Source: an archaeon (lineage in GTDB: Archaea > Thermoproteota > Nitrososphaeria > Nitrososphaerales > CADDZS01). Taken from it: 33,122 nt of DNA. The DNA lies in NCBI GenBank assembly GCA_029850555.1, contig JARCRS010000099.1:1-33122 (forward strand). The letters run 5' to 3'. Position 1 is the stretch's first letter; every line of letters starts with the position of its first letter. Made by a program: the position numbers and the translations under genes. The notes below the pieces were generated by a model. That model saw only the letters and a program-made list of their open reading frames with translations. It was not told where the DNA came from and did not search any database. Shown here piece after piece: positions 1 through 33,122 of the stretch.

Positions 1-117
1 GTCCCCGCTCTTTCTCAGGATTCTCCTTCTCTCCGCGATTTCGCGGCTGGCAACGAACGATCCAGCTCCCCCGTGGACTATAATCCCATAATCAAGCTGT
101 GTTCGAGTTGTTTTCAT
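1..117 (-). CDS. Isoaspartyl peptidase/L-asparaginase, N-terminal fragment
   Basis: The first 39 codons of a leftward gene run off the window edge. The translation starts MKTTRTQLDYGIIVHGGAGS. The I(I/A)(V/I)HGGAG block is the N-terminal strand and loop of the plant-type asparaginase/isoaspartyl peptidase family, Ntn-hydrolases that self-cleave before a catalytic Thr and hydrolyse isoaspartyl dipeptides or asparagine. The catalytic Thr lies outside the window, so activity cannot be judged. ATG is the likely start, although a TTG lies directly upstream. The gene diverges from the PadR-type regulator across about 85 bp. Confidence 0.72.
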   Translation of the reverse strand, partial: MKTTRTQLDYGIIVHGGAGSFVASREIAERRRILRKSGD

Positions 118-167
118 CAATAAAGCCTGGAAAATGCCGATTTTGAAGAATTTTGATGTGTATTTAC

Positions 168-178
168 TCTTTTTAAAT
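168..178. promoter_or_regulatory. AT-rich TATA-like box between divergent genes
   Basis: A TTTTTAAA-type box is centred about 28 bp before the ATG of the PadR-type gene, the archaeal TATA-to-start distance expected for a leaderless or nearly leaderless transcript. The box is nearly symmetrical and could also serve the divergent asparaginase gene with a leader of roughly 30 nt. This is inference from spacing only. Confidence 0.4.
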
Positions 179-201
179 GGTCGTTGAAACGAGGTTGGTG
201 T

Positions 202-606
202 ATGTCAAAGAGTACAGCTAATGACGTGTTTGCTCCGAAGGGGCTGCTGAAGATGCTGATTTTGAAGATTGCGACTATGCGTGCGACGACAGGGGTTGAG
301 ATAATGGAGGAAGTCCCGAGAATGACGAACAATGTGTGGTCGCCCAGCCCTGGATCAGTCTACTATTTGCTCGGCGAAATGGAGGAAGCAGGTCTCTTAA
401 TTCATGTTCCAACTGGAGAGACGGGAATCAAGCGTTATATCTCTTCGGAGAAGGGCAAGCTTAACCTTGAGAACTTTAAGCTAGACGCTCAAAAAAATCT
501 CTACAAACAAATGATCATGCTAAAAGTTCTTTCTGATCTTGCGGATTATGGTGCAGTGTCCGATGCAATTTCATCACTAACAAACAAAATTGAGGTTCAA
601 AACTAA
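202..606 (+). CDS. PadR-family winged-helix transcriptional regulator
   Basis: A 134-residue DNA-binding protein. The N-terminal half carries the PadR winged helix: a hydrophobic helix (LLKMLILKIA), a recognition-helix region ending in SPGSVYYLLGEMEEAGLL (about residues 51-68), and a wing around GIKRYISSEKGK. The C-terminal helix would mediate dimerisation. PadR proteins are usually ligand- or stress-responsive repressors, but no ligand can be read here. ATG was chosen over an in-frame TTG 18 bp upstream because GAGGT precedes the ATG and the family motif then starts at the usual distance. No operon partner is evident; gar1 follows after 72 bp. Confidence 0.85.
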   Translation: MSKSTANDVFAPKGLLKMLILKIATMRATTGVEIMEEVPRMTNNVWSPSPGSVYYLLGEMEEAGLLIHVPTGETGIKRYISSEKGKLNLENFKLDAQKNLYKQMIMLKVLSDLADYGAVSDAISSLTNKIEVQN

Positions 607-678
607 AATTATTCAAACTCTGAAAAAGTTTCTCAATTTGACAACGCTTAAAAGTCGCTTGAGGAAAAACTCTGTAAT

Positions 679-1017
679 TTGCAGGAAGCGGGCACCGTTC
701 TCCATCTCGCGAGAAGTGGTAGACTGATCATCAAAGCTGATTCTCAAGTTCCAGATGGTAAGTTACTTGTAGATGAAGGCGGTCGTCGCGCTGGAAAAGT
801 GATGGAAACAATTGGGCCTGTCGCTTCTCCTTATCTTTCTGTTCAGCCTATGACCGATAGAATTGAAAGAGTCGTTGGTACGAAGCTCTATGTTTCAGAG
901 AGCCCATTAAGAGAGAATGTAGAACGCAGATTTTCTTCTCAGCGTGAGAGAAGACAAAACAAGTTTCAAAAAAGGTCTAGTCGCCAGCACGAACCGAGAC
1001 GGCCGAGAAATCGTTAG
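679..1017 (+). CDS. gar1: H/ACA RNP protein Gar1
   Basis: Gar1 is a core component of H/ACA ribonucleoproteins that guide pseudouridylation. It binds Cbf5 and controls substrate turnover. The 112-residue product has the expected small beta-barrel: GTVLHLARSGRLIIKA at the N-terminus and IGPVASPYLSVQP at about residues 45-57, then a basic Arg-rich tail (QRERRQNKFQKRSSR...) suited to RNA contacts. The start is TTG; the frame is open only from 652 and has no ATG in the right place. tfb follows after 28 bp in the same direction. Gar1-TFB adjacency is a recurrent archaeal arrangement and supports both calls. Confidence 0.9.
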   Translation: MQEAGTVLHLARSGRLIIKADSQVPDGKLLVDEGGRRAGKVMETIGPVASPYLSVQPMTDRIERVVGTKLYVSESPLRENVERRFSSQRERRQNKFQKRSSRQHEPRRPRNR

Positions 1018-1045
1018 GACATTGTAGATGGAGTCAGGATAGCAT

Positions 1046-2008
1046 ATGTATCCAATGAGAAGAGAAGAAGGACGTTTCAATGTTAGCGAATGTCCGAATT
1101 GCAAAGAGAAGCTCATTGGAGATGTTGACAGGGGGGAAATATTTTGCCCAAAGTGCGGGTTTGTTCTTCACGACCAGGCTATTGATCAAAGCGCCGAGTG
1201 GAAATCTGCCGACTACGAAGAAAGGATGAAGCGCTCGAGGGTCGGCCTACCAAGTACAAACACGCTTCACGATTTCGGACTAACGACAGACATTTCTTCT
1301 GATTTGAGAGATTCTCATGGAAAATATCTAGATCCTTACAACCGTCAGACAGCTCAACGGATGAAAAAGTGGCAGAGAAGGATCAGAACATCCTCCTCAG
1401 GAGAAAGAAGCCTCTCAATTGCGCTAGGCAAGATAACCGAAGCGGCTGATGTTTTAGGACTCCCATCTTCTGTAATCGAAGAAGCTTCACACATTTTCAG
1501 AAAGTCTGCAAAGGCAGCTGTTTCCAAAAGTAAATCGATCTCAGGAATGGCTGCCGCCTCGATATATTTAGCTTGCAGGAGAAGCAATGTGAATAGATCT
1601 CTCAAAGAGATATCGAAGGCAGCTGGGATTCAAAGTCGAGCAGCCGCGAAATATTACAGACTGCTAATAAATCAGGTCGAACACAACTACATACCTCCTC
1701 CGAGCGTTCAAAAGTACATTTCAAAACTTGTCAACAAAGAAAAGATCAATCCAAGAGTAGAGCGCCTAGCTCTCGATCTGGCTGAAAAAGCAAACGAAAG
1801 CGAGATCTCTAGCGGTAAAACCCCAGCAGGTCTCGCCGCAGCGTACGTGTACATCGCGTCAGTGCTAGCAGGGGAACACATTCCTCAGAGAGAGATTGCT
1901 GAATTTGCCGAGGTTACGGAGGTAACAGTTCGAAATAGATGTCGGGAGATTTTGGAGAAATTTGTTATTAGGCAAAGACTAAGAGTGGCTCCTGAAGCTT
2001 TGACCTAA
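1046..2008 (+). CDS. tfb: Transcription initiation factor TFB
   Basis: The archaeal TFIIB homologue, which bridges TBP-TATA/BRE DNA and RNA polymerase. The N-terminal zinc ribbon has CPNC (Cys16/19) and CPKC (Cys34/37). The B-reader/linker follows, with SAEWKSADYEERMKRSRVG at about residues 49-67. Two cyclin-fold repeats cover about 115-205 and 215-310 (SGMAAASIYLACR; TPAGLAAAYVYIAS). The C-terminal helix-turn-helix (QREIAEFAEVTEVTVRNR) recognises the BRE. The 320-residue length is typical. ATG at 1046 is preceded by GGAG; a second ATG nine bases downstream is possible. Only one tfb is seen here, though such archaea often have several. Confidence 0.95.
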   Translation: MYPMRREEGRFNVSECPNCKEKLIGDVDRGEIFCPKCGFVLHDQAIDQSAEWKSADYEERMKRSRVGLPSTNTLHDFGLTTDISSDLRDSHGKYLDPYNRQTAQRMKKWQRRIRTSSSGERSLSIALGKITEAADVLGLPSSVIEEASHIFRKSAKAAVSKSKSISGMAAASIYLACRRSNVNRSLKEISKAAGIQSRAAAKYYRLLINQVEHNYIPPPSVQKYISKLVNKEKINPRVERLALDLAEKANESEISSGKTPAGLAAAYVYIASVLAGEHIPQREIAEFAEVTEVTVRNRCREILEKFVIRQRLRVAPEALT

Positions 2009-2287
2009 AATATCAGAAGATATTCTGGTTTAGCGCCCTCTTTAGGCCGCAATCCGCAATGTTCGGCCTTTATCCCAAAGAAATCAAAGACTATGAGCCT
2101 AAAAGTACTTGTCCTAAAAAATGCGGTTGAGAAGTTCGAAAGTCCTATAATCAACGTATAGAGACATCGGCAGCCGATAGCCACGATCTGTGAGGTATAG
2201 AGCAGGTTTCTAAATGCATTAGCTAGACAAGAAGGTTTAATTCGTACCACCCCCTAATTTACACTTGCTCTAGATTTCTTATAGTCG

Positions 2288-2761
2288 GTGAACGTGGTGG
2301 CTACAATAGGTTCAAAACAAGAAGATGTGATGCTGCTCGATCTTACATCTAAAGTGTACAAGCTTGTGGTCGAGCATGGCAAAGATGGCGTACTGCAAAG
2401 TGAGCTCTGGAAGGAACTTACCCTGACTAGCAGGGACGGGTCGAGGCTTGCTATTCGCCTTGAAAGAAGAGGCATGATTCGAAGAGACAAATTGCTCGAA
2501 GCTGGTCGTTGGACCTACAAACTTACTGCGCTGCGAATGCCGGTTCATATAGAATCGATTGAAGGGGCTCCCTGCATAACTTGTCCTTACGAGAACAAAT
2601 GCTCTTTGACTGGAATCGTCAGCCCATTGTCGTGTCCCTGGATTGTCGAATGGGTCACAAAAGAATACGCAGAGATGACAAGACCTGAAGCTCCGATATT
2701 GAAGAAACCGATCTCGGCAAAGATAGTAAAAACTCCTGTAGCGGCCTCGCGCGTAAAGTAG
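2288..2761 (+). CDS. TFE-beta / Rpc34-like transcription factor with Fe-S cysteines
   Basis: A 157-residue protein with an N-terminal winged-helix domain (about 15-82; LQSELWKELTLTSRDGSRLA, then LERRGMIRR). A cysteine cluster follows: Cys96, Cys99, Cys105 and Cys116 in the pattern C-x2-C-x5-C-x10-C, with PLSCPWI around the last. This layout matches archaeal TFE-beta, the relative of RNA polymerase III subunit Rpc34, which binds a cubane Fe-S cluster and helps open promoters together with TFE-alpha. The start is uncertain: GTG at 2288, 2294 or 2297. The C-terminal tail is basic. The gene stands alone, 279 bp after tfb. Family assignment rests on domain order and cysteine spacing. Confidence 0.78.
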   Translation: MNVVATIGSKQEDVMLLDLTSKVYKLVVEHGKDGVLQSELWKELTLTSRDGSRLAIRLERRGMIRRDKLLEAGRWTYKLTALRMPVHIESIEGAPCITCPYENKCSLTGIVSPLSCPWIVEWVTKEYAEMTRPEAPILKKPISAKIVKTPVAASRVK

Positions 2762-2961
2762 CATTCTCTACCTACTTTACTCTTAACTCTCTTTCACTGT
2801 GTCGCTGGTCTTGTCGGCAAAACTCGGTTGATCACGTCACATAAAGGAATCAGATATTATTTCTCAATAGTTTTATCCCCACGTCGAGGTTTCTATACAA
2901 TGATATCACAAAAAATGAGATAGTTGGAGCTCTTCCTATCTATTTAATCCCCGCTCTCCCA

Positions 2962-3195
2962 CGAGCTCTACGTACATCTATACCAAATAGCTATTGTTTG
3001 TACCATGCCTAAATTTAGCCCTGTTTCCTTATTACAGAAAAAAACGGTGGGTGACATACTATCAGTAGAAAAAGCCATTGCTTTGTGGTACGCCTTAATT
3101 TGGGCTTCTTTCATGGTCGTAAAAAAATCCGCGGCGGACATACTATTTTGAAAATAAAGCCATTGCTTAACTCCCTTTCTTCCTTTTATATCGCC
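2962..3195 (+). repeat. Tandem ~84-bp repeat array, three copies (array 1)
   Basis: Three diverged head-to-tail copies share ordered modules. GACATACTA occurs at 3053 and 3137, with GTACATCTA at 2972. AGC(C/T)ATTG occurs at 2989, 3073 and 3158. GCCTAAA/CGCCTTAA occurs at 3007 and 3091. CTTTCATGGTC is at 3108, followed by an A-run and a G-rich step into the next copy. The spacing is about 20 bp from module 1 to 2, 18 bp from 2 to 3, and 81-85 bp between copies. The same modules in the same order occur on the opposite strand near 15.2 kb. No frame is conserved across copies, so this looks non-coding. Function is unknown. Confidence 0.75.
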
Positions 3196-3440
3196 TCCCC
3201 GTCAGTATTGTCTGTACATTCCACTGGGAAGAGCAAAAGTTGCGTTCTTTTCCACTTTGGTTTCTCCATTATATGCAAAGAAAGCTTTGTAAGGATCTTC
3301 CTGCCATGGATTTGAGCTCCTGATTTTTAGCCACATATAATTTTTAATGAAACAAATCTAAATACACATTTGACAGCTTGTCTATTGAATACTTGGATAA
3401 TTCCTCGTACCTCTCAGGAAAAATCGATTACCTCTTTCCA

Positions 3441-3460
3441 GAGTTTTGTTAACAAAACTC
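3441..3460. repeat. Perfect 20-bp palindrome
   Basis: GAGTTTTGTT is followed directly by its exact reverse complement, giving 10-bp arms with no spacer. It lies between array 1 and the 65-bp repeat. With no loop and no following T-run it is a poor terminator. A dimeric protein-binding site is a more natural reading, but that is inference. Confidence 0.7.
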
Positions 3461-3540
3461 ATCGTGCCAAGAACGCCTTTTTGACGGGCAATTAATCGAA
3501 ATGAATTCAATGATATCTAAAGCGCTAAGAATACTGAACT

Positions 3541-3605
3541 ATGCCCTAATTTCTCCCGCAGAGGCGCAGGATTAGCAATTGTATGTTTGTACTTCGGTTT
3601 TTCCG
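3541..3605 (+). repeat. 65-bp dispersed repeat, copy 1
   Basis: GCCCTAAT is followed by GGCGCAGGATTAGCAATTG and a TTCGGTTTTTCCG end. The 43 bp at 3563-3605 match the reverse complement of 14925-14966 with only about five differences and a one-base gap. The core contains AGCAATTG, the same module found in the tandem arrays. It sits at the downstream end of array 1, just as the second copy ends array 2. Confidence 0.8.
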
Positions 3606-3766
3606 CGAAGCGTTGAAAACCTTCTTGTTGATATTGAGAGCTGTTTGAGACGCTCACACTGAGAGATAGTAGAATTTCTTTCTTGTTTCCAATTGAATTT
3701 ACACCGACTAGCATATTTCCCACCTTTTAGTTGATTGAAAATCTAGAACGAGTGGAGCATTCGGAC

Positions 3767-4465
3767 ATGCGTCTTGAACAAGCGAAACGAGATTACTACA
3801 GGCGGCGGGCAAAAGAAGAAGGCTACAGGAGCAGAGCCGCTTTCAAGCTGAAGCAGATGAACAACAAGTACCATCTTATGAGGCGTGGTTCCAAAGTCAT
3901 CGATATTGGTTCTGCCCCCGGTGGATGGGCTCAAGTGAGCTCTGAACTCGTCGGAAACGTTGGACAGGTTATTGGGGTAGATCTTGAACCCGTAGAGCCT
4001 GTCTCAAAGAACACAACTTTACTTCAGGAAGACATCCTGTCTCCTTCGGTATCGGAGAGCATCTTGAATGCGCTCCGCGGCGAGAAAGCTGATCTAGTTC
4101 TGGCTGATCTTTCGCCAAAACTCTCGGGGGTATGGGACATGGATCACTACAAACAGATTGACCTTTGTAATTCAGTCATAGACATACTTCCCTCAATTTT
4201 GGATAAACAAGGTTCTTGCCTGATGAAGGCTTTCCAGGGCGATGAGTTTCAAAACCTACTCAAGCGAATGAAAGAGAGTTTTGATCGCGTAGAGATTTCA
4301 AAACCAAATGCGAGTAGAAAAGAGAGTAGCGAGGTCTACCTTGTAGGTTTGAATTTCACCGGGCAAGTTCCAAAACGGCTTTCTGAAGAACTTCCATCTT
4401 TGCATCCGTCCGAAGAGCATTTGGATTCAAGTGTGTCCGACTGGCAAGAAAGCCTAGGGACTTGA
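3767..4465 (+). CDS. rlmE: 23S rRNA (uridine-2'-O-)-methyltransferase, RlmE/FtsJ family
   Basis: A SAM-dependent RNA 2'-O-methyltransferase acting on the large-subunit A-loop region. The SAM motif is DIGSAPGGW (about residues 46-54). The KDKE tetrad is visible: Lys27 (RAAFKL), Asp114 (LADLSPK), Lys154 (CLMKAF) and Glu189 (SSEVYLV). ATG at 3767 was chosen because GTGGAG precedes it and the protein then begins RLEQAKRDYYRRRAKEEGY, as usual for FtsJ; an in-frame TTG at 3731 is the alternative. The domain normally ends just after the EVYLVGLNFTG strand. Here about 35 further residues run antisense into trm1, a 110-bp convergent overlap. Confidence 0.93.
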   Translation: MRLEQAKRDYYRRRAKEEGYRSRAAFKLKQMNNKYHLMRRGSKVIDIGSAPGGWAQVSSELVGNVGQVIGVDLEPVEPVSKNTTLLQEDILSPSVSESILNALRGEKADLVLADLSPKLSGVWDMDHYKQIDLCNSVIDILPSILDKQGSCLMKAFQGDEFQNLLKRMKESFDRVEISKPNASRKESSEVYLVGLNFTGQVPKRLSEELPSLHPSEEHLDSSVSDWQESLGT

Positions 4466-5576
4466 GTTTCTCCAAGACTGCAGTAATTTTCGGCATTGAT
4501 GTTCCTTTTTTCAAGTGAATAGAAGTTAGGTCATAATAGAGCGGGAGGTCAAGTTCTTCGGCAAAAAGAGATTCTTTTGAGATTTCTCTGCATCTAGAAA
4601 GAAACTCGGGTGATTGGATGCGTCCGATCCAGAGAGGCCCTCCTATCCCCAGGCGACCTCCTTTTTCAGGACTCCCTTTACCACAATTAGGACAAATTAA
4701 AGGTAGTGAACCGGGCTGCATATCGTCAGAATAGTTCCTTTTGCCCATGCGGGAGTCTTGCCTTAACGAGAAAAATTGGTCCCTTGAAATAATCGAGCGA
4801 TAACCACATCCGAAGCAATGAAGAATGAATCCGATCTTCTTCTCGTTTTCTTTGGAATGGGAGTTTCCAACTTTGATTGATAGATAAACGCGAAAATAAT
4901 GCATGTCGTGGTGGCAAAATATGGGTTCGATTCCAGTTTCAAGTCTCATTGCCATCTGGGAAGCAAGTCCAAAGAGCAATCTCATGCCTACTTCGTGACA
5001 ATAGTCAGTTCGTAGCGAAAGGCCGAGATATTTTCTCAATGCAACTTTTGGATAGACGCCACAAAGGAGGGCGCTATCCGTCGCTGTGAGGGAAAGCATT
5101 CCTCCGTCCTTTACCGAGCGAAGGGCCGAGTCAATATAATCACTAGGAGTGCCAAAGGGATCTACATCGACAAAATCAAAGCGTTCGCCCTCGTTTTGTA
5201 TTCGCGACGTAAGAAATGAACACACCTCCGAATGCGAAAATACGCATTTGTCCTCTAGCTCGTTTAACTCTGCAGATTTCTTCGCAAATTCTAGGGCTCT
5301 TGAATTAATGTCGTTTAGAAATACTCTATCTACTAAAGTAACCTCATTAGCTACTCTAATTCCTCTTGCTCCTGTCCCCGCGAGTGAATCAGCGAAAGTC
5401 AAATCGGAGCCTTTTGCTCGTTTTTCGGAAGAGTAGGCGCTATAGCAGACAATAGAGATGTCTCGGACGAATTTGCCTCTGGGATTGAAAAAGGCAGGAA
5501 TCATTTTCGGCTCGTCTAGCGATGGAACCGCTAGAGCTGTCTTGCCTTCTTTGTAAAGTGTTGATGCGAATGACAT
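4356..5576 (-). CDS. trm1: tRNA (guanine26-N2)-dimethyltransferase Trm1
   Basis: Methylates G26 of tRNA using SAM. Visible features are EGKTALAVPS and FFNPRGKFVRDISI at the N-terminus, the Rossmann segment FADSLAGTGARGIRVA, the catalytic-type DVDPFGTPSDYIDS, two Cys pairs (HCFGCGYRS and ICPNCGKG) that probably bind zinc in the C-terminal domain, and the closing SRTHLNPNALRTDAKM typical of archaeal Trm1. About 406 residues from ATG at 5576; a GTG 18 bp upstream would add six. The last ~35 codons overlap rlmE on the other strand, and both ends look genuine because the THLNPNALRTDAK motif falls inside the overlap. Confidence 0.93.
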   Translation of the reverse strand: MSFASTLYKEGKTALAVPSLDEPKMIPAFFNPRGKFVRDISIVCYSAYSSEKRAKGSDLTFADSLAGTGARGIRVANEVTLVDRVFLNDINSRALEFAKKSAELNELEDKCVFSHSEVCSFLTSRIQNEGERFDFVDVDPFGTPSDYIDSALRSVKDGGMLSLTATDSALLCGVYPKVALRKYLGLSLRTDYCHEVGMRLLFGLASQMAMRLETGIEPIFCHHDMHYFRVYLSIKVGNSHSKENEKKIGFILHCFGCGYRSIISRDQFFSLRQDSRMGKRNYSDDMQPGSLPLICPNCGKGSPEKGGRLGIGGPLWIGRIQSPEFLSRCREISKESLFAEELDLPLYYDLTSIHLKKGTSMPKITAVLEKLKSLGFLASRTHLNPNALRTDAKMEVLQKAVLELAR

Positions 5577-5669
5577 TGCTCTATCTTTGAACACTCTTAA
5601 ATTGGCAAAGTACTCAATACTTCACACTTTTCCCGTTCCTCAATCGCACATGGAGCAACTAGAAAGAAA

Positions 5670-6275
5670 TTGTCAGTCGAAGCACCAAATCCAAAAAGTA
5701 GCACAAGGATATGGCTCATAACCGGAGATCCTGGCAGCGGGAAAACTACAGTAATCTCAAAGGTCATTCTCAGGGCAAAGACTCATGGTTTCACTGTTGG
5801 CGGCGTTCTCACGAGAGAGGTCAGAAACCATGGCGAAAGGACGGGCTTTCTGCTATTGGACATTGCTTCAGAAGAGTCTTCGAGCCTAGCAAGCACTGAA
5901 CGCATGCCAGGGCCTAGAGTCGGAAAATATCGTGTCAATTTGAAAACACTCGCGACGCTTGCCCAAAAGGCATTGGAGCATGCAAAGGCAAGCTCTGATA
6001 TCGTTGTCTGCGATGAGGTCGGACCGATGGAGCTCTTCAGTCCCGAGTTTAGACGCGGCGTGGGCGAAGCGGTTCTAAAGTCAGGCAAGCCCTGCCTTTG
6101 CGTTGTACATAAGAGACTTGCCGATCCCTTGATAGAAGAATTGAAGAATAATCAGGAATCGAAACTTTACGAAGTAACCTTCGAAAATAGAGATAATCTT
6201 CCGGATGAAATTTGGATGGAAATGCTCGAATACTTGAGAAAAAATGCCGAGAAACAAGGAAAGAGTGAGATCTAG
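5670..6275 (+). CDS. THEP1-type nucleoside-triphosphatase
   Basis: A 201-residue P-loop NTPase of the THEP1/NTPase_1 family, which hydrolyses ATP, GTP and other NTPs. Its physiological role is poorly known. The Walker A motif is GDPGSGKTT (about 19-27), followed by GGVLTREVR. VVCDEVGPMEL is the Walker B region, with the family-typical EVGPMEL, and CVVHKR lies further on. The start is TTG; an ATG at 5650 is out of frame and soon terminated. The gene sits 5 bp before rnhB in the same direction, so the two are probably co-transcribed. Confidence 0.88.
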   Translation: MSVEAPNPKSSTRIWLITGDPGSGKTTVISKVILRAKTHGFTVGGVLTREVRNHGERTGFLLLDIASEESSSLASTERMPGPRVGKYRVNLKTLATLAQKALEHAKASSDIVVCDEVGPMELFSPEFRRGVGEAVLKSGKPCLCVVHKRLADPLIEELKNNQESKLYEVTFENRDNLPDEIWMEMLEYLRKNAEKQGKSEI

Positions 6276-6280
6276 GATAC

Positions 6281-7012
6281 TTGATAGTTGCGGGAGTGGA
6301 TGAAGCAGGAAGAGGCTCGGTCCTCGGTCCTCTCGTGGTCGCGGGAGTCGCTATCGAAGAAAGAGACATTCCAAAACTAAAGGCACTTGGAGTAAAAGAT
6401 TCGAAGCTTCTACTGCCCCCTAAACGTAGGAAACTAGTGCGAGACATAAAGAAACTCGCCGTTCAAATTGCATGGGAGAAAATAGAACCCCGAAGAATTG
6501 ACGCAGTTGTAACCCAGGGGTTTAGGCTATTTCGCCTAAATTATCTTGAAGCTCAATATATGGCGCGTGTCCTAGAGAGATTGAAATTTGACCTTGCGTA
6601 CGTTGACTGCTGTGACACCATTCAAAAAAGGTACGGTAATCTCGTGGCAGACTTGTTGTTTGAGAGAATAAAAGAGAAAACAAATGCAACTGTGGAGTTA
6701 GGCGAGACTAATAAGTACAGAAAGAAGATTGTGAGCGAGCACCACGCCGATGCAAATTATCCAGTCGTGTCTGCGGCCTCAATAGTTGCAAAAGTTAGGC
6801 GGGACGCATGCATTTCACTCCTTCACAGAAAGCACGGAATATTCGGAAGTGGGTATCCTTCTGATCCAGACACTAAAAAGTATCTCAGGGGGTTTGTTGA
6901 GAGAGCCGAGATTCTTCCATCAATAACTCGTCTCTCTTGGGTGACGATCAGAAATCTATACCAACCCGTCAACGGGCAAATAAAACCAATAAACGAATTT
7001 TCTAGAGATTAA
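6281..7012 (+). CDS. rnhB: Ribonuclease HII
   Basis: Removes RNA from RNA-DNA hybrids and excises single ribonucleotides from DNA. The carboxylates are all visible: Asp7 and Glu8 in VDEAGRG, Asp109 in AYVDCCD, and Asp157 in HHADANYPVVSAASIVAK. The GSGYPSDPDT segment is also typical. 243 residues, slightly longer than many archaeal homologues because of a C-terminal extension (QPVNGQIKPINEF). The TTG start has AGGAT just upstream and matches the expected N-terminus one residue before IVAGVDEAG. It ends one base before the stop of the convergent signal peptidase gene. Confidence 0.95.
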   Translation: MIVAGVDEAGRGSVLGPLVVAGVAIEERDIPKLKALGVKDSKLLLPPKRRKLVRDIKKLAVQIAWEKIEPRRIDAVVTQGFRLFRLNYLEAQYMARVLERLKFDLAYVDCCDTIQKRYGNLVADLLFERIKEKTNATVELGETNKYRKKIVSEHHADANYPVVSAASIVAKVRRDACISLLHRKHGIFGSGYPSDPDTKKYLRGFVERAEILPSITRLSWVTIRNLYQPVNGQIKPINEFSRD

Positions 7013-7013
7013 T

Positions 7014-7631
7014 CTATGCCGCGGGTCTAGTAGTGCTCTTTTCTGATTGCATTTTCTCCAGGTATACTTCACCGACTAGAGCCAAAAGAATGAAAGTAGC
7101 AATCGTGACATTGTACGGATACTGCGTCACGTAGCCTGCTATAGGGAACTGGAGCATGACCTGCCCTACATACATTGACTGATTTATGTCGCAGTCGATG
7201 ATTAGAATAGAGCCCGCGGGTCCACAAATCGAGTATTGGTTATTGTCCCCCTTTGTGGTGAGAATCCTCTGTCCTTCAGCATTTGTTGAGATATTGACGA
7301 TTCTATGAATCACAAAACACGGGATATTGGCGTCCGTGACCAAGGTTGGAGGGGCTCCGCTCTGACATGCCTCGGGGGAGAGAAGAGCTTCTAGCGGAGT
7401 AAAAACGATGACATCGCCGACTTGGAGCTTATCAAAGGGTGTCTTCGCTATCATCTCGATCGAGCCGGATAGAATCGTTGGCTGCATGCTCGGCCCAGAT
7501 ACAATCGTAAACGGCTCCGATTCATTTGTAATCACTATTACTGAAGCATACGCGAGGAGTATAATCGCGATCGGGACGAGGTAAATGAGGTAGGAAAGAT
7601 ACTTTCTACTTTTCTTCGGATAGCTTGTCAA
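7014..7631 (-). CDS. Signal peptidase I, archaeal/ER type
   Basis: A membrane-bound peptidase that cleaves signal peptides from exported proteins. An N-terminal membrane helix covers about residues 12-34. The nucleophile Ser48 lies in SGPSMQPT, His109 in FVIHRI and Asp129 in TKGDNN, the Ser-His-Asp arrangement of archaeal and eukaryotic enzymes rather than the bacterial Ser-Lys. A second membrane helix lies near the C-terminus (about 172-190). The TTG start overlaps the fibrillarin stop as TTGA, suggesting translational coupling to the nop5-flpA genes upstream. The functional reason for that pairing is not obvious. Confidence 0.9.
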   Translation of the reverse strand: MTSYPKKSRKYLSYLIYLVPIAIILLAYASVIVITNESEPFTIVSGPSMQPTILSGSIEMIAKTPFDKLQVGDVIVFTPLEALLSPEACQSGAPPTLVTDANIPCFVIHRIVNISTNAEGQRILTTKGDNNQYSICGPAGSILIIDCDINQSMYVGQVMLQFPIAGYVTQYPYNVTIATFILLALVGEVYLEKMQSEKSTTRPAA

Positions 7632-8371
7632 CTAAATTTTTCCCTTGACTGCGAAATAATCATTGCATGGTTTCTGTCGTAAGGCTCGAGATCTATCTTT
7701 TGAAGTACTTCAAAACCTGACTTTTTTAAGATCTTGGTCTGGTCGTCAAAGACTTTTGCCTTATCTTTGAGAGCATCAATGCTACTTGCTTTGACTACCA
7801 AAAACAAAACCTCGCCTTTCGTAGAGAAGAATCTTTCGCAGTTTGCAATAGCGATTTCCGTCTGATCTGGCTGGGCGATGTCACAGTATATCACGCTTAT
7901 TTCCCCATAAATCGAAGTAAATTTTTCTGGATGCCTCGCATCGGCAATGATTGGAACAATGTTCTTTCGAAATCGAGCTACATTTTCCAATAGTTCTCTT
8001 GCAACTCGAGGTGCCATTTCAACAGCAAATATTCTGCCAGTATCTCCTACGATATCGGAGAGATGAGAAACAGTGGTTCCTGTAGAAGCTCCAAGATAAA
8101 GACAAACAGTTCCTTCACTAAAAGGCATAATGTTGAGTCCCCTGAGAATCGAGGCAGATAGTTTGCTTCTGAAAGGATCCCAGAAACGAAACTCGAGCGT
8201 TTCTCCGTCAGTTTTTACCCTTGTTGTTCTCTCGCCGTAATACACTTTTCCAGGAGTCAGATTCCTAGTCGCAAGCAGTTTTTTGCTTGGGTTCTTCGGA
8301 TCGAAAAGAGAGTAAACGCCTGGAAAAATTTCTGCTACTTTGGAACTTGACAGGTCATCTGTCTGATTCAT
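7628..8371 (-). CDS. flpA: Fibrillarin, C/D RNP 2'-O-methyltransferase
   Basis: The methyltransferase of box C/D guide RNPs, acting on rRNA and tRNA. 247 residues: an N-terminal subdomain (EIFPGVYSLF... LATRNLTPGKVYYGE; RFWDPFRSKLSASILRGL), the SAM loop YLGASTGTTVSHLSDIVG (about 92-109), the acidic strand IFAVEMAPR, and IYCDIAQPDQTEIAIAN. The ATG overlaps the nop5 stop as ATGA, the classic archaeal nop5-fibrillarin operon in which both products assemble on the same RNP with L7Ae. Confidence 0.96.
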   Translation of the reverse strand: MNQTDDLSSSKVAEIFPGVYSLFDPKNPSKKLLATRNLTPGKVYYGERTTRVKTDGETLEFRFWDPFRSKLSASILRGLNIMPFSEGTVCLYLGASTGTTVSHLSDIVGDTGRIFAVEMAPRVARELLENVARFRKNIVPIIADARHPEKFTSIYGEISVIYCDIAQPDQTEIAIANCERFFSTKGEVLFLVVKASSIDALKDKAKVFDDQTKILKKSGFEVLQKIDLEPYDRNHAMIISQSREKFS

Positions 8372-9660
8372 CGGTTCTTCCTCTGGAACCTTTCTTGCCT
8401 TTTCCCTCGAGCTTTATCCTTGCGTCTATATGGTTGCGCTTTGCCACGGGGTCGTTCGCGAGGCCTTTCAAATTCGGGTCTTTCCTCCCTAAATCTTTGC
8501 GGCTCATATTGCGGCCTCTCTTTCGGAGGCTCTTTGTATTTCACCTTGATCTCGCTCAAACGAGAGGCGAGTGATTTTTCGACTGAAGGTTCGCGGGTCC
8601 CTCGATATTGATCTATCCTTGCGGCGATCGCGATTTTTCCAGCTATGGATCTTGCTATTTTTCCCCTTTGCCACTTGGGAGCGCTATGCACAGCTGCATG
8701 TTGGAACAGTATCCCATGCTTTGGCGGACGAGACCCGCTCTTTAATGCGCGATATAGTGCCTTCTCGGCCCCAAGTATCTGTATAGTGCTTGCCGGAAGA
8801 ATAGCAAGTTTTTCGAGACCTCCAGCTCTTGCGATCAATCGCGCGCCAATTGAGGCACCAGCTAGCTCGCTCACATTGGGGGCAACTTCTCTCATCGTCC
8901 TCTCCACATGATTTGCTAGTTTATCTCGCAAAGAGAACAAATGCTGAGCCTCTTCCGCAAGCTGAATGATTCTAGCGAGATCTTCTTCCCTGATATCGGC
9001 TCCTCTTGATTCCTTTGAAGCTAGAGCGATTGCTCTGCTCTTGTTTTTGGAGTATCCCATTTGCTCGAGTTCATTTTCATCATAATTTAGACGAGACTTG
9101 AAACTCAAGATCAGTTTGATTAATGAAGTGTTATCGTCAATCATTGAGATAAGTTCAGGAAAATGCAACCCATACCACTCTCTTACTCTCGAGCTCATCA
9201 TATTAGCTGCCTTGTCGATTTCATCCAATGCCTGTACAGATTCCATCGCCTGAAGGTCAGGTTTTGCAGAGAGTTCCTTGATTCGAATGTTCGAGATTTC
9301 CATTGACGCACTACGAATTGCTTCCTGGGCAACTTCCGGAGATGAAGCGAGTCCCGAAGAGACCATCAGATCGATTTTCTTCTTTGAAAATTCCCGTAGA
9401 TCATCTTCAGTGATAGCTTCCGATTTTACTTCTCCGGCCGAGAGAGAATGTAAAAGCTGGGATTCGGAGAAAATTAAATCATCGGGAGTCAGCTTGGACT
9501 TTAGCCAGGAAATTTCTTGTTCAGACAATTCTCCAGAAGAGCTTCTTAGAAAGTGCTTTGTTCTTTCTTCTGAGGGAAACTCTAAATGGGAAATTATATT
9601 TTCTTTTTTATCGTCAATGAGTAAGAGACCGAGCTCACTTACAATAACAAAATAACGCAA
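8368..9660 (-). CDS. nop5: Nop5 (Nop56/58-like) C/D RNP scaffold protein
   Basis: The scaffold linking fibrillarin to the L7Ae-bound C/D RNA. 430 residues. The N-terminal fibrillarin-binding domain is followed by a long coiled-coil region and then the Nop domain, with VSELAGASIGARLIARAGG, LPASTIQILGAEKALYRAL and the signature PPKHGILFQHAAVHSAPK at about 320-337. The tail is strongly basic (RPRGKAQPYRRKDKARGKR). The TTG start gives RYFVIVSELGLLLID, the expected first strand. First gene of the nop5-flpA-signal peptidase unit. Confidence 0.95.
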   Translation of the reverse strand: MRYFVIVSELGLLLIDDKKENIISHLEFPSEERTKHFLRSSSGELSEQEISWLKSKLTPDDLIFSESQLLHSLSAGEVKSEAITEDDLREFSKKKIDLMVSSGLASSPEVAQEAIRSASMEISNIRIKELSAKPDLQAMESVQALDEIDKAANMMSSRVREWYGLHFPELISMIDDNTSLIKLILSFKSRLNYDENELEQMGYSKNKSRAIALASKESRGADIREEDLARIIQLAEEAQHLFSLRDKLANHVERTMREVAPNVSELAGASIGARLIARAGGLEKLAILPASTIQILGAEKALYRALKSGSRPPKHGILFQHAAVHSAPKWQRGKIARSIAGKIAIAARIDQYRGTREPSVEKSLASRLSEIKVKYKEPPKERPQYEPQRFREERPEFERPRERPRGKAQPYRRKDKARGKRQERFQRKNR

Positions 9661-9756
9661 ATTGATTATCGCCCCAGATTCCGTAGATGAAAGGTTTAAA
9701 CCGCTATCTTAAGTCGTTTGGTCAAAATCTGCAATTTAGCTTAAGAGGCGCAATCG

Positions 9757-10734
9757 ATGGCAGGAAAAGCTATCAGAAAGAGACAGAAAGAAACCTCGAA
9801 TGATCAAGAAAATCTTTCGACGCTTTCTTTCCTTGAAACTGAATTATGCGGATTCAAGATCCATTCCCCTACGATGCTGGCATCCGGTGTCCTAGGGATA
9901 TCATTTGACCTCTTCCCACGAATAATAGAGAGCGGATGCGGGGTGATCGTCTCAAAATCGATCGGCCTTGAGCCAAGAGAAGGTTATGGGAATCCAACCA
10001 TGACAGGGGTAGAAGCTGGCTATCTCAACGCAATAGGTCTTGCGAATCCTGGATCTGAAGAATTCGCGCGAGAGCTAGAAGAGGAGTTTTCGAAGAAACC
10101 AGTTCCACTGATCGTAAGTATCTTCGCTGATTCCGCCGAGCACTTTGCCGATCTTGTAAAGAGGTTTGATCGTTTTAATTTTCTAGCTTACGAACTCAAT
10201 CTCTCATGCCCTCATGTAAAGGATGTTGGCTCTGAAATTGGTTCAGAGCCTGCCGATGCGGCAGAAGTTGTGAAAGTGAGTCGTTCAGCTACCGGAAAGC
10301 CAATATTTGCAAAGATGCCTGCCACAATAATCAATGTTCCAGAGTGGGCAAAGGCCGTAGAATCCGCTGGAGCTGACGCAATAGTCGCCATTAACACAAT
10401 TCGAGCTATGAAAATTGACCTCGAAAGCAAAAAACCCGTTCTCTCAAATAAAATAGGAGGGCTGTCTGGACCTGCAATAAAACCTGTGGCAGTAAGATCA
10501 GTGTACGAAATTTATGAAACTGTGAAGATACCAATAGTGGGAGTGGGCGGAATAGTAAGCGGTGAAGATGCCGTCGAATTCTTTCTTGCGGGAGCAAGTG
10601 CGGTCGAGATTGGTAGTGCAATTGGTCAGGATTATTTGGATTCATTTGAAAGGGTGAATACCGGAGTAATGAAGTACCTCAAAAGAAACTCGTATTCCAA
10701 CGTGAAGGAGATCGTGGGTCTTGCGCACTATTGA
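9757..10734 (+). CDS. pyrD: Dihydroorotate dehydrogenase, catalytic subunit (class 1B)
   Basis: An FMN enzyme oxidising dihydroorotate to orotate in pyrimidine synthesis. It has the expected TIM-barrel motifs: LASGVLGIS near the N-terminus, YELNLSCPHVK with the class 1 catalytic Cys, AKMPA, AINTIRAMKIDL, NKIGGLSGPAIKPVAVR, and the phosphate-binding VGVGGIVSGEDAVEFFLAGASAVEIGSA. The first ~28 residues (GKAIRKRQKETSNDQENLS) are a polar extension absent from most homologues. ATG follows an AGAGG stretch. The pyrK start lies inside the last codons, so the two form a coupled operon as in NAD-dependent class 1B enzymes. Confidence 0.95.
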   Translation: MAGKAIRKRQKETSNDQENLSTLSFLETELCGFKIHSPTMLASGVLGISFDLFPRIIESGCGVIVSKSIGLEPREGYGNPTMTGVEAGYLNAIGLANPGSEEFARELEEEFSKKPVPLIVSIFADSAEHFADLVKRFDRFNFLAYELNLSCPHVKDVGSEIGSEPADAAEVVKVSRSATGKPIFAKMPATIINVPEWAKAVESAGADAIVAINTIRAMKIDLESKKPVLSNKIGGLSGPAIKPVAVRSVYEIYETVKIPIVGVGGIVSGEDAVEFFLAGASAVEIGSAIGQDYLDSFERVNTGVMKYLKRNSYSNVKEIVGLAHY

Positions 10735-11548
10735 TGTTATTCGAGATACCAAGATTGATTCAATCATTCAGGAGTCTTCGAACATTCGAAGTTTCTTTTT
10801 CAAAGATGAACCGAGTCTGAAAGCTAGTCCGGGGCAGTTTGTTATGGTCTGGTTACCCGGAGCCGGCGAATTTCCTATGAGCCTTTCGCTTCCGTCAAAA
10901 AGAGGACTAGCAAGCATCGGTGTCAAGGCGATGGGCACAGGTTCCAAAGCGCTGTACGAGTCAAAGGTCGGTGATTTCATAGGAATAAGAGGACCATACG
11001 GTACTTCCTTCGAGCTTGGATCGAATAAAGGCAAACCTATGCGAAGAGTTCTGCTAGTTGGAGGAGGCACCGGAATGGTTCCAATGATTGTCCTCGCAAA
11101 AGCTCTTTCCAAAATTTCAATCAGTACAACACTAGTTGTTGGAGCAAGAACGAAAGAGGAACTTCCATATCTAGGCATTTCGAAAAAAATCATCGGAGCA
11201 AAAAATGTGTTTGCGACTACAGATGACGGTACCTATGGCTTCAAGGGACTCGCACATGAGCAGGTCCAAAAGCTAGTAGCAAAGTACGGATTCGACGAAA
11301 TATTCTCATGCGGTCCGGAGAAAATGATGGCTCAGGTTTTCGGCATAGCAAAGGAAAACCAGATTCCAGTGCAATTCAGCTTGGAACGGATTATGAAATG
11401 TGGGATCGGCATATGTGGAAGCTGCACTATTGGACCAATGGTGCTTTGTAAAGAAGGCGCAATTCTAAACGAAAAAGACTTGGACACTCTAAGGTCTGAG
11501 TTTGGGCTATTTCATAGAGACAAGGCTGGAACACTACGCCCAATTTGA
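10721..11548 (+). CDS. pyrK: Dihydroorotate dehydrogenase electron-transfer subunit
   Basis: The FAD and [2Fe-2S] partner of PyrD that passes electrons to NAD. 275 residues: a ferredoxin-reductase-like FAD domain (PGQFVMVWLPGAGEFPMSLS), an NAD-binding segment (LLVGGGTGMVPMIVLAKAL), the FSCGPEKMM motif, and the C-terminal cluster ligands Cys227, Cys232, Cys235 and Cys243 in KCGIGICGSC...VLC. The TTG start overlaps the end of pyrD by 14 bp. Confidence 0.93.
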   Translation: MRTIDVIRDTKIDSIIQESSNIRSFFFKDEPSLKASPGQFVMVWLPGAGEFPMSLSLPSKRGLASIGVKAMGTGSKALYESKVGDFIGIRGPYGTSFELGSNKGKPMRRVLLVGGGTGMVPMIVLAKALSKISISTTLVVGARTKEELPYLGISKKIIGAKNVFATTDDGTYGFKGLAHEQVQKLVAKYGFDEIFSCGPEKMMAQVFGIAKENQIPVQFSLERIMKCGIGICGSCTIGPMVLCKEGAILNEKDLDTLRSEFGLFHRDKAGTLRPI

Positions 11549-11625
11549 TATCGCAATTTTTTTCGCAAGAAGGCTTAAAGCGTAGAAAATACAGATACCT
11601 GTAAGTGAAGAGGTAGAAAGTTCAC

Positions 11626-11793
11626 CTGCCGACCCATGGATCCTTAACTAAGGCTGGAAAAGTAAGATCTCAGACTCCGAAGCTGCAAGGTCGAGTTCGA
11701 ACTGGTCAGATTCCGAAATTTAGGAACAGACGGACATTTATCAAAAGATACGAACTCAAACGAAAGCCTGGGCAAAACTGGATTAACGTCTAA
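11626..11793 (+). CDS. rps30e: Ribosomal protein eS30, apparent CTG start
   Basis: A 55-residue, very basic small-subunit ribosomal protein. The frame reads PTHGSLTKAGKVRSQTPK, then GRVRTGQIPKFRNRR, and ends KRKPGQNWINV before TAA. PTHGSLTKAGKVR is the conserved N-terminus of archaeal eS30, normally preceded directly by the initiator Met. Here the codon before Pro is CTG. The frame is closed by TAG 21 bp upstream and contains no ATG, GTG or TTG in that interval. A GAGGT ribosome-binding sequence ends 11 bp before the CTG. A T-rich run follows about 20 bp after the stop. Identity is certain; the start is inferred. Confidence 0.9.
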   Translation: MPTHGSLTKAGKVRSQTPKLQGRVRTGQIPKFRNRRTFIKRYELKRKPGQNWINV

Positions 11794-11887
11794 GTCAATT
11801 CTTCAATAACGTAATTTTTTCGCTTGATTAGCTCTGCTTAGAGCAATATATGATCGCAAAGAAAGGCTTACTTTTTAGCGAAGGTCT

Positions 11888-12298
11888 CTACTTTTTCAGA
11901 GATCGTTTTGATCTGAACATTAGATAGACATAGCCAAACAGTCCTGCACTGAACGCTAATAGTGCTCCTCCGATCGAAATGGAGGATAGACTTACGATTG
12001 CTGAGAAAAGCGTCAAGACCCCGACCAAGAGTATTAACGATGCATGAAACGTGGACGCAATTGCAAACTCTCCTTTCAAAGTGATCTTGTAAGAATTCTG
12101 GTTGCCTGATTTGTTTGACCGTTTTGCTAGGCCGAGTGAAACAAGCTCATGGATCTTTTGCTCGGCGTCGCGTGCGTCAGTAGCTCCGTATTTTGCGATC
12201 TGCTCAAGCGTTGTGTATCCAATATGCCTTGATAGGTAGTGCAGCATGCTATGTTTGACATGCCCTGAAGACTCTACCACAACACCCGTTGAAGACAT
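11888..12298 (-). CDS. Winged-helix protein with two C-terminal membrane helices
   Basis: A 136-residue protein. Residues about 12-75 look like a winged helix (HSMLHYLSRHIGYTTLEQIAKYG... KIHELVSLGLAKR... YKITLKGEFAIAS). Two hydrophobic segments follow, at about 84-105 and 108-127, separated by a short turn, with a basic end (RSKRSLKK). The topology suggests a membrane-tethered DNA-binding regulator with its N-terminus in the cytoplasm. I do not recognise a named family or a signal. It diverges from the citrate synthase gene. Confidence 0.65.
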   Translation of the reverse strand: MSSTGVVVESSGHVKHSMLHYLSRHIGYTTLEQIAKYGATDARDAEQKIHELVSLGLAKRSNKSGNQNSYKITLKGEFAIASTFHASLILLVGVLTLFSAIVSLSSISIGGALLAFSAGLFGYVYLMFRSKRSLKK

Positions 12299-12443
12299 GA
12301 TCTCGAATCCCCGATCTTTGGGCTCATAAGTTCGATGGATTCGTGCTCCAGTTTCGCGGCCCGAGTGAGAAGGGTTGCATAGCTAGACAATTCATTTATT
12401 GTTCGCCTTGCCCTTTAACCCTTGTCTGGAAGCTCGAAGTATA

Positions 12444-13598
12444 ATGAGTCAATCAAGCGAAGATCTCGCGAGTCCTTGGAACCCTGTTCCTAAAGGTCTC
12501 GAAGGAGTTATAGTCGCAAATACGATGATTTCAAAAATAGATGGAAAAAAGGGCAGGTTGATCTATCGCGGCTACGATATTCAAGATCTAGCAGGGAACG
12601 TTCCATTTGAGGCAGTCGCATTTCTTCTCTGGGTTGGTCATTTGCCAAATCCACTTGAGCTTGACACATTTAGGAAAAATCTTGCCGAGCACCGTCACAT
12701 TTCAAGCGATGTAAGGTCATTCTTAGAGGGAACTCCCCACGAAGCAGACCCGCTTGTTGTTTTACGCACTGCAGTCTCTACTATGGGACTGAGGCCGACA
12801 AAAAAAGACTCTATCCTCGAAGATGGGTTGAATTTAGCTTCGCAATTTCCGATAATACTTTCCTACTTTCAACACATGAGAAATGACGAAGAAATAATAG
12901 AACCAAGAAAAGATCTAGGGCACGCTTCAAATTACATTTACATGCTAACGGGAGAAGTTCCCAGTAAGGAGCATGAACATGCGCTAGATTCCTATCTGAC
13001 TTTACTCGCAGATCACGGAATGAATGCTTCGACATTTTCTGCGCGAGTCACCATTTCAACTTTGAGCGATATTTACTCTGCGATTGTTTCAGCTATAGGG
13101 ACACTCAAGGGTCCTTTGCATGGAGGCGCCCCTTCTAAGGTCTGGGAAATGCTCCAGGAAATTGGGCAAGCGGAAAACGTTACCCCCTGGCTTAAAGAGC
13201 GAATTGCGAACAAAGAAAGGATAATGGGTTTCGGCCATAGGATCTATAGAACTGAAGATCCTAGATCAAAGATATTGAAAAAGCTCGCAAAGGAAATTGC
13301 AAACCCGGATACATTTGCTCTTGCGTCCCTAGTAGAGTCGGAAGCAAGAAAACTGTTGCAAGAAGAGCATCCAGATCGCCCTCTGGACACTAATGTAGAA
13401 TTTTATTCGTCGCTTGTCTTGAATGCCGGGGGGATTCCTACAGACATGTTCACTGCGACTTTCGCTTGCGCTCGTTCGTTTGGATGGGTTGCTCACATCA
13501 TGGAGCAGCTAGCTGATAATAGAATATACAGACCCGATTCCGAATACGTCGGCCCCTTGGATCTTAGCGTTCCGAAAATGTATGATGCAAAGAAATAG
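12444..13598 (+). CDS. gltA: Citrate synthase
   Basis: Condenses oxaloacetate and acetyl-CoA. 384 residues, the short archaeal/Gram-positive type. Conserved features are GRLIYRGYDIQDLA near the N-terminus, His226 in GPLHGGAP, His265 in GFGHRIYRTEDPR, and the C-terminal FACARSFGWVAHIMEQ. The usual third catalytic residue, Asp in the (N)VDFYSG-like strand, is Glu319 here (NVEFYSS). A 2-methylcitrate synthase role cannot be excluded. ATG at 12444 was chosen over an upstream TTG: a TATA-like CATTTATTG at 12393 would place transcription near 12420, inside the longer version. Confidence 0.93.
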   Translation: MSQSSEDLASPWNPVPKGLEGVIVANTMISKIDGKKGRLIYRGYDIQDLAGNVPFEAVAFLLWVGHLPNPLELDTFRKNLAEHRHISSDVRSFLEGTPHEADPLVVLRTAVSTMGLRPTKKDSILEDGLNLASQFPIILSYFQHMRNDEEIIEPRKDLGHASNYIYMLTGEVPSKEHEHALDSYLTLLADHGMNASTFSARVTISTLSDIYSAIVSAIGTLKGPLHGGAPSKVWEMLQEIGQAENVTPWLKERIANKERIMGFGHRIYRTEDPRSKILKKLAKEIANPDTFALASLVESEARKLLQEEHPDRPLDTNVEFYSSLVLNAGGIPTDMFTATFACARSFGWVAHIMEQLADNRIYRPDSEYVGPLDLSVPKMYDAKK

Positions 13599-13603
13599 TC
13601 TAA

Positions 13604-13960
13604 CTAACGTCGCTGCTGTGGATGAGGACTTTTTTGAGACTTTGGAGCAGTAGAGCTTTCGACTGCAGCTTTCCTTCCCCTGACAATAGAAAGAGACTTT
13701 GCAACCTCCAATAAAACAGCGCTCTTTTTCATTCCCTCTTTTTTCTCAACACTCACAATGCCGCTTTGCAGGGACATTCTCTTTGGATGTTTGGCGACTT
13801 CGGATTCGGGGTTGTATCCAAGAATCTTAGCTGCTTCGACCAGCTCGCCCAGTTTTGGATCTTTTACAGATCTATCAAGTGGAATTCGTCGTCCTTCCTC
13901 GCGAGTTATTGACGAGTTGAAGTAATCAAGCCAGAGGACATGCCGCTTGTATTCCTTCAA
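13604..13960 (-). CDS. srp19: Signal recognition particle 19 kDa protein
   Basis: SRP19 binds SRP RNA helices 6 and 8 and prepares it for SRP54. 118 residues. HVLWLDYFNSSITREEGRRIP matches the SRP19 N-terminal strand and the invariant Arg-rich GRRIP loop, and HPKRMSLQSGIVSVEKKEGMKKS is a typical second RNA-contact region. The C-terminus is a basic, Ser/Pro/Gln-rich tail. TTG start. It lies 46 bp downstream of rps8e in the same direction, a probable two-gene operon. Confidence 0.92.
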   Translation of the reverse strand: MKEYKRHVLWLDYFNSSITREEGRRIPLDRSVKDPKLGELVEAAKILGYNPESEVAKHPKRMSLQSGIVSVEKKEGMKKSAVLLEVAKSLSIVRGRKAAVESSTAPKSQKSPHPQQRR

Positions 13961-14006
13961 ACTTAGATCGCATCAGTAGAAAAAGAGATTTTCTGAAGTG
14001 GAAGAC

Positions 14007-14393
14007 TTACTGGGATGTCAGCACAGCGTTGATCACGCCGTCTTGGGCAGGTCTTGACGTCACTTTCGCGTTCCCTAGTTCAGTGTCAATGAGCGCCCCA
14101 CGTGTGATTACCCCTCTTCTTTCATAGTCTCTATTCGCTGGATTTCTTAAGACGCGAGTAATCTTGACTTTGGAAGTCTTGCCAGAGCTATTATCTTTCA
14201 CATTGGCAAATTCCGCGGAACGAAGTGAAGTCTTGATTGAACCCCCGCGCATCCGTCTTTTGTAATTCTCCGTTGCACCAAGCGTTGGCTCTGCGGCGTA
14301 TCCGTCTTTCTCAAAGGCTCTACGAGCTCTGTTGCTCTTTCTTGCGCCACCCGTAAGTTTTCTCTTTCTCAAATTTTCGATTGACTTTACCAT
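14007..14393 (-). CDS. rps8e: Ribosomal protein eS8
   Basis: 128 residues. Conserved eS8 segments include ENLRKRKLTGGARKSNRARRAFEKDGYAAEPTLG and MRGGSIKTSLRSAEFANV, then the C-terminal block VLRNPANRDYERRGVITRGALIDTELGNAKVTSRPAQDGVINAVL. ATG start. A TATA-like CATTTATTAG on the minus strand near 14455 would serve the rps8e-srp19 transcript. Confidence 0.96.
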   Translation of the reverse strand: MVKSIENLRKRKLTGGARKSNRARRAFEKDGYAAEPTLGATENYKRRMRGGSIKTSLRSAEFANVKDNSSGKTSKVKITRVLRNPANRDYERRGVITRGALIDTELGNAKVTSRPAQDGVINAVLTSQ

Positions 14394-14479
14394 GACTCTT
14401 TAATCACAATCTCTTTTTTTGTTTCGTAAAATGACCTTGGTTCTGACTTTACTAATAAATGCTTTTTCGTAAGGGAATT

Positions 14480-14700
14480 CTACCTAGGGAAGATCTAATC
14501 CTATCTGATCAGATGATACGAGATCAGATGTCAATACGACAGGATAGCGACCTGATCCTAGACGACCGCCAAGTATAGGAGCAGTTCATCCTCACCTCTA
14601 CATGCCAAAGGTACACGGCGAATGTACCGCGTTTGGATTCGATCGGTAACTAGCGACCCATGTTTCTCTCCATTGCAAGGGAGAATCGGATCATTTCAGG
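14480..14700. other. Hairpin-rich intergenic stretch, possible structured RNA
   Basis: Several inverted repeats occur close together. ATCTGATC (14503-14510) pairs with GATCAGAT (14522-14529). AGGAT (14541) pairs with ATCCT (14555). CCAAA-GGTAC (14605-14614) pairs with GTACC-gcg-TTTGG (14624-14636), a ten-pair stem with a three-base bulge and a nine-base loop. TTCTC-t-CC (14664) pairs with GG-GAGAA (14679-14685). Stems are similar on both strands, so orientation is undecided. No known RNA family was recognised; chance cannot be ruled out. Confidence 0.3.
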
Positions 14701-14924
14701 GATTGAATTAAGCATCTTTTTTTGTGCTCAGCCCCTTTCATCTTTGCGTTTTGTCCCTCTAGGGAAAAGTGATTGGATTCTTTCGAGCAGGACTTTCCAT
14801 AGAATCCATGGCGTTTTCCTCTGATTAGATAACAGTTCTACAAACGACCTAATCCTCGCTTACGAAATCGGAATACGGCCATATTGGTAAGTTATGTTCA
14901 ATTTTTTAGCGTATCATTGAAAAA

Positions 14925-14990
14925 CGGAAAACCGAAATTCAAACAAGCAATTGCTAATCCAGCGCCTGTGTGGAAAATATAGCTAGGGCC
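14925..14990 (-). repeat. 65-bp dispersed repeat, copy 2
   Basis: On the minus strand this reads GGCCCTAGC, then GGCGCTGGATTAGCAATTG, TTGTTTGAATT and TCGGTTTTCCG. It is the near-identical partner of 3541-3605. Like that copy it closes an array of AGC(C/A)ATTG modules, in the same relative orientation. It includes the perfect 10-bp palindrome AGCAATTGCT. Confidence 0.8.
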
Positions 14991-15054
14991 CTTCAAATAG
15001 TATCGATCAATTCCCATGATATCTCTCAATCGCCAACCAAATCGTAAAGCAGAA

Positions 15055-15320
15055 AGTCAAGCAATTGCTTTATTCCAAAATGCTATCGCATGCTCTTTTT
15101 TACAATATAAAGAAACAAAGGTTTAGGGCGAAGCATAAACAATGGCTATTTGTTACTTGTAGTATGTCAGCCACCTTTTTTTTCTGTGACCATGAAAGAG
15201 GCATTGAAAACAAAACAATTGCTATAACGTAAACTGTATGTCATACGAATATTGTTTTACACAATATAAAGCGCCGGCGAGTTTAGGGCGTCCATAGAAC
15301 AGCAATGGCTTTTCGTATTA
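15055..15320 (-). repeat. Tandem ~80-bp repeat array, four copies (array 2)
   Basis: Read on the minus strand, AGC(C/A)ATTG recurs at 15310, 15223, 15147 and 15069. GACATAC precedes it at 15242 and 15168. CGCCCTAAA follows it at 15290 and 15130, and TTTATATTG follows again at 15270 and 15111. CTTTCATGGTC, an A-run and GGTGG lead into the copy at 15168, as in array 1. Copy spacing is 76-87 bp. Module order matches array 1 on the opposite strand. The array lies about 125 bp beyond the scpB stop codon. Confidence 0.75.
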
Positions 15321-15444
15321 TATCAGAAATCAAGACAGGGAGGAATGCAACAGAAATCAAAAATGTTGGAGAAGTTGCAAAAGTAGAGCGTAATATTTGT
15401 CACCGGACCGAAACGACTCAATGGGACAAAAGCTCAGATTCCCT

Positions 15445-16092
15445 TCAGTTTTGAGTTATGGGGGCTGCTGGTTTTTGTTCAACCTTTTGAGCCTTCGAAA
15501 CCAACCCTTGGTTTGCGACCTGTTTTCTTTGCTGTTCAGGATCGTGGCTCAACCCAAAGTAATCTGCGAATAGGTCAGTGGTAGTGAAGACTCTTCCTCG
15601 CCCCCGTCTTTCAGCGCGAACAAATCCAATTTCAAGTAATTCCTTCAAATGAGTATAGATTTGAGATCCCCTTCGCTGCACAAGCTCATTGGTACCTACT
15701 GGCTGAAGATATACTACATACGAGAGAGTTCGTAGCGTGCCGACCGATAATAGAGGCTTTGTTGCAAAGCGCTTTGCGATCGCATTGAATTCTGGCTTTA
15801 GTTGGAGTGAATATAGAGGACCATCCACCTCTTTTAGCTCGATAGCCGAGAACGTACCGTTTATCTTGCCTGCCAGATCCCTCATCATTTCGACTAGTCT
15901 TTTCTTAGAAGATATTCTCGACGCTTTTGATAACTCTTCAAGACTTAGCGGACGGCCTGACGCGTATAGCGCGACTTCAATCCTTGCCTGAGCTTCCTTT
16001 GAAAAATTGGGCGGAGCTTCTTCGTGTTGCTTATTTTCTTCCTGTTGTTGAGCTATATGCGTTCCTTCAAGTTCAAGTGCTGCCGAACTCAT
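15445..16092 (-). CDS. scpB: Segregation and condensation protein ScpB
   Basis: A winged-helix kleisin-interacting partner of the SMC complex. 215 residues. After a Gln/Glu-rich leader come two winged-helix units: ARIEVALYASGRPLSLEELSKASR at about 36-59 and LSVGTLRTLSYVVYLQPVGTNELVQRRG...YTHLKELLEIGFVRAERRGRGRVFTTT at about 114-170, with LFADYFGL. The C-terminal ~30 residues are disordered-looking. It starts 22 bp after the scpA stop and completes the smc-scpA-scpB operon. Confidence 0.9.
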   Translation of the reverse strand: MSSAALELEGTHIAQQQEENKQHEEAPPNFSKEAQARIEVALYASGRPLSLEELSKASRISSKKRLVEMMRDLAGKINGTFSAIELKEVDGPLYSLQLKPEFNAIAKRFATKPLLSVGTLRTLSYVVYLQPVGTNELVQRRGSQIYTHLKELLEIGFVRAERRGRGRVFTTTDLFADYFGLSHDPEQQRKQVANQGLVSKAQKVEQKPAAPITQN

Positions 16093-16114
16093 TTATCTCA
16101 GGCTACTCCATTTC

Positions 16115-16846
16115 TCAAACGCTCGTAATCGGAACTCCAGAAATAAGTATGTCCTCGTTTGCGGTCTGCTCTAATGACACCGTCCCTTCCATAGCAAGAA
16201 ACAAAAAGAAGATGAAGAACTGAGCTTTTTCTAGGGCATCGCTAGCCCGTGAAAATTCTGAAAAAAGGAACTCCCCCTTTTCTCTGATTTCAGCTATTAT
16301 TCGAACCCTAAACTCATTTACGAGCTCTGATATTTTGTTAAGAAATTTGTCAGGCTCGAAAGTCACTTCGGGTTCCAGCATCAAATTTGCGCGTTCGCTT
16401 TGCTTTCTCTTGCCGTGGATTATATCCTCGAGGATTGCCTCGAGAGTTGAGATTAGGTCCTCGACTGTTGTAGAATAGACCTCCTGCCGAAAAGGCATTT
16501 CAAGAAGTAGCGGAACATCTCCAGAAAAATCTGACCTTTGCATCCTCGCTTCTTTAATCTTGTCAAGCAAAAAGAGAGTTTCTACCTTCAGTCTATAGAT
16601 TAACGCAGAAGAAAGGGCTGCGGACCCGCAGAGCCGAAGATCCAAGAACTCGCTTTTGTTGATTAGATCAAGAAACATTGTGAGAAGCTTCTCAAGATCA
16701 ACTTCCCATGGTTTGCTTATCCGGTTGCCCTCCGGATTTAGAAGAAGGTTAAGCGGAGGTCGCGAGAGCTGCCTTTTGCGGCTAAGTAGATCGCTGCCGG
16801 CTGGAGGAATATTCGAAAACGGGTCCTCGCTATCGCGGTCACTCAT
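16115..16846 (-). CDS. scpA: Segregation and condensation protein ScpA (kleisin)
   Basis: The kleisin that bridges the two SMC heads. About 243 residues from ATG at 16846, which overlaps the smc stop by 8 bp. A longer frame exists but would read antisense-like sequence inside smc. Kleisin features are PWEVDLEKLLTMFLDLINKSEFLDLRLCGSAALSSALIYRLKVETL at the N-terminus, and the C-terminal winged helix with EKAQFFIFFLFLAMEGTVSLEQTANEDILISG. Divergence from bacterial ScpA is marked but the position between smc and scpB settles the call. Confidence 0.88.
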   Translation of the reverse strand: MSDRDSEDPFSNIPPAGSDLLSRKRQLSRPPLNLLLNPEGNRISKPWEVDLEKLLTMFLDLINKSEFLDLRLCGSAALSSALIYRLKVETLFLLDKIKEARMQRSDFSGDVPLLLEMPFRQEVYSTTVEDLISTLEAILEDIIHGKRKQSERANLMLEPEVTFEPDKFLNKISELVNEFRVRIIAEIREKGEFLFSEFSRASDALEKAQFFIFFLFLAMEGTVSLEQTANEDILISGVPITSV

Positions 16847-19800
16847 TTGGGATCTGTACCTCCATAGCGTTTCTGTATCTAAGGAGCCTCGAACTTCCCT
16901 GAGCCATGTATACACCGATAACGCTCGAGGCCTTTGCGATGACATTGTCTTTGAGACTCACGATGATGATTTGGGAGCGATCAGATCTCTCTGAGAGAAT
17001 ATCGGCTAGTCTGCCGGAGTATCTGCTGTCTAGGTGAGCATCGACCTCATCAAAGACATAGAACGGAGAGGGAAATACAGCTTGAATTGCAAGAATGAAT
17101 GAAAGAGCGGATATGGTTTTCTCCCCTCCAGAAACGGAACTAGAATCTCTTGGGAGTTTCCCTGGGAATTGCGTCATAAGAAATATTCCGCTATCAAAGA
17201 TCGCGTCAGGATTTTCGATCTCTAACCATCCAGAGCCATCAGTTATCTTATTGAAAATCATTCGCAACTCCTTGTCTATTCTCTCAAAAGCGTCCATGAA
17301 GACTCTGCGTTTTTCTGCGTCAATTGTTTCGATGAAAATAATGATAGCATTTCGCTCTTTTTCCAAGTCGTTCTTTCTAACCGAGGAATACTTGTAATTC
17401 TCGAAAATCTCGCGATAATTCTTGTCGGCTATCAAGTTCACATTGTTTCTGAGTCCCTCATACTCGGAATTTAATTCTCTTGCAAGATTTTCTGCGCCTT
17501 CAAATGCCTCGATGGGCTCTCCATAACCAAACATGGCTAGCTCTCCAAGCAATTGGCGCTCGCTATCCAGCATTCTTGTTATATCAAGATTAGCGGTCAC
17601 AAGTTCTCTGTCTGTTGAAGAGATGACCTTTCGGCAAGACTCCTCCTCAGATCTTAATTCCTTCAATTTTTTATCCAACGCATCGAGCATTGGTTGGAAT
17701 TTGCTTGATTTCTCAAGCTTCTTTTGTTCTTCTTCTTTGAGCTTCGAGTATGATTCCTGGAGCTCCGCTAGTTTGCTTTCGGTATCTCTTAGGAAAAGTG
17801 TTTTTGTTTTTATGCCCTCGTCGACCTGAGTGAGTTGTTGCAAGCTATTCTGAAGGCCCGCTTTCAGGTTGTTCTCTAAGTCTGCTTTCCTGCGAATCAG
17901 ATCAGTCGTTAGCTCTCTGATCTCTGAGGCTGAGTTCTCGATATCTGTTGTGATGTTATGCTCTTTTTTACTAAGATCAGTTAGCCTTTGATTAAACGCG
18001 CTTAGATCCATTCCTTCAAGTCTCTTTGTGATCTCTGCACAAATGTCCGTCTGTTGGCTCACAATCTTCTGTTTTTCTTTAACTGAAACGCTGAACGAAT
18101 TGATCTCTTCTTCTATTTGCTTCTCTCTCGATTTTAGCTGCTCGGCAAGCTCAGCATATCTGTCAAGGTATGTCTTAGAAGTTTCGAGTTTCGTTTCTAT
18201 CTTTGAAATGCCAACATTTCTTTCTTGTTCGTCCTCAGAACAAGCGAGAGCCTTTTTCTCAAGTTCAGCAAGAGAATTTTTTCTCTTCTGGATTACTGCG
18301 CGAAATGCACCAAGAATGTCCTTTATACTTTCGAAACCTTCTTGCTTACTCAAAAGATCCGAGAGTTTGGCATAGCGTTTAGAGTATCCGGTTTCAAAAG
18401 CGAAAACCTCTGGTTCAAAGACATCGCCTTGTAGGGTTACGGCTCTAAATCCTTTCCGAGCCGCAAGAAATGCATTCCTTGGAGAATCAACTATAACTGC
18501 ATCTCCAAAAACAAAATTTACAATTCGTCGAAGTTTCTTGTTACAACTTATGACACGAGTAGCCGAAGCGAGCATTCCCTCGAGTGAAGGAATCGACCTC
18601 GCATCTTCAAATTCGCTCACCTCACTAAGAGGAATTGTGATAAGTCTGCTTATCTTGAGTTTCCTTGCAGACTCTGTCATCCTGATCAAAGAATCTATGT
18701 CTTCAACGACAATAGCATTGAGCCACTCCCTTCCAATAGCCGCAATCGCTTCGCCATACTCGGAATCATATGACACGAGAGATCTAAGTGGTCCAAGATA
18801 ACCGGTAATCGCGTTCTCGCCTCCTAGGCTCTCGAGTCTTGCAAGCGCGATCTCCTCTGCTGCAACACTTTCCATTGCAGAGAGATCGGAATCAAATTTT
18901 GTAACGACGTTCTGGGTTTTTTGCAGGATCAGTGCGGCAATGTCTAGCTGCTGCTCAATCTTCTTACTCAAGCGGTCTATCTTTCGTTTCGAATCACGGA
19001 TTTCTCCCAGTTCAGCTCTTTGACTTTCGAGTATGGCCTCGATTTCAGTCATACTAGCCCGTGCTTCCCGAGAACCATCGGTGTAAAATTTAATCTTCTC
19101 TTGGATCGAAACTAGCTTATCTTGATGAGATCGAATATTTGCAATCAGACGATTATAATCCTCACGGAAATACTCGAGCTTTGAATCAGCTTCCAGTTTC
19201 TCTTTCCTCACCAGTGTTATCTTTTCTTGTGCCGCATTAAATTCCGTCTCAAAATTGCTTCTAAGTTCATTTAACTTTGTCAGATCGAGCAAAATTTCTG
19301 ATTTGCGCGTTTCCGCCTGACTTATCTTTCCCTCGATTGTTCGAATTTCTTCTTCTGTAACCACTATTTTCTTCTTGTTCTCTGCAACAATCTGGGTGAG
19401 GGCGGGGATCACCTGACGAGTCTTCTCAAGATAATCTAGAGCTTCTTGTCTTTCGCGCTTTAGGGCGTTGAGCTCGTTTCCAACCCGACCCAGTTCAACC
19501 TCAATCTCGGCCGCTCCTGTGTCGACCGCCGACTTGATTAGTACACTTCTTTCTCTTTCAATGTCTTCAATTGATCTCAAAAACTCTGACAACTGGTTTT
19601 GGAGACCCTGCAGCTTCGAATTCAATTGAGTGAGAGCGTCGCGTCTTTGGGATAGAGTGTAACGGACAGCCACAAGTTTTGATGAAGAAGCGGCCGCACG
19701 TAACCAAGTTATCTGATCCTCCAGTTGTTTGACTCTGAGCATATCGTTTCGCTGCTGCTCCAAAAGCTGTACTCTGTCCCGAATCTCACCGATTTTCGCC

Positions 19801-20393
19801 ATTGCGACTTCTAATTTTATGTCCGCTTCCTTGAGTTGCTGGAGCGCCATGTTCTTCTTCTCGTCAAATTGGGCGATTCCAACCATCTGCTCAATCAGTC
19901 TACGCTTCTCGTCAGGAACCAAATCGGCGATTCTAGTAATCATCCCCTGAAGCACTACATTCAATCCACGCGAGGCAATTAACGCGTTTTCAAGAAGATC
20001 AGAAAGAGTATTCCTTTGAGTGTGTTTTCCATTAAGCGAATAGACGCTCTCACCGCTCTGCTTTAGTTCTCTAGAGAGAGTTACTGAATCAGAATCTATT
20101 GGGATTCTACGATCCGAATTGTCAAATTGAAGGGATACCTTTGTTGAGGAAGGTTTTTGCTCCTCCACGGACCCATCATAAATCAAAGCGGAAAGGTTTG
20201 GAACTCTGAGAGTTTTTGCGCTGTTTTCGCCTAGAGCGAACAAAATCGCATCTATCAGGTTGCTCTTACCCGAGCCATTTGGTCCAGTGATTGCTACGAA
20301 CCCTTTCTCTACCGAGGTGCTAACAAGCTTGGCACCCATAGACTTGAAACCACGGGTTTCGACTTTACGCAAATACACCAAATGCTTCAGCAC
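16839..20393 (-). CDS. smc: Chromosome segregation ATPase SMC
   Basis: 1184 residues, full length. Walker A GPNGSGKSN lies at about 37-45. Long coiled coils flank a hinge at roughly 520-660 (ITGYLGPLRSLV ... RKGFRAVTLQGDVFEP). The ABC signature SSVSGGEKTISALSF is near 1083 and Walker B FYVFDEVDAHLD near 1112. The product forms the ring-shaped condensin with ScpA and ScpB and organises the chromosome. The start is uncertain: GTG at 20393, or TTG 20381 or GTG 20378, which sit at a better distance from GAGGGTG. First gene of the operon. Confidence 0.97.
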   Translation of the reverse strand: MLKHLVYLRKVETRGFKSMGAKLVSTSVEKGFVAITGPNGSGKSNLIDAILFALGENSAKTLRVPNLSALIYDGSVEEQKPSSTKVSLQFDNSDRRIPIDSDSVTLSRELKQSGESVYSLNGKHTQRNTLSDLLENALIASRGLNVVLQGMITRIADLVPDEKRRLIEQMVGIAQFDEKKNMALQQLKEADIKLEVAMAKIGEIRDRVQLLEQQRNDMLRVKQLEDQITWLRAAASSSKLVAVRYTLSQRRDALTQLNSKLQGLQNQLSEFLRSIEDIERERSVLIKSAVDTGAAEIEVELGRVGNELNALKRERQEALDYLEKTRQVIPALTQIVAENKKKIVVTEEEIRTIEGKISQAETRKSEILLDLTKLNELRSNFETEFNAAQEKITLVRKEKLEADSKLEYFREDYNRLIANIRSHQDKLVSIQEKIKFYTDGSREARASMTEIEAILESQRAELGEIRDSKRKIDRLSKKIEQQLDIAALILQKTQNVVTKFDSDLSAMESVAAEEIALARLESLGGENAITGYLGPLRSLVSYDSEYGEAIAAIGREWLNAIVVEDIDSLIRMTESARKLKISRLITIPLSEVSEFEDARSIPSLEGMLASATRVISCNKKLRRIVNFVFGDAVIVDSPRNAFLAARKGFRAVTLQGDVFEPEVFAFETGYSKRYAKLSDLLSKQEGFESIKDILGAFRAVIQKRKNSLAELEKKALACSEDEQERNVGISKIETKLETSKTYLDRYAELAEQLKSREKQIEEEINSFSVSVKEKQKIVSQQTDICAEITKRLEGMDLSAFNQRLTDLSKKEHNITTDIENSASEIRELTTDLIRRKADLENNLKAGLQNSLQQLTQVDEGIKTKTLFLRDTESKLAELQESYSKLKEEEQKKLEKSSKFQPMLDALDKKLKELRSEEESCRKVISSTDRELVTANLDITRMLDSERQLLGELAMFGYGEPIEAFEGAENLARELNSEYEGLRNNVNLIADKNYREIFENYKYSSVRKNDLEKERNAIIIFIETIDAEKRRVFMDAFERIDKELRMIFNKITDGSGWLEIENPDAIFDSGIFLMTQFPGKLPRDSSSVSGGEKTISALSFILAIQAVFPSPFYVFDEVDAHLDSRYSGRLADILSERSDRSQIIIVSLKDNVIAKASSVIGVYMAQGSSRLLRYRNAMEVQIPNE

Positions 20394-20550
20394 ACCCTCT
20401 TATCGCAAGGCCTTGGCATTTCCCTTATTCCTTCTGGGACTATTGGATTGAGAGAATTCTGTTTTGAAGTCGAGTATCTCAAAGAGTTGACTTCGCAGTC
20501 AATCTCAAACCGATGTTAAATCTTGCGGCCTGTATCTTAGATAGATGTAA

Positions 20551-21495
20551 TCAAAGGATTCTGGGGCCGGATTGAGAGAGATTCGACTCAAAGAGACAAT
20601 TTCGAGGCACAATTCTGCCAAAAGAAGCGAGAAACTTCCTCCGTTTTGATCTGCTCACAAGGCAATGAACTGCATTTCCAATCATGTTTTGAGTTGCGCC
20701 AATCGCACCTAGCTTTTTGGCATCATCTGCAAGTTTCAAGAGTTTTGATGAAGCAATGCCAGTCTTCTCTGCGAATATTCTAGAGTGGTAAAGAAGCGAC
20801 TCTGGTGTTCTATCTCTCAAAATCTGTTCCAAAGCTTCGTGACCAAACTCATTGACTTTTCTCCGCATTCCTTCTTCTCGAAGAACCGTCGATTTCTCAA
20901 TCGGACCAAAAGAGGCGCAGATGAGAATATAATCGGAGAAATTGTTCAAAAGTGAATCAACCCTTCCAACAGAAAATGAACCTGGTTCTGTCACAAGTCC
21001 CATTGCCCCTGAACCCGAAATCAGCGAGATCACCGTGCCTAGACCAGTCACACTTTCTATTTCTGCTCGATGTGCATAGTCCGACGCTTGACTGAGCGAC
21101 AATTTGAGATCGAAAAGGTCAGAAAGTGCGATTGTGGCGCCTATCGCCCCTGCTCCGCTAGTACCAAAACCTGATCCAATTGGCGGTTCTATTTTATGAT
21201 ATATCTTGACATGAGGAATATCATAGTCTTTTCTCAGAAGCTCCACCACCTTTAGGCTTGTTCTCGCATCGGGAGCCGATTTCCCATTAATAACGACAGA
21301 ATCTGACCCTAGATTGGATTTTAGAGCCCTAGACGTATTGCCTCTTTGAATGACGAAGCCCCCTCCTCTTGCTCCGATTCTGAGCTCGTCCGAGATCCTA
21401 CTGCCGTCAGGCTCTGTATCGCAGATTTCAAAGAAGGATGAAACTGCAGAAGGAACGTAGATGCGTCTTGAAGCACTCTTTCGCTTTTTGAGCAC
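20551..21495 (-). CDS. Pantoate kinase, GHMP family
   Basis: Phosphorylates pantoate in the archaeal CoA pathway, where pantoate kinase and phosphopantothenate synthetase replace the bacterial enzymes. 314 residues. The GHMP ATP-binding loop is PPIGSGFGTSGAGAIGATIAL at about 104-124. Also typical are IYVPSAVSSFFEIC at the N-terminus, ESVTGLGTVISLISGSGAMGLVTEPG, and the C-terminal KKLGAIGATQNMIGNAVHCL. The GTG start is uncertain because the homologous region begins around residue 10. Other GHMP kinases are possible, but the IGATQNMIGNAVH segment favours this one. Confidence 0.8.
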   Translation of the reverse strand: MLKKRKSASRRIYVPSAVSSFFEICDTEPDGSRISDELRIGARGGGFVIQRGNTSRALKSNLGSDSVVINGKSAPDARTSLKVVELLRKDYDIPHVKIYHKIEPPIGSGFGTSGAGAIGATIALSDLFDLKLSLSQASDYAHRAEIESVTGLGTVISLISGSGAMGLVTEPGSFSVGRVDSLLNNFSDYILICASFGPIEKSTVLREEGMRRKVNEFGHEALEQILRDRTPESLLYHSRIFAEKTGIASSKLLKLADDAKKLGAIGATQNMIGNAVHCLVSRSKRRKFLASFGRIVPRNCLFESNLSQSGPRIL

Positions 21496-21536
21496 TGGCT
21501 ACGAACTCTGAAAAATCTACGGCGGTAATTTCAAGT

Positions 21537-22382
21537 TTAGGTTGTGCTGACTTTCTGCTGCGACGCATTTTCTTTGATCGCAGTTCGCGGCACAAATGCG
21601 CCAACTAGAAGTACGGCAATTGCGGACACCCCAAAAAGTAGTTCCCAAGAAAGAGCACCGCTTATACTGAATTGAGCGAATCCCAAGTTAACGATTGCTC
21701 CAGGGCTGCTCTTTACCAATCCAGCTTGGAAAACCAAAAGAGCTCCCATTGCTGCTAGAACGAGAACGGCTATTGTTATTGACCAAGCCCAGAGTAACTT
21801 TCGGTTTGGTTCGATTATAATTGGATACTCGTACCTAGAGGAAAGTTTGCTCGCATAGGGTCGGAGGTATCTGAGCATTGCAGGCACCAATATTACGACA
21901 AAAGGAAACATTGTTCCAAACCAAAATAGTAGCAAGCCAAGAATCAATGATGATGAGAGTCCGAGTAGATATACCACAAAAGCTGCTGCCCAGAGGTTTC
22001 CAAAGAATAGTCCTACAGTTGTCCCTCCGATGAAACCTTTCCACGACCTGAATTTCTGGTAGATCCATCCCACCAACAATATCCCAAGAAAATTCGCAGG
22101 TGCCCCTGCAATTGCGGCGAGAGCTGGAGTGCTTGCTCCACTGGGAACGAGAGAAACCATGTCAGCGATAAAAGAGCCAACTCCTGCGCCTATCGCAGCG
22201 GGTAAAGGACCTGCGACAATAGCAAAAAACACCGGGATAACTATTCCAGGGCGAAATTCACCGACGCCCCAAGGAGTTCGTAGAGTTGAAGTTAATGCAT
22301 CAAAGATCGCATACAATGCCGCGCACATTGCCGCAGAAGCAACAAACCTTGAGCTATTGATAGGCCGGGGCGATGATGTCAA
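21537..22382 (-). CDS. ECF-type transporter substrate-binding membrane protein
   Basis: 281 residues with about seven hydrophobic segments. The N-terminal half has the S-component look: a basic start, AAMCAALYAIFDALTSTLRTPWGVGEFRPGIVIPVFFAIVAGPLPAAIGAGVGSFIADM, then GFIGGTTVGLFFGNL. S-components capture vitamins or cofactor precursors and join an ECF ATPase module encoded elsewhere. The neighbouring pantoate kinase hints at a pantothenate-related substrate, which is only inference. TTG start near the divergent promoter, so probably leaderless; an internal Met at residue 19 is an alternative. Confidence 0.65.
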   Translation of the reverse strand: MTSSPRPINSSRFVASAAMCAALYAIFDALTSTLRTPWGVGEFRPGIVIPVFFAIVAGPLPAAIGAGVGSFIADMVSLVPSGASTPALAAIAGAPANFLGILLVGWIYQKFRSWKGFIGGTTVGLFFGNLWAAAFVVYLLGLSSSLILGLLLFWFGTMFPFVVILVPAMLRYLRPYASKLSSRYEYPIIIEPNRKLLWAWSITIAVLVLAAMGALLVFQAGLVKSSPGAIVNLGFAQFSISGALSWELLFGVSAIAVLLVGAFVPRTAIKENASQQKVSTT

Positions 22383-22406
22383 TTCGCTGAAAATTGGAGA
22401 ACACTC

Positions 22407-22417
22407 TTATATTAATA
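22407..22417. promoter_or_regulatory. Shared bidirectional TATA element
   Basis: TTATATTAATA is nearly symmetrical. Its centre is about 26 bp before the ATG at 22437 on the plus strand and about 30 bp before the TTG at 22382 on the minus strand. Both distances match archaeal TATA-to-start spacing, so one box could direct two essentially leaderless transcripts. Confidence 0.55.
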
Positions 22418-22436
22418 GGGGGTCTAAAATATCTAA

Positions 22437-23441
22437 ATGACTATAGATATACAGCTTAGGAAAGTACAGGAAATGGGGGGTGCAACTCTTCTTGTATCAC
22501 TTCCCAAAGAGTGGGTCAGATCTACTTCGCTGAAGAAGGGATCCGTCCTCTCTATCGAGAGCTCGGGGGATGGTGGCCTTCTGATTTATCCTGCTCAAAA
22601 CTCTTCCAATTCAAGGCCCGAGAAAGAGATCGAGATTGAATACCCTTCTAAATTTGAAACGGCAGGTTTACCTGGCGAAATAACAGGAGCCTACCTTCTT
22701 GGTTACGATCTAATCACAATTAAAGGTAAACATCGAATATCATCCAAAGATCGAGAAACTATAATCGCGTCTATCAAAGGGTTGATTGGTCTAGAAATTG
22801 TCGAGGAAGATGCTCTGAGCATAACTTCTCAGTTCTTAGTAGATAACACCGCAGTAGAACCAAGCAAGATTTTTCGAAGAATAAATGCAATTGTCCGAGC
22901 TATGGTTTCAGACACGATAAAGCAACTAGCCTCGGACGAATCTATAAAGTTCGAGTCGGTCGCGCAACGCGACGACGAAGTTGACAGATTGCATTTTCTG
23001 ATAGTCCGCTTGATTCGTAGCGCCATTCGTGATCCGCGAGCAGCCGGAAAATTTGGACTGAGCTCGATAGACTGTTTGGATTATCGCGTTGCAACTAGCT
23101 CTCTTGAAACTGCAGGCGATTACGCAGTCGAGCTCTCAAATGCGATCTCAAACTTAATGTCAGTGGATGATAAAGCGAAAAATGATCTTACTATGATTTC
23201 GGAGATGCTTGATTCAATCCAAGACGGCGCTCTCCGTGGCTTCATTGCGAAGGACTATACTATTGCAAGAGAAGTTCGTGAAAAATACAAGGAATTTGAT
23301 TCTATGTTATCTTCATTCAGAAGAGAAAATGGCTCTGCGAAGAATTTTGCAGAGTTGCTTCACATTGCTGACATAATTGAGGGAATCGCACGATGTGAGC
23401 GAGATATCGCAGATCTAGTTTCACCCATGCGGCCAGCTTGA
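22437..23441 (+). CDS. AbrB-PhoU domain regulator
   Basis: 334 residues. A SpoVT/AbrB-type DNA-binding domain occupies about 1-48 (LRKVQEMGGATLLVSLPKEWVRSTSLKKGSVLSIES). A long helical region with two PhoU-like repeats follows (RINAIVRAMVSDTIKQLASD...QRDDEVDRLHFLIVRLIRSAI; DIIEGIARCERDIADLV). This architecture is common in archaea and is linked to phosphate or metal uptake control. No pst or pit genes are adjacent here, so the target is unknown. It may control its divergent neighbour through the shared promoter (inference). Confidence 0.85.
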   Translation: MTIDIQLRKVQEMGGATLLVSLPKEWVRSTSLKKGSVLSIESSGDGGLLIYPAQNSSNSRPEKEIEIEYPSKFETAGLPGEITGAYLLGYDLITIKGKHRISSKDRETIIASIKGLIGLEIVEEDALSITSQFLVDNTAVEPSKIFRRINAIVRAMVSDTIKQLASDESIKFESVAQRDDEVDRLHFLIVRLIRSAIRDPRAAGKFGLSSIDCLDYRVATSSLETAGDYAVELSNAISNLMSVDDKAKNDLTMISEMLDSIQDGALRGFIAKDYTIAREVREKYKEFDSMLSSFRRENGSAKNFAELLHIADIIEGIARCERDIADLVSPMRPA

Positions 23442-23481
23442 TTGGGCGAATGAGAGTTAACATGTGGTTTGAGCGTTAAAG

Positions 23482-23490
23482 TTATTAAAT
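23482..23490 (+). promoter_or_regulatory. TATA box of pyrG
   Basis: TTATTAAAT is centred 24 bp upstream of the pyrG ATG, preceded by a purine-rich BRE-like stretch (GTTAAAG). The spacing predicts a leaderless mRNA beginning at or next to the start codon and supports that ATG. Confidence 0.5.
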
Positions 23491-23509
23491 CGCTTCTACA
23501 ACTTGCCTT

Positions 23510-25222
23510 ATGCCTATCGAATCCGAATCCTCAGTCGGCTCTGTTCTTTCTACAAGTAATTCCTCGGAAGATTCCACATTTCATCTTAACTACGATTCTG
23601 CTCCTAAAACCAAGTACATTTTCGTAACAGGTGGAGTCATGTCTGGACTCGGAAAAGGAATAACATCGGCTTCAATTGCTAAGCTGCTTCAGCTATCGGG
23701 CTTTAGAGTAAGTTGCATGAAGATAGATCCCTATCTCAATGTGGACGCAGGGACGATGAATCCAATTGCCCATGGAGAGGTATTTGTCACGGATGACGGA
23801 GGAGAAACGGACATGGACATTGGTAATTACGAGAGATTTCTTGATGCGAATCTTACCCGTCATCATAACTTGACGACAGGTTCGGTTTACGAGCAAGTTA
23901 TACAAGAAGAGCGCGCGGGCAAATATCTTGGTAAATGTGTTCAAATCATACCACATATCACGGATGCAATCAAATTTAGAATAAAGGAGCTTGCTTCGGC
24001 TTGGAACGCCGAAATCTTGGTTGTGGAATGCGGGGGAACTGTTGGAGACATTGAGAGCCTTCCATTCCTAGAGTCTTTTAGACAAATGAGGCTTGAGCTC
24101 GGTGCGGAAAACACTCTATTCATTCATGTCACTCTAGCTCCTGTCTTGGAAACTGTTGGAGAACAAAAAACTAAACCGACACAGCACAGCGTTCAGGAGC
24201 TACGTAGAATAGGTATTCAGCCTGACATTATAGTAGTGCGATCAGAAAATAAGCTCACAAAAGAGACACGTGAGAAAATTTCTCTCTTTACTAGCGTCGA
24301 GGCAAAATCCGTGATCTCGAATCCAAACGCCAAATCGATCTACCAGGTCCCTCAGATCCTAAGATCAGAAGGGATTATTCAAACAATTTGCACCAAGATC
24401 AGATTAGCGCCCAGAGAAGCTAATTTCGATTCATGGGAAAAGACTGCAAACAAATTCATAAACACAAAAGACGTTGTAAAAATAGCAATTGTCGGTAAAT
24501 ATGTTGCCCTAACAGACAGTTATGCTTCTGTTGTGGAGTCGTTGATACATGCAGGGGCAGAGCTCGGCTATTCCGTCAAAGTGGATCCCGTAGATTCTGC
24601 AGACTTTGAAGTAAATCCCGAGTCAATCGAAAAGCTTCAAGATTATCATGGTATACTGATACCTCAAGGATTTGGGAAAAGGGGCAGTGAGGGGAAGATA
24701 CTAGTAGCGAACTATGCTCGCGAGAATGCGATTCCATACCTCGGACTGTGTTTTGGGTTCCAGCTAGCTATGGTGGCTTTTGCAAGATACGTTCTTGGCC
24801 ATGTTGACGCAAATTCAACGGAGCTGAATCCGAACACTACGAATCCGATCGTGGACCTGCTCCCAGAACAGAAGCAAGTGAAAGACATGGGAGGCTCAAT
24901 GAGACTCGGAGGTCATGATATCCACATCGTGGATGGAACGATGGCTTCTCGAATCTATCAGAAAACAGTAGTCAGGGAGAGGCACAGACATCGCTACGAG
25001 TTTAATCAGTCTTATAGATCGGAGTTTGAAAAATCGGGGATGCACTTTTCTGGTTTCAGCGATAATGGACGACGGACGGAGATACTTGAGATTCTCGACC
25101 ATCCTTTTTACTTTGCAACACAGTACCATCCTGAGTACGTAAGCAGACCGGGAAAGCCTGAACCAAGTTACTTCAACTTTGTCAAGGCGGCAGTCTCAAG
25201 AAAGATTTCCGTACTGGCTTAA
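23510..25222 (+). CDS. pyrG: CTP synthase
   Basis: Converts UTP to CTP with glutamine and ATP. 570 residues. The synthetase domain has GGVMSGLGKGITSASIAKLLQ and MKIDPYLNVDAGTMNP, with VECGGTVGDIES and EQKTKPTQHSVQELR further on. The class I glutamine amidotransferase domain has the nucleophile in LGLCFGFQLAM and His/Glu in YHPEY. About 31 polar, Ser-rich residues precede the usual N-terminus. ATG at 23510 fits the upstream TATA box, so the extension is probably real. The last 27 bp overlap the convergent PurM-like gene. Confidence 0.97.
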   Translation: MPIESESSVGSVLSTSNSSEDSTFHLNYDSAPKTKYIFVTGGVMSGLGKGITSASIAKLLQLSGFRVSCMKIDPYLNVDAGTMNPIAHGEVFVTDDGGETDMDIGNYERFLDANLTRHHNLTTGSVYEQVIQEERAGKYLGKCVQIIPHITDAIKFRIKELASAWNAEILVVECGGTVGDIESLPFLESFRQMRLELGAENTLFIHVTLAPVLETVGEQKTKPTQHSVQELRRIGIQPDIIVVRSENKLTKETREKISLFTSVEAKSVISNPNAKSIYQVPQILRSEGIIQTICTKIRLAPREANFDSWEKTANKFINTKDVVKIAIVGKYVALTDSYASVVESLIHAGAELGYSVKVDPVDSADFEVNPESIEKLQDYHGILIPQGFGKRGSEGKILVANYARENAIPYLGLCFGFQLAMVAFARYVLGHVDANSTELNPNTTNPIVDLLPEQKQVKDMGGSMRLGGHDIHIVDGTMASRIYQKTVVRERHRHRYEFNQSYRSEFEKSGMHFSGFSDNGRRTEILEILDHPFYFATQYHPEYVSRPGKPEPSYFNFVKAAVSRKISVLA

Positions 25223-26248
25223 AATCGGCCAAAGTTCATCCTGAATTGATACGTCCACAACTTTAGTTGAGGTTCCATCTTTTCTTGTCAGAATGCGTCC
25301 GGCCTTCTTAGGTAGAAATCGTCCTATCTTAGTACACTTTATACCATTCCTTTTCAATAATCTGATAATTTGACTCTGATCTTTTTCAGCGCATGCAATC
25401 AGTAAGGAACCTGACCCAATCAGTTTCAGAGGATCTATCGAAAGAAGCTTACAGATTTTCCTTGTCGCGTCATAGATCTGCACGGAATCTGACACGAGCT
25501 CAAAGCCGAGATTTGAGGCAAGGCTCATTTCAACTAAACATCCAATAGTCCCGCCTTCAGTTGTGTCATGCATGGCGTGAACTTTTCCTGTTGAAAATGC
25601 GAGACGGGCCTCTGGAAGAATACTCAATTTTTGAATTACATTTTGTGCCTTCTTCAAGGCGGACGCTGGAAGAGCATCCCGAACCTTATCGAGCCTCGAA
25701 AGTATAGAAGTACCCTCGATTCCTGCGGTTTTAGTCATGAGAATTACGTCATCTTTCTTCGCCATAGACGCAGTTACGAATTTATCCCCCGAACCAAAAC
25801 AAGTCACAACGATTATTGGACGCTCTATTCTCGCAGTTATCTCCGTGTGACCCCCAGTTACAGTTATTCCAAGACTTCTCGCAGTCGAATTGATTTCTCT
25901 TATTATCGAGCTAATCTGATACTTGCTTGTCCCACTTGGAAATAGAGAGACAACACTTAGACAATCGGGCATTATGCCGCTAGTTGCTACATCATTAGCA
26001 CTAACATTGACAGCATGCCAACCAATTCTTTTTGCGGTCCCTGTGATGGGATCCGAAGAGGTGACTAGGTATTTTCCTCGTGTATTTGTGACTCCCACAT
26101 CCACCCCTATGCTAGGTGGAACTATCAGGTTCTTCCTTGACCCTGAAAACGAATGCAAAAGTGTTTCGAGGATTTCAACTGGAAGTTTTCCCTCAGGAAG
26201 AGCGGCACCATTGCTGACAATTGCCGGCATTGCTATACTTACTTTCAA
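25196..26248 (-). CDS. PurM/HypE-like AIR synthase-related protein
   Basis: 350 residues of the PurM-like ATP-dependent fold. An N-terminal domain has IGVDVGVTNTRGKYLVTSSDPITGT and GWHAVNVSANDVATSGIMP, then VTGGHTE. The C-terminal half has TKTAGIEGTSIL and HAMHDTTEGGTIGCLVEM. It resembles HypE and other AIR-synthase homologues, but it lacks the C-terminal PRIC-like cysteine that HypE needs for cyanide transfer, and no hydrogenase genes are seen. Substrate unknown. TTG start; ATG at 26230 is the alternative. It lies 34 bp downstream of the zinc-ribbon gene. Confidence 0.8.
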   Translation of the reverse strand: MKVSIAMPAIVSNGAALPEGKLPVEILETLLHSFSGSRKNLIVPPSIGVDVGVTNTRGKYLVTSSDPITGTAKRIGWHAVNVSANDVATSGIMPDCLSVVSLFPSGTSKYQISSIIREINSTARSLGITVTGGHTEITARIERPIIVVTCFGSGDKFVTASMAKKDDVILMTKTAGIEGTSILSRLDKVRDALPASALKKAQNVIQKLSILPEARLAFSTGKVHAMHDTTEGGTIGCLVEMSLASNLGFELVSDSVQIYDATRKICKLLSIDPLKLIGSGSLLIACAEKDQSQIIRLLKRNGIKCTKIGRFLPKKAGRILTRKDGTSTKVVDVSIQDELWPILSQYGNLS

Positions 26249-26282
26249 AGGAATGGATCAAGTGTTACAGTTTTTGTAAATG

Positions 26283-26411
26283 TCAGTTTAATTTCAAGTC
26301 GCTCATTCCGCAGCCAATGCATCTATACTTTATAGCTCTATCATTTCGAGACACTTCGTTCATGACTTCACCACAACAGGGGCATTTCAGAACTGTCTTC
26401 TCATCTGACAT
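26283..26411 (-). CDS. Small zinc-ribbon protein
   Basis: A 42-residue protein, MSDEKTVLKCPCCGEVMNEV then YRCIGCGMSDLKLN, with two CxxC pairs (CPCC and CIGC) 20 residues apart, enough for one zinc ribbon. ATG at 26411 was chosen because GGAGAG precedes it and a TATA-like AAACTTATTGG lies a further ~25 bp up; the longer frame upstream has no recognisable content. Function unknown: an RNA- or protein-binding adaptor is typical of such proteins. Probably co-transcribed with the PurM-like gene. Confidence 0.7.
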   Translation of the reverse strand: MSDEKTVLKCPCCGEVMNEVSRNDRAIKYRCIGCGMSDLKLN

Positions 26412-26543
26412 GATATCGCTTTCTCTCCATATCCTAACCAATAAGTTTGTTGCTCTAATTTTGCAAGCATCCAAAAATGAACAACTCATCTGGGGATGCC
26501 CAGTCTCCTTAGTTGACCCTCTTGATTAAGAACTGATAAAAAC

Positions 26544-27458
26544 GTGAGGGTACTCTTACCCTCCGTGTCGTCCGCTCAAATTGCGTCGAAGGCTGTCAAG
26601 CAGCTTGACCCTGAAGATATCATAGTATTGAAGGGTCTTGAGAAGACACTTACTCGATTTGAATCGATTCCGATTGAGGCCTTGAAGCGCATCACGAAGC
26701 TCGACGCAGGGAAAATTGAGTTTCGTCTGGGAAGGCTCAATGCCTTTGGTTTTGTAATGAAATCACAATTTGGTTACACTCTTGTCTCATCTGGGCTTGA
26801 TGCACTCGCCTTGCACTCGCTCGTACGTAGAGGATTGATTTCAGGAATGGGAAGATCAATAGGCATGGGAAAAGAGTCAGATGTGTACGAAGTGATAAGT
26901 GACGCAGGCGAGAAAGCTGTTATCAAGTTCTACAGAATTGGTAGGATTAGCTTTAGGGCAACGAGGCTCAAAAGATCGTATTCAAAGCCTGATGCCCACA
27001 ATCAATGGCTAGAAATAAACATCGAAGCAGCAAGAAAAGAAGAAGAGGGCCTCGTAAGAGCGCTCGCCGCAGGCGTCACCACGCCCAAGTTCATAGCTAG
27101 AGACCGGCATGCGGTTCTAATGTCTGAGGTAGAAGGACTCATGTTGCACCGATGTAGAAAGGAAGACATAGAAAACCCCCGTGAACTACTTAAAAAAATC
27201 CTTGAAAACACGCGCACAGCGTATTTGAAAGCTAAGATAATCAATGGAGATCTCTCGGAATACAATATTCTCTTCGATGGCGAAAAACCTTGGATAATTG
27301 ATTGGCCGCAGTACGTAAATCCAGATCATCCTAACGCTTCCGAGATCTTGGAACGAGATGTTGAAAACATTCTAGGCTATTTCGAAAGGAAATTTGGCGA
27401 GAAAATAGATCAAAGGAAAGCTCTTGAATATGCTAAAGGAGAGAAAAAGAGCCTGTAG
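26544..27458 (+). CDS. rio2: RIO2-type serine protein kinase/ATPase
   Basis: An atypical kinase required for small-subunit maturation. 304 residues. The RIO2-specific N-terminal winged helix occupies about 20-95. The ATP loop GMGKESDVYEV is near 108-118, with Lys128 in AVIKFYR. The catalytic loop NGDLSEYNILF carries Asp236 and the metal-binding segment IIDWPQYV carries Asp253. Starts at GTG. It diverges from the zinc-ribbon gene and converges on the Lsm gene with 8 bp between stops. Confidence 0.95.
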   Translation: MRVLLPSVSSAQIASKAVKQLDPEDIIVLKGLEKTLTRFESIPIEALKRITKLDAGKIEFRLGRLNAFGFVMKSQFGYTLVSSGLDALALHSLVRRGLISGMGRSIGMGKESDVYEVISDAGEKAVIKFYRIGRISFRATRLKRSYSKPDAHNQWLEINIEAARKEEEGLVRALAAGVTTPKFIARDRHAVLMSEVEGLMLHRCRKEDIENPRELLKKILENTRTAYLKAKIINGDLSEYNILFDGEKPWIIDWPQYVNPDHPNASEILERDVENILGYFERKFGEKIDQRKALEYAKGEKKSL

Positions 27459-27466
27459 GAAAATCA

Positions 27467-27712
27467 CTAAACTCGGAAACCCTCTCCGATCTTGATAAAA
27501 AGGACGTTGTTTCCTCGGATTACGATTTTGCCATAAGTGGCAGACGGATTCCCGCCGCTATATTCGGTTGCATCGATGAGTATTACGTTCATGTACGGAT
27601 CTACATTGATCATTTTGCCACGATATTCAAGCTCCATTTTGAGGCGAACTGAGACTTCTTTGTTTACTGCCTTTTGAAGAGAATTAAGTGGTTTCTTTGC
27701 TTGTTGAGACAT
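27467..27712 (-). CDS. Sm-like (Lsm) RNA-binding protein
   Basis: 81 residues with both Sm motifs: EVSVRLKMELEYRGKMINVDPYMNVILIDATEY and KIVIRGNNVLFIKI, where IRGNNV is the Sm2 signature. Archaeal Sm proteins form heptameric rings that bind U-rich RNA. ATG at 27712 was chosen because upstream sequence in the longer frame has no homology to the family. A TATA-like ATCAATATAGC lies upstream on the minus strand. Confidence 0.92.
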   Translation of the reverse strand: MSQQAKKPLNSLQKAVNKEVSVRLKMELEYRGKMINVDPYMNVILIDATEYSGGNPSATYGKIVIRGNNVLFIKIGEGFRV

Positions 27713-27911
27713 ATTTTTACGCAGTTCACCAAGAGCTATATTGATCGGATTATAGGTCTGAATTAAAGATAAAAGGCTATCCAGAGATTGCGTCAAGAAA
27801 CCTCGAAAATTGTCGATTCTAGAAAATCTAATGTTCAGCAGTCCACCAATATCCACAAAAGATGAAACAAAATTGGATCTTTGCAATTCATCATAGGTGT
27901 CCCAGATAGAA

Positions 27912-28574
27912 ATGTCGCTAAGCCAAAGTTTGTTTAATTTCATCGTTCATCTCATGGCGACAGCTGGATATGGCGGCATATTCGCCTTAATGGTTCTAGA
28001 GAGCGCAACTTTGCCAGTACCGAGCGAAGTTGTATTGCCTTTTGCCGGATATCTTGTGTACCAAGGAACTATGAATTTTTGGATGGTATTGATTGTTGCC
28101 TCAGCTGGTAGTCTTCTCGGAACCGTAATTGATTACGCGGTGGGCTTTTATCTAGGGAGGGCTGCCATTATTCGATATGGGAAATACGTTCATCTGAGTG
28201 AGAAGAATCTAGTCTCCACCGAAAAGTGGTTCAAAAAATACGGACCGATTACGGTTCTTATTGCAAGATTTGTTCCACTTATCAGGACCCTTGTCGCTTT
28301 TCCCGCAGGCATAGCAGAAATGAAGATTCCGAAATTTCTAGCTTATTCTATAGTAGGAATAGTGATATGGGATGCAGCTTTGATCTACGTAGGGTATGCT
28401 GTCGGGCCAAGCGTGAACTCTATAATTGCATCTCTATCCTCGAGTTTCACTGTCGTAGAGATCCTAGCTGTAGTGATAGCAGCACTTGTACTCTTCCTTT
28501 GGGCATGGAGATCGAGCAAACAATCAAAGAAAAGAACTGAGGAAGAAAGCCATGACAAAGCCGAGAAGCTTTAG
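27912..28574 (+). CDS. DedA-family membrane protein
   Basis: 220 residues with about five hydrophobic segments. DedA hallmarks are FALMVLESATLPVPSEVVLPFAGYL at about 25-49, GSLLGTVIDYAVGFYLGR, the conserved FGKYGPI-like KWFKKYGPITVLIARFVPLIRTLVAFPAGIAEM, and a charged C-terminal tail. These proteins act in membrane homeostasis, and some are lipid scramblases/flippases. ATG at 27912 is preferred to GTG at 27897 on spacing. Its stop overlaps the convergent membrane-protein gene by 4 bp. Confidence 0.9.
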   Translation: MSLSQSLFNFIVHLMATAGYGGIFALMVLESATLPVPSEVVLPFAGYLVYQGTMNFWMVLIVASAGSLLGTVIDYAVGFYLGRAAIIRYGKYVHLSEKNLVSTEKWFKKYGPITVLIARFVPLIRTLVAFPAGIAEMKIPKFLAYSIVGIVIWDAALIYVGYAVGPSVNSIIASLSSSFTVVEILAVVIAALVLFLWAWRSSKQSKKRTEEESHDKAEKL

Positions 28575-29155
28575 GCGAGTGAAGCTTTCTCTTTCTCCAA
28601 AGATCTGATATAATAAAATGAGTATAGTCCGGCCGCGAGGATTGTTGTCGTAAGTTTTGTCGCAAACACGAGATTCCATGGGATGGAAGGATTCGGAAAA
28701 GAATTGACTACAATGTCCGGATTTAGTATGCCCGCAATACTAGCGGCTGAAAGCTGTGCTATCCAAATGGCAAAGTTGTACATGACTTCATAAGCAGCTA
28801 ATGCTGTACCTCCAAAGATAAACATCTTCAAGTAAGAGTAGGTAGAGCTTGAAAACTTTAACATGCTCGGCCTAGCTAGCTCTAGCCCAGAATATGTCAA
28901 GCCAAGGGCTGCTGCCATAAGAATCGAAACAGGTTTGACGGACAGAGGATTTGTCTGCGAGGGGATCTGTACATTAACCAAGGTTGCCCCAACTACATCA
29001 ATATGGCCCATGATAGAAGCCACGATCGAATAAGAAGTAAGCGTCAATATAACGCCAGTGCAGAGGAGTGTTATGATTTCGAATATTCGTTTATGGGCAT
29101 TAGATTCTCGCATCCGAGAAACTTTTCTTTGTTCCGCGACTTCAGGTCTCTGCAT
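28571..29155 (-). CDS. Four-helix membrane protein, unknown function
   Basis: 194 residues with a basic N-terminus followed by about four membrane segments, near residues 25-50, 75-95, 108-135 and 160-185, and a short charged end (RSLEKEKASLA). I do not recognise a family. It lies 70 bp downstream of the metallopeptidase gene in the same orientation and may share its transcript. Confidence 0.65.
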   Translation of the reverse strand: MQRPEVAEQRKVSRMRESNAHKRIFEIITLLCTGVILTLTSYSIVASIMGHIDVVGATLVNVQIPSQTNPLSVKPVSILMAAALGLTYSGLELARPSMLKFSSSTYSYLKMFIFGGTALAAYEVMYNFAIWIAQLSAASIAGILNPDIVVNSFPNPSIPWNLVFATKLTTTILAAGLYSFYYIRSLEKEKASLA

Positions 29156-29225
29156 GAGGACTACTGACCTAACCTTTTCTAAAGACCCCTGCGAATTTGG
29201 GATAAAAAAACCTTCTCTGAGTGTC

Positions 29226-29618
29226 CTAAGTACTCGAAATTCTTCGAGACGCTTCGGAGTAACTTTTGTGCATAGCCTCGACGCTTCTCCTGTTTATTTT
29301 CCCTTTGTGGGGGACAAACCCTCCGCTGAATCCTGATGGAATATGCATTAGTTCGTGGATTATGACTTTCTCCTTTTCGGGAGGTTCCAGTTTATCGAAC
29401 TCTTCTGAAATAACTTCGACCACATATAGTGGCTGTATCTTTAGAGCATCAAACCAGATGCGGCCCAGCCCGTGGATTCTAGCTTGGACACGGCGAGCCC
29501 TGCTGCCGGTAGATCTGTAAAAAGACACTCTTTCCGGATCAATGTTTTTTAGATTCAAAACATTGATGATGTGCTTTGCTATTTGTTCAACATCTGGAGC
29601 CTTTGCGTAGTTAATCAT
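29226..29618 (-). CDS. Putative zinc metallopeptidase (HExxH)
   Basis: 130 residues. VIIHELMHIPSGFSGGFVPHKGKI carries HELMH (His88, Glu89, His92) and a further His104, plausible zinc ligands. The family resembles compact putative metallopeptidases widespread in archaea and some phages. Substrate unknown. RVSFYRSTGSRARRVQARIHGLGRIWFDAL is a conserved lead-in. ATG start with no clear upstream partner. Confidence 0.8.
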   Translation of the reverse strand: MINYAKAPDVEQIAKHIINVLNLKNIDPERVSFYRSTGSRARRVQARIHGLGRIWFDALKIQPLYVVEVISEEFDKLEPPEKEKVIIHELMHIPSGFSGGFVPHKGKINRRSVEAMHKSYSEASRRISST

Positions 29619-29734
29619 GGTAAGGGCGATCTTCTTAATTTCCGAACCAAAGGCTTATTTTTAATTTTTGAGTCGTGACAAAAAATTTCAGTTGAGTAAA
29701 AGACAAAAGCGGATTTATCGACTTGAGTCTAAGA

Positions 29735-30775
29735 TCAGTATGTCGAGATAATTTCCTTAAAGTCAGACATCCTAACCTCTAATCCAAAACGATCCTCCAT
29801 TTTCTTCATGGCATTGTAAGTTTTCAGCATCAGGGGGAGATGCCTAACCATGCTGAACCTGCCTTCGAATTTGAGTTTAATTATATCATAGACATAGTTG
29901 AAGTATTCAAATTTGTCTAGGACCGCTTGCCTGTACCGTGGAAGGTTGTAGAGATTTTCGCAGAGAAGCTCAGCACATTGCAAACTTGGGATTATGCCCT
30001 CGCCTAGCAACGGAAATACTGTTCCGATCGATTCGCCGCATCCAACCACATTGCCAACGTAAAACGGTTCGCAATACTTTGGAGGAGAAATCCGAATTGG
30101 TCTGCCAATCTTCTTCTCAATTTTTCCCGGATTCTCATTTTGATATGCACTCAATGCTTCGTTATGTCTTTTTTTGTAGTCACCAGCTCCAACGAAAGCT
30201 GAGCCCTTTTCGAGCGGGAAAGACCAAAGATATCCGGCGAGTCCTTCGAAAGGCTTTATGTAAAAGTCATTGTGAGTTCCCAAAGCTGGGTCCTCGCCAT
30301 ACGAGACTTTGTATTCCACGCAAGGGATCCAAAGATCGTCCTTGACCTTCGGGAGGAAGGATCTATGAAGACCTGTGCAATCAATTACCATGTCATATCC
30401 TTCATCCTTGAGCAATGAAGGCGTAGCCTTGACCCCGAACTTTGCCTTTTTTCCTTTTGTCAAGTCGATTTCAAGCTGATGCTTATCATACGTTACGAGA
30501 CCAATGAGCGGAATTCGCCGCGGATTTTTCTCTGCTCCTAGGTCGACGACCATTTCTTTCCCGTTAAACAGAATATACTTTTCAAAATCAATTCCCAATG
30601 GTTTCATTAATTTAGAGAGTTCTTTTTTTGAAGTTCCCCAAGCGCAGACTGCCTGAAATTCCCCTTCTTTCTGCATTTCATACCCTGTTACGTCGTGATC
30701 ACTGCTCAAGCGATTAAGCAAGTAGCTGCCTGCCACGCCCAACCCCACGACAGCTATTCTCTTTGATTTTGCCAA
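29735..30775 (-). CDS. FAD-dependent oxidoreductase, geranylgeranyl reductase-like
   Basis: 346 residues. The FAD-binding GLGVAGSYLLNRLSSDHDVTGYE is near 11-33. Other family features are VIDCTGLHRSFLP, AGYLWSFPLEKGSAFVGAGDY, and VVGCGESIGTVFPLLGEGIIPSLQCAELLCENL, the second FAD-contact region. Archaeal relatives saturate isoprenoid chains of membrane lipids, but this family is broad, so the substrate is not certain. TTG start. It diverges from the histone gene. Confidence 0.83.
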   Translation of the reverse strand: MAKSKRIAVVGLGVAGSYLLNRLSSDHDVTGYEMQKEGEFQAVCAWGTSKKELSKLMKPLGIDFEKYILFNGKEMVVDLGAEKNPRRIPLIGLVTYDKHQLEIDLTKGKKAKFGVKATPSLLKDEGYDMVIDCTGLHRSFLPKVKDDLWIPCVEYKVSYGEDPALGTHNDFYIKPFEGLAGYLWSFPLEKGSAFVGAGDYKKRHNEALSAYQNENPGKIEKKIGRPIRISPPKYCEPFYVGNVVGCGESIGTVFPLLGEGIIPSLQCAELLCENLYNLPRYRQAVLDKFEYFNYVYDIIKLKFEGRFSMVRHLPLMLKTYNAMKKMEDRFGLEVRMSDFKEIISTY

Positions 30776-30882
30776 AATCTACTTTACCACTTGCGATTAT
30801 GATATAATCCGAATCACAAAGTTTGAATAAGATGTGGATTCTTTCTTCCTATTACTACACCTTTAAGCAGTTTGCTGTCAAA

Positions 30883-30890
30883 AACTTATA
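30883..30890 (+). promoter_or_regulatory. TATA box of the histone gene
   Basis: AACTTATA, with A residues in the BRE position, predicts a transcription start near 30912-30915. That gives about 20 nt of leader containing GAGGT before the TTG at 30936, or a leaderless start at the TTG at 30915. Confidence 0.45.
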
Positions 30891-30935
30891 GATTGCCTAC
30901 GTTGTCGGTGTCCTTTGAGGTCGTTTATTTCTTTC

Positions 30936-31160
30936 TTGTCTGAGACAGAGTTTGGTCTTGCTGCGGTATATCGTATAATCAAGAAATCAGGTGCAGAGCG
31001 TGTTAGCGACGAGGCGGCCGAGGAGCTCCGCCGAGCAGTGGAAGATGTAGCGGCCCAGATAGCAAAACAAGCTATAGCGCTCGCAGATCATGCGGGCAGG
31101 CATACAGTGAAAGGAGCAGACATAAAACTCGCGGCAAAGACGATCTTAAGAACAGCTTAA
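30936..31160 (+). CDS. Archaeal histone
   Basis: A DNA-wrapping protein of 74 residues with a single histone fold. It reads SETEFGLAAVYRIIKKSGAERVS, then AAEELRRAVEDVAAQIAKQAIALADHAGRHTVKGADIKLAAKTIL. RHTVKGAD is the conserved loop-2 DNA contact (R-x-T-V-x-x-x-D). TTG at 30936 places the usual N-terminal Met directly before SETEF; another TTG at 30915 would add seven residues (RSFISF...). This N-terminus resembles thaumarchaeal histones and is one of the taxonomic cues. Confidence 0.93.
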   Translation: MSETEFGLAAVYRIIKKSGAERVSDEAAEELRRAVEDVAAQIAKQAIALADHAGRHTVKGADIKLAAKTILRTA

Positions 31161-31197
31161 TAAAATCCAAATAGACAAAAGGAACGAAAAAGTTGGA

Positions 31198-31383
31198 GCT
31201 CCGGTGGTGTAGTCCGGCCTTCGTCTCTTCAATGCGCGGATCTTACATCGGGCGTGCATCGAAAGGATCGACCGGAAAAGCATAGTGGCCTCTCGCCGTT
31301 CTGGCGAAATGGGAGAAATGTCTCTTTCAACTAAAAGAGGGACTTCATAGTCACTGACCCGGGTTCAAATCCCGGCCGGAGCA
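31198..31383 (+). tRNA. tRNA-Glu (probably CTC), two introns
   Basis: The acceptor GCTCCGG (31198-31204) pairs with CCGGAGC (31376-31382); discriminator A; no encoded CCA. The T-arm is CCGGG-TTCAAAT-CCCGG (31359-31375). The D-stem GTGT (31207) pairs with GCAT (31280). The anticodon stem GTGGC (31285) pairs with GTCAC (31350), with loop CT-CTC. Intron 1, in the D-loop, is 31220-31277: CCGG (31214) and CCGG (31272) make a four-pair helix with three-base bulges CCT and AAA, a bulge-helix-bulge that predicts exactly those cuts. Intron 2 is about 31296-31348 at position 37/38; its splice motif is less clear. Splicing gives a 75-nt tRNA of the archaeal Glu type. Confidence 0.88.
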
Positions 31384-31625
31384 CTGTTACCATGGTTCAA
31401 ATACCTGTATGCCCAAATGGGCAACGGAACACTTCCGTGGAACAGATTGAAGAAACTGTCTCGAGATTCTAAGAGTTTCTTGAGTGTCTGAGAACAAAGG
31501 CGACTAGGGTCAACTACTCTTGAGGAGTAAAGTACGTTTTAGGCGATCCCGACGCTTTTCTTTTGCTCGCAAAAACGCATAGGAAAAAGGCTGAAGAAAA
31601 GCTAACTGAATTTATTAAGAAATAA

Positions 31626-32126
31626 CGCGGAAGTGTTGCACCCTCTACTCTTGTGAATCCGTTTGAATTTATCAACCATGCATACATCATAGTTTCATGT
31701 AACGAGCTGCCTCCAATAAAGGAAGATGATCTCGGTGTATTCAACAGAATAAAGAGACGTCTTTTCAAAAATCGATTTGGAGGGAAGGATCGTCCAGACC
31801 GAGAATAAGAGAAGAAACTCTCGACGCCTGAAGAGATTTCTGCGATTTTGAATTGGGCTTTAGAGGGACTGAAGAGACTCGAGGCTCAAGGATGGAATTT
31901 TTCTCATGATGAAAAGGAGACAGAGATGAGAGAGTGGTACAAGCGCAAGAGCGACCCTCTATGGGGGTTCGTCGAAGATGAACTAACTGATGAAAGCGAA
32001 GGTGATGACGAAGAACCATTCACAATCAAAGAGGAGTGTTACAATGCCTTCAAAGAATACGCCAACGCTCCTTGCCTTAGTTCTTCATCTAAAATGATCC
32101 TCATATTCAGCAACATCGCTAGTTGA
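31626..32126 (+). pseudogene. Broken D5-like primase/helicase of a mobile element
   Basis: One frame reads NPFEFINHAYIIVSCNELPP, then GVFNRIKRRLFKNRFGGKDR, a stop at 31806, then STPEEISAILNWALEGLKRLEAQGW and IKEECYNAFKEYAN. This is the C-terminal part of phage/plasmid D5-type helicases: the (F)SCNELP strand, the Arg-finger region NRI.RR, and the EELSAILNWALEGL helix. The Walker A region is absent, and the frame is closed upstream at 31623. A further small open stretch (GVKYVLGDPDAFLLLAKTHR) lies at 31530-31625. Its place just downstream of a tRNA gene suggests the remnant of an element integrated there. Confidence 0.75.
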
Positions 32127-32278
32127 AGATTAGTTCACTTCTTTAAGACTTGCATCATCGTCTGATCTTTCCGTGACTGAATTTAGATGCAGTAGAGCTC
32201 TCGGTTCAAAAATGGTCTCGAATTCGCTTTGATAGTTTGGTAATACTTAGGTAGGTTGAAAAACTACTTTCTAGTCCC

Positions 32279-32884
32279 ATGACCCCGGAACCTTCGAGTT
32301 ATTCGACTAGGGAGCTCTCATCGAGAACCTGGGGAGATTTCGAGAAACTTTTCAGGAAGAAGAGTAAATGGGGAGGCTGCTGGTGTATGATTTTTCACCG
32401 ACTGGGACCCTTGCCCAAGAGTGAGAGGAGAAGACTGACCAAGGAACAAAGAGTCGGAAGGGATCGCCGAGACAAAAAAGAACTGATCGATAAGGGCAGC
32501 TCGCACGGAATACTGGTCTACTCCGATGAAGAACCGGTCGGATGGTGTCAGTACGGTCCAAAATGGGAATTGCCACGTATCGACTCTGGCCGCATATACA
32601 AGGAGCTATCCCTCGATAACGAGGGTAAGAAACTGTGGAGAATCACTTGCTTTTGGGTTGACAGAAAGTATCGGGGTCGAGGGGCGGCAACCGCTGCACT
32701 GAAAGCTGCTCTGAACTCTATAAAGAAAAAAGGAGGAGGATTAGTTGAGGCATATCCTGCAACTCACAAGGGATTCCCTGCAGACTGGTTTGGCAATCTA
32801 TCTATGTTTAAGAAAGAAGGGTTCGAGGTCGTCGCACCTTTTGGCAAGAGCAACGTATTGGTAAGGCAAACGATTATGCCATGA
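32279..32884 (+). CDS. GNAT-family N-acetyltransferase
   Basis: 201 residues. KKSKWGGCWCMIFHRLGPLP at the N-terminus matches a GNAT subgroup with a Trp/Cys-rich lead-in. HGILVYSDEEPVGWCQYGP is the beta-bulge substrate side. ITCFWVDRKYRGRGAATAALKAAL is motif A with the CoA-binding R-G-R-G-A/G. The acetyl acceptor is unknown. ATG start; a TATA-like element is not obvious. It follows the mobile-element remnant, so it might be cargo of the same event (inference). Confidence 0.85.
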   Translation: MTPEPSSYSTRELSSRTWGDFEKLFRKKSKWGGCWCMIFHRLGPLPKSERRRLTKEQRVGRDRRDKKELIDKGSSHGILVYSDEEPVGWCQYGPKWELPRIDSGRIYKELSLDNEGKKLWRITCFWVDRKYRGRGAATAALKAALNSIKKKGGGLVEAYPATHKGFPADWFGNLSMFKKEGFEVVAPFGKSNVLVRQTIMP

Positions 32885-32940
32885 CAGTGTTTGATTTCTT
32901 GAATAATCAAAGTTCATCCATTGTGCTCGTCTCAGAGGTC

Positions 32941-32958
32941 GTAATCTCCAGAGATTAC
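32941..32958. repeat. Short perfect inverted repeat
   Basis: GTAATCTC, a two-base CA spacer, then GAGATTAC. It lies about 57 bp after the GNAT stop. No T-run follows, so an operator-type site is as likely as an RNA hairpin. Confidence 0.5.
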
Positions 32959-33053
32959 AACCTTCGTAGAACATCATTTGTAATTACGTAATGATCCTCA
33001 GACCGTGTTAGAAAGAATGACATCTAAACAGAGATACCGTTATTTCGGTCCAA

Positions 33054-33122
33054 TTATTGGATTATACTTATGCCCGCTCTTCTAAGGTTGGCGAGCAATG
33101 GTTCAACCTCTTGTCTTTTTGA
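33054..33122 (-). CDS. C-terminal end of an unidentified leftward gene
   Basis: The last 22 codons of a minus-strand frame read VEPLLANLRRAGISIIQ before TAA, protein-like in pattern (an amphipathic helix, then AGI). The rest is outside the window. Short plus-strand frames from ATG at 33070 or 33099 also run off the edge, so the orientation is not settled. No family can be named. Confidence 0.33.
   Translation of the reverse strand, partial: SKRQEVEPLLANLRRAGISIIQ

Follow-up and report, generated by a model that had tools for sequence, protein, structure and literature searches.

The window analyzed here, a 33,122-nucleotide stretch of DNA from an uncultured soil archaeon, carries a tRNA-Glu(CTC) gene of 186 nt on its forward strand (positions 31198 to 31383), starting after a gap of 37 nt downstream of the end of an archaeal histone gene. 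According to this neighboring histone, the closest named relatives are the metagenome-assembled genomes (MAGs) Nitrososphaerales archaeon JOPF010, JOPF014, and JOPF053, Thaumarchaeota archaeon SubAcS9-71, and "bacterium" clean1828, whose names suggest that the window belongs to the order Nitrososphaerales. The locus is organized as follows:

30915 to 31160, + strand: archaeal histone gene (Pfam CBFD_NFYB_HMF), which precedes tRNA-Glu(CTC) in relatives as well.
31198 to 31219, + strand: exon 1, from the acceptor 5' strand to the D-loop (ending in CCGGCC), laid out as in the intronless genes L043 and L045.
31220 to 31277, + strand: D-loop intron of 58 nt between positions 20a and 20b (our own numbering), a position common to seven genes.
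31278 to 31295, + strand: exon 2, comprising the D-stem 3' strand, the anticodon stem 5' strand, and CTCTCG (positions 32 to 37, anticodon CTC).
31296 to 31317, + strand: putative outer intron of 22 nt at 37/38, with the 3' end GGAGAA; counterparts occur alone in L165 to L169, L096, L203, and L190.
31318 to 31348, + strand: putative inner intron of 31 nt, located at the 3' splice site of the outer intron and containing a long intron stem.
31349 to 31383, + strand: exon 3, comprising A38, the anticodon stem 3' strand, the variable loop, the T arm, the acceptor 3' strand, and A73.

The exons and the mature sequence are fixed because the intronless orthologues L043 and L045 of Nitrososphaerales, both 75 nt long, share the D-loop and anticodon-loop layout and the junctions of the window tRNA. 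In silico removal of the 58-nt D-loop intron and the 53-nt insert at 37/38 (31296 to 31348) left a standard 75-nt tRNA; i.e., excision of all three introns restores a standard Glu(CTC) matching these orthologues. CCA is absent from the gene-encoded 3' end. ARAGORN called the fully spliced sequence as a Glu(ctc) of 75 nt. With introns allowed, it returned a Glu(ctc) with a single 53-nt intron once the D-loop intron was removed and a spurious Leu for the unspliced gene. In the unprocessed window, ARAGORN called no tRNA at 31198 to 31383, and a search with Rfam at gathering thresholds likewise gave no match at these positions. The preliminary description, which had placed a tRNA-Glu of 186 instead of 75 nt at 31198 to 31383, was right in its coordinates, and ARAGORN agrees on Glu(ctc) after in silico splicing. 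It had also counted two introns; both the D-loop and the anticodon-loop inserts exist, but the latter reads as two, making probably three in total.

The D-loop intron is bounded by a bulge-helix-bulge (BHB) motif with a 4-bp central helix (CCGG/CCGG) and two 3-nt bulges, cut at CC^T and AA^A. This motif and its cuts had already been described as restoring a standard D-loop, in agreement with the intronless orthologues. Among the seven genes of the window family, the D-loop intron is 33 to 67 nt long and the BHB partner is CCGG in three, CTGG in two, and ACGG in two; the central helix has 4/4 pairs in five genes and 3/4 in the two with ACGG. Only one to three contiguous pairs were counted in the intron stem past the bulge in these genes. 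Judged from its sequence, we regard this intron as a BHB intron of the ordinary kind with a slightly relaxed motif. In L022 (genome G002), 29 nt from the start of the gene (22 belonging to the exon and 7 to the D-loop intron) are found twice, the copies being separated by a stretch of Ns and by histone 3' sequence, corresponding to either a scaffold artifact or a duplication.

In an ordinary 37/38 intron, bases 32 to 35 pair with the four bases ending 2 nt before the 3' cut. Tested as one such BHB intron, the 53-nt insert of the window forms none of the four central pairs, as the preliminary description implied in seeing no canonical motif there, and the same direct pairing reached only 0 to 1 of 4 pairs in all 12 displaced-insert genes scored. 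As a control from the same genome, 12 tRNA hits with an intron were examined, 4 of which could be parsed as simple 37/38 introns, with 4, 4, 3, and 4 of 4 central pairs; the control is thin, with 4 of the 12 devoid of a T arm by the motif used and 4 doubtful at 1 to 2 of 4 direct pairs, the latter being possible cases of several introns or of class II tRNAs. One own-genome hit, L013 (G000:C37:3048-3165), has an intron that was not parsed as 37/38, and the interruption may lie in the anticodon stem. A group I or group II intron was also considered and rejected, given that Rfam returned no hit at the gathering threshold in the window and none of either kind at E<=5 in 30800 to 31800. A shifted 37/38 junction was likewise discarded, as the one-base shift checked by hand in family f13 does not pair.

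The insert can be read as two introns, one lying in the splice site of the other. GGAG (31312 to 31315) pairs with CTTC (31343 to 31346) at 4/4 positions, with bulges AA^A and AT^A, and the inner intron stem starts 3 nt after GGAG and ends directly before CTTC. This inner BHB has no exon-side helix and represents a relaxed form only; relaxed BHB forms may be without an exon helix. In silico removal of the inner intron yields GGAGAA-A38-GTCAC, in which GGAG can pair with CTCT (32 to 35) at 4/4 positions. The resulting outer BHB is canonical by sequence: its bulges are CG^C and AA^A, and the exon helix is provided by the anticodon stem (5/5 pairs). At the sequence level, this reading places the inner intron between AA and A38 of the outer intron's 3' bulge. 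It would explain why no canonical motif is visible in the 53-nt insert, as the outer motif would arise only once the inner intron has been excised. The nested score of the window (4/4 + 4/4 + 8 stem pairs) was equaled by 1 of 20,000 insert shuffles, and those of the six other family genes by 1, 3, 76, 0, 35, and 27 of 20,000. Two hairpins had been noticed in the insert beforehand. Both are present in the window, and CTCTTT/AAAGAG falls within the conserved covarying stem, but TCGCC/GGCGA is not kept in the aligned relatives.

The window family (f1) comprises seven tRNA-Glu(CTC) genes from six of nine genomes (G000 to G008), found by a 3'-end pattern except for L055, which was found via the histone. 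No tRNA-Glu(CTC) was detected in G004, G006, or G008 by 3'-end and DNA-pattern scans; a covariance model gave only weak matches in G004 and G006 (best E about 1e-5), and G008 fell outside the sample of that model search. Two hits of the DNA-pattern scan, L170 and L171, were non-tRNA sequences and were dropped. The mature 75-nt sequence is identical in G000, G001, G002, G003, and G007 and differs at one position in the two genes of G005, and the introns vary freely across the family while the mature tRNA is nearly constant and the splice motifs are conserved. G005 is a single MAG with two divergent histone and tRNA-Glu(CTC) pairs (L054 and L055), both with the nested layout.

With the scan geometry fixed (GGAG to stem, 3 nt; stem to partner, 0 nt; partner to cut, 2 nt), the nested layout fits all seven genes, which are related and hence not independent. 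The outer helix has 4/4 pairs throughout; the inner helix has 4/4 in five genes and 3/4 in two, L020 and L055 having one mismatch each among the four central pairs. The insert ranges from 38 to 81 nt (outer part, 17 to 31 nt; inner part, 21 to 50 nt), and despite this variable length the first stem pair forms in register in 7/7 genes. Within the inner stem, 38 of 42 cells pair in register, compared to 7 to 30 of 40 to 42 at slides of 1 to 4. When the anticodon stem and the inner helix are included in the alignment, 94.6% of 111 cells pair, compared to 36 to 53% when slid by 1 to 3. The covariation score was equaled in 0/500 shuffles. Three pairs are changed on both sides (matched in 62/500 shuffles), in six cells (0/500), and further pair types were matched by the shuffle controls in 495/500. 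The window inner stem itself contains one G.G mismatch. Invariant intron columns of the alignment are located mostly at the two splice motifs. The inner central helix varies on one side only (GC/GU), and the GGAG/CTYN pairing is therefore not proven by compensatory change. When the two helices were scored alone and the stem was ignored, matching shuffles amounted to 2,301 of 20,000 for L020 and 1,533 for L055, which is weak, and to 127 to 258 for the other five genes. Overall, the comparison across family genes supports nesting, which had previously been raised only as a possibility of nested or sequential introns. In L025 (G003), whose insert is 81 nt long, the outer part contains an extra AGAG able to pair with CTCT, either a further layer or a chance match.

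A GGRG-type intron was found alone at 37/38, with 4/4 direct pairs, in eight more distantly related genes (L165 to L169, L096, L203, and L190). Those of family f10, from five genomes (L165 to L169), carry a single intron of 15 to 16 nt ending in GGAGAC or GGGGAC, and L096 carries one of 11 nt ending in GGGGAA. L062 and L064 contain a different 15-nt intron with 3/4 pairs. The single introns in the tRNA-Glu(CTC) of relatives (L165 to L169, L096, and L203) resemble the putative outer intron of the window gene in their position, in GGRG followed by 2 nt and the cut before A38, and in the partner CTCT. In contrast to the window gene, they are 11 to 16 nt long and devoid of an inner intron, and their canonical motif is directly visible. 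We also searched 400 genomes of the class with a covariance model built from the nested half, and all 30 loci returned were parsed: 17 were intronless, 4 had a short single intron with 4/4 pairs, and 9 had a displaced insert (3 in f1, 5 in f13, and 1 in f5). The four single-intron loci were L203 in Glu-CTC and L185, L186, and L190 in Glu-TTC, L190 being the one among the latter with GGAG. The outer-type intron thus occurs alone in several families, including f20 and f21 outside Nitrososphaerales, and we infer that it corresponds to the older state. The position of introns in tRNA-Glu is otherwise very mobile, with inserts elsewhere in, e.g., L144, L145, L148, L151, L154, L118, L044, L032, and L034 to L036; other insert sites are the 5' part of the D-loop, the D-arm, and positions inside the anticodon TTC or next to it.

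In families f13 and f5, GGRG plus two nucleotides is followed by an extra 11 to 15 nt before A38. These extras could be read as short nested introns, a reading that is weak for f13 and mixed for f5. For f13 (L037, L038, L063, and L135), the helices alone were matched by chance in 1,048 to 1,608 of 20,000 shuffles and the full score in 4,185 to 14,328; for f5 (L047), the corresponding values were 47 and 3,953 of 20,000. Neither f13 nor f5 inserts contain an intron stem. Nesting in f13 at the same certainty as in the window family was dropped since shuffles often match the best full score. A midpoint-rooted CTP-synthase tree, built without G033 (a short fragment) and the second, short G005 fragment, grouped f1 together (100/100) but did not order the deep families; the inserts of f1, f13, and f5 may stem from one gain or from several.

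We considered whether the 53-nt insert could be a single intron with a 3' bulge expanded by a hairpin, in which GGAG would pair only with CTCT and the splicing endonuclease EndA would cut CG^C and AT^A in one round. The fold with the outer helix first is as stable as the inner BHB, and the single 53-nt intron reported by ARAGORN in the D-spliced gene would fit this arrangement. However, it leaves unexplained why a complement of GGAG (3 to 4 of 4 positions) follows the stem immediately and stops precisely 2 nt short of A38 in 7/7 genes, and the whole hairpin would need to fit a 3-nt bulge. We consequently regard a single intron as unlikely. It appears probable from the sequence comparisons that the locus is a functional tRNA-Glu(CUC) gene with three introns, which would be cut by EndA and joined by RtcB, the inner before the outer at 37/38. 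Expression and actual cutting are inferred, as are the order and the enzymes proposed below.

The D-loop intron would be removed through its own BHB. At 37/38, the inner intron would sit exactly at the 3' cut site of an older outer intron, and removal of the two would involve a switch of pairing partners. GGAG would initially pair with CTTC at the 3' end of the inner intron, allowing the latter to be cut out. The ensuing ligation would create GGAGAA-A38, whereupon GGAG would turn to CTCT in the anticodon loop; with the anticodon stem supporting this second helix, the outer intron would be cut. This order is proposed because the reverse leaves 0 to 1 of 4 central pairs, a dead end, and not on the basis of energy. 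For the D-spliced window precursor, the predicted folds are -47.8 kcal/mol with the inner BHB, -48.6 kcal/mol with the outer helix first, and -52.5 kcal/mol for the free optimum. In the intermediate formed after inner removal, the open outer BHB lies 4.0 to 6.1 kcal/mol above the optimum in the seven genes, and in three single-intron relatives the open BHB lies 4.3 to 8.2 kcal/mol above it; predicted folding neither picks the BHBs nor separates nested from single-intron genes. Removal of the two introns outer-first or in either order would be compatible with the similar predicted precursor energies of the outer and inner helices, but CTCT would then face CTTC or CTCN with 0 to 1 of 4 pairs in 7/7 genes and the product would be stuck, making this alternative very improbable.

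Two PF01974 genes, L048 and L049, are encoded as candidates for EndA. L048 shows the best resemblance to archaeal splicing endonucleases (2cv8 and 3p1z) and keeps an aligned histidine, presumably the catalytic His of EndA, that is missing in L049. By sequence, the pair fits an alpha2beta2 EndA made of a catalytic subunit and a noncatalytic paralogue. This EndA type is linked to noncanonical and multiple introns and to relaxed motifs in PMC4090602. RtcB was present in 5/5 genomes searched. In G003 (G003:C86:23829-26555), it was matched in two pieces about 1.4 kb apart within one open frame of 1,022 amino acids, a pattern suggestive of an inserted intein.

Immediately after the tRNA, positions 31386 to 32126 contain a broken frame with DNA-primase-like pieces (PHROG) and several stops, which is probably the remnant of an integrated element. 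On a second contig of the same assembly, G000:C71:1-132 (L023, L158) is identical to window positions 31252 to 31383, the 132-nt 3' part of the tRNA gene. The match stops precisely at the tRNA 3' end, and an integrase-like gene comes next (L158, 142 to 969; PHROG integrase, E of 8e-14; Pfam Phage_integrase just under the cut-off). These matches suggest that elements integrate at tRNA-Glu(CTC), as the assembly shows two alternative sequences downstream of it. That the tRNA gene is decaying or silent, as the adjoining broken frame might suggest, is hardly credible given a mature sequence nearly identical across the family, introns free to vary, and conserved splice motifs.

Archaeal tRNAs with up to three introns are mentioned in PMC4390854 and PMC3218864. 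According to PMC8450103, the two or three introns of some archaeal tRNAs are so closely spaced that the next BHB can form only when one of them has left. Multi-intron tRNAs are reported in Thermoproteales, e.g., P. calidifontis tRNA-Glu(UUC) (PMC4390854), and intron-rich tRNAs in Asgard archaea (PMC11291895). The window tRNA shares with such tRNAs its BHB or relaxed BHB motifs, the canonical 37/38 and D-loop positions, and the EndA and RtcB genes. The introns are described there at various tRNA positions, whereas in the window tRNA two appear to share one junction with no exon between them, one interrupting the splice motif of the other. No nested archaeal tRNA introns, either two at one junction or one in another's splice site, were found in the part of the literature searched; earlier descriptions, for instance in the classic surveys, may exist. 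The nearest arrangement is that of the fungal stwintrons (spliceosomal twin introns), in which an internal intron splits a splice element of the external one and excision is consecutive. Stwintrons use the spliceosome, while the window tRNA would depend on BHB splicing by protein enzymes. Moreover, almost all known stwintrons split the donor according to PMC12403724, whereas the inner intron of the window tRNA would split the 3' (acceptor) side. Judging from its placement, it appears to lie within the 3' splice site of a preexisting intron, in the manner of an acceptor-disrupted stwintron.

The 3' ends of the inner introns before A38 (CTTCAT, CTCCAG, CTCGAG, and CTCAAG) resemble the exon sequence CTCTCG before A38, and part of this likeness could be forced by GGAG pairing alone. 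As a matter of speculation, the inner intron may have originated by partial duplication or by re-insertion of an intron at the spliced junction. On a broader level, we tentatively suggest that BHB introns can form true twin introns, through gain of a second intron exactly at an existing spliced junction and a switch of the GGAG partner that enforces inner-then-outer removal. The displaced layout also present in families f13 and f5 would suggest that such introns are widespread in Nitrososphaerales and have gone unseen because tools call one canonical intron; this generalization is plausible but somewhat short of an even bet.

A "37/38 intron" without a BHB may consequently hide two introns, which calls for caution. 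The locus would exemplify, in compact form, how a protein endonuclease can splice in a fixed order, and its partner switch could be tested in vitro using two enzymes and one RNA. Together with the relatives carrying the outer intron alone, it would show the situation before and after an intron was gained at a splice junction already present, a comparison relevant to the origin of tRNA introns.
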